A model generated the notes under the pieces. It saw only the letters and a program-made list of their open reading frames with translations, made no database searches and was not told where the DNA came from. From NCBI GenBank assembly GCA_021775095.1, contig JAJFII010000069.1:62001-126000 (forward strand): 64,000 bases of DNA, given 5' to 3'. This DNA is from Rhodospirillales bacterium. Its GTDB lineage: Bacteria > Pseudomonadota > Alphaproteobacteria > Rhodospirillales > Casp-alpha2. The translations under genes were made by a program, and so were the position numbers. Below are positions 1 to 64,000 of the stretch, one piece after another (the stretch's first letter is position 1; every line of letters begins with the position of its first letter).

Positions 1-3000
1 TGAACTGCCCGGCGCCGCCGGATCCGCGGCGGATTTTAAATTCCTCCAACATTACCGGGAACCGCCATTCTAATATTTCCGGGTCGGTCAGACGGGAATT
101 GGTCATATGTACGTGCACGGCGTCGGTACCGTCAAATCCGGGACCGGCACCGGAACCGCCACAAATGGTCTCGTAATACTGGTAAGTTTCGTTGCCAAAG
201 GTGAAATTGTTCATGGTTCCCTGAGATGACGCCAACACGCCCAGAGCGCCATAGAGGGCACCGGTAATACACTGGGATGTTTCGACATTGCCGGCGACTA
301 CGGCGGCCGGATATTCCGGTTTTAACATACAACCATCGGGAATAATTAAATTGAGGGGTTTCAGGCACCCTTCGTTCATCGGGATATCGTCATCGACCAG
401 TGTTCGGAAAACATAGAGAACAGCCGCCCGGCAGACCGCCGACGGGGCGTTAAAATTGGTATCCATTTGGGCGGAAGTGCCGGTGAAGTCGATGGTTGCC
501 TGTCGGGCCTGGCGATCAATAGAAATATTGACTTTGATCGTCGTACCGCAGTCCATGGGATATTCGAAGGAACCGGGTTTCAGAACATCAAGGACCCGGC
601 GAACCGATTCCTCCGCATTGTCCTGGACATGGCCCATATAGGCCTGCACCACATCCAGGCCAAAATGGTTGATCATCTTCATCAACTCCTGGACGCCCTT
701 TTCGTTGGCTGCGACCTGAGCCGATAAATCGGCAAAGTTTTGATGAAAATTGCGGGTCGGATAGGGGCCGCTCGAGAGCAGATCTTTCAGTTCCTTTTGA
801 CGAACCCGGCCCTGGTCGATCATCAGGAAGTTATCAATCAATACGCCTTCTTCTTCAACCGTTCGGCTGTCGGGAGGCATGGAACCGGGCGTTGTTCCGC
901 CAATGTCGGCGTGGTGTCCGCGGGCGCCCACATAAAACAGGATTTCCTCTCCGGCCCTGTCGAAAACCGGCGTAACCACAGTCACATCCGGCAAATGGGT
1001 GCCACCATTGTAGGGGGCATTGAGGATATAAACATTGCCCGGTTTGATGCGCCCCCGATTGCCATTAATCACAGCACGGATACTCTCACCCATGGACCCC
1101 AGGTGAACCGGCATATGTGGTGCGTTGGCAATTAAGCCGCCGTCCGCATCGAAAATGGCGCAGGAAAAATCCAGGCGCTCTTTGATATTGACTGAGAACG
1201 CCGTGTTTTCCAGTGTGGCACCCATTTGCTCGGCAATGGACATGAACAGATTGTTGAATATTTCCAACATCACTGGATCAGCATCTGTGCCGATGGCCTT
1301 GCGGTCGTCGCGGGCGTCGACGCGGTTTAAAATCAGGTGCCCCAAGGGGCTGATTTCGGCCAGCCATCCCGGTTCAACAACGGTCGTTCCGGTCGCTTCG
1401 ATGATAACCGAAGGTCCTTTGATCTGGTAGCCGGGGGCCAGCAGGGCGCGGTCATGAATCGGCGCATCCTGCCACTTTTTGCCGACATAAACGGACACCA
1501 AATCAAGCGGTTCTGGATCGGACGGTGGCGTCTTTTCCAGTTGTTTTTCCACGCCTTCTTTGGTCCCGCCGATGCCTTCTATGGATACCGCTTCGACAAG
1601 ATATCCCCGTTCCGGTGAACTGAAGGCGAAACGTTGTCGATGTTCCGCTTCGAAAGCATTTTTCATGGTTGCAATGTCGCTATAGTCGACAATCAACGCC
1701 GTATCGGATCCGGTGTAACGCAGGTGAACACGCTTCATGACCTCGATATTTTTCCGTTTCACGCCCTGGCCCAATATTTCGTCGACGCCGCTGGTGGCGA
1801 GTTCATCGATCGCCGTTTTGATAAGCCCCATGGTCTGCGAATCGAGGGGCGCTTCGATGGATTTTTCACGCAGCGCGCGGACATCGGCCAGGCCCATACC
1901 ATAGGCGGAAAGCACACCGGCAAAGGGATGGACAAAAACCCGGCTCATGGCCAGGGAGTCAGCGACCGCACAGGCATGTTGACCGCCGGCGCCACCAAAA
2001 CAATTAAGCGTATATTCGGTGATGTCGTAGCCGCGCTGGACGGATATTTTTTTGATGGCGTTGGCCATGTTTTCGACGGCAATCATACGAAATCCCGCCG
2101 CCACATCCTCAGCTGATTTGATCTCGCCGGTGGCTGCTTTTATTTCATTGGCCAGGGCCGTAAATTTTTCGGTAACGACGTCGGCGTCGAGGGACTGGTC
2201 GGCGTTAAGGCCAAAGACTTTAGGAAAATATTTCGGCTGAATAACCCCCAACATGACATTGCAATCGGTTACCGCAAGGGGGCCGCCCCGCCGGTAACAG
2301 GCAGGGCCCGGGTTGGCACCGGCGGAATCCGGACCGACCCGAAACCGGGCCCCGTCGAAATGCAGGATCGAGCCGCCACCTGCTGCCACAGTATGGATAT
2401 GCATCATCGGTGCGCGCATTCTGACGCCCGCGACCACAGTCTCGAAGGCCCGCTCGTATTCACCGTTAAAGTGCGACACGTCGGTGGATGTGCCGCCCAT
2501 GTCAAAACCAATGACTTTATCGTATCCGGCCATACCGGCAGTTTGCACCATGCCAACCACACCACCGGCCGGGCCGGAAAGGATGCTGTCCTTGCCCTGG
2601 AACAATTTGGCGTCGGTCAAGCCGCCATTGGACTGCATAAATTGTAAGCGGGTCCCCGATGCGGCGTCCGGCATCAGGTCGTGGGCGACACGATCCACGT
2701 AACGGCGCAATATGGGCGATAGGTAGGCGTCAACCACGGTGGTATCACCGCGCGATACAAACTTCATGAGGGGGCTGACTTCGTGCGACACTGACACCTG
2801 GGTGAAACCAATTATTCGGGCCAGATTGGCAAACAGTTTTTCGTGGTCGGTGTAGCGGTAGCCATGCATGAAAACAATGGCGGCAGACCGTATGCCATCC
2901 CTATAGGCCGTTTCCAGTTCTTCTTTGACGGTACCAAGATTGGGATATTGCAGAACTTCGCCATCTGCCTTAATGCGTTCATCCACCTCAATAACCCGTT

Positions 3001-3379
3001 CATAGAGCATTTCTGGCAAAATAATTTGTTTGGCAAAGATATCGGGTCGGTTCTGATATCCGATGCGCAAACCATCGGCGAAGCCTTTGGTTGTCAGCAA
3101 GACAACCCGGTCGCCCTTGCGTTCCAGCAACGCATTGGTGGCGACCGTTGTCCCCATTTTGACGACCTCAACGGAACCCGGCGGAATAACCGCATCTTTG
3201 CCAACACCGATCAGATCCCGGATACCCTGCAGGGCGGCGTCTTCATAGTGTTCGGGGTTTTCGGACAACAGTTTATGGGAAACCAGTTGGCCGTCAGGCG
3301 TGCGGGCGACCAAGTCGGTGAAAGTGCCGCCGCGGTCGATCCAGATTTGCCACGGTTGAGGTGCGTCTGTGGTGATCAT
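1..3379 (-). CDS. 5-oxoprolinase / hydantoinase A-B fusion protein (C-terminus beyond window)
   Basis: ATP-dependent amidohydrolase of the 5-oxoprolinase/N-methylhydantoinase family, which opens cyclic amides such as 5-oxoproline in the cytoplasm. The minus-strand frame runs open for about 1126 residues to the window edge. The N-terminal half carries the HyuA signature DRGGTFTD (residues 15-22) and an ATPase-like motif MGGTSTDV near residue 290. The HyuB half begins near residue 700 (DPVMLEIFNNLFMSIAE) and contains GTHLPDVTVVTPVF near 793, so both halves are fused as in eukaryotic-type OplaH. Family members are about 1200 residues, so roughly 80 are missing. The ATG at 3379 is preceded by AGGA at a good distance. 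It diverges from a winged-helix regulator across a palindromic operator. The exact substrate (oxoproline or a hydantoin) cannot be told from sequence. Confidence 0.93.
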   Translation of the reverse strand, partial: MITTDAPQPWQIWIDRGGTFTDLVARTPDGQLVSHKLLSENPEHYEDAALQGIRDLIGVGKDAVIPPGSVEVVKMGTTVATNALLERKGDRVVLLTTKGFADGLRIGYQNRPDIFAKQIILPEMLYERVIEVDERIKADGEVLQYPNLGTVKEELETAYRDGIRSAAIVFMHGYRYTDHEKLFANLARIIGFTQVSVSHEVSPLMKFVSRGDTTVVDAYLSPILRRYVDRVAHDLMPDAASGTRLQFMQSNGGLTDAKLFQGKDSILSGPAGGVVGMVQTAGMAGYDKVIGFDMGGTSTDVSHFNGEYERAFETVVAGVRMRAPMMHIHTVAAGGGSILHFDGARFRVGPDSAGANPGPACYRRGGPLAVTDCNVMLGVIQPKYFPKVFGLNADQSLDADVVTEKFTALANEIKAATGEIKSAEDVAAGFRMIAVENMANAIKKISVQRGYDITEYTLNCFGGAGGQHACAVADSLAMSRVFVHPFAGVLSAYGMGLADVRALREKSIEAPLDSQTMGLIKTAIDELATSGVDEILGQGVKRKNIEVMKRVHLRYTGSDTALIVDYSDIATMKNAFEAEHRQRFAFSSPERGYLVEAVSIEGIGGTKEGVEKQLEKTPPSDPEPLDLVSVYVGKKWQDAPIHDRALLAPGYQIKGPSVIIEATGTTVVEPGWLAEISPLGHLILNRVDARDDRKAIGTDADPVMLEIFNNLFMSIAEQMGATLENTAFSVNIKERLDFSCAIFDADGGLIANAPHMPVHLGSMGESIRAVINGNRGRIKPGNVYILNAPYNGGTHLPDVTVVTPVFDRAGEEILFYVGARGHHADIGGTTPGSMPPDSRTVEEEGVLIDNFLMIDQGRVRQKELKDLLSSGPYPTRNFHQNFADLSAQVAANEKGVQELMKMINHFGLDVVQAYMGHVQDNAEESVRRVLDVLKPGSFEYPMDCGTTIKVNISIDRQARQATIDFTGTSAQMDTNFNAPSAVCRAAVLYVFRTLVDDDIPMNEGCLKPLNLIIPDGCMLKPEYPAAVVAGNVETSQCITGALYGALGVLASSQGTMNNFTFGNETYQYYETICGGSGAGPGFDGTDAVHVHMTNSRLTDPEILEWRFPVMLEEFKIRRGSGGAGQF

Positions 3380-3432
3380 CACTGGTTTCCTATCGATATT
3401 TTTCCTCGAAGGAGGTCACCTAAGCAAAAACG

Positions 3433-3462
3433 TTGACAATTTGTCAATAAAAAGTTGATAAT
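3433..3462 (+). promoter_or_regulatory. Palindromic operator overlapping divergent promoter -35 elements
   Basis: The 15-base palindrome TTGACAATTTGTCAA (3433-3447) has perfect 6-base arms. On the plus strand it starts with a consensus -35 TTGACA (3433-3438), followed after 18 bases by GATAAT (3457-3462), a good sigma-70 type promoter for the regulator gene. Because the arms are symmetrical, TTGACA also reads on the minus strand (3447-3442) toward the oxoprolinase gene, with a weak -10 TTAGGT 18 bases on. Arms of this size around a short centre resemble MarR-family operators, which fits the adjacent winged-helix gene. Operator function is inference. Confidence 0.6.
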
Positions 3463-3492
3463 AAGTTATTGTTAATTTTCGGAGCCTCCGTG

Positions 3493-4011
3493 ATGATATC
3501 GAACAAAACCGTCGGACCGATTGTTTCCTCGGCGCATTTGGTCTCCCAACAATCGCCGGAATTAAGCGAGTTCGAATTTGCCCTGACGATTGCCAACAAC
3601 GGCTTCGAACGGTGGATGGTCCGATGTATGGCGGCCGCCGGATTACCGGATCTGGGGGCTACGGATATACTCATACTGCACAAGATAAACCGCCAGGAAC
3701 GGGAAAAAAAACTGGCAGACATATGTTTGGTCTTAAATATCGAAGATACCCACGTCGCCACTTATGCTCTGAAAAAACTAACCAAACTGGATCTGGTGTC
3801 GTCACGAAAGGCCGGCAAGGAAAATTATTTTTCCACAACCGTCCATGGTCAGGCAGCGTGCGAAAGATATCGGGAAATTCGCGAAACCTGTTTGATCAGT
3901 GCGTTGGGTCCCTATGGTCTGGTAAATGCCGATATCGGGGACTTGGCCAATGTCATGCGGGCCCTGTCGGGAATGTATGACCAGGCGGCAAGGGCGGCGG
4001 CGTCTCTTTAA
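3493..4011 (+). CDS. Winged-helix (MarR-like) transcriptional regulator
   Basis: A 172-residue cytoplasmic protein with a winged-helix core: DLGATDILILHKINRQ followed by ADICLVLNIEDTHVATYALKKLTKL (recognition helix region) and a wing LVSSRKAGKENYFSTTVHG. This arrangement matches MarR-type regulators of a group often found beside hydantoinase genes. The ATG at 3493 is chosen because GGAG (3481-3484) lies 8 bases upstream; a GTG at 3490 is an alternative, and an in-frame TTG at 3469 would be almost leaderless. It probably controls itself and the divergent oxoprolinase through the palindrome at 3433-3447. The ligand is unknown. Confidence 0.82.
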   Translation: MISNKTVGPIVSSAHLVSQQSPELSEFEFALTIANNGFERWMVRCMAAAGLPDLGATDILILHKINRQEREKKLADICLVLNIEDTHVATYALKKLTKLDLVSSRKAGKENYFSTTVHGQAACERYREIRETCLISALGPYGLVNADIGDLANVMRALSGMYDQAARAAASL

Positions 4012-4356
4012 CCCTACTTCAGTGCATTGGGTAAAAATTGAATCATCCGGATCGGACGCGAGCGGCGACGGAACCCGAGGGCCCGGGAACAAGCAACAAA
4101 AAACCTCCGAATTGAAGCCATGAATTCCTCCGTCATTTGCGATGCCACTGTTTGACTTTACCTGACACCTTTAGGGCAGGTAAACCAGATTTAGTGCTCG
4201 ATAAGAATTTTCACCTAAATATTGCGGTATTTTTCCGAAATTGAGTCTTTAACCCCAATATATCTTGCAATTTAGGGATCGAAGCGCTCTTTTTTCCCGT
4301 CCCTGAGAATCGAATCGGCGGCTAAACTTCGTAAAGAGAAAGGTTTCCTCAAAAAG
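4012..4356. other. 345-base intergenic region with an 8-bp inverted repeat
   Basis: No credible gene is seen. It contains a perfect 8-base inverted repeat, TTTACCTG (4157-4164) and CAGGTAAA (4177-4184), separated by 12 bases. This could be an operator for the dehydrogenase downstream or a small hairpin; there is no T-run, so it is not a typical terminator. A TTGACT at 4152-4157 overlaps the left arm but has no convincing -10. Confidence 0.4.
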
Positions 4357-5394
4357 ATGGTAAATTTGGCCTATTTTGAAAACTGGATGGATCCCATTGG
4401 GCCGCAAACTCTGGCTGGTGAAAAACACATAAATTTGACCCCTATGGCTTTTGCCGACGGTGCGGCGTGCAATTGGCAAATTCTCGAAGCCTCTCATGGG
4501 TACCAGGCCCTGCCATCGACCGAAACGCCTGAGGAATTTTACCCGGGTTCTGAGCTGTTGCGGCGTTGTCCGGATCTTTTGGCCGTATCGGTATCCGGTG
4601 CCGGATATGACATGGTTGACGTTGAAGCCTGTACAAAAGCCGGGGTATTGGTGGTCAATCAAACCGGTTCAAATTCAGAATCCGTGGCCCAGCATACGCT
4701 CGGTCTGATGCTCAGTCTGTGCAAGCAGATCCAGCAGGCAGACCGCGCCATCCGCCGGGCTGGGCGCGACTGGACACGCTGGGATTACACCGGCGACGAG
4801 TTGACGGGACGTACGCTGGGAATCATCGGCCTTGGTCAAATTGGTCGCCGATTGGCCGAGATCGCCAAAATTTTTTCCATGAAGGTCATTGCCTATGACC
4901 CTTATCTAAAAGATGCGGATTTCCGGGAACGTGGTGCGATGTCGGTAACTCTTGATGAACTGCTGGGCCAGTCGGACTTTGTTTCCGTCCACTGCCCGCT
5001 GACCGAGGAGACGGCGGCGATGGTTGGGCCGGCGCAGTTTTCGATGATGAAACCAAACGCGATTTTCATCTCAACCGCACGCGGTGGTATCCACGACGAA
5101 GTGGCGTTGACGGCGGCAATCAAATCGAAGGGTATTGCCGGTGCCGGTGTTGATGTATTTGTGGCCGAACCGCCGGCCCATGATCATCCGCTTTTAGAAT
5201 TTGATAATGTCATCGCCACCCCTCATAACGCCGGAGTGACAACGGATTGTTTGTTTAATATGGGACAGTGGGCGGCCGACCAATGGATCGATATTTTTGC
5301 CGGGAAACGACCGCCCCGATATAAAAACCCGGAATCCTGGGGGCGGTATGCAGACCGGTTCGAAAAAATTATGGGACGACCGGTACAGGCCTGA
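4357..5394 (+). CDS. D-isomer-specific 2-hydroxyacid dehydrogenase
   Basis: NAD(P)-dependent reduction of 2-keto acids to D-2-hydroxy acids, or the reverse, in the cytoplasm; related to phosphoglycerate and glyoxylate/hydroxypyruvate dehydrogenases. The 345-residue length is typical. The Rossmann motif GLGQIG is near residue 154. The catalytic triad of the family is visible as Arg in STARGG (about 240), Glu in VAEPP (about 269) and His in TPHNAG (about 289). The ATG at 4357 has AAAGG upstream. It follows the regulator in the same direction but 345 bases away, so it is likely a separate unit, and it converges on the M48 protease. There is no C-terminal ACT domain, which argues against serine-pathway SerA. 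Substrate unknown. Confidence 0.88.
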   Translation: MVNLAYFENWMDPIGPQTLAGEKHINLTPMAFADGAACNWQILEASHGYQALPSTETPEEFYPGSELLRRCPDLLAVSVSGAGYDMVDVEACTKAGVLVVNQTGSNSESVAQHTLGLMLSLCKQIQQADRAIRRAGRDWTRWDYTGDELTGRTLGIIGLGQIGRRLAEIAKIFSMKVIAYDPYLKDADFRERGAMSVTLDELLGQSDFVSVHCPLTEETAAMVGPAQFSMMKPNAIFISTARGGIHDEVALTAAIKSKGIAGAGVDVFVAEPPAHDHPLLEFDNVIATPHNAGVTTDCLFNMGQWAADQWIDIFAGKRPPRYKNPESWGRYADRFEKIMGRPVQA

Positions 5395-5412
5395 CCCTGT
5401 TTCTATTCCACT

Positions 5413-6543
5413 TCACTGGGTAAAATCGTCGATCGGGGAGCGCGCGCATATATTTTTAATGGCGATCCAGGCGTCATCGGACATGGCAGGTGATGTGCCT
5501 GTTGAATTGGCTTGGAAAAAATCCGCCCGGTCATCGGACATGGGGTGGGTATTTAACAGACTCAGGCGCTTTTCCAGACGGCCCTGGTCCTCAAACAAGC
5601 GCTGAAAAAACCGGGCGGCGGGCAGGGCACTGATGTTTTCCCGATTTAAAACCTCAATGGCATAAGTATCGGCCTCCCGTTCGGCTTCGCGGGTATGGGA
5701 CGAATTGAGCAGCGCCTGACCCAGTCCCGCCACGGCCGCCCCGCCGGTGACGTCGCCAAATAACAGCCCGATAAGCACGGATGTGCCCAGCTGTTCGACG
5801 AAGACTTTGGTCGAATGCCGATAGGCCACATGGCCCAATTCGTGCGCCACTATTCCCGCCAGTTCGTTGGGGTCCTGCAGTTTCTCAAGCAGACCCCGGA
5901 ACAAAACGATGTGGCCGCCGGGCAAGGCAAAGGCGTTGTCCATTTTTAAATCAACAACTTTTATCAGGGGTTTAATGGTCGCTGTTTGGGCAGGCAATAA
6001 TCGATGTATTAATTTCGCCAAATGTTGGTCGACTTTGGTTCCCGACGCGCCGCAAATCAAATTGTTTTCCGAGGTGCGCTGTTCGATGAAGGCCAGTGTT
6101 TTGACGATGTGTTCAAAGGCCTGTTGCCCGATTTGCTGTTCGACGGCAAGGGGGAGATTTTCCGCAACCTGTCTGGCGATTAGTGGAACGGCGACAAGGA
6201 CCGTAAAAACCAGGGAGATAACCGCTGCGCCACCCCAGCCAAAAAGTCGTTTAGCGTTTTTGCTCCACAGGTTATCCGGTTGAGTTATGAGCGGATAGTA
6301 CCCAATCAGGATTTTCTGCCAGGAACTGTCGGCAATCACCAACCGTTCTGCGCCGTTAAATCCCTGGCGCAGCCGAAACGGTGTTGTCGCCGTTGGCGGT
6401 TCGACAAATTTTACTTCTTCCGCACCCCAAATAATTTTTCTGCCATCTTCCAGCTGTACCGTTAACCCGGTGTTCTGCAGGCTCAACTGCGCGACATGGG
6501 CCTGCGACGTCCGACCATCATAATAGAGAGCCGGGATCATCAT
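5413..6543 (-). CDS. M48 family membrane-associated zinc metalloprotease
   Basis: A 376-residue peptidase of the M48 (HtpX/Ste24/BepA-like) group. HELGH near residue 232 is the HExxH zinc motif, and EAEREAD near residue 288 supplies the third zinc ligand. Before the catalytic domain lie an N-terminal region of about 110 residues with a small beta-rich domain (YYDGRTSQAHVAQLSL) and one transmembrane segment (GGAAVISLVFTVLVAVPLI). This places the protease domain most likely on the periplasmic side. The gene starts 2 bases after the DUF898 gene, so the two are probably one operon; this pairing is common in proteobacteria and suggests envelope quality control. Substrate unknown. Confidence 0.9.
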   Translation of the reverse strand: MMIPALYYDGRTSQAHVAQLSLQNTGLTVQLEDGRKIIWGAEEVKFVEPPTATTPFRLRQGFNGAERLVIADSSWQKILIGYYPLITQPDNLWSKNAKRLFGWGGAAVISLVFTVLVAVPLIARQVAENLPLAVEQQIGQQAFEHIVKTLAFIEQRTSENNLICGASGTKVDQHLAKLIHRLLPAQTATIKPLIKVVDLKMDNAFALPGGHIVLFRGLLEKLQDPNELAGIVAHELGHVAYRHSTKVFVEQLGTSVLIGLLFGDVTGGAAVAGLGQALLNSSHTREAEREADTYAIEVLNRENISALPAARFFQRLFEDQGRLEKRLSLLNTHPMSDDRADFFQANSTGTSPAMSDDAWIAIKNICARSPIDDFTQ

Positions 6544-6545
6544 TG

Positions 6546-7850
6546 TCAGAAAGCACCAACATCCAGGGCGTCTGCGAGGCCTTCGCCAAACTCCGGTTTA
6601 GTTGCCGTTGCTTGAGTAACGGATGCGAGGGCAGCCGGATTGATAATCGAGATATTTGAGAAAATATGCCTGATAATTCCATTGCTTAAAATGACAGTCA
6701 CGACAACGGATGAAATTACCATTAATGCTAGAAACCCCAGGATAATAAGGCCTATGGACCAGGACCCCAAGAGGTCTTGTAACGCCGGCGAATTCTCGAA
6801 GGCAAGGGCGATAAAACCACCTGGGATGCCGACGAAAATGAATAGTGTGGCCCCGGTGACGACGATCCAGCCGATAATCGCTGAGCTGCGGATACGCGCC
6901 CTGAACCCGGCACCCGCCAAACCGGATTGGTTCACAACAAAGTTCAATTCCCGGACCCGGTACCATATGTACAGGACCGGGATTGTTAAATATAGCAACC
7001 CGATTGTCGCAAAAACCCACGCCAGTTGACCGGTGATACTCTGCAGTTGATCGAAGTTTTGCTCGGGGTTTGGCGGGAAATATTCGACCAATGCCATCAA
7101 AGTCTCATATTCGATGAGAGCAATTATCGTCAGGATAACAATCGGCGGGACGATCACAAAAACCCATCTTTTTGCCAAATCTAATGCGGTCCCGCCGTAG
7201 GCAAACGGTTGTTGCCCGTAATGCAAATGTTCGATTCGATATTTCCATTGGGCATGTCTGAGCCAGGGATATGCGAGGCCAAGTGTACCGACGGTGATAA
7301 GGAGCCAGGCCAGGGTTAATCCCATATATTTCCATGCAGAGCCGGCCTGCGAAAACCGGACCCCGCGCCAGGTTGTCCGACTGAAGCGATAACGCCACAT
7401 ACGATAAAAAGCGTATTGGAAAAACCCCAAAAGAGCGAAGGCATATAACACCTGCAGTCCGATTTGAAATCCGTCCGGCGAACGGGACACTAAAAACAAT
7501 GCACCTTCATAAACGGCAAAAAGCGGGACGAGAATAGCCAGGACGACAAGAAACCCGATCAGCAACTCCATGGCCGTACCGGTATATTCCAGCGGTTCCT
7601 TGTGGATTCGGATGTTTGACCAGAAAAAACGGCGTATTCGGGTTTTCGCCCAAAATCGGTAAATGCCCAGGGTGAGGATCGTCAGAAGTGCATTCATCAG
7701 AGCGATTTTGAACAACGCACCCCGCTTGCCGCTAAAGGAAAAAGCCGCCGTATCCCCGGAAGGCGCCGCCGTTTTTTCTGCGGATGCAGCAGTTCCCGAG
7801 ACACCCGGGGCTCTCGGGTTGTCCGTAAAATCTTCCAGATCGTGGCGCAT
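6546..7850 (-). CDS. DUF898 (YjgN-like) multi-spanning inner membrane protein
   Basis: A 434-residue membrane protein of the YjgN/DUF898 family, of unknown biochemical function. The diagnostic start of the domain is visible (FSFSGKRGALFKIALMNALL, then YRFWAKTRIRRFFW), followed by about eight hydrophobic segments with repeated YRMWRYRFS / YPWLRHAQWKYR loops. A polar N-terminal tail of about 40 residues precedes it. I chose ATG 7850; a TTG at 7919 would add 23 residues, and neither has a strong ribosome binding site. It is co-transcribed with the M48 protease (2-base gap), and the two probably work together in the inner membrane. Confidence 0.85.
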   Translation of the reverse strand: MRHDLEDFTDNPRAPGVSGTAASAEKTAAPSGDTAAFSFSGKRGALFKIALMNALLTILTLGIYRFWAKTRIRRFFWSNIRIHKEPLEYTGTAMELLIGFLVVLAILVPLFAVYEGALFLVSRSPDGFQIGLQVLYAFALLGFFQYAFYRMWRYRFSRTTWRGVRFSQAGSAWKYMGLTLAWLLITVGTLGLAYPWLRHAQWKYRIEHLHYGQQPFAYGGTALDLAKRWVFVIVPPIVILTIIALIEYETLMALVEYFPPNPEQNFDQLQSITGQLAWVFATIGLLYLTIPVLYIWYRVRELNFVVNQSGLAGAGFRARIRSSAIIGWIVVTGATLFIFVGIPGGFIALAFENSPALQDLLGSWSIGLIILGFLALMVISSVVVTVILSNGIIRHIFSNISIINPAALASVTQATATKPEFGEGLADALDVGAF

Positions 7851-7986
7851 GGTGACCAAAGATCGGCGCGGTTTTTTGTCCACAAATGTCCCCAATTCCC
7901 CAATACCGTTGCGGCGCAATTATGTGGGGGCAACGATGGGATGTAAATATCTCGCTGGTAGAAATCAGGTATTCGGGAAGCGCCGA

Positions 7987-8718
7987 TTAGGCCCGATACT
8001 CCGGCTCTTCTTTATCCAGAATGCGTCGAATGGACGCGAAGTGGCCGACCATCTGTTCGTCTTCAGCCTGGATCGGCGGGGCCAGTCGATCGGCCACTTC
8101 ATCATTCATGATCTTTAGCGGCAGGCCCGTCGACTGGGCGAGAATTTGTGACTTCGCGGCAATTTCCAGATAATAAAAATCATCCAGTGCCTTGGCTGTG
8201 CTCGCACCCGTTACCGTAATCCCGTGGTGGGCCATCAACATGATCTGTTTGTTGCCCAATGCCCCGGCAATGCGGTTGCCTTCTTCTGAATCGTCGGCGA
8301 CGCCGCCAAAGTCATCGTCATAGGCAATGCGGTTATGAAAACGCAGGCTGTCCTGGTTGCAGTTGACGATGCGGCCACCTTCCGTGCACATGATCGCGGT
8401 GGAATAAGGCGGGTGGGCATGGAGAACACATTTTGCCGTCGGTACCCGGGCATGAATGGCCATATGAATGAAAAACGCCGTCGGTTCAACTGCCCCTTCA
8501 CCGTCGATGACCGCGCCGTGGTAATCCATCAAAAGGAGTTTTGAGGCGGTTAATTCGGACCAATGGTATCCCTGCGGGTTTATGAGGATACCGGCTGGCG
8601 CGTCGCCTTCGGCATCTACCGCCAGACTGAAATGATTGCATATGCCCGATTGCCAGCCCATTCGAACGGCCCAACGCAGAGCCGCCGCCAGATCTTCCCG
8701 ATGCGCCTGATGGTTCAT
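7987..8718 (-). CDS. Class II aldolase/adducin family protein
   Basis: A 243-residue soluble protein of the class II aldolase family (fuculose-phosphate aldolase, ribulose-phosphate epimerase and decarboxylase relatives). The zinc-binding pattern is present: HAHPPYS near residue 98 and AHHGI near 163. Members cleave or decarboxylate small hydroxy or sugar-acid phosphates, or act as non-phosphorylated variants. It lies 5 bases after the FAD oxidoreductase gene on the same strand, so the pair is probably one operon handling a hydroxy acid. The precise substrate is not evident. Confidence 0.87.
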   Translation of the reverse strand: MNHQAHREDLAAALRWAVRMGWQSGICNHFSLAVDAEGDAPAGILINPQGYHWSELTASKLLLMDYHGAVIDGEGAVEPTAFFIHMAIHARVPTAKCVLHAHPPYSTAIMCTEGGRIVNCNQDSLRFHNRIAYDDDFGGVADDSEEGNRIAGALGNKQIMLMAHHGITVTGASTAKALDDFYYLEIAAKSQILAQSTGLPLKIMNDEVADRLAPPIQAEDEQMVGHFASIRRILDKEEPEYRA

Positions 8719-8723
8719 GATGT

Positions 8724-9839
8724 TTACCCCTGTTCCAACTGCTCCAGGACATAGTCGGCAATGGCCAACGACGATGTCAGGCCCGGAGATTCAATTCCAT
8801 ACAAGTTAACCAACCCCTTTATCCTATGATCGGACGGCCCCTGGATCAAGAAATCACTGTCGTATTTGCCGCCTTCCGGTCCGGCAAGCTTGGGCCGGAT
8901 GCCAACATAACCGGGCTGCAGGCTGTTATCGGGGAGGTCCGGCCAATAGCGGCGAATGGCTGCGTAAAAGCCGTCACCGCGATGGGGGTCGACCGAATAA
9001 TCGATCTGCTCGGACCACTCGACGTCGGGCCCAAATTTGGTTTGGCCACCCATGTCCAGGGTTGAATGGGTGCCAAGCCCACCGGCAACGGGAACGGGAT
9101 AAATCAGATGATTAAAGGGTGTTTTTCCGGCCAGTGTAAAATAATTGCCCTTGGCAAAATGCAGGGGTGGTACTGTAACAGGGCTAAGGCCCTGCAGTCG
9201 GTTTGCAATGCCTTGAGCGCCGAGTCCGGCCGAATTGACCAATTCAAGGCAATCTAACTGCATGGCGGCGTCGCCGCCCACCGACAGGGTTATTCGTCCC
9301 TCACCTATGCTTCCGCCTTCGACGGGGCTCATGAAAGCAATCATCGCGCCATGGTCCTCGGCTTCGCCCTGATAGGACAACATCAGCGAGTGGCTGTCGA
9401 TGATCCCGGTCGATGGTGAAAACAGGGCACCGGCAACGGAGAGATTGGGTTCCAGCTCAGAAATTTCGGATTTGCTCAAACTCCTCAGCGCCTCGGCACC
9501 GTTGGCTGCGGCCCGTTCCTGGATGCCGGCAAGAGAGGCCACTTCGTCTTGTGACGTGGCGACAATCAGTTTGCCGAGCCGTTTGTGGGGAATCGCCCGT
9601 TCATTGCAGTATTGGTAAAGAGCCCTGTTGCCGGCGACACAAAACCGGGCCTTAAGGCTGTCTTTCGGGTAATAAATGCCGGCATGGATCACTTCAGAAT
9701 TGCGTGCGCTGGTTGCCGTGCCAATGGCATCTTCGGCTTCCAGGATAATGACTTCGCGCCCGCTCATCGCCAGTTTGCGGGCGATCGCCAGGCCGACGAC
9801 GCCAGCACCAATGACCACTGTTTGTATTTGTTCGTTCAT
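8724..9839 (-). CDS. FAD-dependent oxidoreductase (L-2-hydroxyglutarate oxidase-like, DAO family)
   Basis: A 371-residue flavoprotein of the D-amino-acid-oxidase fold. The FAD dinucleotide motif GAGVVGLAIA is at residues 11-20, followed by E in IILEAED. Also visible are ARNSEVIHAGIYYP, KGNYFTLAG, and the C-terminal LVNLYGIESPGLTSSLAIA, all typical of LhgO/YgaF-like L-2-hydroxy acid oxidases. It probably oxidises an L-2-hydroxy acid to the keto acid with electrons going to quinone or oxygen. The ATG at 9839 gives the normal N-terminus. Only 51 bases separate it from the divergent transporter, so they may share control. The physiological substrate is inferred only from family resemblance. Confidence 0.87.
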   Translation of the reverse strand: MNEQIQTVVIGAGVVGLAIARKLAMSGREVIILEAEDAIGTATSARNSEVIHAGIYYPKDSLKARFCVAGNRALYQYCNERAIPHKRLGKLIVATSQDEVASLAGIQERAAANGAEALRSLSKSEISELEPNLSVAGALFSPSTGIIDSHSLMLSYQGEAEDHGAMIAFMSPVEGGSIGEGRITLSVGGDAAMQLDCLELVNSAGLGAQGIANRLQGLSPVTVPPLHFAKGNYFTLAGKTPFNHLIYPVPVAGGLGTHSTLDMGGQTKFGPDVEWSEQIDYSVDPHRGDGFYAAIRRYWPDLPDNSLQPGYVGIRPKLAGPEGGKYDSDFLIQGPSDHRIKGLVNLYGIESPGLTSSLAIADYVLEQLEQG

Positions 9840-9890
9840 ATTGTTGTAATGGATGTCCCAGCAGCGCCTTAAAATCCAGGAAAAACAAAC

Positions 9891-10832
9891 ATGATTATCA
9901 GATTTTTGGATTTTTTAGGTCGTTATGCGACGCCGTTGATGGCCTCCAGTGTGTTTGTCGCGCTGGTTGTTCCCGGTCTCGCCAGCCTGCTCAATCCGTT
10001 ATTAACATCGGCGGTTTGGGGATTGTTGTTTTTGGCTATGGTCCGGCTGGACTGGCGCGCTGTGAAAAACAGTTTGCGGCGTTGGCGCGCTGGCGCCGCC
10101 TGTTTGCTGTGGATGTTGATCCTGTCACCGGCTCTCATGTGGGGATTTGTCAGTCAGGTGGAGTTGGCTCCCGGGATCGCCGCTGCCCTTGTTCTGATGG
10201 CTGCCAGCGCACCGCTTAATTCGGTTCCGGCCCTGGTCATGATGATGGGGTTAAATGGCGCGTTGGCGTTAGTTGCGATGGTTGCAGCAACTTTTATTTT
10301 GCCGATCACCATGCCGGTTATTGCCCTGCAACTGCTGGATATTCAATTGGATATGAGTGCCTGGGAAATGGCCGGCCGACTCTCGGCGATGTTGTTTTCG
10401 GCTTTAATGGCGTCGATCCTGTGCCGCCGTCTGCTCGGCACGGATCGTATATCCCAATGGAAAATGCGGGCCGATGGGGTGGTTGTTATTTTGATGGCGG
10501 TGTTTGCCGTGGCTATTATGGATGGGGTGACGGCGGTTTTACTGGAAAACCCGACCCGCATTGTCGGGATCGCCCTGCTCGGTTTTGCCGCGAATGCGGT
10601 TTTACAACTGATCGGTTATGGATTGTTTCGCTCTCTCGGATGGCGCGATGCCCTGACCTTTGGTTTTATTGGCGGCAATCGCAACATGGGGTTGATACTG
10701 GCGGTATTGCCGGCCGGTATTGATCCAGACATTACCCTGTATTTTGCCCTCGGGCAGTTCCCCATGTATGTTTACCCGGCAGTGCTTAAACCCCTGGTCC
10801 AGCGCTTGTCACACGCCAAAATAACCGGGTGA
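9891..10832 (+). CDS. BASS-like (bile acid:sodium symporter superfamily) membrane transporter
   Basis: A 313-residue protein with about nine or ten hydrophobic segments. The spacing of APLNSVPALVMMMGLNGALAL and the C-terminal GFIGGNRNMGLILAVLP, repeated crossover-type regions rich in small residues, resembles the BASS/SBF sodium-coupled transporter fold. The start ATG 9891 has AGGA at 9880-9883. It diverges from the FAD oxidoreductase-aldolase pair across 51 bases, so it may import the organic acid they degrade. This link and the substrate are inference; sequence identity to characterised members appears low. Confidence 0.65.
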   Translation: MIIRFLDFLGRYATPLMASSVFVALVVPGLASLLNPLLTSAVWGLLFLAMVRLDWRAVKNSLRRWRAGAACLLWMLILSPALMWGFVSQVELAPGIAAALVLMAASAPLNSVPALVMMMGLNGALALVAMVAATFILPITMPVIALQLLDIQLDMSAWEMAGRLSAMLFSALMASILCRRLLGTDRISQWKMRADGVVVILMAVFAVAIMDGVTAVLLENPTRIVGIALLGFAANAVLQLIGYGLFRSLGWRDALTFGFIGGNRNMGLILAVLPAGIDPDITLYFALGQFPMYVYPAVLKPLVQRLSHAKITG

Positions 10833-10935
10833 TCACCGAGAATTGACTTCGTTTGCCGGCGGGAGTATGGGATGGTGAGAGCTGTTAAATTTCCCCGTAA
10901 AACGGTTGATAATTTTGGGTCAGAGGACATTTGTT

Positions 10936-11685
10936 TTGCGTCTGGTAAAACGTGTATTTACGGGCATCGTCGTGCTGGTTGTCGTTACCGTGATTACCGG
11001 CGCCATTGTTGGGAGAAGTTCCATGGCAGATTGGCGCACGGCGAGTAGGGAAAGCGCCGGAATTGGCCCGGACCCGGCAACTCATAAAGAAGCCATCGCC
11101 CAGGTTTATGCGGCACGGGCCTTCAGTTGGCGCGGGGCTTTTGGTGTGCACACCTGGATCGCTACCAAACCATCAAATGCTGCCCGTTTCACGGTCTATG
11201 AAGTTATTGGTTGGCGCGTTCGCCATGGCGGCGACGCGCTGGTTGTCTCGCAGCGGCCAGCCGACGGACGGTGGTTCGGCAACGTTCCGGAAATTATTGC
11301 CGATGTCAGGGGCGAGGGTGTAGATGCGCTTATTAAAAAAATCGATCAGGTGGCCCGCGACTATCCCTACCGGGACGCCTATCGGGTGTGGCCGGGCCCC
11401 AACTCCAACACCTTCACAGCCTTTGTCGCCCGGGAAATACCGGAATTGGGGTTGGATTTACCGCCAACCGCCATTGGCAAGGACTTCATTCCCGGTGGCG
11501 GGCTGGTGGCGGCAACGCCGAGTGGCACCGGCTACCAAATATCGCTGTTTGGTCTGGCAGGACTGCTGGCTGGCCGGGAGGAGGGGCTCGAAATTAATGT
11601 TCTGGGATTGACCTTCGGCGTCGACTTTAAGGATCCGGCCCTGAAATTGCCCCTTGCCGGACGGATCGGTACGGCAGCCAATTGA
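10936..11685 (+). CDS. DUF3750 family protein, membrane anchored
   Basis: A protein of about 249 residues with one N-terminal hydrophobic segment (FTGIVVLVVVTVITGAIVG), then a soluble domain of the DUF3750 family. Recognisable stretches are FSWRGAFGVHTWIATK, YRVWPGPNSNTFTAFVARE and LPPTAIGKDFIPGG. No function is known for the family; the Trp/His/Asn-rich core suggests an enzyme or ligand-binding fold on the periplasmic side. I chose TTG 10936 because AGAGGA (10922-10927) lies 8 bases upstream; TTG 10906 is possible but lacks such a site. It sits upstream of the TerB/DnaJ gene in the same direction. Confidence 0.75.
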   Translation: MRLVKRVFTGIVVLVVVTVITGAIVGRSSMADWRTASRESAGIGPDPATHKEAIAQVYAARAFSWRGAFGVHTWIATKPSNAARFTVYEVIGWRVRHGGDALVVSQRPADGRWFGNVPEIIADVRGEGVDALIKKIDQVARDYPYRDAYRVWPGPNSNTFTAFVAREIPELGLDLPPTAIGKDFIPGGGLVAATPSGTGYQISLFGLAGLLAGREEGLEINVLGLTFGVDFKDPALKLPLAGRIGTAAN

Positions 11686-11729
11686 ACTTGTTCTGGTGTT
11701 TCGCAAAACACTCTGTTAACTGAGGTGCC

Positions 11730-12470
11730 ATGAGCATTTGGGGCAAAATCATTGGTGGTGTCGCGGGATTTGCCTTGGGCGGGCCGCTGGGGGCGATCCT
11801 CGGTGCCGCCGCCGGCCATGCCATCGACCGGGCAAAAATACAGTCGCCAGACGGCATCGGTTATGATTCCAATACCCGCCAGGTTGCCTTCACAACGGCG
11901 GTGATTGTGTTATGTGCTAAAATGGCCAAGGCCGATGGTCAGGTTACTCCCGACGAAGTGGCAGCCTTTAAAAAAATGTTCCAGATCCCACCTGACGAAA
12001 TGAAAAACGTCGGTGAGTTGTTTAACGAAGCCAAAAAAGAAGTGACCGGGTTTGAACCCTACGCCGAACAAATCGGCCAGTTATTTGCGCATGAACCCGC
12101 GGTGTTGGAGGAATTGATCGCGGCACTATTTGTCATCGCCAAAGCCGATGGTCATGTCCACCCCAACGAAATTGCATTTGTCGCGCGGGTTGCCGCGATT
12201 TTTGGCTTTGGCCCGCACCAGTTTGAACGGTTAAAAACCATCCATTTGGGTGGCGCTGGCGAAGCAGATCCCTACGAAGTTCTGGGGGTCGAACGCAGTG
12301 CGACGGACAAAGAGGTCAAATCAACCTACCGCAAACTGACCCGGGAGAATCATCCCGATACGCTGATGGCACAGGGCGTGCCGCAGGAGTTTATTGACTC
12401 GGCGACGGAAAAGATGGCGACCATCAATGCGGCTTATGACATCATTGCCAAACAGCGCGGTATCAAATAA
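11730..12470 (+). CDS. TerB/DjlA-like co-chaperone with C-terminal J domain
   Basis: A 246-residue protein. It opens with a glycine-rich hydrophobic segment (IIGGVAGFALGGPLGAILGAAAGHAID, residues 6-32) that may touch the membrane. Next comes a TerB-type helical domain with two similar halves containing KMAKADGQVTPDEVA and VIAKADGHVHPNEIA. The C-terminus is a J domain: DPYEVLGVERSATDKEVK, then YRKLTRENHPD where the HPD motif that stimulates DnaK is intact. The build matches DjlA. It would recruit DnaK to an envelope-linked client. It ends 19 bases before the amidase gene, so co-transcription is likely. Confidence 0.88.
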   Translation: MSIWGKIIGGVAGFALGGPLGAILGAAAGHAIDRAKIQSPDGIGYDSNTRQVAFTTAVIVLCAKMAKADGQVTPDEVAAFKKMFQIPPDEMKNVGELFNEAKKEVTGFEPYAEQIGQLFAHEPAVLEELIAALFVIAKADGHVHPNEIAFVARVAAIFGFGPHQFERLKTIHLGGAGEADPYEVLGVERSATDKEVKSTYRKLTRENHPDTLMAQGVPQEFIDSATEKMATINAAYDIIAKQRGIK

Positions 12471-12489
12471 TCATCCAAAGAAGGGCCGC

Positions 12490-13161
12490 GTGAAAATTCA
12501 ACCGTCGCCCAATTTTGACCACCGCCCCGGTAACGTCGCCATCGATATGCTGGTGTTCCACTATACCGGCATGGCAAGCCGGGACGAGGCATTGGCCCGC
12601 CTGTGTGATCCCGTGGCCGAGGTCAGCGCCCATTATATGATTGATGAAGACGGTGCGGTTTTGTCCCTCGTCGATGAACAAAACCGGGCCTGGCATGCGG
12701 GGGTTGCCCGTTGGCGGGGCTGCTCAAACATCAACGCCCGTTCCATTGGAATTGAATTGGTAAACCCGGGGCATGAATTTGGTTATCGACCGTTTAGTGA
12801 CGGGCAGATGAAAAATGCCGTTGCCCTGAGCCGGGAGATTCTGTCCCGCCATCCGATCCCGGCGCGAAATGTGGTCGGCCATTCCGACGTTGCGCCGACA
12901 CGGAAACTCGATCCCGGTGAGTTTTTCGATTGGCGGCAATTGGCCAAGCAGGGCATTGGCCTTTGGCCGCAAGATGCCGACCACCTGGAACTGGATCCGG
13001 CGGCGCTGGCAGTGGCATTGGTCCAGATTGGTTATGATACAACGGATTTTGCGGCCGCCCTCAAAGCCTTTCAGCGCCACTTCCGGCCATCTCGGGTTAC
13101 CGGTCGCATCGATGCGGAAACGGCGCGCCGGATCATTGGCCTCGCCCAGGTGCTCGACTAG
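12490..13161 (+). CDS. N-acetylmuramoyl-L-alanine amidase with peptidoglycan-binding domain (AmiD/AmpD type)
   Basis: A 223-residue zinc amidase that cuts the bond between MurNAc and L-alanine in peptidoglycan or its fragments. Amidase_2 residues are visible: His in VFHYTGM, Glu in IGIELVNPG, and His/Asp in GHSDVAPTRKLDPG. A C-terminal peptidoglycan_binding_1-like domain follows (LAVALVQIGYD ... LKAFQRHFRP). No signal peptide is seen, so a cytosolic muropeptide-recycling role like AmpD is plausible, although the binding domain is more AmiD-like. I chose GTG 12490, with AAGAAGGG just upstream. It lies between the co-chaperone gene and the RNase P RNA gene. Confidence 0.88.
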   Translation: MKIQPSPNFDHRPGNVAIDMLVFHYTGMASRDEALARLCDPVAEVSAHYMIDEDGAVLSLVDEQNRAWHAGVARWRGCSNINARSIGIELVNPGHEFGYRPFSDGQMKNAVALSREILSRHPIPARNVVGHSDVAPTRKLDPGEFFDWRQLAKQGIGLWPQDADHLELDPAALAVALVQIGYDTTDFAAALKAFQRHFRPSRVTGRIDAETARRIIGLAQVLD

Positions 13162-13182
13162 GAAGGGCGTGAAATTTCGGCC

Positions 13183-13210
13183 TTGACCAAAATTCGGCGA
13201 GGAGTAGGTT
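13183..13210 (+). promoter_or_regulatory. Probable promoter of the RNase P RNA gene
   Basis: TTGACC (13183-13188) and TAGGTT (13205-13210) with a 16-base spacer lie so that transcription would start about 8 bases on, where the RNA's P1 helix begins (about 13218). The agreement of position with the RNA 5' end is the main support; the -10 is weak. Confidence 0.45.
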
Positions 13211-13217
13211 ACCCTCT

Positions 13218-13637
<420 letters not shown>

Positions 13638-13664
13638 AATTTTTTTAGGATGAAAGGTCCGCCG

Positions 13665-14093
13665 ATGGATGCGATTCAAGAGCTCGCCGTGCAAGCGGTT
13701 TTTGCTACCTATCCAAATCCGCTGAGGGCCCGACTGTTGGCATTGCCTCAGTTGATTTTCGACGTGGCCCGGGAAAATCAGGCCATCGGTCCACTCCAGG
13801 AAACCCTGAAAGGGGGCCAGCCCAGTTACCTAATCGCGCAATCAAAAAGCGGTTCAACCCTGCGCATTGATCAACTCAAAAAACAGCCGGACGGGTAGGG
13901 CCTGTTTGTCAATTGCCAACCGTCTCTGATCTCTTCCTTTCGAACGCTCTCACGCGACCTGTTCGCCTTTGACGGCAATCGGGGAGTGGATTTTTGTGCC
14001 CGGGAGGTGCCACCCGGCAACGCTCTCAAACCGCCAATCTCGATGGCCCTGACCTATCATTTGAACAAACGCAAATGCGGGTCCGCCTTTTGA
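13665..14093 (+). pseudogene. DUF1801 family gene interrupted by a single in-frame amber codon
   Basis: The first 77 codons encode the N-terminal half of a DUF1801 (YdhG-like) protein, including ETLKGGQPSYL and SKSGSTLRID. A TAG at 13896-13898 then stops the frame. The same frame continues after it for 64 sense codons to a TGA at 14093 and encodes the rest of the family fold (GLFVNCQPSLISSFRTL, LFAFDGNR, MALTYHLNK). The combined 141 residues match the usual family length. In relatives the stop position is normally an aromatic residue, so a Tyr codon changed to TAG is the simplest explanation. ATG 13665 is chosen for its AAAGG 7 bases upstream; ATG 13650 is possible. It could be a recent pseudogene, a readthrough gene or a base-call error. 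Confidence 0.82.
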
Positions 14094-14172
14094 TCGGCCA
14101 TCAATCTTAGGCGTGCCTCCGGGCCGATCATCAGTTAGGTTTACCCATTTTACCCTGCATCGAGTAGTGAAT

Positions 14173-15477
14173 ATGCGTTTGCCCGGCTTGGTTCTGATCG
14201 TAATCGTCCTGTTGGTCCCGTCCTTCTGGTTTTTCAAATTGGCCGGCCAATATCCGGCAGTTGCCCTGTTCAGTCAGTACCTGGGCGCTGCGGCGCTCAT
14301 TGCCATGGGAATGGCGCAAATTCTTGCCGCCCGGTTGCCAGGCAGTGAAATGGTGTTCGGCGGATTGGACCGCATTTATTTGCTTCACAAATGGCTCGCC
14401 GTATTTGCCATGGTCTGTTTGGGTTTACACGATGTTATCGATGCGGAAATTGACGGCTTGGGCCGGGAAACCCTATTGATGGACATCGCTGAAGACGTTG
14501 GTGAAATCGCTTTATACGGGCTGTTGATTTTGGTCTTTGTTACCCTGACAACTTTTATTCCCTACATCTATTGGCGCTGGTCGCATCAATTCATTGGTGT
14601 GTTTTTCGCCTTAGGGGTTTTTCACTACTTATTCATTCAGAAACCCTTTCATATCGCCGACCCCCTCAGTTTGTATATTTTGTTTTTCTGTGTCGCCGGG
14701 ATCCTCAGTTATCTTTACATGGTGTTGATCTATCGCCGGATTCCGGGTCCGGCGCGTTACCGGGTATCGGAAACAATCGCCTATGAAGGGGCCACGGAAA
14801 TTGTTTTAACACCCTTAAATAAAGCCATTCGACACCGGGCCGGGCAATTTGCTTTTTTTGGATTTGATCAGCCGGAACTAGCTGAAATTCACCCGTTCAC
14901 GATCTCTGGCGCACCCAGCGACAGCGGCGAATTGCGGATTTGTGTAAAGGCCCTTGGCAGGTATACCCGTGCTCTGACAAAACAAATCAAACCCGAAATG
15001 CCCGTCCGGGTGTTTGGCGCCTTTGGCCGTTTCAGGTTGCCGCAGGTTAAAGATCAGCAAATATGGATTGGTGCAGGTATCGGCATAACACCGTTTATGG
15101 CATGGGTGCGAAGTTTCGATGCGGCGCACCCCGGGCACCGTGTTCACCTTTATTATTCGGTTCGATCCGACGGCAATGTGCCTTTCGTTAATGAACTGCG
15201 CGCCCTGGCTGACGGCGACCCGAACTTTCAGTTGACCGTCCATAACTCCGGTCGGCAAGGGCGGTTGACGGCAACGGATATTTTGCGAGACCACGAACCG
15301 CACATGGCAACGGCTTATGTAAGTTTTTGCGGTCCCGAAGCCTTGGCCAATCAAATGCGCTCAGAGCTTGTAAAGGCCGGGTTAAAACCCTCACGTTTCC
15401 TTAACGAAGAATTTGAAATCCGTTCAAGTATCGGGCTGCTGAAAATTGCCCAATGGTTGCTTAAGCGAATCCGATAA
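14173..15477 (+). CDS. Ferric-reductase-like transmembrane flavocytochrome
   Basis: A 434-residue membrane oxidoreductase that would pass electrons from cytoplasmic NAD(P)H through FAD and two haems across the inner membrane. The N-terminal half has six or so hydrophobic segments with two histidine pairs suited to bis-His haem b: LHKWLAVFAMVCLGLH and WSHQFIGVFFALGVFHY. The FAD motif HPFTISGAP is near residue 239 and the nucleotide motif GAGIGITPF near 300. This resembles predicted ferric reductases and bacterial NADPH-oxidase-like proteins. The ATG at 14173 gives a sensible first membrane segment; an upstream in-frame ATG at 14113 would add 20 polar residues. Electron acceptor unknown. Confidence 0.88.
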   Translation: MRLPGLVLIVIVLLVPSFWFFKLAGQYPAVALFSQYLGAAALIAMGMAQILAARLPGSEMVFGGLDRIYLLHKWLAVFAMVCLGLHDVIDAEIDGLGRETLLMDIAEDVGEIALYGLLILVFVTLTTFIPYIYWRWSHQFIGVFFALGVFHYLFIQKPFHIADPLSLYILFFCVAGILSYLYMVLIYRRIPGPARYRVSETIAYEGATEIVLTPLNKAIRHRAGQFAFFGFDQPELAEIHPFTISGAPSDSGELRICVKALGRYTRALTKQIKPEMPVRVFGAFGRFRLPQVKDQQIWIGAGIGITPFMAWVRSFDAAHPGHRVHLYYSVRSDGNVPFVNELRALADGDPNFQLTVHNSGRQGRLTATDILRDHEPHMATAYVSFCGPEALANQMRSELVKAGLKPSRFLNEEFEIRSSIGLLKIAQWLLKRIR

Positions 15478-15735
15478 ACTGCGTTCTTATCCAGCGTTTC
15501 GAAGGCGCTGGCGGACAGGCCCCGGCCGCTGAATTGAGCCATAAGTGTTTCTTCCATCTCACTGTCCAGCGCTTGATTGACCCTATTGAACAGGCCGGTC
15601 AGGGCGATAGGCAGGGTCAGTCCAATAAGTTCACTGTCCGTGAAATGATTTAATAACCGCTCGAACCTTGCGTCCTGTAACCCCCGGGACAGCATTTTGA
15701 TTTCTGCATGATTGAATTTGCCACTCAAGCACGAC
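15478..15735 (-). pseudogene. Remnant of a carboxymuconolactone decarboxylase/AhpD-like gene (C-terminal part)
   Basis: On the minus strand this gap encodes ARFERLLNHFTDSELIGLTL, then an IAL..LFNRVNQALDSEMEE stretch. This closely resembles the C-terminal helices of carboxymuconolactone decarboxylase-family (AhpD fold) proteins. The N-terminal half with the CxxC active site is absent: upstream in this frame the sequence runs into the DUF2161 coding region. The open frame continues downstream antisense to the flavocytochrome gene until 15351, but that part shows no family resemblance. An internal ATG could still yield a short peptide. I read it as the stump of a deleted gene. Confidence 0.55.
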
Positions 15736-15738
15736 CGA

Positions 15739-16443
15739 TTACGGTTCAGGAGACTCCTCGGCTTGGGCAAATAACGCCATTTCGCTGAGCCCCTGTTCGG
15801 TTACCCCGTAAACGCCGCGTTCGATCCGTTCAAACCAGCCATAATGATTGTTACGCAAAAGAATCGCCGCCTTCACAACGCCGGTTTGGTCGCGAATGTC
15901 CTTAGCCCGCATGGGGCCGGAATTGACCAGCAGATTTGCGCAGCGCATGGCCGCCTGTCGGTAGGCGGTTACAATTTTTCCGCGTGTCATTCCGCCGGTA
16001 TTTGGATCGCCTGCGCGGGCCGCAAATTCTTTACTCAGGCGGGCGGCTTTTTTGCTGTTTTTGCGTGGCCTATAGGGGATTGGATCGAGCAGGACCTCGA
16101 CCTTGGCCTCTGTGGTTGGATAGAGACGGACCATCATTAAACCCAAGCCCAATCGGCGGCAGAGTTTCAAAATTCCCCTGCGTCGTTTATGCCAAATGGA
16201 CCCCTTGGCGATTTTACCGCTAAACCCGGCGGCAATGTAGACATCGTCTGCCAGACCAAGACGTTCCACACCCTGAATAAGCAAATCCAGGTTAAAGCCT
16301 TTTTTGAGCTCGACAATGACCAGGGGCGAGTCGGCCTTTTGCGCCACGACATCGCAGGTGTTGACCTCGGCCTTTACGTCATAACCACGGGCCTCAAGGA
16401 AGGTTTTTACGGGAAGATAAAGATCGGTTTCGTCAAATACCAT
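15739..16443 (-). CDS. DUF2161 family protein, predicted PD-(D/E)xK nuclease fold
   Basis: A 234-residue cytoplasmic protein. Residues 29-49 (CDVVAQKADSP then LVIVELKKGF) form a PD-(D/E)xK-like core with D, E and K in the expected order. Downstream features of DUF2161 are visible: LLIQGVERLGLADDVYIA, and a C-terminal winged-helix-like region (AKDIRDQTGVVKAAILLRNNHYGWFERIERGVYGVTEQG). The family is predicted to bind or cut nucleic acid but has no proven function. It is transcribed away from mraZ; the intergenic DNA between them holds the MraZ repeats. Confidence 0.8.
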   Translation of the reverse strand: MVFDETDLYLPVKTFLEARGYDVKAEVNTCDVVAQKADSPLVIVELKKGFNLDLLIQGVERLGLADDVYIAAGFSGKIAKGSIWHKRRRGILKLCRRLGLGLMMVRLYPTTEAKVEVLLDPIPYRPRKNSKKAARLSKEFAARAGDPNTGGMTRGKIVTAYRQAAMRCANLLVNSGPMRAKDIRDQTGVVKAAILLRNNHYGWFERIERGVYGVTEQGLSEMALFAQAEESPEP

Positions 16444-16556
16444 CTGGTTGCCCTAAAAATATCAAACTACCGCCACACCTTTAACGAAATCTGAATCTAT
16501 TTATCAGATGTATGGGGGAGCGGCCGGAGGGTCGGAAACCCTTTGTTAATACCCTT

Positions 16557-16562
16557 TATACC
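16557..16562 (+). promoter_or_regulatory. Possible -10 element for mraZ transcription
   Basis: TATACC lies just upstream of the TGGG repeat array and about 190 bases before the mraZ start codon. No good -35 is seen 16-18 bases upstream, so this is tentative. If real, the repeats would cover the start of transcription. Confidence 0.25.
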
Positions 16563-16570
16563 ATACTTCT

Positions 16571-16615
16571 CCCATTGACGCCCATAGTTTCCCATGATAT
16601 CCCATCAAGGCCCAC
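16571..16615 (-). promoter_or_regulatory. Five MraZ-box-like TGGG repeats with 10-bp period
   Basis: On the plus strand CCCA begins at 16571, 16581, 16591, 16601 and 16611, an exact 10-base period. Read on the minus strand this is five TGGGN elements each separated by 5 bases. MraZ of E. coli is known to bind TGGGN repeats with 5-base spacers upstream of its own gene, with three copies there. Here they lie 134 bases before the mraZ ATG, reversed relative to the operon. Further TGGG copies at 16628 and 16646 on the plus strand are out of phase. The role in autoregulation is inferred from the family. Confidence 0.8.
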
Positions 16616-16748
16616 ATTCAAGGGTCGTGGGTAGATGCCCATAGATGGGTGTTTATATGGATCGTCGGTAACGGGAAGTATCAGAACGTTGCTTCTCCTG
16701 TGTCGGTTAAATCCGGCATTAAACGCGTTTATGTAAGTGGGGGCCGTA

Positions 16749-17225
16749 ATGGCATTGTTTGTTGGCAAGCACGTCAACAAGATTGATAAAAAAGGGCGGG
16801 TTTCTGTGCCGAAACCCTTCCGTGCGGCCCTACAGGGCCGTGGATTATCAAGCCTTTACGTGTATCCCCGGTTCAAACATCGATCACTTGAAGCCTGCGA
16901 CGAAGAGTTCATGACCCGTCTCAGCCGCAGCCTCGACGATCTGGATCTGTTCTCTGATGATCAGGATGACCTGGCGTCGGTCATTTTGGCCAATGCCCAT
17001 GAATTAACCTTCGATCCGGAAGGCCGCATCGTCCTGCCTGCGGACCTGACGGATTATGCGGAGATCGGGTTGGAGGCGCTTTTTGTTGGCCAGGGGCCGC
17101 GGTTTCAAATCTGGCAGCCCAAGGCCTTCGAAGGGTTCAGTGCCATGGCATTTGAGCGTGCCAAAACCCGTGGCGCAACCCTGAAGCTCGCCCGTCCCGA
17201 TGCCCCAGGGGAGGAGCGTCCATGA
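16749..17225 (+). CDS. mraZ: MraZ, transcriptional regulator of the dcw cluster
   Basis: A 158-residue DNA-binding protein that forms a ring-shaped oligomer and represses the division and cell wall operon. Two AbrB-like swapped-hairpin domains are visible: KIDKKGRVSVPKPFRAAL near the start and LTFDPEGRIVLPADLTDYA in the second half, each with the GR(V/I)xxP signature. ATG 16749 aligns with normal MraZ starts; an in-frame GTG 12 bases upstream is less likely. The stop overlaps the rsmH start by 4 bases (ATGA). It is likely autoregulated through the TGGG repeat array upstream. Confidence 0.95.
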   Translation: MALFVGKHVNKIDKKGRVSVPKPFRAALQGRGLSSLYVYPRFKHRSLEACDEEFMTRLSRSLDDLDLFSDDQDDLASVILANAHELTFDPEGRIVLPADLTDYAEIGLEALFVGQGPRFQIWQPKAFEGFSAMAFERAKTRGATLKLARPDAPGEERP

Positions 17226-18175
17226 CGATCCCCGGTGAACATATTTCGGTTATGGTCGACGAAGTGATCCGCGGATTGGCCCTGAAGGACGGTGGCGCCT
17301 ACGTCGACGGCACCTTTGGCGCTGGCGGTTATACGGCAGCCCTGTTGAGGTCGGCGAACTGTACGGTTTGGGGGATTGACCGTGACCCGTTGGCCCAGAC
17401 TTTTGCTGCAAATCTGAGTGAAAAATTCCCCGGGCAAATCACCGTACTAAGCGGATGTTATGGAGATATGGAAGCCCTGCTGGCGGAAGTTGGGGTCGAG
17501 CGCATTGACGGAATAGCTTTGGACCTCGGCGTGTCCTCCATGCAGATTGATGATCCCGGTCGCGGGTTTTCCTTCCGTGGGGACGGACCGCTGGATATGC
17601 GAATGGGTACGTCCGAGCAAACCGCAGCCGACGTGGTCAACCAGTATGCAGAAGAAGAGCTGGCCAACATCATTTATCAATATGGCGAAGAGCGTGCCTC
17701 GCGGCGTATTGCCCATGCCATTGTTGAATTGCGCAAAACAAAACCGATTACCCGCACGGGACAACTGGCGTCACTGATTCGCAGTGTTGTTGCCAAATCA
17801 AAGGATGGAATCGATCCGGCGACCCGGACCTTTCAAGCGTTAAGAATTTATGTGAACGACGAATTGGGTGAGTTGGAAAGAGGATTATCAGCGGCGGAAC
17901 GCCTGTTGGTGCCCGGCGGCCGTCTGGCTGTTGTCTCCTTCCATTCTCTGGAAGATCGCCGGGTTAAGACATTTTTGAGAGAACGCAGTGGTGATGCGCC
18001 GCGACCATCCCGCCATTTGCCCGATGCCGGTACGGTTCGGGTGCCGACATTTGCGGTGACGAAAAAATCAGGATTTAAGGCGACACCCAAAGAGGTGGCG
18101 GTTAACCCGAGGGCCCGCTCGGCACGCTTGCGCGTGGCTGAGCGCACCGCAGCACCGGTAATGGCAGCCGCATGA
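17222..18175 (+). CDS. rsmH: 16S rRNA N4-methyltransferase
   Basis: A 317-residue SAM-dependent enzyme (formerly MraW) that methylates N4 of C1402 of 16S rRNA in the ribosomal P site. Features: the opening HISVMVDEVI, the SAM motif VDGTFGAGGYT, the conserved LDLGVSSMQIDDPGRGFSF and LDMRMG block, and SFHSLEDRRVK near the end. It is the second gene of the dcw cluster, overlapping mraZ by 4 bases, and is followed after 13 bases by ftsL. Confidence 0.97.
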   Translation: MTIPGEHISVMVDEVIRGLALKDGGAYVDGTFGAGGYTAALLRSANCTVWGIDRDPLAQTFAANLSEKFPGQITVLSGCYGDMEALLAEVGVERIDGIALDLGVSSMQIDDPGRGFSFRGDGPLDMRMGTSEQTAADVVNQYAEEELANIIYQYGEERASRRIAHAIVELRKTKPITRTGQLASLIRSVVAKSKDGIDPATRTFQALRIYVNDELGELERGLSAAERLLVPGGRLAVVSFHSLEDRRVKTFLRERSGDAPRPSRHLPDAGTVRVPTFAVTKKSGFKATPKEVAVNPRARSARLRVAERTAAPVMAAA

Positions 18176-18188
18176 GGAGGGTACGCAC

Positions 18189-18551
18189 ATGATCAGACGC
18201 TCTACCCTATTGACGACCCTTCTCGCTGCCTCGACGGGGTTGGCCCTGTTTATTGTGAAATATCAGGTCCAGGATCTGGAAGACACCTTAACTTTGATTG
18301 ATCGTGAAATCGCCAGTAATCGCCAGGCTGTACACGTTCTAAAAGCCGAGTGGAGTCATCTTAACGAACCCAACCGATTGCGGTTTTTGGCCGCCCGGCA
18401 CCTGGATTTAGGACCATTGGAAAACGCCCAGTTTACAACCCCCGACGATTTAGCCGGGCTGTTGCAACCTCGAGAAAATGAATATCAGGAAGATAGTGCA
18501 TTGCGCGATCAGAAGATCGGCGATGCCTTAAAGAAGGATATCTCGCAATGA
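18189..18551 (+). CDS. ftsL: Cell division protein FtsL
   Basis: A 120-residue bitopic protein of the divisome FtsQLB subcomplex. One N-terminal membrane span (TLLTTLLAASTGLALFIVKY) is followed by a periplasmic coiled coil (QVQDLEDTLTLIDREIASNRQAVHVLKAEWSHL) and the alphaproteobacterial signature NEPNRLRFLAARHLDL. Family sequence identity is usually low; position between rsmH and ftsI settles the call. GAGG at 18176-18179 precedes the ATG by 9 bases. The stop overlaps ftsI by 4 bases. Confidence 0.93.
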   Translation: MIRRSTLLTTLLAASTGLALFIVKYQVQDLEDTLTLIDREIASNRQAVHVLKAEWSHLNEPNRLRFLAARHLDLGPLENAQFTTPDDLAGLLQPRENEYQEDSALRDQKIGDALKKDISQ

Positions 18552-20365
18552 CCCCTCTGACTTCGTCGACAGAAGATCGACACCAGATGGACGGTGTTCG
18601 GAAACAGGCGCTTGAAACCGGACGCAACCGATTATTGGTGGCCGGTGTGGTTATCACCCTGGCGTTTGGTGCAATTGCCTCGCGATTGGTTGATTTGACG
18701 ATCCTTAACGGCGGTGGTGAACCCCACGTTGCCTCGATCGAGCCGACGTCCGACACTGTCATTGGGCGCGCCGATATAACCGACCGCAACGGCATTCTGC
18801 TGGCGACAAGTCTGCCGACGGCATCGCTTTATGCGGATCCCAGGGGAATTTTAAATGCCCAGGAAGCGGCTTTCAGAATCGCTAGCGTCATGCCCGAATT
18901 GGACGCCAAAGAGCTTGCCAGAAAAATGAAAATGAAAGGGCGTTTCGTTTGGCTGGCACGCAATCTGACACCGCAACAACATTTTCAAATTAACCGTCTG
19001 GGGTTGCCGGGAATCGCTTTCCAGGAAGGCGAACGCCGGGTTTATCCGCACGGGAAAATGGCCGCCCATGTTCTGGGGCTGACCAATGTCGACGGACTGG
19101 GGATCGCCGGCATTGAAAAACAATTTGACCAACATCTTCGTTCGGGTAAGGGGGCCATTGAATTGTCCCTGGATCTTCGAATTCAGGCGATTTTGCAGGA
19201 GGAGTTAAAAAACACAATTTCCGAATTCACCGCCATCGGCGGCGCTGGTGTCGTAATGGATGTGCGCACCGGCGAATTAATTGCCATGGCGTCGCTGCCG
19301 GACTTTGATCCCAACACCCCCAATCAGATTGTCGGCGATGCGGCCTTCAACCGGGCCGCCAAAGGCGTTTACGAGATGGGGTCAACCTTCAAATTGTTTA
19401 CGGCGGCGATGGCGCTTGATACGGGTACCGTGACGATGAAAAGCGGATACGACGCGAGCAAACCGATCCGCATCGCCCGCTTTGCAATTTCCGATTACCA
19501 CGCAAAAAACCGTTGGTTGTCGGTCCCGGAAATTATTCTGCATTCGTCGAATATCGGTGCCGCCAAAATGGCAGTAGATGTTGGTACAGACGGCCAGCAG
19601 AATTACCTGCGGCGGTTGGGCATGTTAAGCGCCGCCGAGTTGGAATTGCCGGAAGTCGGCAAACCCTTGTTGCCATCACCCTGGCGACCGATCAATACCA
19701 TGACCATTTCCTATGGCCACGGAATTGCCGTCAGCCCGGTTCAACTGGCAAGCGGCATCGCCAGTCTGGTGAACGGCGGAATTCGCCGACCGGTCACCCT
19801 ATTGAAAATGCGCGATGGAGCGCCTTTGGGGCGCCGGATTTTTTCCAAAAAAACATCTCTTCAAATGCGCCGCCTGATGCGTTTGGTTGTCACCGAAGGG
19901 ACCGGCCGTAAGGCGGAGGTCAACGGATATTTGATCGGCGGCAAGACCGGAACCGCAGACAAGTTAAACGGCCGCAGTTATGCAAAATCATCGCGTATCG
20001 CTTCATTTGCCGGCGCGTTCCCGATGAACGATCCGCGCTATTCCGTGTTGGTGGTTATCGATGAGCCAAACGGTACCAAAAGAACCTTCAACTACGCCAC
20101 GGGCGGTTGGGTTGCGGCGCCGGTCGTTGGCCGAATTGTCAGTCGCATGGGGCCGATCGTTGGCATTGCTCCGGATACCAAAGTGGTCTTTGAGACGCCC
20201 TTTATAGCCAAGCCGAAAATTAGAAAAGCCAAAGCAAACCCAAAACCCAGTACTTATTTGAAGAAGGCCAGTTGGCGAAAGCCAGCGACGCCAAAAAGTA
20301 GCAGTGACGACGCTTTTTCCAAGCGAATGCGGGCGGCGCTGGAGCGGAATAGTGCAACTCAATGA
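18548..20365 (+). CDS. ftsI: Peptidoglycan transpeptidase FtsI (PBP3)
   Basis: The septum-specific class B penicillin-binding protein, 605 residues, in the inner membrane with a periplasmic catalytic domain. An N-terminal membrane anchor (NRLLVAGVVITLAFGAIASRL) precedes the pedestal domain. The transpeptidase motifs are intact: STFK in EMGSTFKLFTAA, SSN in HSSNIGAAKMA, and KTGT in GGKTGTADKLNG. The C-terminus has a Lys/Pro-rich tail of about 50 residues (KPKIRKAKANPKPS). It overlaps ftsL by 4 bases and murE by 14. Confidence 0.96.
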   Translation: MTPLTSSTEDRHQMDGVRKQALETGRNRLLVAGVVITLAFGAIASRLVDLTILNGGGEPHVASIEPTSDTVIGRADITDRNGILLATSLPTASLYADPRGILNAQEAAFRIASVMPELDAKELARKMKMKGRFVWLARNLTPQQHFQINRLGLPGIAFQEGERRVYPHGKMAAHVLGLTNVDGLGIAGIEKQFDQHLRSGKGAIELSLDLRIQAILQEELKNTISEFTAIGGAGVVMDVRTGELIAMASLPDFDPNTPNQIVGDAAFNRAAKGVYEMGSTFKLFTAAMALDTGTVTMKSGYDASKPIRIARFAISDYHAKNRWLSVPEIILHSSNIGAAKMAVDVGTDGQQNYLRRLGMLSAAELELPEVGKPLLPSPWRPINTMTISYGHGIAVSPVQLASGIASLVNGGIRRPVTLLKMRDGAPLGRRIFSKKTSLQMRRLMRLVVTEGTGRKAEVNGYLIGGKTGTADKLNGRSYAKSSRIASFAGAFPMNDPRYSVLVVIDEPNGTKRTFNYATGGWVAAPVVGRIVSRMGPIVGIAPDTKVVFETPFIAKPKIRKAKANPKPSTYLKKASWRKPATPKSSSDDAFSKRMRAALERNSATQ

Positions 20366-21845
20366 TTTATGGCATGGAGATTTAACGTTCGTGACGACCT
20401 CGGCTGCCTCATATGATCAGCGTATTGAAGGGCTCACTTGCGATTCCAGGCAGGTAGAGCCCGGCTTTCTGTTTGCGGCCCTGCCGGGATCGAAAGTCGA
20501 TGGACGTGCTTTCATCGGTGATGCATTGGCCCGTGGCGCCGTTGCCATCCTGGCGCCTGAAGGAACCGACCCGCACCTGACCAGCGACGCAGTGCGCCTG
20601 TACACGGCGGCAAATCCACGCCGTCATTATGCCCTGGCTGCGGCACAATTTTATGGCAAACAACCGAATAGGCTGACGGCGATTACGGGCACCAACGGGA
20701 AAACATCCGTCGCCGGTTTTGTGCGTCAGATCCTAAGCGGTCTTGGCCATAAATCGGCGAGCGCCGGTACCTTGGGTATCGAACTGGGCGGCTTCGCTCC
20801 TGCGGCAATGCCAAATGTGCAATCGCCCTATGGTTTGACCACACCGGACTCCGTTGATTTGCATAAAAGTCTGGCGGAACTGGCATCGTTCGGTATTGAC
20901 CATATGGCAATTGAAGCGTCGAGCCATGGTTTGGATCAATATCGACTGGATGGAATAAAATTTTCAGCTGCGGCTTTCACCAACCTGACGCGTGATCATC
21001 TGGATTACCACGGCACTGTCGAAAGTTATCTGGAGGCCAAGCTGCGGCTGTTCTCTGAACTGGTTGTCGACGGCGGATCGGCGGTTATCAACGCCGATGA
21101 CCCCTATGCCAATGCGTTCAGGAGTGTTAGCCAGGGCCGGGGCCTGCAATTGCTGACCTATGGTTTAAGCGGCCAGGACATCGAACTCCTGGGTCTAGCC
21201 CCGTTAGCTGATGGCCAGCGGCTTTCCATGCGGGTCTATGGGACACCTTACGAAATTGAGCTGCCGCTTGTTGGCGCATTTCAAGCGGCGAACGCGCTTT
21301 GCGCGCTTGGTTTGGTTGTCACACTTGGCGAAAATGTCGCGAACGCTGTCGGCCAGCTCGAAACACTGTCGGGAATTACAGGTCGATTGGAACGGGTCGC
21401 CCGGACGCGTGGCAACGCACCGGTATTTGTCGATTATGCCCATACCCCAGACGCCTTGTCTGCCGCCCTGCAGGCGCTTCGGCCGCATACGGAAAAACGG
21501 TTGCACGTAGTCTTTGGCTGTGGCGGCGATCGCGACCCGGGGAAACGGCCAGAAATGGGAGCCGTTGCCTGCCGCGACGCAGATGTCGTCGTGATTACCG
21601 ACGACAACCCGAGAAACGAAGATCCAGCCACCATTCGTGCTGCCGCCAGGGCCGCCTGTCCGGATGCCGCGGAAATTGCCGATCGTCGCGACGCCATTGA
21701 TCTTGCCATAAAAGGCCTGATGCCCGGTGATACATTGCTGGTCGCCGGCAAGGGTCATGAAACGGGGCAGATCGTCGGCGACCAGGTGATCCCCTTCAAT
21801 GATCGTGAGACCATCTGGTCACTGGTATCAGGAGGCGATCTATGA
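20352..21845 (+). CDS. murE: UDP-MurNAc-tripeptide ligase (meso-diaminopimelate adding)
   Basis: Cytoplasmic ATP-dependent ligase adding the third amino acid to UDP-MurNAc-L-Ala-D-Glu. The 497-residue protein shows the P-loop GTNGKTSVAGF, the central SSHGLDQYRLDG segment, and VFVDYAHTPDAL. DDNPRNEDP contains the DNPR motif of the meso-DAP-specific enzymes, so the stem peptide should carry DAP. I chose GTG 20352 because GGAG lies 8 bases upstream and the protein then begins MQLNDLW as in relatives; an upstream ATG (20304) would lie deep in ftsI. The stop overlaps murF by 4 bases. Confidence 0.96.
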   Translation: MQLNDLWHGDLTFVTTSAASYDQRIEGLTCDSRQVEPGFLFAALPGSKVDGRAFIGDALARGAVAILAPEGTDPHLTSDAVRLYTAANPRRHYALAAAQFYGKQPNRLTAITGTNGKTSVAGFVRQILSGLGHKSASAGTLGIELGGFAPAAMPNVQSPYGLTTPDSVDLHKSLAELASFGIDHMAIEASSHGLDQYRLDGIKFSAAAFTNLTRDHLDYHGTVESYLEAKLRLFSELVVDGGSAVINADDPYANAFRSVSQGRGLQLLTYGLSGQDIELLGLAPLADGQRLSMRVYGTPYEIELPLVGAFQAANALCALGLVVTLGENVANAVGQLETLSGITGRLERVARTRGNAPVFVDYAHTPDALSAALQALRPHTEKRLHVVFGCGGDRDPGKRPEMGAVACRDADVVVITDDNPRNEDPATIRAAARAACPDAAEIADRRDAIDLAIKGLMPGDTLLVAGKGHETGQIVGDQVIPFNDRETIWSLVSGGDL

Positions 21846-23305
21846 CTTTAAGCGCCGCTCCTCTGTGGTCCGCCGAACAGGCCCGTGACGCGACATCGGG
21901 AACGACACAGGGCAGGTGGCAGGCAACCGGTGTATCCATCGATAGCCGTGCGCTTGAACCCGGTGATCTGTTTATTGCCCTCGCCGGCCCAAGCCATGAT
22001 GGCCATGCCTATGTTTCCAGCGCCTTGGCAGCTGGTGCGGTTGCGGCTGTAGTCGAAAAACCGTCGCTAAAGGAGATCGACTTTATCAACCTTGGCGAAA
22101 AACTGCTTTGTGTAACCAACACGACAGCCGCCCTGGAAGATTTGGCAAAAGCGGCAAGAGGCCGGACGTCGGCAAAAATCATCGCCGTTACCGGAAGTGT
22201 TGGCAAAACCGGCACCAAAGAAATGTTAAAACGGGTCTTGGCCGATCAGGGCCGGACGGCGGCCACCCATGGCAATTTAAATAACCATTTCGGCTTGCCC
22301 CTATGTCTCGCACGGATGGATCACAGATCGGAATTTGGCATTTTTGAACTGGGCATGAGTGCCGCCGGTGAAATCTTGCCGCTCAGTAAAATGACCCGCC
22401 CGCATGTGGCGTTAATAACCGCCATTGAATTTGCCCATAGCGCCTTTTTCGAATCCATGGAAGATATCGCCGATGCAAAAGCTGAAATATTTCATGGCCT
22501 GGAACCGGCTGGCATTGCTGTCCTGAACGCCGATAACCCGATGTTCGAGCGGTTAAAAGATGCGGCTGCTCACGCCGGTGTTAAAAATATTCGTACTTTT
22601 GGGGCTGCGGTCGGTTCCGATTGCCGATTAACCGATGTCGAACTGAAACCCTGGTCAAGTCGGGTATCTGTTAATTTGCGTGGCAAACCGATTAACTTTG
22701 AGATTTCAGTGCCGGGTCGTCATTGGGTACAGAACGCACTTGGTGTGTTAGCTGTTGTTGATGCTGTTGGCGCTGATCCTGAACGGGCAGCCTCCAAATT
22801 GGCAGAGATGCCCGGCCTTAAGGGGCGCGGCCGTCGCCATATTCTGTCCATTCCCGGCGGTACGGTTTCGCTGATTGATGAAAGTTATAATGCCAGTCCC
22901 GCGTCCATGCAGGCGGCCATAGAAGTTTTGGGCCAGTTGTCGCTTGAGGCCGGTGCGCGAAAGATTGCGGTGCTCGGAGATATGCTTGAATTGGGTGATC
23001 ACGCCGAAACCCAACATCAAAACCTGGCCGGAATTTTGGCGAAAAACGAAATTGATCTGGTGTTTACAACGGGTCAGTTCATGGCCTATCTGTCGGCCGC
23101 CCTCCCTGCCGCCATGCGGGCCGGGCACGCAAATTCTGCCCAAAAAATATCACCCCTGTTGCGCTCCGTTGTCCGTCCGTCCGACGTCGTTTTGGTCAAA
23201 GGTTCAAACGGCAGCCATACGGGTTTGATTGTTGATGACCTGCTGAAGCTGGAGCAGGCCGAAAATTCTGAGTTGGCGCAGCCGTTTGCTGTGAACGGGG
23301 GGTAG
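21842..23305 (+). CDS. murF: UDP-MurNAc-tripeptide:D-Ala-D-Ala ligase
   Basis: Completes the UDP-MurNAc-pentapeptide by adding D-Ala-D-Ala in the cytoplasm. The 487-residue protein has the Mur ligase P-loop TGSVGKTGTKEML, NLNNHFGLPL, ELGMSAAGEI, and DESYNASPASMQAA, the last being highly typical of MurF. GDMLELG and KGSNGSH lie in the C-terminal domain. It overlaps murE by 4 bases and is followed after 9 bases by mraY. Confidence 0.96.
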   Translation: MTLSAAPLWSAEQARDATSGTTQGRWQATGVSIDSRALEPGDLFIALAGPSHDGHAYVSSALAAGAVAAVVEKPSLKEIDFINLGEKLLCVTNTTAALEDLAKAARGRTSAKIIAVTGSVGKTGTKEMLKRVLADQGRTAATHGNLNNHFGLPLCLARMDHRSEFGIFELGMSAAGEILPLSKMTRPHVALITAIEFAHSAFFESMEDIADAKAEIFHGLEPAGIAVLNADNPMFERLKDAAAHAGVKNIRTFGAAVGSDCRLTDVELKPWSSRVSVNLRGKPINFEISVPGRHWVQNALGVLAVVDAVGADPERAASKLAEMPGLKGRGRRHILSIPGGTVSLIDESYNASPASMQAAIEVLGQLSLEAGARKIAVLGDMLELGDHAETQHQNLAGILAKNEIDLVFTTGQFMAYLSAALPAAMRAGHANSAQKISPLLRSVVRPSDVVLVKGSNGSHTGLIVDDLLKLEQAENSELAQPFAVNGG

Positions 23306-23314
23306 GGCAGGAAC

Positions 23315-24403
23315 ATGCTTTATAACATTCTCTTCCCACTGGCCGAACAGTTTTCTGCTCTCAACGTCTTCAGGTATATTACGTTCCGTACCGGTGGTGC
23401 GGTAATGACCGCATTGATCATCAGTTTCCTGTTTGGTCCTGTTGTCATTGATATGCTGAAAAGTCGGCAACAGGGCGGGCAACCGATCCGCGAAGATGGA
23501 CCGGAAAGCCATTTGTTAACTAAAAAAGGAACGCCGACCATGGGCGGGTTCCTGATTTTACTGGCCGTCTCAATCGCAACATTGTTGTGGGCAGATCTCC
23601 GCAATGGTTTTGTCTGGGCCGCGCTGGGGGTGACAATTGCCTTCGGTACCATTGGGTTCCTGGACGACTACATGAAAGTCACGCAGCGTGACACCAAGGG
23701 GTTATCCGGAAAATTAAAACTGCTTATGCAGGTCGCAATTAGCAGCGTTGCCGCGTTTTGGATCATCAGTCAATTGCCCGATGCCCTGGCCACGACAATC
23801 GCCATACCATTCATGAAAACCACATTGCTTAATTTTGGCTGGATGTTCGTGGGGGTCGCCGTATTGGTCATGGTTGGCGCTTCAAACGCCGTCAATCTGA
23901 CCGATGGTCTGGATGGCCTGGCGATCGTTCCGGTGATGATTGCCGCCGGAGTATTTGCATTGATTTCTTATTTGGTTGGAAATTCTGTATTTTCCGGTTA
24001 CCTGCAAATTCATTACGTCCCGGGCAGCGGGGAACTTGCGGTTTTTTGTGGGTCAGTTGTTGGTGCCGGTCTTGGGTTTCTTTGGTATAACGCACCGCCG
24101 GCTAAGGTTTTCATGGGCGACACCGGGTCGCTGGCTCTCGGCGGTGCCTTGGGGTCGGTCAGCGTGATTACAAAACACGAACTTGTGCTGGCCATTGTCG
24201 GTGGGTTGTTCGTCTTGGAAACCGTTTCAGTGATCGTCCAGGTGGCGTCTTTTAAATTGACGGGCAAACGGGTCTTCGCCATGGCACCGCTGCACCACCA
24301 CTTCGAAAAAAAGGGCTGGGCCGAAAGTACCATCGTCATCCGATTCTGGATTATCGCATCCATCCTGGCCTTGGTTGGCCTTTCAACATTGAAACTGAGG
24401 TGA
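23315..24403 (+). CDS. mraY: Phospho-N-acetylmuramoyl-pentapeptide transferase (lipid I synthase)
   Basis: A 362-residue integral membrane enzyme with about ten spans. It transfers phospho-MurNAc-pentapeptide to undecaprenyl phosphate, forming lipid I on the inner face of the membrane. Conserved loops: [21 protein letters not shown] (the DDxxK catalytic region), [13 protein letters not shown], and [13 protein letters not shown], with [13 protein letters not shown] near the C-terminus. It lies between murF and murD with 9- and 7-base gaps. Confidence 0.97.
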
Positions 24404-24410
24404 CGGACCC

Positions 24411-25862
24411 ATGATCGACGTCTTCGCTTTCAATGGATATCCCGTTGCTGTTTTGGGACTGGGCCGTTCCGGTTTGTCTGCGGCACGCGCCCTGCATAAA
24501 AGTGGTGCCGAGGTCTGGGCCTGGGATGACAACCCGGTGTCACGGGACCAAGCTGGTGATTTAGGTGTGCCAATCGTCGATCTGAATAGCTGCGACTGGC
24601 AACAATGCACCACCTTGGTTTTGAGCCCGGGCATTCCCCATACCTATCCCGAACCGCACCCAATTGCGGCGCGGGCGAAGGCCGCAAATGTAGAGATTAT
24701 CTGTGATGTCGAGCTTCTGGCGCGCTCGCAACGGCTGTCCAGTTATTTGGGTGTCACCGGAACCAACGGCAAATCGACGACAACGGCGCTGATCGGGCAC
24801 ATTTTATTGGTTTCGGGAAAGCAGGCGGAAATTGGCGGCAATTTTGGGATTCCGGCACTTGATCTGGAACCCTTGGGCGAGTCCGATATTTATGTTTTGG
24901 AAATGTCATCGTACCAATTGGAACGTACAGTTTCGATCACCTACGACTTTGCAGTTTTGCTGAACATCAGCGCCGACCACCTGGAACGCCACGGCGGTAT
25001 GGATGGGTATATTGCTGCCAAAAAGTCCATATTCCATCGCCAGACTTACCCCCGGACGGCGGTTATCGGCGTCGATGATCCGTTCTGTCAAGCCATCTAT
25101 GAGGATCTTAAATCCGTCGGTGACCAGGCGATTGTTCCCATTTCAGGATCGAAGCGGGTCCATGGCGGCGTATATGTCCTCGACGGGGTTTTGATTGATG
25201 ATACGGAGGGCAAGGAAACAGCAGTTTGTGATCTTAAAAACATCGGCAGTTTGCCGGGAACTCACAATTGGCAAAATGCCGCTGCGGCTTATGCATCGAC
25301 AAAAGCTGCCGGTGTCCAGACGCATGCCATTATGGCTTGTTTGCAGAGTTATCCGGGTCTTGTCCACCGCCAGGAGGCGGTCGCGATTGTCGATGGTGTG
25401 GCTTTTGTCAACGACAGTAAAGCGACAAACCGCGATGCAGCGGCGCGGGCACTGACCTGTTATGACAACATTTACTGGATTGTCGGTGGCCGTCCGAAGG
25501 ATGGCGGACTGAAGGGTTTGGAGTCGCACCTGGGCACGGTTCGCCATGCCTTTTTGATCGGCGAATCTGCAATTGCGTTTTCGCAATTTCTCGATGGAAG
25601 AGTTGCCATGACGATCGCCGGCGATTTGTCTGTCGCTGTCGCCGCAGCCTTCAAAGCGGCTAAATCGGATGCTGCAAAAAGGCCGGTGATCCTGTTGTCT
25701 CCAGCCTGTGCATCGTTCGATCAGTTCGCCAGTTTTGAAGATCGCGGCGATGTTTTTAAAGACCTTGTTGCAGCGTTGCCCGGTACCCACCAGGATCCCT
25801 TTGAAGAGCCGGGATTATTTCCCATTAAAAATTCGGGTTCGGCGACGGGAGGGGCTGCCTGA
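24411..25862 (+). CDS. murD: UDP-MurNAc-L-alanine:D-glutamate ligase
   Basis: Cytoplasmic ligase adding D-glutamate, the second residue of the stem peptide. The 483-residue protein shows the N-terminal dinucleotide-fold GLGRSGLSAARAL, the P-loop GVTGTNGKSTTTAL, EMSSYQLER, and the ligase motif NDSKATNRDAAARAL. PACASFDQFASFEDRGDVF near the end is typical of MurD. The last base of the stop codon is the first base of the ftsW start (TGATG), so translation is probably coupled. Confidence 0.96.
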   Translation: MIDVFAFNGYPVAVLGLGRSGLSAARALHKSGAEVWAWDDNPVSRDQAGDLGVPIVDLNSCDWQQCTTLVLSPGIPHTYPEPHPIAARAKAANVEIICDVELLARSQRLSSYLGVTGTNGKSTTTALIGHILLVSGKQAEIGGNFGIPALDLEPLGESDIYVLEMSSYQLERTVSITYDFAVLLNISADHLERHGGMDGYIAAKKSIFHRQTYPRTAVIGVDDPFCQAIYEDLKSVGDQAIVPISGSKRVHGGVYVLDGVLIDDTEGKETAVCDLKNIGSLPGTHNWQNAAAAYASTKAAGVQTHAIMACLQSYPGLVHRQEAVAIVDGVAFVNDSKATNRDAAARALTCYDNIYWIVGGRPKDGGLKGLESHLGTVRHAFLIGESAIAFSQFLDGRVAMTIAGDLSVAVAAAFKAAKSDAAKRPVILLSPACASFDQFASFEDRGDVFKDLVAALPGTHQDPFEEPGLFPIKNSGSATGGAA

Positions 25863-26986
25863 TGGTGACTCTGGCACGTACGGACACCAGTTTGGTCGGC
25901 CATTGGTGGTGGACCGTCGACCGATGGAATTTAGGTGCCGTTGCCGTCTTGGCCCTGTTGGGCGCAGTCCTGACCCTAGCCGCATCACCCGCTGTGGCCG
26001 AGCGGATCGGATTGGATACCTTCTATTTTGCCCGCCGGCAAATGATCTATTTGGCATTGGGCTTATCGGCGATGATTGCCGTATCCTTCCTTTCGCTCCG
26101 TGGCGTGCGTCGGTTTGCCGTGGCCCTGATGGTGGTCTCAATTGTGTTAATGGTTCTGACCCTGGTTTTCGGTGCAGAAATCAAAGGTGCGACGCGGTGG
26201 TTGCACGTCGCTGGAATTTCCATTCAGGCATCGGAATTCGTAAAACCGGCATTTGCCGTTGTCGCCGCCTGGATGTTTTCAGCCAGTCGGCTGGATGACC
26301 AAATTCCGGGTTACTCCATTGCCGTCGGCCTCTATGTATGTGTTGTTGGCTTGTTGATGCTGCAGCCCGATGTTGGGATGTCGATTGTGATCTCGGCAAT
26401 CTGGGGCATCCAGATTTTTGTTGCCGGACTGCCCTTACTCATTGTCATTGGTGTTGCTGGCATTTTTCTGTGCGGCAGTATTGGTGCTTATTTTGCATTT
26501 GATCACGTGCGCGGTCGGGTTGACCGGTTCCTCGATCCGGATATTGCCGAAGGGTTTCAAGTCGCCCGTGCCATAGAGGCCTTCCGCAATGGGGGGTGGT
26601 CGGGCCGCGGGCCTGGCGAAGGTCGCGTTAAAGAGGTTCTTCCCGATGCCCATGCGGACTTTATTTTCGCCGTCGCCGGTGAGGAATTCGGGCTGATCGT
26701 TTGCCTCATCATTGTCGCCTTGTTTGCTTTTGTTGTTTTACGTGGGTTCGCACGGGTCTTTAAAGACGACGACTTTTTTGTCCTGTTGGCGGTCGTTGGA
26801 TTGCTCGTGCAATTTGCCATTCAGGCGATCATCAACATGGCTTCAACCTTGAATCTTATGCCGCCCAAGGGAATGACACTCCCTTTCATTTCCTACGGGG
26901 GATCATCGACATTGGCCCTTGGTCTCGGTATGGGGATGGTCCTCGCATTGACCCGAATTCGTCCGGCATCCGGGAGTACACGATGA
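25862..26986 (+). CDS. ftsW: Septal peptidoglycan glycosyltransferase FtsW
   Basis: A 374-residue SEDS-family membrane protein that polymerises lipid II at the septum together with FtsI. About ten membrane segments are visible. Conserved blocks include GATRWLHVAGISIQASEFVKP, GRGPGEGRVKEVLPDAHADF with the family's catalytic-region Asp, and LPFISYGGSSTLALG. It shares one base with murD and overlaps murG by 4 bases. Confidence 0.96.
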   Translation: MVTLARTDTSLVGHWWWTVDRWNLGAVAVLALLGAVLTLAASPAVAERIGLDTFYFARRQMIYLALGLSAMIAVSFLSLRGVRRFAVALMVVSIVLMVLTLVFGAEIKGATRWLHVAGISIQASEFVKPAFAVVAAWMFSASRLDDQIPGYSIAVGLYVCVVGLLMLQPDVGMSIVISAIWGIQIFVAGLPLLIVIGVAGIFLCGSIGAYFAFDHVRGRVDRFLDPDIAEGFQVARAIEAFRNGGWSGRGPGEGRVKEVLPDAHADFIFAVAGEEFGLIVCLIIVALFAFVVLRGFARVFKDDDFFVLLAVVGLLVQFAIQAIINMASTLNLMPPKGMTLPFISYGGSSTLALGLGMGMVLALTRIRPASGSTR

Positions 26987-28134
26987 GCGATAAATCCCGT
27001 CCTCTCGTTGTATTGGCTGCCGGTGGTACCGGTGGTCACGTTTATCCCGCCGAGGCCCTGGCCGGTGAAATGTTACGGCGCGGGTACCGTTTGGCTTTGA
27101 TCACCGACCGTCGTGGTGACGTCTATGGCGGGGTTCTCGGTGAGCTGGAAACTTTTCGGGTTCGGGCCGGCGGGGTTGCCGGCAAAGGTTTTGCTGCACG
27201 CCTCAAAAGCCTGATCGAAATTGCTGTGGGCATCATTCAGGCCCGGTCGATCCTAAAGCGCCTGCAACCGCAAGCCGTTGTCGGGTTTGGCGGATATGCG
27301 TCCGTTCCAACCATGGTCGCGGCCTGCATGGGAAAATACAAAACCGCCATTCATGAACAAAATGCGGTGTTTGGCCGAGCCAACCGGGCCTTGGCGTCAT
27401 GGGTTGATCGCGTTGCAACCTGTTTTGCCGATATCGAACTACTGCCTGACGGGGTGCCGGAAAAAATTATTCAAAGCGGAATGCCGGTTCGCAAGGCGGT
27501 CTTTGAAAAACGCCAGATCGACTTCCCGGTGTTTGATGAAAATTCGGCGGTCCATATTCTGGTGATGGGTGGCTCGCAGGGGGCGCGGGTTCTCAGTGAT
27601 ATCATTCCAAAGGCGATTAAATCCCTGCCGAGGTCGCTAAGAGACCGTATCGCACTCACCCAACAATGTCGTCCGGAAGACCTGGACCGGGTAAAAAATT
27701 TTTACGCCGAAGCAAACATCCGTGCAGAATTGTCATCGTTTTTTAAGGATATTCCCGAACGCATGGCAAAAGCCCATTTGATTATCGCCCGTTCAGGGGC
27801 ATCGACGGTGGCCGAGACTTTGGTCATTGGTCGGCCGTCAATCATGGTTCCCTATCCCCATGCGGTCGATGACCACCAGACAAAAAATGCCCATGCCGTT
27901 GATGACGCCGGTGCCGGTTGGCTGATGCCTGAACCGTCCTTCACATCGGAAGCCCTGGCCCGCCGACTGGAAAATTTATTGGCCGTTCCCCATACCCTCA
28001 TAAAAGCAGCAGAATGTGCAAAATCCGTAGGTCGTCCGGATGCGACCGCGCGTTTAGCGACCATCGTCGAAGACTTAATAAAGGCCAACGGGGCAAATGA
28101 TAAGGGCAATAACAACGGGAGGCAGGCGGCATGA
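26983..28134 (+). CDS. murG: UDP-GlcNAc:lipid I GlcNAc transferase (lipid II synthase)
   Basis: A 383-residue peripheral inner-membrane GT28 glycosyltransferase that makes lipid II. Signatures: the N-terminal glycine loop [39 protein letters not shown], the second glycine loop [11 protein letters not shown], and RSGASTVAE with [12 protein letters not shown] forming the UDP-GlcNAc site. It overlaps ftsW and murC by 4 bases each. The C-terminus ends in an Asn/Gly-rich tail. Confidence 0.97.
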
Positions 28135-29570
28135 GAGCGCTCCCCCTAAATATCGGAACCGTACACTTTGTCGGTATTGGCGGCATTGGTATGAGCGGTA
28201 TCGCCGAGGTTCTTCATACCCTTGGTTATACCGTGCAAGGGAGTGACATCGCAGCCAATGCCAATGTCGAGCGGCTGCGCGGTATGGGGATCATCGTCCA
28301 TGTGGGACATCAGTCCGAGAACATCGGCGAGAGCCAGGTAATTGTGGTTTCCACGGCTGTGAAAGCCGACAACCCGGAGGTTGTCGCAGCCCGCCAGAAG
28401 CTCATCCCGGTCGTCCGCCGGGCCGAAATGTTGGGCGAACTTATGCGCCTTAAGTGGTCAATTGCCGTCGGCGGAACGCACGGAAAAACCACGACCACAT
28501 CGATAGTTGCGGCGATGCTTGATGCGGCGGGCTTGGATCCGACGGTCATCAACGGCGGGATCATTAATGCCTGGGGCACGAACGCGCGTCTTGGAAATGG
28601 CGATTGGATGGTCGCCGAGGCCGACGAGTCCGATGGGACCTTTTTGAAACTTCCCGCCACCATCGCAGTGGTCACGAATATTGATCCTGAACACCTCGAT
28701 CATTATGGTACTTTTGACAACCTGCGTGATTCCTTTGATGCCTTCGTTGAAAATATTCCGTTCTATGGGTTTGCCGCTCTGTGCCTGGACCATGCAGAAG
28801 TCCAGGCGATGATCCCACGGGTCTCAGACCGCCGGTTAATTACCTATGGTTTGAGTCCGCAGGCCGATGTGCGGGCCACCCGATTGGAACCGGCGACCGA
28901 TGGCACCCGGTTCGACGTGGTTTTGACCGACCGTAAAACCACAGACGAAAGAACCATACCGGGATTGCATTTGCCCATGGTCGGCCAACACAACGTGCAA
29001 AATGCCCTGGCCGCTGTCGCCATCGCCTTTGAAATGGGGATCGAAGATGATGTCATTCGACGTGCACTGGCAACCTTTGAGGGCGTCAAACGCCGGTTTA
29101 CAAAAACCGGTGAAGTGGATGGGGTAACCATTATTGATGATTACGGTCATCATCCGGTGGAAATATCTGCAGTTCTTCTCGCCGCCCGGCAAGCCGCGCG
29201 AGGTCAGGTAATTGCCATTGTACAACCACATCGTTTTAGCCGGTTGAAAGACCTATTCGAGGATTTTTGTACCTGTTTTAACAACGCCGATGCGGTTTTT
29301 GTCGCCGACGTCTATGCAGCCGGCGAATCGCCCATTGAAGGCATTAACCAAAGTTCATTTGTTGACGGCCTTCGCCACCATGGTCACCGCAAGGTTGAGC
29401 CGTTGCGTCGCCCGGAAGACCTGGCGGCGGCAATCCACCAGATTGCCAGGCCCGGTGATTTGGTTGTCTGTCTGGGCGCTGGAAATATCTCGCAATGGGC
29501 AAATGCATTGCCTGCCGAACTGAGCGCCTTGAAAACCTTGGGAGAGGGGGTTTCCGATGATGGCAGTTGA
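28131..29570 (+). CDS. murC: UDP-MurNAc:L-alanine ligase
   Basis: First amino-acid-adding enzyme of the pathway, 479 residues, cytoplasmic. Motifs: the N-terminal [17 protein letters not shown], the P-loop [29 protein letters not shown], and [14 protein letters not shown] followed by [12 protein letters not shown]. All are standard for MurC. It overlaps murG by 4 bases and murB by 14. Confidence 0.97.
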
Positions 29571-30504
29571 TCAACCGAGCGGACACCTGATACATACTTT
29601 GCCGGCGACCCGAGGCGAACTCAAAGCCGATGAAAAAATCGCCAAATACACCTGGTTCAAGGTTGGCGGTCCGGCCGAGGTCCTGTTTAAACCCGCCGAC
29701 GAAGCAGATCTCTGCGGATTTTTATCCCAATTGCCGATCACGGTTCCGGTGACGGTAATCGGTAACGCGTCAAATCTGTTGATACGCGACGGCGGTATTG
29801 CCGGGGTTGTTATTCGATTGGGGCGGGGGTTCTCGGCGATTACGGCAATTGGACAAGGTCTGCAGGTTGGTGCCGCAGCAGCGGATTTAACCGTCGCCCG
29901 CAAGGCCCGCGATATGGCGATTAGCGGCCTGGAATTCCTGGCCGGAATTCCAGGGACGATGGGTGGCGCGGTTCGCATGAACGCCGGTGCCTATGGTGCC
30001 GAACTGGGAGATATCTGTCGGTCTATTCGTGCCGTTGATCGAACAGGGACCGTCCACGAAGTGGCGGCGCGTGATCTTGCTTTTACCTATCGCCAGTCGG
30101 ATATCAATCAAAACTGGATCGTAACCGAAGCCTGGCTTGAAGGCCAAGGCGGCGACCACTTGGAAATTAGCCAGCGCATGGAAGCCATTCAGGCGGAACG
30201 CGAAATCACCCAACCCATTCGCACGTTAACCGGCGGTTCGAGCTTTGCCAATCCGCCCGGCGAAAAGGCCTGGCAGCTCATTGATCGCGCCGGTTGCCGC
30301 GGATTGATCCGTGGCGGTGCCGCCATTTCGAACCTGCATTGTAATTTTTTAATTAATACTGGCAACGCCACCGCATCGGATCTTGAAGGTTTGGGTGAAG
30401 AAGTCCGCCGTCGCGTGTTTGAAAAAACAGGTGTCATGTTGGAGTGGGAAATTCACAGCCTCGGACGACCGCTGCCGGGTGATATCAAGGAGATTGATCA
30501 ATGA
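29557..30504 (+). CDS. murB: UDP-N-acetylenolpyruvoylglucosamine reductase
   Basis: FAD enzyme reducing UDP-GlcNAc-enolpyruvate to UDP-MurNAc with NADPH. The 315-residue protein shows [47 protein letters not shown] (FAD site), and [17 protein letters not shown] with the catalytic Ser of type I/II enzymes. Two adjacent ATG codons (29557, 29560) are possible starts. It overlaps ddl by 4 bases. Confidence 0.97.
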
Positions 30505-31406
30505 CCAAACATGTTGCTGTGTTAATGGGAGGATGGAACGCCGAGCGTGAGGTGTCATTGGTATCTGGTGCGGCTGTAGTGAAAGCCCTGCGGGAACTGA
30601 AATATGACGTGGCGGCAATAGACGTGCAGCGGGATATGGGAACCTTATTAACCCGGCTCTATCCAAAACCCGATGTTGTTTTCAACGCTCTGCATGGCCG
30701 TTTTGGTGAAGATGGTTGTGTTCAGGGTTTGCTCGATATTCTAAACATTCCCTACACCTATTCGGGCCTGCTGGCGTCAGCCCTGGCCATGGATAAGGTC
30801 ATGGCCAAACGGCTGTTTGAAATGGCCGGTATTCCGGTGGCAGATCATATTATCTCGACCAGTGAACAGGTCCGGGCAGGTCATGTCATGGCACCGCCCT
30901 ATGTGATCAAACCTTCCAATGAAGGTTCCAGCGTTGGCGTTCACATTGTTCGTCATGGCGATAATACGGCTCGTTTTGCAGAACCGGGTTGGCCCTATGG
31001 TGCCAGTGTGATGGTCGAAAAATTTATTGAGGGACAGGAACTGACCGTCGCTGTTATGGGAGATCGGGCGCTCGCAGTGACGGAGATTATGACCAACCGC
31101 GGGTTTTACGATTACAACGCGAAATACGAAGACGGCGGTTCTTTCCATGTCGTCCCGGCGGACATCGAACCGGCGATTTATGACGAAACAATGCGCCTGG
31201 CGCTGCTCGCCCACCAGACATTGGGATGCCGTGGCGTCAGTCGGGCAGATTTTCGTTACGATGGAAAGGAAATCTACATACTTGAGGTTAATACTCAACC
31301 GGGATTGACCCCGACATCTTTGGTGCCGGAACAGGCGGCACACGTAAATATGTCTTTTAATGATTTGATCACCTGGATGGTCGATAACGCGGAGTGCGAC
31401 GCATGA
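30501..31406 (+). CDS. ddl: D-alanine:D-alanine ligase
   Basis: ATP-grasp enzyme, 301 residues, making the D-Ala-D-Ala dipeptide used by MurF. Visible motifs: VLMGGWNAEREVSLVSG, the ATP-grasp loop KPSNEGSSVGVHIV, RGVSRADFRYDG, and EVNTQPGLTPTSLVPEQA near the end. The tyrosine in the ATP-grasp region (YNAKYEDGG) fits an enzyme making D-Ala-D-Ala. It overlaps murB and ftsQ by 4 bases each. Confidence 0.97.
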   Translation: MTKHVAVLMGGWNAEREVSLVSGAAVVKALRELKYDVAAIDVQRDMGTLLTRLYPKPDVVFNALHGRFGEDGCVQGLLDILNIPYTYSGLLASALAMDKVMAKRLFEMAGIPVADHIISTSEQVRAGHVMAPPYVIKPSNEGSSVGVHIVRHGDNTARFAEPGWPYGASVMVEKFIEGQELTVAVMGDRALAVTEIMTNRGFYDYNAKYEDGGSFHVVPADIEPAIYDETMRLALLAHQTLGCRGVSRADFRYDGKEIYILEVNTQPGLTPTSLVPEQAAHVNMSFNDLITWMVDNAECDA

Positions 31407-32266
31407 GCGTCAAAATGGGAATGATGAGAGAAAACACGAAAACAACCAAGTTGGGAAAACCCCGCCGTAAGGCCGTTCCCCTGTGGCGCCGCGGTTATGT
31501 CCGCCTGGTCTTGGCCGTGGTTGTTGTCGGTGCCATGGGCAGTGGTCTCTGGTGGAGTTGGTCGCATGATGTAATGGCTAAAGTGGTTGAAGGCGTTAAA
31601 TGGAGAACCATCGCGCTGTCAGTGAAGGCTGGATTTCAGGTCAACGAAATATTAGTCGTCGGTCGCAAGGAAACCGCTTCGAAGGTATTGCGCAGCGCCA
31701 TTCAATTGACACGCGGTGCGCCGATTCTGGCATTTGATTTGGAAGCCGCGCGGGACCGGGTTGAAGTCCTGCCGTGGGTCCGTCGGGCGACCGTCGAACG
31801 AATGCTTCCCGACACCATCTTGTTGTCGATCGAGGAACGCAAACCGCTGGCCATATGGCAACACAACGGTCAGTTCGCGTTGATCGATGAAACCGGTGAG
31901 GTCATCCTGCGCAAAGGCCTGGATCGGTTTAATGATCTGCTTATCGTGGTTGGTGAAAATGCACCACGGGAAACGGCGCGTTTACTAGTCACCCTGAAAA
32001 CCCAACCGGAATTGCTGAGCATGGTTAAGGCCGCCGTCTGGGTCGGTGGACGCCGTTGGAATTTGCGATTGACCGGCGATATTGATGTGCGCCTGCCGGA
32101 AGGAAATGCGACTGCTGCCTGGATGCGTCTGGCAGAGTACGAAAAAACCCACCGGGTCCTGGAGCGCGATGTCCAGGTTTTGGACCTCAGAATTCCAGAT
32201 CGACTGATCGTCCGTAAATCGCCAAGCAAAAAATCTGAAAAACCAAACACCGGCCGCGAAACCTAA
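31403..32266 (+). CDS. ftsQ: Cell division protein FtsQ
   Basis: A 287-residue bitopic divisome protein. A basic cytoplasmic tail (KLGKPRRKAVPLWRRG) and one membrane span (LVLAVVVVGAMGSGLWWSW) are followed by the POTRA domain (FQVNEILVVGRKETASKVLR) and the FtsQ domain (PWVRRATVERMLPDTILLSIEERKPLAIWQ). It recruits FtsL and FtsB to midcell. I chose ATG 31403, whose ATGA overlaps the ddl stop; a GTG at 31394 is the alternative. Confidence 0.94.
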   Translation: MSVKMGMMRENTKTTKLGKPRRKAVPLWRRGYVRLVLAVVVVGAMGSGLWWSWSHDVMAKVVEGVKWRTIALSVKAGFQVNEILVVGRKETASKVLRSAIQLTRGAPILAFDLEAARDRVEVLPWVRRATVERMLPDTILLSIEERKPLAIWQHNGQFALIDETGEVILRKGLDRFNDLLIVVGENAPRETARLLVTLKTQPELLSMVKAAVWVGGRRWNLRLTGDIDVRLPEGNATAAWMRLAEYEKTHRVLERDVQVLDLRIPDRLIVRKSPSKKSEKPNTGRET

Positions 32267-32303
32267 CGTCGAGTGGGAAAGATCGAGAAGAAAGAAAAAT
32301 GTA

Positions 32304-33590
32304 ATGAGAAAAGGCGTTAACCATAATCGACCGCGAAACGGCCTTGTTGCCGCGTTGGATATTGGGTCGACAAAAATTGGTTGTTTGATCGCAAAGCCAG
32401 GCACCGATCCGTCGGCCAATCCGATCCAGACGGCACGGATTGTTGGTTTTGGGCATCAGGTCTCGAAAGGTGTGCGTTCGGGAACGGTTGTCGATATGGA
32501 CAGCGTGGAGCATGCGGTTCGTTCGACCGTGGAGACGGCCGAGCAAATGGCCGGCGACAATATAGAGAAAGTCGTGGTCAACGTGAACATCGGTAAACCC
32601 CGGTCGCGATTGATCGCCTATGAAGTTTCCATCGCCGGCCATGAAATTGGTGATGCCGATTTACGCCGAATTCTCGATCCGCAAACTTTGGACGCAACCG
32701 AACCATCGGGCACCGAAGTCATCCACAGTATTCCGGTCGGCTACAGCATTGATGGCAACAAGGGGATCAGAGATCCACGCGGGATGTTTGGTGAACGCCT
32801 TGGCGTCAACATGCATATTATAAATGCCGAAAGCGGTCCCATTCGAAATTTGGAAACGGCCATTGCCCGCTGTCATTTGGGCATTGAAAGTAAAGTTTTG
32901 GGCGCCTACGCCTCTGCACTTTCCTGCGTGGTCGAGGATGAGCGCCAAATGGGTGTGACCTGCGTCGACATGGGCGGCGGCACAACGTCGATTGCCATCT
33001 TTTTCGACGGTGAATTGGTGCATACGGACAGCATCCCCGTTGGCGGCCAACATGTGAGCAACGATATTGCGCGGGGATTGGCGACATCCCTACAGCACGC
33101 GGAGCGCATGAAAACCCTTTACGGGAACGCCATCCCATCAATCAATGATGATCGGGAAGTGATAAAAGTGCCATTGGTCGGCGAAGAAAATAATCCGGAA
33201 TCGGGGCAAATTCCGCGTTCCATGTTGGTTGGCATCATTCGCCCCCGCATGGAGGAAATACTGGAAATGGTCCGCGACCGTCTGGTCGCCGCCGGATTTG
33301 ATAAGGTGGCGGGTCGCCGCATGGTCTTGACCGGTGGCGCCGGACAATTGCCGGGCTTACCGGAATTGGCGGGAACAATCCTCGATAAGCAGGTGCGGCT
33401 GGGCAAACCGATGGCTATGGACGGCCTGGCGGAAGCGGCATCGGGACCGGCGTTTTCCGGCTGTGTCGGATTGCTGAACTATGCGCTGAACGAAAAACAA
33501 AATCTGCCGAACGACATGTACAGACAGGAAAATATCAGGGCCGAGGGCCGGTTTGGACGGCTGGGTCATTGGTTAAAGGAGAATTTTTAA
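32304..33590 (+). CDS. ftsA: Cell division protein FtsA
   Basis: A 428-residue actin-fold ATPase that tethers FtsZ to the membrane. The phosphate-binding loops are visible: ALDIGSTKIGCLIA near the start, CVDMGGGTTSIAIFFDGEL in the middle, and VLTGGAGQLPGL near residue 340. The C-terminus ends GRLGHWLKENF, an amphipathic helix suited to membrane binding. It starts 37 bases after ftsQ and lies 112 bases before ftsZ. Confidence 0.96.
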   Translation: MRKGVNHNRPRNGLVAALDIGSTKIGCLIAKPGTDPSANPIQTARIVGFGHQVSKGVRSGTVVDMDSVEHAVRSTVETAEQMAGDNIEKVVVNVNIGKPRSRLIAYEVSIAGHEIGDADLRRILDPQTLDATEPSGTEVIHSIPVGYSIDGNKGIRDPRGMFGERLGVNMHIINAESGPIRNLETAIARCHLGIESKVLGAYASALSCVVEDERQMGVTCVDMGGGTTSIAIFFDGELVHTDSIPVGGQHVSNDIARGLATSLQHAERMKTLYGNAIPSINDDREVIKVPLVGEENNPESGQIPRSMLVGIIRPRMEEILEMVRDRLVAAGFDKVAGRRMVLTGGAGQLPGLPELAGTILDKQVRLGKPMAMDGLAEAASGPAFSGCVGLLNYALNEKQNLPNDMYRQENIRAEGRFGRLGHWLKENF

Positions 33591-33702
33591 TGACTTTGGT
33601 AACGCATACGCCGCACTGGGGCGGCAACAGATGGACGATGGCTCGGGCGGCCAACAGGACATCTTTTAACATCGTGCATACGTGCGCATTAAGGAGATCG
33701 AT

Positions 33703-35565
33703 ATGAGTATCAATCTAACCGTTCCAACGGCTAGCGAAAACCCGGAACTGAAACCCCGTATTACAGTTGTTGGCGTCGGTGGCGCTGGTGGCAATGCGGT
33801 AAATAACATGATCCGCCGCGAACTGGAGGGGGTCGATTTTGTTGTCGCAAATACCGATGCCCAGTCGTTGAGCCAGTCGTCGGCGGAACGCCGCATACAG
33901 TTGGGAACACAATTGACCCAAGGTCTCGGCGCCGGCTCGAAACCGGAAATTGGTCGTGGTGCTGCAGAGGAAGCCATTGAAGATGTGATGGATGAACTCA
34001 AGGGCGTCCACATGGCGTTTATCGCTGCCGGGATGGGCGGCGGCACCGGCACCGGTGCGGCGCCTGTGATTGCCGAAGCGGCCCGTGAAGCGGGCATTTT
34101 GACCGTTGGTGTGGTTACCAAACCTTTCCAGTTTGAAGGGTCTCACCGCATGAAAATGGCGGAGCAGGGGATCGCCGAACTGGAGCGCCACGTTGATACG
34201 CTGATCATAATTCCGAACCAGAATTTGTTCAGGATTGCCAACGAAAACACGACCTTTGCCGATGCCTTTAACATGGCTGACGAAGTTCTCTATTCGGGTG
34301 TCCGGGGGGTTACGGACCTGATCGTAATGCCCGGTCTGATTAATCTGGATTTTGCTGATATTCGTTCGGTGATGGGTGAAATGGGTAAAGCCATGATGGG
34401 AACGGGCGAAGCCAATGGCGACCGACGCGCTCTGGATGCGGCTGAAGCGGCGATTGCCAATCCGCTTTTAGAGGATATGTCCATGAAGGGTGCCAAAGGC
34501 GTGTTAATCAATATCACCGGCGGCCAGGATGTGACATTGTTTGAGGTTGACGAAGCGGCAACCCGTATTCGTGCAGAAGTCGATGCGGACGCTCATATTA
34601 TCGTTGGCTCCGCCTTCGACCCCAATCTCGATGGCACCATGCGGGTATCGGTGGTGGCGACGGGCATTGATGCCAATTCTGCCACCGCAGCAACGCCGAC
34701 AATGCTAAATACCGCCGACCACGCCAACCAACCGGTGGTGTCACAGATGAAAGTACTGGAGCTGGGCGACGAATCGATGGACGAAATTATCCCGGTCGAG
34801 AAGGCCGAAGTCGATTCCGCCGCCAAGCCGACGACATCTGCCACTGCAGAAATCTTACCCGAACCCATGGCAACGCAATCGGAAGATACTCCGCTTGCTC
34901 AGTTGATCGAAGAAATTGATTCAAATACGGAAGCTTTAATGGCGCTGGATATGCCGGAAACCGAAACGGTTGTGGAAGAACCGTCGCTTGAACCTGCCGC
35001 GGGGGCTGATCCGCTGAAAGTGGCAAAAGAGCCCGTCGATGAGTCTGACAAACCCATGAAAAAGGAGGTTGATATTCCCGCCATTCCGACCATGGGAGCA
35101 ACGGATGCGTTCATTCCGCCAAAAGCCGTTTCCGTGAAATCAAAACCTGATGCGGTCGAACCGGATCCGTTCCGGGCTGCCGATATGACCAATGGCGCGG
35201 GCAATCAAAATGTTGAAACTGCGCCGTCGGCGGAAAGTCCACGCAGACCCAGTTTGTTTGAACGGGTGACCCGGACAGGTCGCGCGGCCAAACCAAACGT
35301 CGAAGAAAGTGCGCTGTCACCTGAACCGAATGCAGAAATGGCTCGTCCAGAGGCGGTTGCGCCGGCCGCACCGACGGTGCCGGTTGATACGGTCACGTCC
35401 TTTATTCCGCCAAAACCTGTGACGCAGGAAGCCGCTTCTTTAAGTCGGGTTACCCAAAAGGAAATTTCCGGTCTCAATCCAAAACCGCAACCCGACCGCC
35501 AGGTGACGGCGGCAGATGATGACCTGCTTGATATTCCGGCCTTTCTCCGGCGTCAGGCGAACTAA
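33703..35565 (+). CDS. ftsZ: Cell division GTPase FtsZ with long C-terminal linker
   Basis: Tubulin-like GTPase that forms the Z-ring, 620 residues. GTP-binding motifs: [14 protein letters not shown] near residue 25 and the signature [15 protein letters not shown] near residue 110. The globular domain ends near residue 320; a linker of about 280 acidic, Pro/Ala-rich residues follows, long as in many alphaproteobacteria. A motif of the form (A/S)FIPPK(A/P)V occurs twice in it. The last residues, [15 protein letters not shown], form the conserved tail that binds FtsA and other partners. I chose ATG 33703 for its AAGGAG; the 112-base gap after ftsA may hold its own promoter. Confidence 0.97.
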
Positions 35566-35597
35566 ACGCCGCCACTCATAACGGCCGCAAAATGGAT

Positions 35598-35627
35598 AAC
35601 CCCCTTTGTTAGACAAAGGGGGTTTTT
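35598..35627 (+). terminator. Rho-independent terminator after ftsZ
   Basis: AACCCCCTTTGT and ACAAAGGGGGTT form a perfect 12-bp stem with a 3-base loop, followed by TTT. It lies 32 bases after the ftsZ stop and would end the dcw operon. Confidence 0.93.
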
Positions 35628-35705
35628 CGTTGGCGACGGGAGTCGCCACTGCAGTGTGGCAAAAGATCCGATCTGCCGTAGCGGCACCTTTACCGTCTGA
35701 TACTT

Positions 35706-35864
35706 TTAGGTAAAATATTTTATACCGGCGACGACGGCGAGCGTATATACAGCCAGGATGACTGCAGTCCACCATTCCGGATGTCCATGCTTTTTCAGAT
35801 AAGATATGGCTGCAAAAACGACCAGAATATACGACGTGGTTATGAAAAGATAAAGGGGAGACAT
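35706..35864 (-). CDS. Small two-span membrane protein, 52 residues, unknown function
   Basis: The minus-strand frame from ATG 35864 to TAA 35706 encodes a 52-residue protein with two hydrophobic segments, LYLFITTSYILVVFAAISYL and WWTAVILAVYTLAVVAGI, joined by a short charged loop KKHGHPE. GAGG lies 9 bases before the ATG. I do not recognise the family. It sits between ftsZ and a PilZ protein gene. Being short, it could be chance, but the clean start, ribosome binding site and hairpin topology favour a real gene. Confidence 0.6.
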   Translation of the reverse strand: MSPLYLFITTSYILVVFAAISYLKKHGHPEWWTAVILAVYTLAVVAGIKYFT

Positions 35865-35987
35865 GTTTTTTGACCTCGATCGGATGGGTAAGGGGGCCGG
35901 AGAGTGGGATCTTTTCGTTTGGTGGACGGCGTCGGAGGACCCGAGGGACAGTTGAACTCCTTTTATACCGGAGGATTCGGAAAGATT

Positions 35988-36284
35988 TTACTTGTCGCCG
36001 TTTGAATCACCCTCAAAATTAACGGCAAAACCTTTATCGTAATACCGGACAACCCGACCTTTGCGGTTATCCACATGATCGGAATCGACTTCGATATCGC
36101 TGCCAATATCAAACTGTGCGCTGGATTCACCTCTCCCAAAGGAAAACTCCACGGCGGCACCGCTTTGTGAAGCATCGATAACGGTTCCTGTAAAAACCTC
36201 CGCATTGGTTTTGACGGAGGCCGGTTCATTTAACTCAATGCGTTCGTGGCGGCGTTTGTTATCGGCCAATTTTTTGTTCCCCAT
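35988..36284 (-). CDS. PilZ domain protein (probable c-di-GMP receptor)
   Basis: A 98-residue, single-domain PilZ protein. The two c-di-GMP contacts are visible: RRHERIE (RxxxR) near residues 11-17 and DASQSGAAVEF (DxSxxG) near residues 38-48. Such proteins bind cyclic di-GMP and act on motility, polysaccharide or other partners in the cytoplasm. It is on the minus strand upstream of the small membrane protein gene, with 123 bases between, so co-transcription is possible. The target is unknown. Confidence 0.88.
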   Translation of the reverse strand: MGNKKLADNKRRHERIELNEPASVKTNAEVFTGTVIDASQSGAAVEFSFGRGESSAQFDIGSDIEVDSDHVDNRKGRVVRYYDKGFAVNFEGDSNGDK

Positions 36285-36578
36285 TGTTCGGAAGCGTCAA
36301 TGTATACGTCTCAGGCTAACACTGCGAGAGCGGCCCGTCATCGAATTTTATGATACGCGGGAAATTCTCCCGGTGCTTAGTCATCACCCAATTCTGCCGC
36401 GTCGGTCGTTAAACAGCGAAAGCGCCCCTGCCAAGGGTTGTTATTCAGTTGTCTGCCGACTTGCGCCGCCGGATTAGCCATAGGTTGCGGGATTGTCATC
36501 AATATCGCGAGCACGTATACCAACGATAGATTTTTACATCCCGGCACTTTCCCGTTTAAAAGAAAATGGCAACCAACG
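36285..36578. other. Divergent intergenic region between PilZ and EamA genes
   Basis: About 290 bases without a credible gene; reading frames here lack any recognisable protein features. It should hold the divergent promoters of the PilZ protein gene and the exporter gene, but no consensus pair stands out. Confidence 0.35.
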
Positions 36579-37496
36579 ATGAACGAGCCCGTATCGTTTC
36601 CTGATACGCCATCCGCATTCACCTACCGCCGTGGAGTGATTCTGGTCATTATGGCGGGTGTGTGTTGGTCGACCATGGGTTTGGGTATTCGGTTTATTGA
36701 GGTCGCCAACGTCTGGCAGATATTGTTTTACCGCTCCTGTGCGCTGGCGCCGTTTTTGTTTCTGCTGATATCCCTGCGCTCAGGTGGCAAACCGCTACGG
36801 GTTATAGGCAAATCAGGGATCGCCGGCGTGCTCGGTGGCTTGGGGTTGGTATTTGCCTTTTCCGGCGGCATATTTGCGATCCAGTCGACGTCTGTCGCCA
36901 ACGCGATGTTTCTGTTTGCTGCAGCGCCGTTTTTTGCCGCCGTAATGGGCTGGGTTTTTTTACGCGAAGGGGTCCGAAAAGGCACCTGGGCGGCAACACT
37001 CATTGCCTTGGTCGGGATCACGATTATGGTTCGGGACAGCATATCGCTTGGTCATTTGATTGGTAATGTGGCTGCACTGATCTCGGCTCTGGGATTTGCC
37101 GTATTTACCGTCATTCTCAGATGGCGGCGGGTCAACGACATGATGCCGACGGTGTTTCTTGGCGGTGTTTTTGCTATTATTGTCTCTGCCATTATCTGTT
37201 ATCTGGAAGGTTTCACACTGTATATTCCCTTCCGTGACATAAGCATTGCGTTGGCAATGGGTGTGTTTCAGGTCGGTGCCGGACTGAGCCTTTATACCAT
37301 CGGGTCAAAATCCGTGCCGGCCGTCGAGTTGGCTCTGTTATCGATGACCGAAGTTGTACTTGGCCCCCTATGGGTTTGGTTGGTGTTTGGTGAAACGGCC
37401 GGGCCATATACGCTGATAGGCGGCCTGATTTTGCTGTTGGCGATTGTCGGCAACGCCCTGTCTGGCCTGAGGCGCAAGCCGACACCCATTCTTTAG
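36579..37496 (+). CDS. EamA/DMT family transporter
   Basis: A 305-residue inner membrane protein with ten hydrophobic segments in two EamA repeats, each with the typical start (VILVIMAGVCWSTMGLGIRFI in the first, LIGNVAALISALGFAVFTVIL in the second). DMT family members usually export metabolites such as amino acids. ATG 36579 gives a full first repeat; an upstream ATG in frame would add 47 residues unlike the family. It stands alone between the PilZ gene and lpxC. Substrate unknown. Confidence 0.9.
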   Translation: MNEPVSFPDTPSAFTYRRGVILVIMAGVCWSTMGLGIRFIEVANVWQILFYRSCALAPFLFLLISLRSGGKPLRVIGKSGIAGVLGGLGLVFAFSGGIFAIQSTSVANAMFLFAAAPFFAAVMGWVFLREGVRKGTWAATLIALVGITIMVRDSISLGHLIGNVAALISALGFAVFTVILRWRRVNDMMPTVFLGGVFAIIVSAIICYLEGFTLYIPFRDISIALAMGVFQVGAGLSLYTIGSKSVPAVELALLSMTEVVLGPLWVWLVFGETAGPYTLIGGLILLLAIVGNALSGLRRKPTPIL

Positions 37497-37969
37497 TTGC
37501 AGTTGAAATCCCGACAGGAGCTGCCTGCGGCCTGAATTTAACCGATAATCCGTTATTTTTGAGGCTCTGTGGCAGCCGGGCCGGGTGGCAGCCTAACGGT
37601 CTATTTATAGGCTAACGAGATGAAAACACATCCGTTCGCGGGGCGAATTCAGCCCGTCTGAAGGTTAGTAAGTAAATCGTAATCAATTGGGGTGTAAAAA
37701 TGCCCGGATTCGGCAAATTGTCCTGACAGTAGGAAAATGAGTAAAATTTTCTAATGCGTTGATAATAAACCTGGAATGATTGTCGGTCGATGACAGGGAG
37801 CAACCACAAAGAGAGCGATACAATGCGAAACAAAAAGTAACAAAGAGTGATTTGTATGGATGTACGAGTATTGTTAAAACACACTTGGACAGATCCAGTA
37901 AACTGTCTGAATTCGGGTTGTCACGGTGCCGTCTGTAATCGGCTACCAACCCTAATAAAAAACGATAAT
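37497..37969. other. 473-base region upstream of lpxC, no recognisable gene
   Basis: AT-richer than its surroundings, especially 37680-37960. No protein with family features or ribosome binding site is seen, and no terminator-like hairpin after the EamA gene. It probably contains the lpxC promoter and an unusually long untranslated leader. Confidence 0.4.
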
Positions 37970-38968
37970 ATGGATACGATTAAGATTATGGGTACAACAA
38001 ACATCGCACGAACCGACGATTTACCTGAAAAACAGGTGGTCTATCAACGGACCCTTAAAAGTGCTGTGAAATGTGATGGGGTTGGCTTGCATTCGGGCGA
38101 ACCGGTTCATTTAACCTTAAAACCAGCTGCGGCAGGTACCGGTATTGTTTTTGTCCGGACCGACGTCGATGTGGACAAATCCGTTATACCTGCCCGTTGG
38201 GACCTGGTGGTTGATACCCGTTTGTGTACGGTCATTGCCAATGATCACGGCGTACGGGTCGGTACAATAGAACATTTAATGGCGGCGCTGGCCGGTTGCG
38301 GGCTCGACAATGTGGTTGTTGAAGTGAGCGCTCCCGAAGTTCCAGTCATGGATGGCAGTTCCGGTCCCTTTGTCTTTTTGATCGAATGTGCCGGAGTGGT
38401 CGAGCAGGACCAACCGCGCAGAATTATCAAAATTTTAAAACCCATTCGGGTTGTTGATGGGGATGCGCAGGCGACCCTTGAGCCGGATACAAATTTCACC
38501 CTCGACGTTCAGGTTCATTTCGAGGGCACGGCGGTTTCCAGACAGGCCCTGCAGGTTGGTATGAAAAATGGAAGTTTCTGCAAGGAACTGGCGCGGGCCC
38601 GGACCTTTGGTTTCTTAGATGAAGTTGAAGCCTTGCAGGCTGCGGGCCTTGGCAAGGGGGGATCGCTCGATAATGCAATAGTGATTGATGGTCTTACGAT
38701 CATGAATAAGGACGGATTGCGGTTTGATGATGAATTTGTTCGTCACAAAATGCTTGATGCCGTTGGTGACCTGTTTCTGGCAGGTGGTGCGATTCTCGGT
38801 AAATTTGCCGGAAAACGTTCGGGCCATGCCCTCAACAATGCCCTGTTGCGGGCCCTGTTCGCCGATGACGATGCCTGGAAGTATGATGAACTGCGCGGTG
38901 ACGCCGTTAAAACGGCTATTGATGGCGGTATTTTCGCCGACCAGCAGGTGATGACGGCCGCCGTGTAG
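37970..38968 (+). CDS. lpxC: UDP-3-O-acyl-GlcNAc deacetylase (lipid A synthesis)
   Basis: Zinc enzyme for the first committed step of lipid A synthesis, in the cytoplasm. Core motifs: VYQRTLKSAVKCDGVGLHSG, EHLMAAL (zinc His), DGSSGPFV, and HKMLDAVGDLFLAGG with SGHALNNALLRAL (second zinc His and catalytic His). The start is uncertain: ATG 37970 gives 332 residues and ATG 37988 gives 326, with about 20 extra residues before the conserved VYQRTLK and no good ribosome binding site at either. It confirms an LPS-bearing outer membrane. A strong terminator follows. Confidence 0.95.
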   Translation: MDTIKIMGTTNIARTDDLPEKQVVYQRTLKSAVKCDGVGLHSGEPVHLTLKPAAAGTGIVFVRTDVDVDKSVIPARWDLVVDTRLCTVIANDHGVRVGTIEHLMAALAGCGLDNVVVEVSAPEVPVMDGSSGPFVFLIECAGVVEQDQPRRIIKILKPIRVVDGDAQATLEPDTNFTLDVQVHFEGTAVSRQALQVGMKNGSFCKELARARTFGFLDEVEALQAAGLGKGGSLDNAIVIDGLTIMNKDGLRFDDEFVRHKMLDAVGDLFLAGGAILGKFAGKRSGHALNNALLRALFADDDAWKYDELRGDAVKTAIDGGIFADQQVMTAAV

Positions 38969-38993
38969 GACAACCCGCTGTTGGATCGAGACG

Positions 38994-39023
38994 AAACCCC
39001 GCAAAGCGCGGGGTTTTTGTTTT
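38994..39023 (+). terminator. Rho-independent terminator after lpxC
   Basis: AACCCCGC (38995-39002) pairs with GCGGGGTT (39008-39015) over a 5-base loop, followed by TTTGTTTTT. It isolates lpxC from bamD. Confidence 0.9.
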
Positions 39024-39116
39024 TACCGGAATTTTCTGTGGCATTGTCTTGCCATGCGCCCCCGCTCGCATGATATAATCGGTGTGTCGTTGGGATAATT
39101 ATGGGCAACCTTAGGA

Positions 39117-39995
39117 ATGGGTTTCAGTCATTTGTTTGGCCAATATAAAAATCGGGTGAGACGGGTCTTGGTGGCGTTTGGTCTTGCCGCCTTGGTCGGC
39201 GGTTGCGCATTCGGTAAGGAAAAGAGCGACTACGTCGAACAACCGGTCGAAGACCTTTATAATGCGGCCATCGATCACATGCAAAAGGGCGAATATTCCT
39301 CGTCGACTGAAAAATTTGACGAAGTCGAACGTCAACACCCTTATTCCGTATGGGCGACGAAAGCCCAGTTGATGGCATCTTATGCCTATTATCAGGCGAA
39401 CCGATACGATGAAGCCGTAGTCGCCCTTGATCGTTTTATCCAATTACATCCCGCCAATAAGGACATCAGTTACGCCTATTACCTGAAGGCGCTCAGTTAT
39501 TATGAACAAATATCTGATGTGGCCCGCGACCAGAAGATGACCCAATTAGCCTTGTCGTCTCTGCGTGAACTGGTAAGCCGTTTCCCAAATTCCAAATATT
39601 CCAGAGATGCAAAAATAAAACTCGATTTGACCAATGACCATCTGGCCGGTAAGGAAATGGAAATTGGCCGATATTACCATTCCCAAAGCCAGTATCTGGG
39701 GGCAATTAATCGGTTCAGAGCCGTCGTCGAAAAATACCAGACAACAACCCACGTGCCAGAGGCCCTGCACCGCATGACAGAGGCCTATTTCGCCCTTGGT
39801 TTACCGGCTGAGGCTCGCAAAACGGCAGCCGTTTTGGGCCATAACTACCCGGGCAGCGAATGGTATATGGATTCCTATGATATGATGGAAAACAAAAGAG
39901 TACGGGTCAGCAGCAATGAGGACGGCGAAGACGTCGGTATCGAAGCACCGCCGGATGAAAAAGCAGCCTGGTATGAAATCTGGAAAAAGTTCTAG
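39117..39995 (+). CDS. bamD: Outer membrane assembly lipoprotein BamD (ComL)
   Basis: A 292-residue lipoprotein of the BAM complex that inserts beta-barrel proteins in the outer membrane. The signal peptide VLVAFGLAALVGGC ends in a lipobox with the lipidated Cys near residue 27. TPR-like repeats follow: LYNAAIDHMQKGEYSSS, FDEVERQHPYSVWATKAQLM, YYQANRYDEAVVALDRFIQLHP. HPYSxWATKAQLM is characteristic of BamD. The ATG at 39117 has AGGA only 2 to 5 bases upstream. The inverted-repeat element begins 8 bases after its stop codon. Confidence 0.95.
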   Translation: MGFSHLFGQYKNRVRRVLVAFGLAALVGGCAFGKEKSDYVEQPVEDLYNAAIDHMQKGEYSSSTEKFDEVERQHPYSVWATKAQLMASYAYYQANRYDEAVVALDRFIQLHPANKDISYAYYLKALSYYEQISDVARDQKMTQLALSSLRELVSRFPNSKYSRDAKIKLDLTNDHLAGKEMEIGRYYHSQSQYLGAINRFRAVVEKYQTTTHVPEALHRMTEAYFALGLPAEARKTAAVLGHNYPGSEWYMDSYDMMENKRVRVSSNEDGEDVGIEAPPDEKAAWYEIWKKF

Positions 39996-40003
39996 AACCT
40001 TGA

Positions 40004-40263
40004 GTCAGGACCCCTTAATTTCATGCAATTCTGTTTGTCCGTAAACTTGCGAATACAAGAAAACAAGAGCCAGGTCACACCGGGCCTATTCGAGCCTTGT
40101 TTTCGCCGTAGGCGTGAGCTTCTTGACAAACCCCTTGGGGCAGGGCGCTTTATCACTCTGGCTTCGTTGAAAAACTTAAAAACCGTGAGGTTTCCTGCGT
40201 CTTTCCGCCTGACCGATAAGATAAATCACCTCCGCAGAATGGATGAAATTAAGGGGTCCTGAC
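40004..40263. mobile_element. 260-bp MITE-like element with perfect 21-bp terminal inverted repeats
   Basis: The left end (40004-40024, GTCAGGACCCCTTAATTTCA plus T) is exactly repeated in inverse at the right end (40243-40263). Beyond the perfect 21 bases the ends stay similar (ATTCTG after a 1-base offset), so the true repeat is about 28 bp. The interior codes for nothing I recognise; a 79-codon frame inside has no family features. No clear target duplication is seen. Perfect long repeats around non-coding DNA suggest a non-autonomous transposon or the collapsed ends of an insertion sequence. It occupies nearly the whole bamD-recN gap. Confidence 0.75.
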
Positions 40264-40288
40264 CCTAGTAAAAAGGCTGCCCGAAGAG

Positions 40289-44055
<3,767 letters not shown>

Positions 44056-44080
44056 CTTGTATTTTAAGGGAACCCCAAAA

Positions 44081-45268
44081 ATGTCTATTCACCAACGTAT
44101 GAGCCCCGAGAACTGCCTGCCGGAAGACCGCTATAAGGGCACCTTAATCACCCGTGTCTGGGTGCCAGGGGCCGCGGCCGGTCCTGTGGTTGCCGTCGTC
44201 CGCGAAGCCGGGGTTTTTGATATTATGTCCGTAGCGACCACAACCTGTGCCCTGCTGGAGATGGACGATCCTGCGGCGGCCGTAAAAAGCGCGGTACCGG
44301 GAAGTAATTTGGGACCTTTGTCTGAACTTTTGGCAAATAGTGTGGCTGCGGAACGGGACCCATCGAAACCCCATTTGCTGGCACCCAGCGACTTGCAGGC
44401 ATTAAAGGCGGCGGGCGTGACCTTTGCCGCCAGTATGCTGGAACGGGTCATTGAAGAGCGGGCCAAAGGTGACCCGCAACGGGCCGTGGAAATTCGCAAG
44501 GAAATCAACCAATCCATTGGTGCCGATTTGTCAGAAATTGTCCCCGGCTCGGCAGATGCCCAACGGCTGAAAGAAGAACTTGTTGAACGTGATCTGTGGT
44601 CCCAATATCTGGAAGTGGCGATTGGCCCTGACGCCGAAGTTTTTACCAAATCACAACCCATGTCGGCGGTTGGACCCGGTGCTGACGTCGGTCTGCACCC
44701 CCGGTCCACCTGGAACAATCCGGAACCGGAAGTCGCTGTTTGTGTAAACTCGAAGGGCGATATCAAAGGCGCGACCCTGGGCAATGACGTTAACCTGCGG
44801 GACTTTGAAGGCCGAAGTGCACTGTTGTTGAGTAAAGCCAAAGACAACAACGCGTCCTGCGGCATCGGCCCGTTCATTCGATTATTTGACGAGACCTATT
44901 GCCTCGACGACCTGCGGTCCTGTGAACTCAGTATGGAAGTCGCGGGTGAGGACGGGTTTGTTCTCGACGGGGCCAGTTCGATGTCACAGATCAGCCGCGA
45001 CCCGGCCGATATCGTTGCCCAGACCATCGGTCGCGTGCACCAATACCCGGATGGATTCCTGTTGATGTTAGGGACGATGTTTGCGCCGACCGAAGACCGG
45101 GATACCCCGGGCGAAGGGTTCACCCACAAGATCGGTGATATTGTCTCGATCTCGACCCCATCCTTGGGGCGCCTGGTGCAGCGTGTGGATACCAGCGATA
45201 AAGCCGAACCCTGGACCTTCGGCACCCGTGCTCTCATGGAAAACCTGGCGAAACGGGGCTACCTGTAG
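44081..45268 (+). CDS. Fumarylacetoacetate hydrolase family protein
   Basis: A 395-residue enzyme of the FAH superfamily, which hydrolyses, hydrates or decarboxylates 2-keto acids of sugar-acid or aromatic breakdown using a metal ion. The C-terminal catalytic region shows STWNNPEPEVAVCV with the metal-binding Glu cluster, LGNDVNLRDFEGRSALLLSKAKDNN, and CGIGPFIRL. An N-terminal region of about 150 residues precedes it, longer than in minimal members. ATG 44081 is chosen for AAGGGA upstream. It follows ligA after 25 bases, probably by chance rather than function. Substrate unknown. Confidence 0.87.
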   Translation: MSIHQRMSPENCLPEDRYKGTLITRVWVPGAAAGPVVAVVREAGVFDIMSVATTTCALLEMDDPAAAVKSAVPGSNLGPLSELLANSVAAERDPSKPHLLAPSDLQALKAAGVTFAASMLERVIEERAKGDPQRAVEIRKEINQSIGADLSEIVPGSADAQRLKEELVERDLWSQYLEVAIGPDAEVFTKSQPMSAVGPGADVGLHPRSTWNNPEPEVAVCVNSKGDIKGATLGNDVNLRDFEGRSALLLSKAKDNNASCGIGPFIRLFDETYCLDDLRSCELSMEVAGEDGFVLDGASSMSQISRDPADIVAQTIGRVHQYPDGFLLMLGTMFAPTEDRDTPGEGFTHKIGDIVSISTPSLGRLVQRVDTSDKAEPWTFGTRALMENLAKRGYL

Positions 45269-45290
45269 GTCGGTGCGGGGGCATCAGAAG

Positions 45291-45410
45291 GGGAAGACAC
45301 GCTCTAATACACTTCGAAATATACAAGGAATCCTGACAAAAAAGGAGCCGAAAAGCTCCTTTTTTTATAGGTGAAATGGCTTTCGCCAATTAGGGAAGAC
45401 ACGTTCTAAT
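45291..45410. repeat. 18-bp direct repeat flanking the terminator after the FAH gene
   Basis: GGGAAGACACGCTCTAAT (45291-45308) recurs at 45393-45410 with a single C/T difference. The second copy overlaps the atpF stop codon. The 102-base offset brackets the terminator; a short duplication or slippage event could explain it. Confidence 0.6.
45337..45367 (+). terminator. Terminator between FAH-family gene and atpF, possibly bidirectional
   Basis: AAAAAAGGAGC and GCTCCTTTTTTT form an 11-bp stem with a 6-base loop CGAAAA. The A-run before and T-run after make it usable in both directions, which suits its place between two convergent units. Confidence 0.9.
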
Positions 45411-45891
45411 GGAGGTTGTTGGGCAATTCCTTTATGGCGTCAGCGATCATTTTATTGGCCTTGGCCGCTGCCAGGCCCTTTGCCAGGATATTCTGAGTGG
45501 CATCCATGGCGATATCAACGGTTCGAATACGAACCTCATCAATCGCCGCAGATTCAGCCTGGGTAATGCGTTCTTTGGCCAATAGTTCACGCCGGGCCAG
45601 GGTCTCCGCGAGACGCTGGCGACCCTCTTCGAGCATCCGTGCCGCCTCCGTCGTTGCTTGATCGGCAATGGCTTCGGCTTCCCTGGCCGCATCACGTTGT
45701 TTCTTCTGGTAGGTAGCCAGCAGATCCTGAGCTTCTTTGAACAGGGTTTCCGCCTCATCCAGGTCGGCTTTGATTTTGGCGGCGCGTTTATCTAGCTGGG
45801 CACCGACCGTTCCCGGGACTTTTAAATAAATCAGGACCAGCAGGAAACCGACAAATGCAGTTGCTACCCAGAATGTTGGATCATTTAACAT
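45406..45891 (-). CDS. atpF: ATP synthase F0 subunit b
   Basis: A 161-residue peripheral stalk subunit. One N-terminal membrane span (FWVATAFVGFLLVLIYLKV) is followed by a long charged helix (LDEAETLFKEAQDLLATYQKKQRDAAREAEAIA), split here by family form, that dimerises with b'. It is last in the minus-strand operon atpI-atpB-atpE-atpF'-atpF. No F1 genes are present, in keeping with the separate F0 and F1 loci of alphaproteobacteria. Confidence 0.95.
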   Translation of the reverse strand: MLNDPTFWVATAFVGFLLVLIYLKVPGTVGAQLDKRAAKIKADLDEAETLFKEAQDLLATYQKKQRDAAREAEAIADQATTEAARMLEEGRQRLAETLARRELLAKERITQAESAAIDEVRIRTVDIAMDATQNILAKGLAAAKANKMIADAIKELPNNLH

Positions 45892-45902
45892 CGTAATTCC
45901 TT

Positions 45903-46394
45903 CTACATCCTGGCTTTGGTTGCGGCATCAACGGCCGATGAGACAACACTGCCGTCGACGGCGTCACCAAGCAGGCGTTCAACGGCAGCGGCGGCAACTT
46001 CTTCGGCAACCGCTCGCACATTATCCATGGCTTCTTCCGTCGCCTTGTTAATGCTGGCTTCACTTTCGCTTAACATGGATTTGATTTTGGCGCTGAGTTC
46101 AGCATCCTTGGCGGCGGTCTCGGATGCCAGGGTCGCTTGTGCGTCGGCAATCGCCGAATGCGCAGATTCCCGGGCATCAGCCAAAGACTTTTCATAAGCT
46201 TCGATGGCCGCTTCGGCTTCTTTTTTAAATTCTGCCGCTTTATTCAGATTGTCATCCATACGTGTCTGACGCTGCTCCAGCGCATCTGAAATGCGAGGAA
46301 CGGCAACCCGCCACATAACAAGAAATAAGGCTGCAAACGTGATTACCAACCAAACGATTTGCGTCGAAAAGGTCGAGATATCAAGTTGAGGCAT
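45903..46394 (-). CDS. ATP synthase F0 subunit b' (second b-type subunit)
   Basis: A 163-residue relative of subunit b. The N-terminal span is STQIVWLVITFAALFLVMW, followed by VAVPRISDALEQRQTRMDDN and a long Ala/Glu-rich helix. It pairs with b to form a heterodimeric peripheral stalk, as known for photosynthetic bacteria, cyanobacteria and alphaproteobacteria. It lies between atpE and atpF, 11 bases from the latter. Confidence 0.94.
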   Translation of the reverse strand: MPQLDISTFSTQIVWLVITFAALFLVMWRVAVPRISDALEQRQTRMDDNLNKAAEFKKEAEAAIEAYEKSLADARESAHSAIADAQATLASETAAKDAELSAKIKSMLSESEASINKATEEAMDNVRAVAEEVAAAAVERLLGDAVDGSVVSSAVDAATKARM

Positions 46395-46464
46395 TATAAA
46401 ATCCTCTCAAAAACCGATGCCGGGCGGGTTTGCTCCGCCCGGGCAACAGGCTGAAACGTATCTC

Positions 46465-46689
46465 TTAACCGAAGAGAATAACGAGTGCGATAACCAATGC
46501 GAACAGAGCAATAGCTTCAACAAGTGCGAAGCCCAACATGGTCATTGGGAAGACGGCAGCTTGCGCAGACGGGTTGCGGCCGACGGCCTGAATGAAGGAG
46601 GCGAAGATTGTTCCGATACCAATTCCGGATCCAATAACACCAATAACAGCCAAACCAGCACCTATGAGCTTTGCAGCTTCGAGTTCCAT
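46465..46689 (-). CDS. atpE: ATP synthase F0 subunit c
   Basis: A 74-residue proteolipid of two membrane helices that forms the rotor ring. The polar loop contains AVGRNPSAQA, and the ion-binding carboxylate is the Glu in LVEAIALFALV in the second helix. There is no extra sodium-binding polar pattern around it, so protons are the likely coupling ion. It is followed after 70 bases by the b' gene. Confidence 0.97.
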   Translation of the reverse strand: MELEAAKLIGAGLAVIGVIGSGIGIGTIFASFIQAVGRNPSAQAAVFPMTMLGFALVEAIALFALVIALVILFG

Positions 46690-46742
46690 TTTAAGTTCCT
46701 TTCTAATTAATTCTGCTAATTAAGTAATAAATGAAAACGCTC

Positions 46743-47474
46743 TTAGTGCAGATGCAGAGCGTCGTTGAGATATAAACAGGTCAGGATCGTGAAAACGAAG
46801 GCCTGCAGGAATGCGATAACAATTTCGAGGCCGGTAAGGGCGACGACGAAAAGCCATGGCGCAACCCCAAACACACCCAATGCGACGATAAAACCAGCGA
46901 ACACTTTCATCAGTGTATGCCCGGCCAACATATTGGCAAACAATCGAACGCTCAGGCTGATCGGGCGCGACAGATAGGAGATGATTTCGATGGGGATCAA
47001 CAGGGGTGCCATATACATCGGCACGCCGGGCGGCATAAAGAACGAAAAGAAGTGCATTTTATGTTTGGCGATGGCGATCACTGTTACGCCCAAGAAGACA
47101 AACAAAGCCATCGTGAAAGTGACGACAATGTGGCTCGTGAAGGTAAAGCTGTAGGGGATCATTCCGAACAGGTTGCCAAACAGAACAAACATGAAAACCG
47201 TAAAGATGAAAGGAAAGTAAGGCCGTCCTTCGGACCCGACCGTATCTTTTAACAAATTGGCGATGAATATATAGCTCAATTCAACAATTGACTGCCAACG
47301 GCCAGGTACAAGCGCGCTACGGCGCATTCCCAGGACAAGAAACAAACTGATTGCCAAAACCGAAGCGACCATAAATGCCGACGAGTTTGTGAACGAGGCG
47401 TCGATGCCGCCGATTTGCATCGGCACCAGGGTTTTGATCTCGAACTGGGCGAGTGGGCTCTGACCTTCAGCCAA
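46743..47474 (-). CDS. atpB: ATP synthase F0 subunit a
   Basis: A 243-residue membrane subunit forming the proton half-channels. Conserved helices include SYIFIANLLKDTVG, PYSFTFTSHIVVTF, and SLSVRLFANMLAGH with the essential Arg. I chose TTG 47474: AAGGGG lies 10 bases upstream and the protein then starts MAEGQSPLAQFEIK, as in relatives. An ATG at 47495 would overlap atpI by 17 bases and add seven residues; longer in-frame extensions run into atpI. Confidence 0.95.
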   Translation of the reverse strand: MAEGQSPLAQFEIKTLVPMQIGGIDASFTNSSAFMVASVLAISLFLVLGMRRSALVPGRWQSIVELSYIFIANLLKDTVGSEGRPYFPFIFTVFMFVLFGNLFGMIPYSFTFTSHIVVTFTMALFVFLGVTVIAIAKHKMHFFSFFMPPGVPMYMAPLLIPIEIISYLSRPISLSVRLFANMLAGHTLMKVFAGFIVALGVFGVAPWLFVVALTGLEIVIAFLQAFVFTILTCLYLNDALHLH

Positions 47475-47478
47475 TGTC

Positions 47479-47853
47479 TTATTTCCCCTTATCATCACGG
47501 GGTTCTGGATCAGAACCCGCGCTAGAATTTCCTTTTTGATAACCAGCAGCGTAACCATATCCGCTGGCCATGCGATAAACATTTATGATCCCCGCAGCAC
47601 CGCCGAGGACGATAAATACGAGCATCAACCATGGTCGCGTATCCAACCAGGAATCAAGGCCCCACCCAATGGCAGTTCCAATGGCGACGGCGGAAATTAA
47701 CTCAACGCCCACCCGAAAAGCAAGACCCAGTGCGTTACCTTTTTCAGACCCCGGTTTTGTCGGAATTCGCGTCGGGTCAATATTGTCGCTTCTGGCTTTG
47801 TCCAAGCGGCTGCCAAGGGCGTCCAACGCGTCTTTTTCGGAGTTATCTGCCAT
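47479..47853 (-). CDS. atpI: ATP synthase assembly factor AtpI
   Basis: A 124-residue membrane protein that helps assemble the c-ring. Two hydrophobic segments (AFRVGVELISAVAIGTAIGWG and PWLMLVFIVLGGAAGIINVYR) are flanked by charged tails. The first in-frame start (47874) is less likely than ATG 47853 (MADNSEKDALDAL). It is the first gene of the F0 operon, ending 4 bases before atpB. Confidence 0.92.
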   Translation of the reverse strand: MADNSEKDALDALGSRLDKARSDNIDPTRIPTKPGSEKGNALGLAFRVGVELISAVAIGTAIGWGLDSWLDTRPWLMLVFIVLGGAAGIINVYRMASGYGYAAGYQKGNSSAGSDPEPRDDKGK

Positions 47854-47888
47854 CAAAAAAACCCTACTTTTCAAGGTCTTATATAGGA

Positions 47889-50800
47889 TTAACCGGCGTC
47901 GCGCAACTCTGTCGCTTTGTCCAGATCAACACTGACCAACTGGGACACACCGCGCTCCGACATGGTCACGCCAAAAAGCCGGTCCATGCGTGCCATGGTC
48001 ATTCTGTGGTGGGTAATTACCAAGAATCGGGTTTTTTCATTGGCCGCCATCTCTTCAAGCATGGAACAAAACCGGTCGACATTGGCATCATCAAGCGGGG
48101 CGTCCACCTCATCGAGCACACAAATCGGTGCCGGATTGGTCAAAAAGACTGCAAAAAGCAGGGAGAGGGCGGTCAGGGCCTGTTCACCGCCGGACAGCAG
48201 GGAAAGCACCTGAAGTTTTTTGCCTGGCGGACTGGCCAATATTTCAAGGCCGGCAGACAATGGGTCATCGCTTTCCGTAAATTCCAGATGGGCATGGCCG
48301 CCGCCGAACAGGCGAACAAACAGATCCTGAAAATGACCATCGACCTCCTTGAAGGACGCCAGTAGCCGGGCCCGGCCCTCCCGATTGAGCTCGGAAATCC
48401 CATGACGCAGTTTTTCGATCGCCTGAATCAGGTCTTCGCGTTCTTCGTTCAATGAATTGATTTGCTCGTCCATATCTTTGGATTCCTGTTCGGCACGCAG
48501 GTTCACGGGACCCATGGTTTCCCGTTCCCGGTGCAAACGATCAACCCGGCGCTCCGTCGCTTCCAATTCAGGCAGCGCTTGATCTTCCTTTAATTCGGCC
48601 AATTCAAATAACTGGTCTGTCCGGCAACTGAGCTGGTCGCGAACCCGTTCGGAAATCGCTAAACAGGCTTGCCGTGCCTGTTCAACGGATCCTTCGGTGC
48701 GGACCATCTGTTCGCGCGCCTGACCGAGCGCCAATTCGGCTTCGCGAAGAATGCTGTCAGCTTCTCTGAGGGCGTTTTCAGCGACCTGGAGAGCATCGGC
48801 AGAGGTGTTTCGTTTGTCTTCCGACGCTTCGATGCGGGTCAATAGAATTTCGCGCTGGGCAATGATTTCCGCTGGTCGTTCGGTGAGTTTGGCCAATTCC
48901 GTTTTGATCAATTCGCGTCGCTCGGTTAAGGCCTCCAGTTGTTTGGCCGAACCCTCCCGACGCTGTTGCCAGGACCGGACTTCATTGGTGATGTCCAAAA
49001 GCCGCTGCGCACGGGCCCTGGCTTCGCGTTCCAAGGCATCGTGTTGGCTTTGGCTGTTCAATTGTTCGGTCCGGCGTTCGGCAAGTTCGGCGCGCATTGC
49101 GGTCACTTGTTGGCGTTCGGCGGAGGGATCGGTTATGTCTTCAAACTGACGTTTGGCTTCATTGCGGGCGATAGCCGTTTCCTCAATATCCTGGGCATTG
49201 GCTTGTGAGGAATCAGACAGGCCCTCAACGCGGGATGAATAGGCCGTCACTTTTTCTTTAATGTGCGCCAGGATATCCCGCGCCTCGTTAAGTTTGCGGT
49301 CGGTCGCATTTGCCGCTTCGCGCGCCGCATGTTCGGCACCGCGTAGTTCCTCCTCACGGCGACGTGCCAGATCGCGGTTTTTTTCACAGTCCTCGACCTG
49401 CAATTGGGCATCGGACAGCTGGGCGCGTATCTCGTTTAATCGATTGCGTTGCTCGAGCCGTGCTGCGGCGGCTGTGGTCGCGCCGGAGGTAACCGTAAAA
49501 CCATCCCACCGCCATAAACTGCCGCCCTTGCTGACCAGTCGCTGGCCTTGGCTCAGGCGGGTGCTTAATATTTTGCCCTGATCATCGTCATCGACGATAC
49601 CGATTTGGCTGAGGCGACGGGTCAGGGCGGCGGGTCCGTTTACCACGGCACTCAAAGCCTGAATGGTGTCGGGAAGCGCTGGCACCTGTTCGAACGGCGG
49701 ATACGACCGCCAATGTGCCGGAGCGGCCTCGTCCGAAGGTACCGATAAATCCTCGCCCATGGCCACACCCAAAGCGGTCTCAAAACCCGGTTGCACGGTG
49801 ACGGCATCAATCATCGGCGGCCAAAGTTCGTCTTCGGTTACGGCCAGAACCCGCGCCAGGGCTTGTTCTTCCGCATCCAATGCGGTTTTTTGTGCGGTCG
49901 CCGATTGCAGGACTGAAACCGCTTGCTGGGTTTTGTCCTGGGCTTCGGTTCGTTGTTCTTCCAGCAATTCGCGCTGCATTTGCGCTTCTTCGACGGCGGC
50001 CCGGGCAGCTGCCAAATCGGCTTCGGCACCGACAACCGCATCCGCGTTCGGACTTTGCGCTTCCAGCTCGGCCCGCTGGGCCTCAATTTCCTGGCTGCGT
50101 TGGTTCAGGCGTTCCTGGCGACCGTCGAGCTCGCGCAGGCGATTGCTTAACCCGTTGCGTTGCGCCTCGCTGGCCGCAACCTGTTCGGTTAACTGGTTCA
50201 TTTGCGCATCAAGGGTTTCGACTGCGAGATTTGCCCGTTGCAGGTTCTCGAGGGTCGTTTCACGGGTGTTTTCTTCGCCTTCGCGCGACAGTTCCACCTG
50301 CTCACGTTCTTCTTCCAGTCGTTCTACGGCAGCGGTCGCGTCTTCCGCAATCGTCCGCTCACGGGCCTCATCGCGGTCCAACTGCTGTCGGCGGCTGTCG
50401 GCTTCCATTGCGGCTTGCTGAACCCGGGCCTGCTCTTCATCCAAACCTTCGCGGGCAATGGTCAATCTGTGCAGTTCGGCGGCTGTCGCGGCTTCTGCTT
50501 CGCGCAATGCCGGCAAACGCTCGGCGCATTCAATCTGGTTGGTTGATGCGGCGCTGGCCATGGCCGTGAGTTCGGTGACCTGGGCCTGTATGGTTGTAAA
50601 TTTTGACCGCGCGTCGTCCAGATCAATATCTGCTGCTGTCCAACGGAGGTGGAACAATGTCGCCTCCGCTTTGCGAATGTGATCGCTCAAATTTCTGTAT
50701 CGGGTTGCCTGGCGGGACTGTTTTTTTAGACTCTGCAGTTGGGTATCCAGGGTTATCAGAATGTCATCAAGGCGTTCCAGGTTGGTTTCTGCACCGCGCA

Positions 50801-51353
50801 ACCGGAGTTCGGCTTCGTGGCGACGCGAGTGCAGCCCGGTGATGCCAGCCGCTTCTTCCAGCAAGGCGCGGCGCTGTTCAGGTTTTGCCGCTATAATCGC
50901 TCCAATTCGACCCTGACTTACCATCGCCGTCGAGCGCGCACCGGTGGCCGAATCCGCAAACAACAATTGAACGTCACGGGCTCGGACTTCTTTACCATTG
51001 ACCCGGTATTTCGAACCTTTTTCGCGCTCAATCCGGCGGCTGACTTCGAGCTCTTCGGCGTCATTAAACTGCGCCGGTGCAGCGCGCTGTTTGTTATCAA
51101 GGGCCAGCACGACCTCGGCAATATTACGCGGCGGACGGCTCGAAGTGCCGCCAAAAATGACGTCGTCCATTTCGTTGCCACGCATTTGTTTTGCCGAAGT
51201 TTCGCCCATGACCCAGCGCAGGGCTTCAACCAGGTTGGACTTGCCACAGCCGTTCGGACCGACAACCCCGGTCAAGCCGAGCTCAACCATCAGTTCGGTG
51301 TTGTCGACAAAGGATTTAAAGCCCGAGAGGCGAAGTTTATTAAATTGAAGCAC
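47889..51353 (-). CDS. smc: Chromosome condensation ATPase SMC
   Basis: A 1154-residue structural-maintenance protein that loops and segregates the chromosome with ScpA/ScpB. Walker A GPNGCGKSNLVEALRW lies at residues 33-48 and the Q-loop near VSQGRIGAII. Two long coiled coils surround the hinge at about 490-640. The C-terminal head carries the signature LSGGEQALTALSLLFA (about 1054) and Walker B CVLDEVDAPLDD (about 1081). The start is GTG 51353, before MLQFNKLRLSGFKSF. It follows dsbA after 11 bases, a common alphaproteobacterial arrangement. Confidence 0.97.
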   Translation of the reverse strand: MLQFNKLRLSGFKSFVDNTELMVELGLTGVVGPNGCGKSNLVEALRWVMGETSAKQMRGNEMDDVIFGGTSSRPPRNIAEVVLALDNKQRAAPAQFNDAEELEVSRRIEREKGSKYRVNGKEVRARDVQLLFADSATGARSTAMVSQGRIGAIIAAKPEQRRALLEEAAGITGLHSRRHEAELRLRGAETNLERLDDILITLDTQLQSLKKQSRQATRYRNLSDHIRKAEATLFHLRWTAADIDLDDARSKFTTIQAQVTELTAMASAASTNQIECAERLPALREAEAATAAELHRLTIAREGLDEEQARVQQAAMEADSRRQQLDRDEARERTIAEDATAAVERLEEEREQVELSREGEENTRETTLENLQRANLAVETLDAQMNQLTEQVAASEAQRNGLSNRLRELDGRQERLNQRSQEIEAQRAELEAQSPNADAVVGAEADLAAARAAVEEAQMQRELLEEQRTEAQDKTQQAVSVLQSATAQKTALDAEEQALARVLAVTEDELWPPMIDAVTVQPGFETALGVAMGEDLSVPSDEAAPAHWRSYPPFEQVPALPDTIQALSAVVNGPAALTRRLSQIGIVDDDDQGKILSTRLSQGQRLVSKGGSLWRWDGFTVTSGATTAAAARLEQRNRLNEIRAQLSDAQLQVEDCEKNRDLARRREEELRGAEHAAREAANATDRKLNEARDILAHIKEKVTAYSSRVEGLSDSSQANAQDIEETAIARNEAKRQFEDITDPSAERQQVTAMRAELAERRTEQLNSQSQHDALEREARARAQRLLDITNEVRSWQQRREGSAKQLEALTERRELIKTELAKLTERPAEIIAQREILLTRIEASEDKRNTSADALQVAENALREADSILREAELALGQAREQMVRTEGSVEQARQACLAISERVRDQLSCRTDQLFELAELKEDQALPELEATERRVDRLHRERETMGPVNLRAEQESKDMDEQINSLNEEREDLIQAIEKLRHGISELNREGRARLLASFKEVDGHFQDLFVRLFGGGHAHLEFTESDDPLSAGLEILASPPGKKLQVLSLLSGGEQALTALSLLFAVFLTNPAPICVLDEVDAPLDDANVDRFCSMLEEMAANEKTRFLVITHHRMTMARMDRLFGVTMSERGVSQLVSVDLDKATELRDAG

Positions 51354-51364
51354 GCGTTGGACCC

Positions 51365-51994
51365 TTAGATGGATTTGTTGAGTGCCGTATCGAGTAACTT
51401 TTTGAAGTCCTCATAGGGCAGGTTGCCGGAAATCGTTTCGCCATCAATGACAAACGACGGTGTCGAATTAATCTCGTATTCCTTGGCACCGTCCTGGGCC
51501 TTCGTCTGGATGTGGTTGAGAAGTTCCTGGTTTTGCAGGCAGGCACCCACATCGTCGTCACTCATGCCGCCAAATCGGGCAATTTTAGTCAACGATGCCA
51601 AGGGGTTCTCGGCACGGCCCCATTGCGGTTGGCTTCTGAAAAAAATGTCGATCATGCCAAAATATTTGGTGGAACCGGCGCAGCGGGCAATCATTGCTGC
51701 GGCGAGGGCCGGGTTGCCCAGGGGGAAATCACGGTAAACAAATTTGATTTTGCCCGTATCTATATAATTTTTCTTGATGTCCGGGAAGGTGTTTGCATGA
51801 AAACGCGCGCAATGGGGGCACCCCAATGAGGCATATTCAATAACGGTGACACGCGCATTTTTATCGCCCAAAACCATTTCCCGCATGGCGTCGTCGTTTT
51901 CGGCGATTGCGGCCAATGCCATGGGTGTATGGACAGCAGAAACCGTTAGAGAAAGTCCCATGAGAACTACAAAACCTAGTATATAACGTGACAA
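51365..51994 (-). CDS. DsbA-family periplasmic thiol-disulfide protein
   Basis: A 209-residue exported protein. A signal peptide (YILGFVVLMGLSLTVSAV, cleaved near residue 29) precedes a thioredoxin-like domain with active site CPHC at residues 59-62 and the cis-Pro loop STPSFVIDG. It belongs to the DsbA/DsbG-like COG1651 group that makes or isomerises disulfides in periplasmic proteins. A further Cys pair may be structural (RCAGS, ACLQN). Together with smc and dciA it forms a conserved minus-strand block. Confidence 0.92.
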   Translation of the reverse strand: MSRYILGFVVLMGLSLTVSAVHTPMALAAIAENDDAMREMVLGDKNARVTVIEYASLGCPHCARFHANTFPDIKKNYIDTGKIKFVYRDFPLGNPALAAAMIARCAGSTKYFGMIDIFFRSQPQWGRAENPLASLTKIARFGGMSDDDVGACLQNQELLNHIQTKAQDGAKEYEINSTPSFVIDGETISGNLPYEDFKKLLDTALNKSI

Positions 51995-52140
51995 TTTGGC
52001 CTCCTAAGCACAATATGTTGGTGAATATAGAATTGTGAGGTCGGAAGAGTCGACCCCTTTTCCGGAGTTATCCACAAGATTTGTAATCAAACACAGGTTT
52101 CCCCCGGGTGCGATTAACGTTGTCGTGAAGATGCGGTCGA

Positions 52141-52647
52141 TCAGACCTTGTTGCGACCGGTCACTGATCGACCCAGGTTTTCCAGGGCCTGTTTCAGGTC
52201 CGGGTCCTGGACGGGCGTTAAGGTGCGCTCCAGGGACTTTGTTTCCTCGCCGTTGAGCGGCGTCGGCTGGAAGTCGGATTTCTCGTGGCGGAGCGGCAGC
52301 GGGGCTTGGATGAGTTTCAAACGCGCGACGGCGCGATAACCAAAATGCGCATTGATCCGTTCGAGGATTGTCGGTTCCATATGCTGGATGTCCAGTGCCA
52401 GCCCTGGATTGCCAACCCGTAAATGCAGGGTTCCGTCGCCATTTTTGTTGGTTGGATAGATAATTTTTTCTGGTAACGAAGCTTTGGCCAGTAATTCGCC
52501 GACAATTTTCGGCCAGTGATGCAGGATTTCGCCGTCGGCAAATCCACGTTTTCCATAGGTGTTTCGGGTGAGTTTTGTAATCGATTTGCCGAGCGCCTGG
52601 GTCACATAACTGCGTTTTTGATCGGCTTTTTTCTGGGTTTTGTCCAT
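52141..52647 (-). CDS. dciA: DUF721 protein, DciA-like helicase loader
   Basis: A 168-residue protein of the DUF721 family; DciA members load the replicative helicase DnaB in bacteria without DnaC. The domain is visible as WPKIVGELLAKASLPEKIIYP, then GTLHLRVGNPGLALDIQHMEPTILERINAHFG, split here by family blocks, and RLKLIQAPLP. The C-terminus is charged and probably disordered. It lies 146 bases upstream of dsbA on the same strand. The specific DciA role is known for homologues and inferred here. Confidence 0.85.
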   Translation of the reverse strand: MDKTQKKADQKRSYVTQALGKSITKLTRNTYGKRGFADGEILHHWPKIVGELLAKASLPEKIIYPTNKNGDGTLHLRVGNPGLALDIQHMEPTILERINAHFGYRAVARLKLIQAPLPLRHEKSDFQPTPLNGEETKSLERTLTPVQDPDLKQALENLGRSVTGRNKV

Positions 52648-52980
52648 AACCGGGATTTTCCATAAGGAATGACGGCGCAGATATCATAGGCAGGTCGCGC
52701 AAATGCAGCATTTATTCTAGCCCCGTTCCCTGGTTTCTGTCGAGCCGGGATAAACCTGTGTAAGGGGACATCCTTCCCCGCACCCCCCGGTCATTTCGGT
52801 TTAATGGGGCAAAAAAAAAATTAATCCCCCATGCAAACGATTGCCCTATTGGACTATGGAGCGGCAAATGTGGCAAAATCGTGGATGGATTTGGTCAATA
52901 AGAAGGTATTTGGGTGTAACGGTTTGGACGATTAATGGGTCCAGACCGAAAGACAAAAGACAATCAATTACGATATGAGC
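52648..52980. other. 333-base region between dciA and the O-GlcNAc transferase gene
   Basis: No credible gene. ATGGGG (52803-52808) and CCCCAT (52826-52832) surround a stretch of ten A's, and a near-perfect 10-bp inverted repeat (CGGTTTGGAC / GTCCAGACCG, about 52919-52949) lies downstream of the transferase gene. The latter may help end that transcript, although a T-run is missing. Confidence 0.4.
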
Positions 52981-54957
52981 TCAGTTGTTTTTTCCGATAA
53001 GGAAAGATTCCGGCTCCTTACCGGCACACCAATTTTGCCAAATGGTTCTGTAGGCCTGCTCCAACTCAACGACATGGGGAGCGGCGTTAAGCAGGGATGA
53101 GGCCTTGATCAGGGGCCGCAATTTTTGCCGGTAGTGACGCAGCCGCAACATATCGTCGGCCAAACCGAGCGCGATATTGACGTAGTCCTCCTCTGTCTGG
53201 GCGACCAATTCACCGGCGCCAATGCGTTTCAAGTGGCTGTAGCTGTATCGACCATAGACGCAGGCACCTTTCAAAGTAACCACGGGAACGCCCATCCAAA
53301 GGGCATCGACCGTTGTCCGTCCGCCGGTAAAGGGGAAACTGTCCAACATAACATCTACCTGATTGTGAACCTGCAAGTGGTTTTCAGAAGCCGCATGACC
53401 CATAATTGATATTCGGTCGCGCGAAATGTTGTGGCGGAGGAGTTGATTTAATATTCGTTCATTCTTTTCCGGATTATCCATCTTGCTCGCCTTGATAAGC
53501 AATTGAGAAGTCGGTCGTTTATTAAGTATTTCGGCCCAAAGCCGTAGACAGGCATCGGAGAGTTTTGCCGAATTGTTAAAACTGGCGAAATTAATAAAAC
53601 CCGCCGCTTCTGACGGAACATCACCGATCGTTGGTTCGTCCTCGAAACTTGTGGTTTGAAAGCCGCCCGCCAACTCGACGACTTTTTCAGTGGCGAACGC
53701 CTGCATTTTACCGCCTTCGTTGAGCCAGGGGTCGCCGATGATATAATCCATCTTCGATAAACCGGAAGTCAGATTTTGGCACAGGTACGAGACCTGGAGG
53801 GGAGCTGGTTTGCGGGCAAATACAGACAATCGATTGGAATTCCAGTGACCCATGGGATCAACCAGAATATCGATGCCGTCGTCGATGATTTTGCGGGCCA
53901 CTTGTTCATCGGTCAGGGAGTGGATGAACGTCCACGAATCGGCAAGTGCCTTAAGTTGTTCGGTGACATGGTCCGGCCTTGGTACATGCGCATAGACATG
54001 GACGGACATATGTTCGCGCCGGTGAAATTCAAACAGCGGTTTTAAATAGGGCGATAGCACATGTTCGGTCAGGGACGGTGACAAATAACCAATGCGGAGC
54101 CGCCGGTCGGGATCACGATCGTCCGGTTGTGACAGATTGCCATGTGAGCCTTCCAGCGCTTTTCCCGCACGTCGGGAGGCGGCAAATACCTGATCTGTTG
54201 AATATCTGGATGCGAACGGCATGATCGCCAGTAAATTGCTATGGGCCGGGGCGAAATTCAAGTCCATTTGCAGGGCTTTTTGATAGCAGGCGACGGCCTC
54301 ATCCAGCTGATTTAATTCCTTATAGGTATTGCCCAGATTGCTGAAGGCTTCCGCATAGTTGGGGTTGATTTCGATGGCCCTGTTGAGACGAGTCAACGAG
54401 TCGTGCAATTTCCCCATGTCTTTGAGCACAATGCCAAGGTTGTTATGGGCTTCCGCGTAACCGGGGTTGATGGTTACGGCTTTTTGGTAACAGGTCGTGG
54501 CTTCCACGGGCTGGTTCAGGTCCTTGAGCACGTTACCAAGATTGTTATGAGCGGCCGCGACATTCGGATTTTGGCTGATGGCCTTACGAAAACTGATGAC
54601 GGCCTGGTCCAAATTTCCGCGCTGTTTGAATACAAGGCCCAAATTTATGTGCGCTTCCGGATAATCGGGTTTTACCGTAAGGGCCTGGCCGATATACGCG
54701 GCGGCAGTGGCATATTGCGCCGTTTGGTAGGCAATCACACCCAGTAAATGCAGGGCAAATGGTTGATTGGGTTCGCTTGCCAGCAACTGTTGGCAAATGC
54801 CCTCGGCCTCGGATATGCGGCCGGCATTTTGATGTTGCACGGCAAGATTTAAGGCATTTTGTACAACTGGCGAGAGATTTTCCCCAGACGGGGTCTTGTT
54901 CCCCTTGGGCGCTTTGCCGAGGAGCTTTTTTTGACGGCGACGTTCAGCTCTGTTCAT
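52981..54957 (-). CDS. TPR-repeat O-GlcNAc transferase-like glycosyltransferase (GT41)
   Basis: A 658-residue protein with an N-terminal superhelix of about six TPR repeats (residues 35-250, such as YAEAHNNLGIVLKDMGKLHD and YAEAFSNLGNTYKELNQLDE). A GT41 catalytic domain of the SPINDLY/OGT type follows (about 280-645). Catalytic-domain landmarks: LRIGYLSPSLTEHVLS with a His equivalent to the known active-site region, GHWNSNRLSVFARKPAPLQVS, FASFNNSAKLSDACLRLWA with the conserved Lys, and DSFPFTGGRTTVDALWMGVPVV for nucleotide-sugar binding. It would glycosylate cytoplasmic proteins on Ser/Thr. No sugar-nucleotide or flagellar genes are near; targets are unknown. It stands alone, apparently inserted between mutY and dciA. 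Confidence 0.9.
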   Translation of the reverse strand: MNRAERRRQKKLLGKAPKGNKTPSGENLSPVVQNALNLAVQHQNAGRISEAEGICQQLLASEPNQPFALHLLGVIAYQTAQYATAAAYIGQALTVKPDYPEAHINLGLVFKQRGNLDQAVISFRKAISQNPNVAAAHNNLGNVLKDLNQPVEATTCYQKAVTINPGYAEAHNNLGIVLKDMGKLHDSLTRLNRAIEINPNYAEAFSNLGNTYKELNQLDEAVACYQKALQMDLNFAPAHSNLLAIMPFASRYSTDQVFAASRRAGKALEGSHGNLSQPDDRDPDRRLRIGYLSPSLTEHVLSPYLKPLFEFHRREHMSVHVYAHVPRPDHVTEQLKALADSWTFIHSLTDEQVARKIIDDGIDILVDPMGHWNSNRLSVFARKPAPLQVSYLCQNLTSGLSKMDYIIGDPWLNEGGKMQAFATEKVVELAGGFQTTSFEDEPTIGDVPSEAAGFINFASFNNSAKLSDACLRLWAEILNKRPTSQLLIKASKMDNPEKNERILNQLLRHNISRDRISIMGHAASENHLQVHNQVDVMLDSFPFTGGRTTVDALWMGVPVVTLKGACVYGRYSYSHLKRIGAGELVAQTEEDYVNIALGLADDMLRLRHYRQKLRPLIKASSLLNAAPHVVELEQAYRTIWQNWCAGKEPESFLIGKNN

Positions 54958-55363
54958 TGTTTAATCGGCCTGTGGCGAGGCACACCTTGTTTTTGTTTTA
55001 CCGCAGGTTAGCGGGAGGATTCAATACGGACTGCAGGGTCAAAGACAACGATCTTAGGGGCCGATCTGTCAAATCAATTTTCACCGCAGGGGATTTCTTA
55101 ACCCCGCATCCGTGTTCTTTGTTTGATTGCTATCATTTATCTCACGAATAATAAGGGGAACGTGTATCGATATATATTTTGCGACAGATGATCCCCGGTT
55201 TTTCCTCCGGTCGGCAAATTTTGTTGGCGGCGCGTGCACGTGCGGGGTCGACGGGCTCCCGAGTGGACAGGGATTGTCGCAGTACCACCCAAGCCAAAAA
55301 AATATTCGTAATCTGGTGCGTATGATGGTACAGCCCTGAGAGGGGCCTTTCAAAAGCCTGTCG
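54958..55363. other. 406-base divergent region between the transferase gene and mutY
   Basis: No protein with recognisable features in either strand and no RNA gene that I can identify. It must hold the promoters of two divergent genes; no consensus -35/-10 pair stands out. Confidence 0.4.
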
Positions 55364-56455
55364 ATGAAACCGGTTCACTGCTTACTCATTCAGGCTATGG
55401 CAAAAATACTCCGATCTCCGGCCAACACAAAAAAACTAGGGATCGGACTGATGGATTGGTACGATTGTAACAAAAGGACTTTGCCCTGGCGGCACAGGAA
55501 CCCGGACCCCTATCATGTGTGGTTATCTGAAATCATGTTGCAGCAGACCACCGTGGCGACGGTCATTCCGTATTTTGCCGATTTTTTGAACCGCTGGCCG
55601 TCGGTGCAGGCCATGGCGCAGGCCGAGCTTGATGAAATTTTACATGCTTGGCAGGGCCTTGGGTATTACGCCCGCGCCCGCAATTTACACAAATGTGCGA
55701 CAGTTGTTGCCAAGGAATACGGCGGGCGCTTTCCGGCTTGCGAAAGCGCGCTGCTAAAATTACCGGGTATTGGGCCCTACACAGCGGCGGCGGTTTCGGC
55801 CATTGCTTTTAATCTGCCGGGGGTTCCCGTGGACGGCAATATTGAGCGGGTGATAAGCCGATTGTTCGCCGTCGAAGACCCCGTGCGTCAGTCCAAGGAC
55901 CGGGTGCAGGGGTTGGCAAAAAAGATCATGCCAGCGGATCGACCGGGAGATTTCGCTCAGGCATTGATGGATTTAGGCGCTGTGGTCTGTCGGCCGAGAT
56001 CACCCAATTGTCAACAGTGCCCCTGGATGACGTCCTGTCGGGCCCATCAACAGAGGGCTTGCGAAAAATACCCGGTCAAACTCCCGAAACCACCGAAACC
56101 CACTCGGTATGGCATTGCCTTCTGGCTCAAAAATAAGGACGGCGCCATTTGGTTGCGGAAACGCCCACCTAAGGGTCTTTTAGGCGGGATGGTGGAAATT
56201 CCCTCAACCGATTGGCGGTCGACCCCGTGGCCCGAGGCCGACGCAGCCGATATCGCCCGCCCGCATGTGAAATGGCACCCTCGTGCGGGTTTGGTGACCC
56301 ACACGTTTACGCATTTTCATTTACAGATCTCGGTGTGGACCGGCGAGACCGACGGCAATACCAATGCCGACGGTTTTTGGTGCCTGCCGGACCGGTTTTC
56401 CGAGTTGGCCCTGCCGACCCTTATGAAAAAGATCGTTCGCCATGCCAGCACCTAA
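55364..56455 (+). CDS. mutY: Adenine DNA glycosylase
   Basis: Removes adenine mispaired with 8-oxoguanine, starting base excision repair. The 363-residue protein has the helix-hairpin-helix LPGIGPYTAAAVSAIAF near residue 135, catalytic Glu in SEIMLQQTT (residue 56) and Asp in VPVDGNIERV (about 156). The [4Fe-4S] loop has the C-x6-C-x2-C-x5-C pattern (CRPRSPNCQQCPWMTSC, about 208-225). A C-terminal NUDIX-like domain that reads 8-oxoG follows (GIAFWLKNKDGAIWLRKRP). ATG 55397 is an alternative start 11 codons in; neither has a clear ribosome site. Confidence 0.95.
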   Translation: MKPVHCLLIQAMAKILRSPANTKKLGIGLMDWYDCNKRTLPWRHRNPDPYHVWLSEIMLQQTTVATVIPYFADFLNRWPSVQAMAQAELDEILHAWQGLGYYARARNLHKCATVVAKEYGGRFPACESALLKLPGIGPYTAAAVSAIAFNLPGVPVDGNIERVISRLFAVEDPVRQSKDRVQGLAKKIMPADRPGDFAQALMDLGAVVCRPRSPNCQQCPWMTSCRAHQQRACEKYPVKLPKPPKPTRYGIAFWLKNKDGAIWLRKRPPKGLLGGMVEIPSTDWRSTPWPEADAADIARPHVKWHPRAGLVTHTFTHFHLQISVWTGETDGNTNADGFWCLPDRFSELALPTLMKKIVRHAST

Positions 56456-56476
56456 ATCGGCGGTTGACGATCAGGT

Positions 56477-56515
56477 CACGGACCGGCGAATGATATCCCC
56501 CTGGGACGGTCCGTG
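56477..56515. terminator. Hairpin between convergent mutY and apt
   Basis: CACGGACCG (56477-56485) and CGGTCCGTG (56507-56515) form a perfect 9-bp stem with a 21-base loop, 21 bases after the mutY stop and 10 before the apt stop. The T-runs are poor, so termination is a guess based on position. Confidence 0.4.
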
Positions 56516-56525
56516 GTTAATACTT

Positions 56526-57044
56526 TCACTCGTCATAGGAAATGAGCGACGAAAAAGGCAGATCGCCAAGCCGATCCCTGCCGTTTAAGAAGCTGAGTTC
56601 AATTAGACAGGCTGCTGCCACCGGATTACCGCCAATCTTATTTATCAGGTCGACGGAGGCACCGAGGGTGCCGCCCGTGGCTAATAGATCGTCTAGAATA
56701 ACAACCCGTTGTCCGGGTTGTACGGCATCGGCCTGAATTTCAATGGTGTCCGTTCCGTACTCCAAATCGTATTCATAGGAAATGGTTTCACCGGGCAACT
56801 TACCCTGTTTGCGGATCATCGTAAATCCCAGTCCCAGCCGCGCCGCCAGAGGTGCGGCGACAAGAAATCCGCGGGCGTCAATCCCTGCCAATATGTCCGG
56901 GTGATGCCGTCCCACATCGCGGGCCATGCGTCCCAACGCCACCTGCCAGGCGTCGGCATGGGCCAGAAGGGTCGATATGTCATAAAAAAGAATGCCCGGT
57001 TTCGGGAAGTCCGGAATGGATCGGATGTGGTCTTTGAGGTCCAT
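56526..57044 (-). CDS. apt: Adenine phosphoribosyltransferase
   Basis: Purine salvage enzyme making AMP from adenine and PRPP, 172 residues, cytoplasmic. The N-terminal hood [15 protein letters not shown], the base-contact region [19 protein letters not shown], and the PRPP motif [13 protein letters not shown] (114-126) are all standard. It converges on mutY. Its own promoter lies in the 197-base gap shared with the OmpA-like gene. Confidence 0.96.
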
Positions 57045-57183
57045 GGACTGGTTACCTATTGATTTAAGGGAAAACGAACCTTAAAGGGCAGGGGGAGCGG
57101 GTTCAATGACAGGATTACTTATTCCTTGGAATAAAAACTTTTGTCAGATATTGCGGTTGCTGGGGATGAGAGTTTTTTAATCG

Positions 57184-57196
57184 ACCGTTTAACGGT
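57184..57196. promoter_or_regulatory. 13-bp palindrome upstream of the OmpA-like gene
   Basis: ACCGTTTAACGGT is a perfect palindrome about a single central base, 45 bases before the ATG at 57242 and within the divergent apt gap. The position suits an operator, but no regulator is identified. Confidence 0.35.
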
Positions 57197-57241
57197 AATA
57201 TCCGATTCTCAAGTTGGTCTATTTAATCAAAGGTTCACCGG

Positions 57242-58231
57242 ATGAAAATTGAGCGCATTTTACGAGGCATACTGATCATCATCTGTGCGCAAATTCCGCT
57301 ACTCGCTTTTTTTGTTTATCTGTTGTTTTTAGGTGTTGGCATTTCGGACTTTTCCAGACTTGCAGCAAATACAGAGCGCGATCCGGCTGAATTCGAAGAA
57401 CGTTTGAAAACACGCGACAACCAACTGACGCTGAGGTTTGACAAGGAACTGGGCGAAATTTCACAAACCCTGCACCAATTGGAACAGCGGCTGACCACGG
57501 TATCTGGGAAAAACCCCCAATGGGATCGGTTTGTCTCGGAAGGCGGGACCGAAAAATTAAATCGCCTGGCGGTGACGCTGGCGGACCTGAACGGACAGGT
57601 TGCATCCTTGAATCAGCAGGGTGACGAGACAACCCAACAAATTGGACCCTTGAACCAACAGCTTCTTGATTTGAAGCAACAGGTATTGGCTCTTGATCTA
57701 CGCATGTCGTCGGCGGATCAGGTTCATTCGGACCTCGCGGAAAGTCTCGGGAAGGTCCAGGGGTTGTCGTCTGAAATCGTCGCCCTAAAAGATAACGTCG
57801 CGCAGCAGGCGAAGCTAATTGAAACCACTAATAATCAACTCCAGGACTTTATTTCGAAAGTGGCACCCGGGCTTTACCGGCCGTCACCACAGCGCAAACC
57901 AGTTGTTGAACTGCGATTTGACGGGGACGAATGGGAACTGGGACACAACGCGGAAAAGGCGCTTAATCTGGTGGCGCAAAAAATCAAAAGGTCAGGTCCT
58001 AAAACCGGAATTGATATCTATGGTTTTGCCATCAAAAACGGGCCGTTGAATTTTAGCATGGCACTCGCCGACAAACGGGCACGAGCCGTCGCCGAAGCCC
58101 TTAGAAAAAAGGGTATAAAAAACAACCCCATTACCATCTTCGTGATTCCGGAATATAATGCCAGCCGCGATGTTCAGACCAGTCGGCAGCGTGGCAAATA
58201 TCAGGCGGTCCACATCTATATTGGAAAATAA
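57242..58231 (+). CDS. Membrane-anchored OmpA-like peptidoglycan-binding protein with coiled coil
   Basis: A 329-residue envelope protein. An N-terminal membrane span (GILIIICAQIPLLAFFVYLLFLGVG, split by a charged start) anchors it in the inner membrane. A long periplasmic coiled coil follows (about 45-210, KELGEISQTLHQLEQRL, QLLDLKQQVLALDLRM). An OmpA-like C-terminal domain (about 222-329) contains VVELRFDGDEWELG and LADKRARAVAEALRKKGI. Key OmpA contacts with diaminopimelate are diverged: the usual GHTD is GFAIKNG here, so peptidoglycan binding is uncertain. No neighbours suggest a partner. Confidence 0.75.
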   Translation: MKIERILRGILIIICAQIPLLAFFVYLLFLGVGISDFSRLAANTERDPAEFEERLKTRDNQLTLRFDKELGEISQTLHQLEQRLTTVSGKNPQWDRFVSEGGTEKLNRLAVTLADLNGQVASLNQQGDETTQQIGPLNQQLLDLKQQVLALDLRMSSADQVHSDLAESLGKVQGLSSEIVALKDNVAQQAKLIETTNNQLQDFISKVAPGLYRPSPQRKPVVELRFDGDEWELGHNAEKALNLVAQKIKRSGPKTGIDIYGFAIKNGPLNFSMALADKRARAVAEALRKKGIKNNPITIFVIPEYNASRDVQTSRQRGKYQAVHIYIGK

Positions 58232-58342
58232 CGGGGTTTAAAGGACCGCTGGAGTTCGCCGGCCGGCGGTGGGTGGATCATTGCATCACGGGCGCGTTCC
58301 AGCCTATTCTGACCGCCTAAGATGTTGAAAGGCAAACAGCCC

Positions 58343-59680
58343 ATGACCCATGTATTCCACCGTCATTTAAAGATTAACCCGCCAACGGCGGCGGCCGGCG
58401 ACGGCATTTACCTGATTGATACGGACGGGAAAAAATATTTGGACGGATCCGGTGGTGCCGCCGTGTCCTGTTTGGGCCATAGTGACCCTGACGTGATTGC
58501 CGCGATCAAAGCCCAGGTCGACAAAGTTTGTTTTGCCCATACGTCCTTTTTGACTTCCGAACCGGCGGAACAGCTGGCAGACCATCTGATTGCCGTTGCG
58601 CCGGAAGGCATTTCGTCCGTGTATTTTGTCTCAGGTGGTTCCGAAGCGGTCGAAGCCGCCCTCAAAATGGCGCGCCAGTATTTCCTCGAAATCAATCAAC
58701 CGAAACGAACCCGATTTATCGCCCGGTTACAGAGTTATCATGGCAACACATTGGGGGCCCTTGGCGTCGGTGGAAACGCTTTACGCCGAGAACCGTTCAA
58801 GGAGTTGCTGGTTGAGCCCAGTCATATATCGCCGTGTTACGCCTATCGACTTCAACGTCCTGACGAAACAGAAGCAGACTATGCCCTGCGTTCAGCCAAT
58901 GAATTGGAAGCCGAAATATTGCGACTTGGCCCGGACACCGTCGCCGCATTCATCGCCGAAACCGTAGGCGGTGCGACGGCCGGTGTAATTCCTCCGGTTG
59001 CCGGATATTTTAAACGAATTCGGGAGATATGCGATCACTACGGCATCTTGTTGATTCTGGATGAAGTGATGTGTGGCATGGGGCGCACCGGCTCGACGTT
59101 TGCTTGTGAGCAGGATGGTATCGCACCGGATATCGTGACGATTGCCAAAGGGCTGGGTGCTGGATATCAGCCCATCGGCGCCGCCCTGGTTGCCAAAAAA
59201 ATTGAGGATGCGATGCGCTCTGGATCCGGTTTTTTCCAGCATGGGCACACTTATTTGGGGCATCCGGTCGCCTGCGCGGCGGCCCTCGCGGTGCAGCAAA
59301 AAATCACCACGCAAAATTTGCTCGAGAATGTTTTAAAACAAGGCGATGAACTGGAGCGGCAATTGCACGAACGCCTGGGCAATCACCCCAATATCGGTGA
59401 TATCCGGGGCCGGGGCCTGTTCTGGGGCATTGAACTGGTCGCTGACCGGGCAACCAAGGCGACGCTCGACCCAGGATTAAAGACCCACGCCCATATCAAA
59501 CAACGGGCGATGGCTGGAGGATTGATCTGTTATCCAGCCGGTGGAACCGCCGATGGAAAAACCGGTGACCATATCCTGCTGGCACCGCCGTTTATCATTG
59601 AAACCCCACAAATTTCGGAACTGGTCGAAAAACTGGCGGCGGCAATAGATTCAACTTTATCTGATCTCGGAATCGCCTGA
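58343..59680 (+). CDS. Class III (omega) PLP-dependent aminotransferase
   Basis: A 445-residue enzyme transferring amino groups from omega-amino acids or amines to a keto acid. The typical opening HVFHRHLK, YLDGSGGAAVSCLGHS, the PLP phosphate site SGGSEAVEAALKMAR, LDEVMCGMGRTGS, and the Lys of TIAKGLGAGYQPIGA (about residue 268) that binds PLP are all present. I chose ATG 58343 over ATG 58322 because relatives begin at this point and AAAGG lies upstream. It precedes the TRAP transporter and may process an imported amino compound; that link is only positional. Confidence 0.9.
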   Translation: MTHVFHRHLKINPPTAAAGDGIYLIDTDGKKYLDGSGGAAVSCLGHSDPDVIAAIKAQVDKVCFAHTSFLTSEPAEQLADHLIAVAPEGISSVYFVSGGSEAVEAALKMARQYFLEINQPKRTRFIARLQSYHGNTLGALGVGGNALRREPFKELLVEPSHISPCYAYRLQRPDETEADYALRSANELEAEILRLGPDTVAAFIAETVGGATAGVIPPVAGYFKRIREICDHYGILLILDEVMCGMGRTGSTFACEQDGIAPDIVTIAKGLGAGYQPIGAALVAKKIEDAMRSGSGFFQHGHTYLGHPVACAAALAVQQKITTQNLLENVLKQGDELERQLHERLGNHPNIGDIRGRGLFWGIELVADRATKATLDPGLKTHAHIKQRAMAGGLICYPAGGTADGKTGDHILLAPPFIIETPQISELVEKLAAAIDSTLSDLGIA

Positions 59681-59806
59681 AGCTCTTAAAATGGGGCTGA
59701 TTTCCCCTATAAGCCATTGATAAACAACAATCACCCACGGTACTTGCGCCGAGGTGAGCCTGTGTTACACTTCTCGATGAATAGAAGCAGAAGACAAAGA
59801 CTTGTG

Positions 59807-59826
59807 TTGTAAATTCAATTATACAA
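59807..59826. promoter_or_regulatory. Inverted repeat upstream of the TAXI receptor gene
   Basis: TTGTA (59807-59811) and TACAA (59822-59826) with a 10-base AT-rich spacer lie 102 bases before the receptor start. The pattern is compatible with a GntR-type or similar operator. A small hairpin (CCGACG/CGTCGG, about 59859-59876) follows in the leader. Both are tentative. Confidence 0.3.
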
Positions 59827-59928
59827 TTGCGTTCCGCTAAATTTGGGAGGCGGTTGTGCCGACGGTTTTCTCGTCGGTATTTGATCACCCTTATTCGTTA
59901 AGGGCTTTATCTCAAGGAGGTTACCTAA

Positions 59929-60897
59929 ATGACGTTCAAAAAAATATTAGTCGCAACTGCAGCAGCAGCCGGTTTTGCCGTTGCAGCTGGAAGTGCAGGC
60001 GCAGTCGAATTCATTACGATTGGTACCGGTGGGGTCACCGGTGTGTATTATCCGACAGGCCAGTCTATTTGCCGTTTGGTAAATAAAGGCAAAAGTAGCC
60101 ATGGCGTTCGTTGTTCTGCGGAATCTACGGGTGGTTCGGTTTATAACATCAATACCATCCGCGCTGGCGAACTGGACATGGGTGTTGCCCAGTCCGATTG
60201 GCAGTATCATTCCTACAATGGGACATCAAAATTTAAGGACCAGGGACCATACAAAGAGTTGCGCGCCGTCTTTTCCGTTCATGCGGAACCGGTCAGTATC
60301 GTTGCCCGCAATGATTCCGGTATCAAAACCGTCGCCGATCTGAAGGACAAACGGGTGAACATCGGCAACCCCGGTTCAGGTACCGAAGCCACTTGGGGTG
60401 TCATGTGGGGGGCCATGGGGATGCAAAATTCCGACCTCAAATTGACCGCACAAATGAAGTCCGCTGAAACCCCAAGCGCCCTTTGTGACAATAAGATTGA
60501 CGCGTTTTTCTGGCTGGTCGGTAACCCGTCTGCCCTGAATAAGGAAGCCGCAACAACTTGTGATGTTACCTTTGCAAATCTTGAACATCCGGCAATTGCC
60601 AAATTGATCGCTGATAATCCCTTTTATCGTTGGGCAACTATCCCCGGCGGTATGTATCGCGGCAATCCAAATGACATCAAAACTTTTGGTGTTGGCGCAA
60701 CCTTTGTTTCATCAACACGGGCATCTGACAAAACCGTGTATGAGGTGGTTAAAGCCGTCTTTAGTAATTTTAAACAGTTCCAAAAAATGCATCCGGCATT
60801 TGGAAACCTGAAAGAAAGCGAAATGATTAAAGATGCGCTTTCGGCTCCCCTGCATGGCGGGGCAGTGAAATATTACAAAGAACGTGGCTGGATGTAG
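59929..60897 (+). CDS. TAXI-family TRAP transporter substrate-binding receptor
   Basis: A 322-residue periplasmic binding protein. The signal peptide ILVATAAAAGFAVAAGSAGA ends near residue 24. The mature protein begins with the TAXI hallmark EFITIGTGGVTGVYYPTGQ, then STGGSVYNINTI, GVAQSDWQYHSYNG, and NIGNPGSGTEATWGVMW. It captures the substrate for the fused permease. The ribosome site AAGGAGGTTACC is near perfect, which suits high expression. A terminator between it and the permease probably keeps permease levels lower. Substrate unknown; TAXI systems are known mostly for C4/C5 acids and amino acids. Confidence 0.94.
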   Translation: MTFKKILVATAAAAGFAVAAGSAGAVEFITIGTGGVTGVYYPTGQSICRLVNKGKSSHGVRCSAESTGGSVYNINTIRAGELDMGVAQSDWQYHSYNGTSKFKDQGPYKELRAVFSVHAEPVSIVARNDSGIKTVADLKDKRVNIGNPGSGTEATWGVMWGAMGMQNSDLKLTAQMKSAETPSALCDNKIDAFFWLVGNPSALNKEAATTCDVTFANLEHPAIAKLIADNPFYRWATIPGGMYRGNPNDIKTFGVGATFVSSTRASDKTVYEVVKAVFSNFKQFQKMHPAFGNLKESEMIKDALSAPLHGGAVKYYKERGWM

Positions 60898-60909
60898 ATC
60901 CGGTAATGG

Positions 60910-60940
60910 GCGGGGGGGCTTTGGCCCCCCCGCTTATTTT
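60910..60940 (+). terminator. Strong hairpin terminator between TAXI receptor and permease
   Basis: GCGGGGGGGC and GCCCCCCCGC form a 10-bp stem with a TTTG loop, followed by TTATTTTT. It lies 12 bases after the receptor stop, inside the operon. Partial termination would favour receptor over permease. Confidence 0.9.
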
Positions 60941-61034
60941 TCCTTTTTAATAATTTTTCACATTTCACATGGACGTTCATCATTTGGGGGAATAACCACC
61001 TCAGGGGGTTCTGACTTAGCCGGGGAGACAGTCA

Positions 61035-63626
61035 ATGTCAGAGGAAATTAAACAAGCGCCAGCGGCATCTCAGGATGAGTTGGCGGATATGATTGCCGAT
61101 TCTGACACCGGGGGGCGCAACCCAACGGGAATTTCGGCTAAAGTCCTGTGGATCGTGCCACTCCTTTGGGCGCTGTTTCAACTTTGGTACGTCTCGCCCC
61201 TGGCCTTCATTTTTAATATTGGTTTGTTTAACTCCACAGAAGCCCGTTCGATTCACCTGGCCTTCGCGATTTTTCTGGCGTTTTTAGCATTTCCCGCCTT
61301 TAAGAGTTCACCCCGATCCTATATTCCCATCGTCGACTGGGTTCTGGCTTTTGTCGCCGCCGCATGCGCCGGTTATATTTTTGTGGTCTACCGCGAACTG
61401 GCGGAGCGCCCCGGCCTGCCGACAACCGAAGATATCGTGTTTTCCGCCATCGGCATTGTGATGATCCTGGAAGCCACGCGTCGGGCCCTGGGTCCGCCAT
61501 TGATGGTAGTCGCAATTGTCTTCATGATTTATGCCTTTGGCGGTGCCCATATGCCGGAAATAATCGCCCACCAGGGGCCCAGTATTAATAAGGGAATGTC
61601 CCACTATTTTCTGACGACGGAAGGCGTGTTTGGCGTCGCCCTGGGCGTTTCCACCAGTATGGTCTTTTTGTTTGTTCTGTTTGGCTCCCTGTTGGAAAAG
61701 GCCGGTGCCGGGAACTACTTTATCCGTGTTGCTTTTGCATTGATGGGACACATGCGTGGCGGCCCGGCGAAGGCTGCGGTTGTCTCGTCGGGATTAACCG
61801 GGCTGGTTTCGGGATCGGCGATCGCAAATGTGGTGACCACAGGTACCTTTACCATCCCTTTGATGAAAAAGGTCGGATTTTCATCGGAAAAAGCCGGTGC
61901 CGTAGAAGTTGCGTCGTCGACAAATGGTCAGTTGACACCGCCGATCATGGGTGCCGTTGCCTTCCTGATGGTCGAATTTGTCGGCATCACCTATACGGAA
62001 GTGATTACCCATGCGGCCTTGCCGGCCCTGATTTCTTATATGGCACTTGTTTATATTGTGCATTTGGAGGCCGTAAAGGCCGATATGAAGGGCATCCCCC
62101 GGCGTAACCCGCCCAAATTCCTTCAGAGTTTGACCAGTTTTCTGCTGTCGTTTGTTGGCATCGCGGTGGTATGCGCAATTGTTTATTACACCCTCGGCTG
62201 GACAAAAGTGGCCTTCGGTGACGCAACCCCATGGATTGCCGCGGTTGCCATGATTATCGCTTACGTGGGGCTCGTCAAATACGCAGTGCGTTTTCCGGAA
62301 CTGGCGACGGATATGGAAATCGACGTTCTGCCGCCGGCCGGTGAAACAATTAAAGCGGGTCTCTATTTTCTGCTTCCGGTGTTCTTGTTGGTCTGGTGTC
62401 TGGTGGTTGAACGTCTGTCGCCGGGCCTAGCCGCCTTTTGGGCGACGGCCTTTATGTTATTTCTGTTGCTGACGCAGGGTGCCCTTAAATCGGTAATGCG
62501 AGGGACCAGTGAAACCATTGGCGATCAAATGGCAACCGGCCTGAAAGACGTGGTCGATGGCCTGATCAACGGTTCTCGTAACATGATTGGGATCGGTGTG
62601 GCGACGGCTGCTGCGGGGATTATTGTCGGTACGGTGACTCTGACTCCCATTGGTCAGGTCATGGGCGAACTGGTTGAGTTCCTGTCCGGTGGTTATCTGA
62701 TCCTGATGCTGTTCTGGACGGCGGTTTTCAGCCTGATTCTGGGTATGGGACTGCCGACAACGGCAAATTATATTGTCGTCTCGTCGCTGATGGCGCCGGT
62801 GATTGTCACCATTGGTGCAGAAAATGGCCTGATTGTACCGCTGATCGCGGCTCATATGTTTGTCTTCTATTTTGGTATTCTGGCCGATGATACGCCGCCG
62901 GTGGCGATGGCTGCCTTTGCCGCCGCGGCGATTTCCGGCGGTGATCCCATCAAAACGGGTCTGCAGGGGTTCGCTTACGACATTCGAACCGCAATTCTGC
63001 CGTTTCTGTTCATTTTTAATACGGAAATTCTGATGATCGGCGTGGAGACCTGGTACCATCTGTTGATTACTGTGATAACGGCGATAATTGCGATGTTGCT
63101 GTTTGCTGCCGCGACCCAGGGATTCTTTATTGTGCGCTGCAAAATCTGGGAAATCGTGGCTTTGTTATTGATTGCCTTTACCCTGTTCCGGCCAGCCTAT
63201 TGGATGGATCAGCTATACCCGCCGTTGGTCGAAGCGCCAGCCGCCCAAATTTATGAGGTTGCCAAATCCCTCCCGGAAAACAGCCAGATTCGCGTGCGCG
63301 TGGTTGGTATTGATTTTGACGAGAAAAAAATCGACAAGATAATCATGCTGCCGGTGGGTTTGAACGGCGAAGGCAAGGATCGGCTGTCGAAAGCCGCCGG
63401 TTTGGATTTACGCGAAGAAGCTGGAAAATATGTGATCGAACAGGTTCAGTTCGATGGTGCGGCGGATAAACAAGGGCTTGGTGATTTGAATACCGGTGAA
63501 ATCGCCAATGTGGTCATTGAGTCCGACAGACCAGCAAAACAATGGATGTATGTGCCGGCCGTCTTCCTGATGGGTTTAATTATCCTGTTACAAAGGCGCC
63601 GTCGTCCGTCAATCGCAACCGCTTAA
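61035..63626 (+). CDS. Fused TRAP transporter permease (4TM plus 12TM), TAXI type
   Basis: An 863-residue inner membrane protein combining the small (DctQ-like) and large (DctM-like) TRAP subunits. The first about 170 residues carry four spans. The large-subunit family motifs follow: GGPAKAAVVSSGLTGLVSGS, TSTNGQLTPPIMGAVAF-like (SSTNGQLTPPIMGAVAFL), GMGLPTTANYIVVSSLMAP, and FYFGILADDTPPVAMAAFA. A C-terminal soluble stretch of about 130 residues (VRVVGIDFDEKKIDKIIML) fits the extra domain seen in this subfamily. It works with the receptor as a sodium-coupled importer. ATG 61035 has GGGGAGA upstream; the universal stress protein gene follows after 13 bases. Confidence 0.94.
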   Translation: MSEEIKQAPAASQDELADMIADSDTGGRNPTGISAKVLWIVPLLWALFQLWYVSPLAFIFNIGLFNSTEARSIHLAFAIFLAFLAFPAFKSSPRSYIPIVDWVLAFVAAACAGYIFVVYRELAERPGLPTTEDIVFSAIGIVMILEATRRALGPPLMVVAIVFMIYAFGGAHMPEIIAHQGPSINKGMSHYFLTTEGVFGVALGVSTSMVFLFVLFGSLLEKAGAGNYFIRVAFALMGHMRGGPAKAAVVSSGLTGLVSGSAIANVVTTGTFTIPLMKKVGFSSEKAGAVEVASSTNGQLTPPIMGAVAFLMVEFVGITYTEVITHAALPALISYMALVYIVHLEAVKADMKGIPRRNPPKFLQSLTSFLLSFVGIAVVCAIVYYTLGWTKVAFGDATPWIAAVAMIIAYVGLVKYAVRFPELATDMEIDVLPPAGETIKAGLYFLLPVFLLVWCLVVERLSPGLAAFWATAFMLFLLLTQGALKSVMRGTSETIGDQMATGLKDVVDGLINGSRNMIGIGVATAAAGIIVGTVTLTPIGQVMGELVEFLSGGYLILMLFWTAVFSLILGMGLPTTANYIVVSSLMAPVIVTIGAENGLIVPLIAAHMFVFYFGILADDTPPVAMAAFAAAAISGGDPIKTGLQGFAYDIRTAILPFLFIFNTEILMIGVETWYHLLITVITAIIAMLLFAAATQGFFIVRCKIWEIVALLLIAFTLFRPAYWMDQLYPPLVEAPAAQIYEVAKSLPENSQIRVRVVGIDFDEKKIDKIIMLPVGLNGEGKDRLSKAAGLDLREEAGKYVIEQVQFDGAADKQGLGDLNTGEIANVVIESDRPAKQWMYVPAVFLMGLIILLQRRRRPSIATA

Positions 63627-63639
63627 AGGTGGATTAAAA

Positions 63640-64000
63640 ATGTTTAATACAATTTTGTTGCCGATCGATCTTGACCACCAAAGTTCCTGGGAAAAGGCCC
63701 TGCCGACGGCCTTGGAATTCAGTCGGGCGTCGGGCGGCAGTCTCCATTTGTTAACGGTTTTACCGGATTTTGGTTTGCCGATTGTCGGCCAGTATTTCCC
63801 CGAAGGGTATGAAAAACAAATGGCTGACCATGTTTTGCAAAAACTGCACGAATTCGTTGACGCCAATGTTCCGGCGGAAATGAAGGTCCAACATATTGTT
63901 GGCGAAGGATCCGTCTATCAGGTTATTTTGTCGATTGCCAAAAAAATTAATGCGGATGTCATTGTAATGGGGGCCCACCGACCGGAACTTAAGGACTACC
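63640..64000 (+). CDS. Universal stress protein (UspA family), 3' end beyond window
   Basis: The first 120 residues of a UspA-fold protein: it opens MFNTILLPIDLDHQSSWEKA, with LHLLTVLPD and the later ADVIVMGAH typical of the nucleotide-binding fold. The usual C-terminal GSxxxxV segment lies beyond the edge. In many TAXI TRAP operons a Usp binds ATP and modulates the transporter (TeaD is the known case for the ectoine TRAP), so a regulatory role here is reasonable inference. Confidence 0.9.
   Translation, partial: MFNTILLPIDLDHQSSWEKALPTALEFSRASGGSLHLLTVLPDFGLPIVGQYFPEGYEKQMADHVLQKLHEFVDANVPAEMKVQHIVGEGSVYQVILSIAKKINADVIVMGAHRPELKDY

Follow-up and report, generated by a model that had tools for sequence, protein, structure and literature searches.

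Between bamD and recN, the 64,000-nucleotide stretch of DNA analyzed here (the window) carries a 268-bp noncoding element that we interpret, with a probability of roughly 70%, as a non-autonomous DNA transposon of the MITE type whose inner fold has been retained through selection acting on spreading copies. A transposase of the IS427 group (IS5 family), acting in trans, would cut at the terminal inverted repeats (TIRs) and insert the element at TA, and two inner arms would constitute its functional part, probably acting as folded DNA (a cruciform or a single-strand foldback, pairing both ends) that displays conserved loops to the transposase or to some factor of the host, rather than as an RNA from which the host would benefit at individual sites. 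Bacterial MITEs are usually regarded as deletion leftovers of insertion sequences; here, the inside is better kept than the ends, the fold covarying across many alphaproteobacterial families and the supposedly sole necessary ends being replaced. The element works like a MITE, and its core is one that we have not found described for MITEs.

The perfect 21-bp inverted ends lie exactly where the first-pass annotation had placed them (40004-40024 and 40243-40263), with no other match to the 21-bp end in the 64 kb at up to 3 mismatches (mean of 100 shuffles, 0.00), and the looser similarity that it saw over about 28 bases reaches 29 nt at 90%. Comparison of 43 copies moves the boundaries outward (Table 1), such that 4 nt separate the bamD stop from the element and 21 nt lie between the element and the recN ATG; the 25 nt to recN given earlier is correct for a boundary at 40263. 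The consensus element reads TAGGGTCAGG...CCTGACCCTA, with TAGGGTCAGGACCCATTAATTT as the consensus end and with TIRs flanked by duplicated TA, and the left TAGG of the window copy has two changes. An internal 79-amino-acid frame was considered as a gene and rejected (65 codons are open in 25 of the 43 copies, and the rest differ, with 9 to 81 among the lengths printed); the frame varies among copies and the element is noncoding, in agreement with the original remark that no transposase lies inside. The window copy has 27 differences from a 273-nt consensus (flanks included) and the other 42 copies have 8 to 21, except for one, with an insertion, at 34; by its sequence, the window copy is old and partly decayed. 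Its own minimum-energy fold retains the outer stem, arm beta, and the small hairpin and does not, alone, form arm alpha as in the consensus.

Table 1. Features of the bamD-recN region, in window coordinates
Feature	Positions	Strand	Basis
bamD (outer-membrane assembly lipoprotein), upstream neighbor	39117..39995	+	ORF; similar gene directly before recN in relatives; name from the first-pass annotation
Whole mobile element, 268 bp with both terminal TAs counted (own-genome consensus, 269)	40000..40267	.	43 copies compared; much shorter gap in relatives
Left TIR with target TA (here TT)	40000..40024	+	Inverted repeat and copy comparison
Right TIR with target TA	40243..40267	-	Inverted repeat and copy comparison
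Arm beta and inner part of the TIR stem	40029..40130	+	Alignment A1, columns 30-172; seen in the window copy's own minimum-energy fold
Small central hairpin CCCC-TT-GGGG	40131..40140	+	Helix 4 of A1
Arm alpha	40141..40234	+	Arm model R1 (built from 38 arms, this one among them), 72.7 bits, E 1.1e-16
recN, downstream neighbor	40289..41986	+	ORF; matches in 55/61 genomes, own included

That this is a mobile element lacking a transposase, as originally proposed, is borne out by multiple copies, the TA duplication, and shorter, empty gaps in relatives. The window's own genome (5.92 Mb in 113 contigs) has 59 + 56 ends at up to 2 mismatches and 71 + 73 at up to 3 (0 for a reversed control pattern), corresponding to about 72 copies (144 ends), many of which are cut by contig ends. 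Forty-three distinct copies were read with both ends, 36 of them equal in length. The flanks are exactly YTA...TAR in 29 of the 43 and in 42 of 49 cases in other species, and since the variation at Y is independent of that at R, the duplicated part of the YTAR target is TA. The bamD-recN gap, which measures 293 nt here, is 28 nt and 26 nt in two genomes of the same genus (G001 and G003), 13 nt in G007, and 7 to 39 nt in the relatives' loci (a range given by the 12 of 29 loci with a properly read gap, the other 17 being left out); the insertion turned a spacer of ~27-28 nt into one of 293 nt. Short, devoid of a transposase, bounded by TIRs and a target duplication, and present in many copies, the element has the features of a MITE.

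The intergenic position could also suit a regulatory RNA or structure belonging to the bamD-recN region alone, and the first-pass annotation had named a single-copy conserved sequence at this site as the outcome that would speak against mobility. That outcome is excluded; with many copies elsewhere and no room at the site in the relatives read, such a single-locus structure retains practically no probability. The search with the ends that had been suggested at the same time recovered the other copies and, within the own genome, no autonomous parent: the single ends inspected inside contigs are truncated copies or bare ends.

Copies lie in long open frames less often than random sites do, both in the own genome (15/37 versus 308/400) and in other species (32/46 versus 460/500), copies too near a contig end (6 of 43 in the own genome and 5 of 51 elsewhere) being left out. 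Eight own-genome copies (L008, L011, L034, L042, L048, L051, L053, and L063) have a common flank, cagattcacgatacataagg or its reverse complement, with one variant base in two of them, so that the element repeatedly borders on, or lies within, a second repeat. At two further loci (L019, ~1240-1260, and L071, ~661-785), a second end-like motif, ggtcctgacccta / GGGGTCAGGACCCAT, occurs beside an element end or no more than ~100 bp from one, as though ends had inserted in tandem or been left behind. The window's genome measures 5.9 Mb versus 2.8 to 4.6 Mb in the same genus (G001 to G003), and in the class sample it contains 109 element ends versus 1 to 13 in the other 11 end-positive genomes, a lineage-specific expansion.

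REPINs, which are moved by RAYTs (Y1 tyrosine transposases), are inverted pairs of short palindromic ends, and the first-pass annotation had likened these termini to sequences seen beside REP-associated transposases. The inverted terminal motifs, short internal palindromes, and intergenic copies would fit an element of this kind, but the genome has 0 matches to Y1_Tnp (PF01797) in a search that was positive in 5 of 14 control genomes; there is thus no RAYT in the genome, the ends and size differ from those of REPINs, and the TA duplication and IS5-family ends speak for another enzyme, which makes a REP/REPIN origin exceedingly improbable.

An exact scan of species genomes located the 22-bp end in at least 99 stretches, mostly from Alphaproteobacteria, with Roseibium/Labrenzia, Thalassospira, Mesorhizobium, Paracoccus, Sulfitobacter, and one entry labeled Nitrosomonas among the matches listed. 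In Paracoccus zeaxanthinifaciens, a transposase gene begins after an end identical at 22 of 22 positions, and its first 66 residues (the only part used in the profile searches) match PF13340 (E 3.7e-17) and NF033580 (IS5 family; E 5.9e-19, below the model cut-off). Similar transposase starts follow the end, by eye, in Mesorhizobium/Devosia and in two relatives, G067 and G028; contigs break inside these insertion sequences (ISs), and that of P. zeaxanthinifaciens is seen from one end. With TA included in the lengths, IS5-family genes with similar ends on both sides are present in elements of 838 to 842 bp (G092, G011, and G068), in ISPaes2 (845 bp), and in a Haematobacter plasmid element (868 bp), and a 928-bp element in G252 has similar ends on both sides and a gene judged by eye to be of IS5 type. 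ISPaes2 is assigned to the IS427 group and is bordered by TA repeats (PMC3832669). The IS427 group (ISPaes2, ISPze1) resembles our element in its end pattern (like TAGGGTCNGGACYCATT) and its TA target duplication (PMC3832669 and PMC3281130), the ends having been read directly on an annotated ISPaes2 copy. It differs in that our element lacks a transposase and that nothing in the IS loci tested matches the arms of our element. ISPze1 was published from P. zeaxanthinifaciens, the species with the identical 22-bp end, and we infer that the IS bearing this end is ISPze1. An autonomous IS5-family element of another species thus has the same end, and the TA duplication and the ends of the GGGTC...GACYC type agree with the IS427 group of the IS5 family as their source. 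The element is MITE-like and probably trans-mobilized, and we have little doubt that it is a mobile element with IS5-type ends.

In the genome with ~72 copies, the search for a cognate transposase returned 0 matches to PF13340 and two weak matches to NF033580 (27 and 22 bits; cut-off, 110); the gene may have been lost or may lie within a repeat broken by the 113-contig assembly. The only DDE_3 (IS630-type) match in this genome lies near a contig end (L078, 958-2076; G000:C76), and this gene was rejected as the partner, there being no terminal inverted repeats in the stretch read. An 18-bp match inside a Gloeocapsopsis IS5 gene is probably due to chance.

The first-pass annotation missed a fold that is conserved throughout the class. 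Of 51 paired ends in other species, 39 are 266 to 269 bp apart, and blast sorts the interiors into two large groups plus singletons despite this near-fixed length. Nearly all of the folds seen, which cover part of a set of 62 sequences, have a common architecture, in which the TIRs form an outer stem that encloses two long arms with a tiny CCC-GGG hairpin between them; some decayed copies (L083 and L095, for example) depart from it. Each arm measures ~95 nt, and the second resembles the first when read on the opposite strand, which makes the element a dyad; in several elements, the arm model recovers the two arms, one on each strand. Alignment A1 comprises 38 of the 62 sequences (262 to 285 nt, <93% identical, with the window copy replacing the own-genome consensus), and RNAalifold predicts 72 pairs from it, 61 of which have at least one double compensatory change. 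Its cells are paired in 90.1% of cases, compared with 68.1% when shuffled and 30.7 to 47.5% when slid, with a covariation score of 0.562 versus 0.181 and at most 0.147, respectively, and none of five measures was reached in any of 500 shuffles. It is very probable that the fold is under selection and is not a by-product. The window copy has no match in Rfam 15 at an E value of up to 1, and six further element loci have none above the gathering score within the element; an overlap of mir-145 with one element (25 bits; gathering score, 50; E 0.2) reads as chance, and the IHF consensus, also tried, is found in 0 of 56 elements.

The same core occurs with different ends. An arm covariance model, built from one arm with the TIR columns left out, was run over 385 alphaproteobacterial genomes with 10 candidates scored per genome and strict filters, and the resulting counts are lower bounds: at least 27 genomes are positive. 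Twelve of the 385 have the window's end type (at up to 1 mismatch), 6 of these being arm positive as well, and at least 21 arm-positive genomes are without it. For 17 of the latter, the ends could be resolved through inverted repeats or copy comparison (G177, G292, G359, and G397 are not among them); those of G075 and G391 are GGGTC-like and those of G157 partly similar, and other end types include TAGAGCGTTTTCAGGG, TAGAGCATGATGTGG, TAGAGCGGTTCTTGG, TAGTGTGGTGCGCGG, TAGGTTGTATCGACAG, and ATACCAAGG. The full-length forms that were folded measure 260 to 275 bp, with one of 311 bp, and most have the common layout, which is absent from the lowest-energy fold of L366. Searches for partner ISs of the end types other than GGGTC, with 31- to 32-base queries against plasmids, found none and were uninformative. 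Clear arms are present on plasmids of Sphingopyxis alaskensis (82.8 bits) and Pseudosulfitobacter (78.3 bits), in stretches without listed genes.

Alignment A4, of 30 arms from 25 loci, consists mostly of loci with other ends (L266, L325, and L331 are GGGTC-like, L348 is partly so, and the ends of L334, L338, L343, L344, and L345 are unassigned). Its cells are paired in 90.2% versus 50.9% when shuffled, with a covariation score of 0.869 versus 0.200, figures that come from an alignment fitted to a model that presumes the structure, and its count of double-change pairs was matched by 37 of 500 shuffles. A whole-element alignment across different ends (A3) was misaligned, because stem lengths differ, and was not used. 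Comparison of 18 elements, based on the best-scoring arm of each and thus mixing the two arms in some pairs, yields 118 of 153 pairs whose ends are no more alike than shuffled ones and whose arms are still 46% identical (null, 26%); the remaining 35 pairs, with like ends, have arms that are 51% identical, slightly above 46%. Conversely, L187 and L084 have identical ends and arms that are only 45% identical. Unlike ends with like arms, together with the converse, indicate that ends and core have had largely separate histories and are largely decoupled; the conserved unpaired loop motifs and the total length persist across different ends. Six IS loci (L255 to L257, L105, L107, and L117) were compared with the arm model and none matched, so that for these loci we find no sign that the interior was derived from an IS by deletion, a result that concerns origin and not mobility. 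Lineages would, under our main reading, retain the core and acquire ends fitting different resident transposases. More speculatively, and with appreciably less conviction, the elements could form a class-wide superfamily in which the heritable unit is a folded DNA core (dyad arms, conserved loops, and ~267 bp) that exchanges its terminal repeats between transposition systems, the fold acting in single-stranded or cruciform DNA during transposition; they would then be structural parasites of many IS5-type transposases and not decayed insertion sequences.

The level at which the fold is selected can be approached through its symmetry and its decay. In the A1 elements, the energy of the top strand minus that of the bottom strand averages -0.01 kcal/mol, with the oriented strand lower in 19 of 38, and in the set with other ends the difference is -1.67, with the oriented strand lower in 11 of 18. 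An RNA made from one strand is expected to strongly favor G-U pairs; these constitute a median of 6.7% and 4.7% of fold pairs in two element sets, compared with 14.4% and 9.7%, respectively, in the only control RNAs, the host RNase P RNA and one SRP RNA, and the interior of the covariation alignment has 102 G-U cells and 70 A-C cells. The RNase P RNA gene that served as a control lies at window positions 13218 to 13641 (RF00010, 324 bits). Among the 43 own copies, paired sites have undergone 268 one-sided changes versus 12 two-sided changes that kept the pair, 7 of which are a single variant at one pair; two-sided changes total 16 against 10.2 expected, slightly above chance, and changes giving G-U number 59 versus 74 giving A-C. 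Paired sites change less than unpaired sites (0.035 versus 0.054), which, with the slight two-sided excess, makes some constraint after insertion possible. Individual copies decay with little evidence of upkeep, and the lineage keeps the fold across the class. Because the fold is strand symmetric and decays after insertion, we infer selection during propagation, the simplest reading being selection on copies that spread, with a role in transposition or another propagation step at the DNA level. Whether selection acts mainly at this level is, in our estimation, an evenly balanced question, and strand symmetry fits also with RNA made from either strand.

Selection could act on RNA if read-through transcripts folded, were processed in an RNase III-like manner as proposed for NEMIS, and regulated or insulated neighboring genes, with copies that are harmless in operons surviving. 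The window copy lies between two tandem genes on the same strand, its predicted RNA fold is very stable (-101.1 kcal/mol; z, -6.7), and copies fall within long open frames less often than random sites do. The folding energy, however, has no strand preference, G-U is no commoner than A-C among the within-genome changes, copies decay, and the open-frame bias may reflect plain selection against gene disruption; we therefore regard an RNA-level element as unlikely. If bamD and recN are indeed cotranscribed, their mRNA would contain a folded region, and an effect of the window copy on recN expression is possible. The earlier suggestion that the element provides a recN promoter or a bamD terminator found no backing in consensus scans of the element (0 and 0), such scans being weak.

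Alternatively, this could be an ordinary MITE whose palindrome is incidental and without function, the stems being kept matched by template-switch correction of quasi-palindromes or by conversion between arms. The stems are almost purely Watson-Crick (G-U makes up ~6% of canonical pairs, and A-C is not much rarer), as expected of a DNA-level process, but correction would erase the loops, and both loop motifs and length are conserved over different ends; furthermore, with 268 one-sided versus 12 two-sided kept changes in one genome, correction is hardly visible. We consider an incidental palindrome quite improbable, and selection on the copies that spread remains our preferred reading. Letters and ends change while the fold is kept, from which it would appear that the fold as such is important for spreading.

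Several known repeats resemble the element in part. (i) Correia/NEMIS, RUP, and ERIC are likewise short, noncoding, TIR bearing (several with TA ends), and mainly intergenic, with a stable transcript fold (PMC2229807), and MITEPye1 of Paracoccus yeei is a bacterial MITE with IS1182-type ends, unlike those found here. In PMC2229807, known bacterial MITEs are each associated with one or a few lineages, whereas here one covarying core of near-fixed length occurs class-wide with many end types. (ii) The CIR repeats of Caulobacter and Brucella are also alphaproteobacterial, intergenic, and two armed, but they measure ~110 bp and have no TIRs (PMC2229807), compared with ~267 bp and TIRs in our element. 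CIR repeats have GANTC at a terminal loop (PMC2229807), and GANTC occurs somewhere in 25 of 56 of our elements. (iii) RIME, Sm-repeats, and ABC palindromes of Sinorhizobium are alphaproteobacterial intergenic palindromes with conserved secondary structure (PMC2573895). The arm model had no match at an E value of up to 1 in four 50-kb stretches (200 kb) of Sinorhizobium meliloti pSymB. RIME1 measures ~106 to 109 bp. A literature search, which had most subscription journals outside its scope, found no published description of the element or of the shared core. A long-standing question becomes testable, namely, whether non-autonomous elements themselves carry functions, and so does the question of whether transposition by an ordinary DDE enzyme is aided by DNA folding; the arm model, moreover, can serve to annotate a class-wide set of repeats that we found unannotated.

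Variants in length were also encountered. Short forms of 175 to 204 bp occur at L324, L329, L337, L177, and L203, and, judging by their folds, L324, L329, L337, and L177 each retain a complete arm beside a reduced one, so that a single arm may be sufficient for spreading. In Brucella gallinifaecis, several elements (L158, 1025-1306; L166, 1511-1792; and L179, 545-826) measure 282 bp, others there measuring 268 to 270 bp; L158 and L166 have their extra bases within one arm and L179 has them at a different place, with equal total length.
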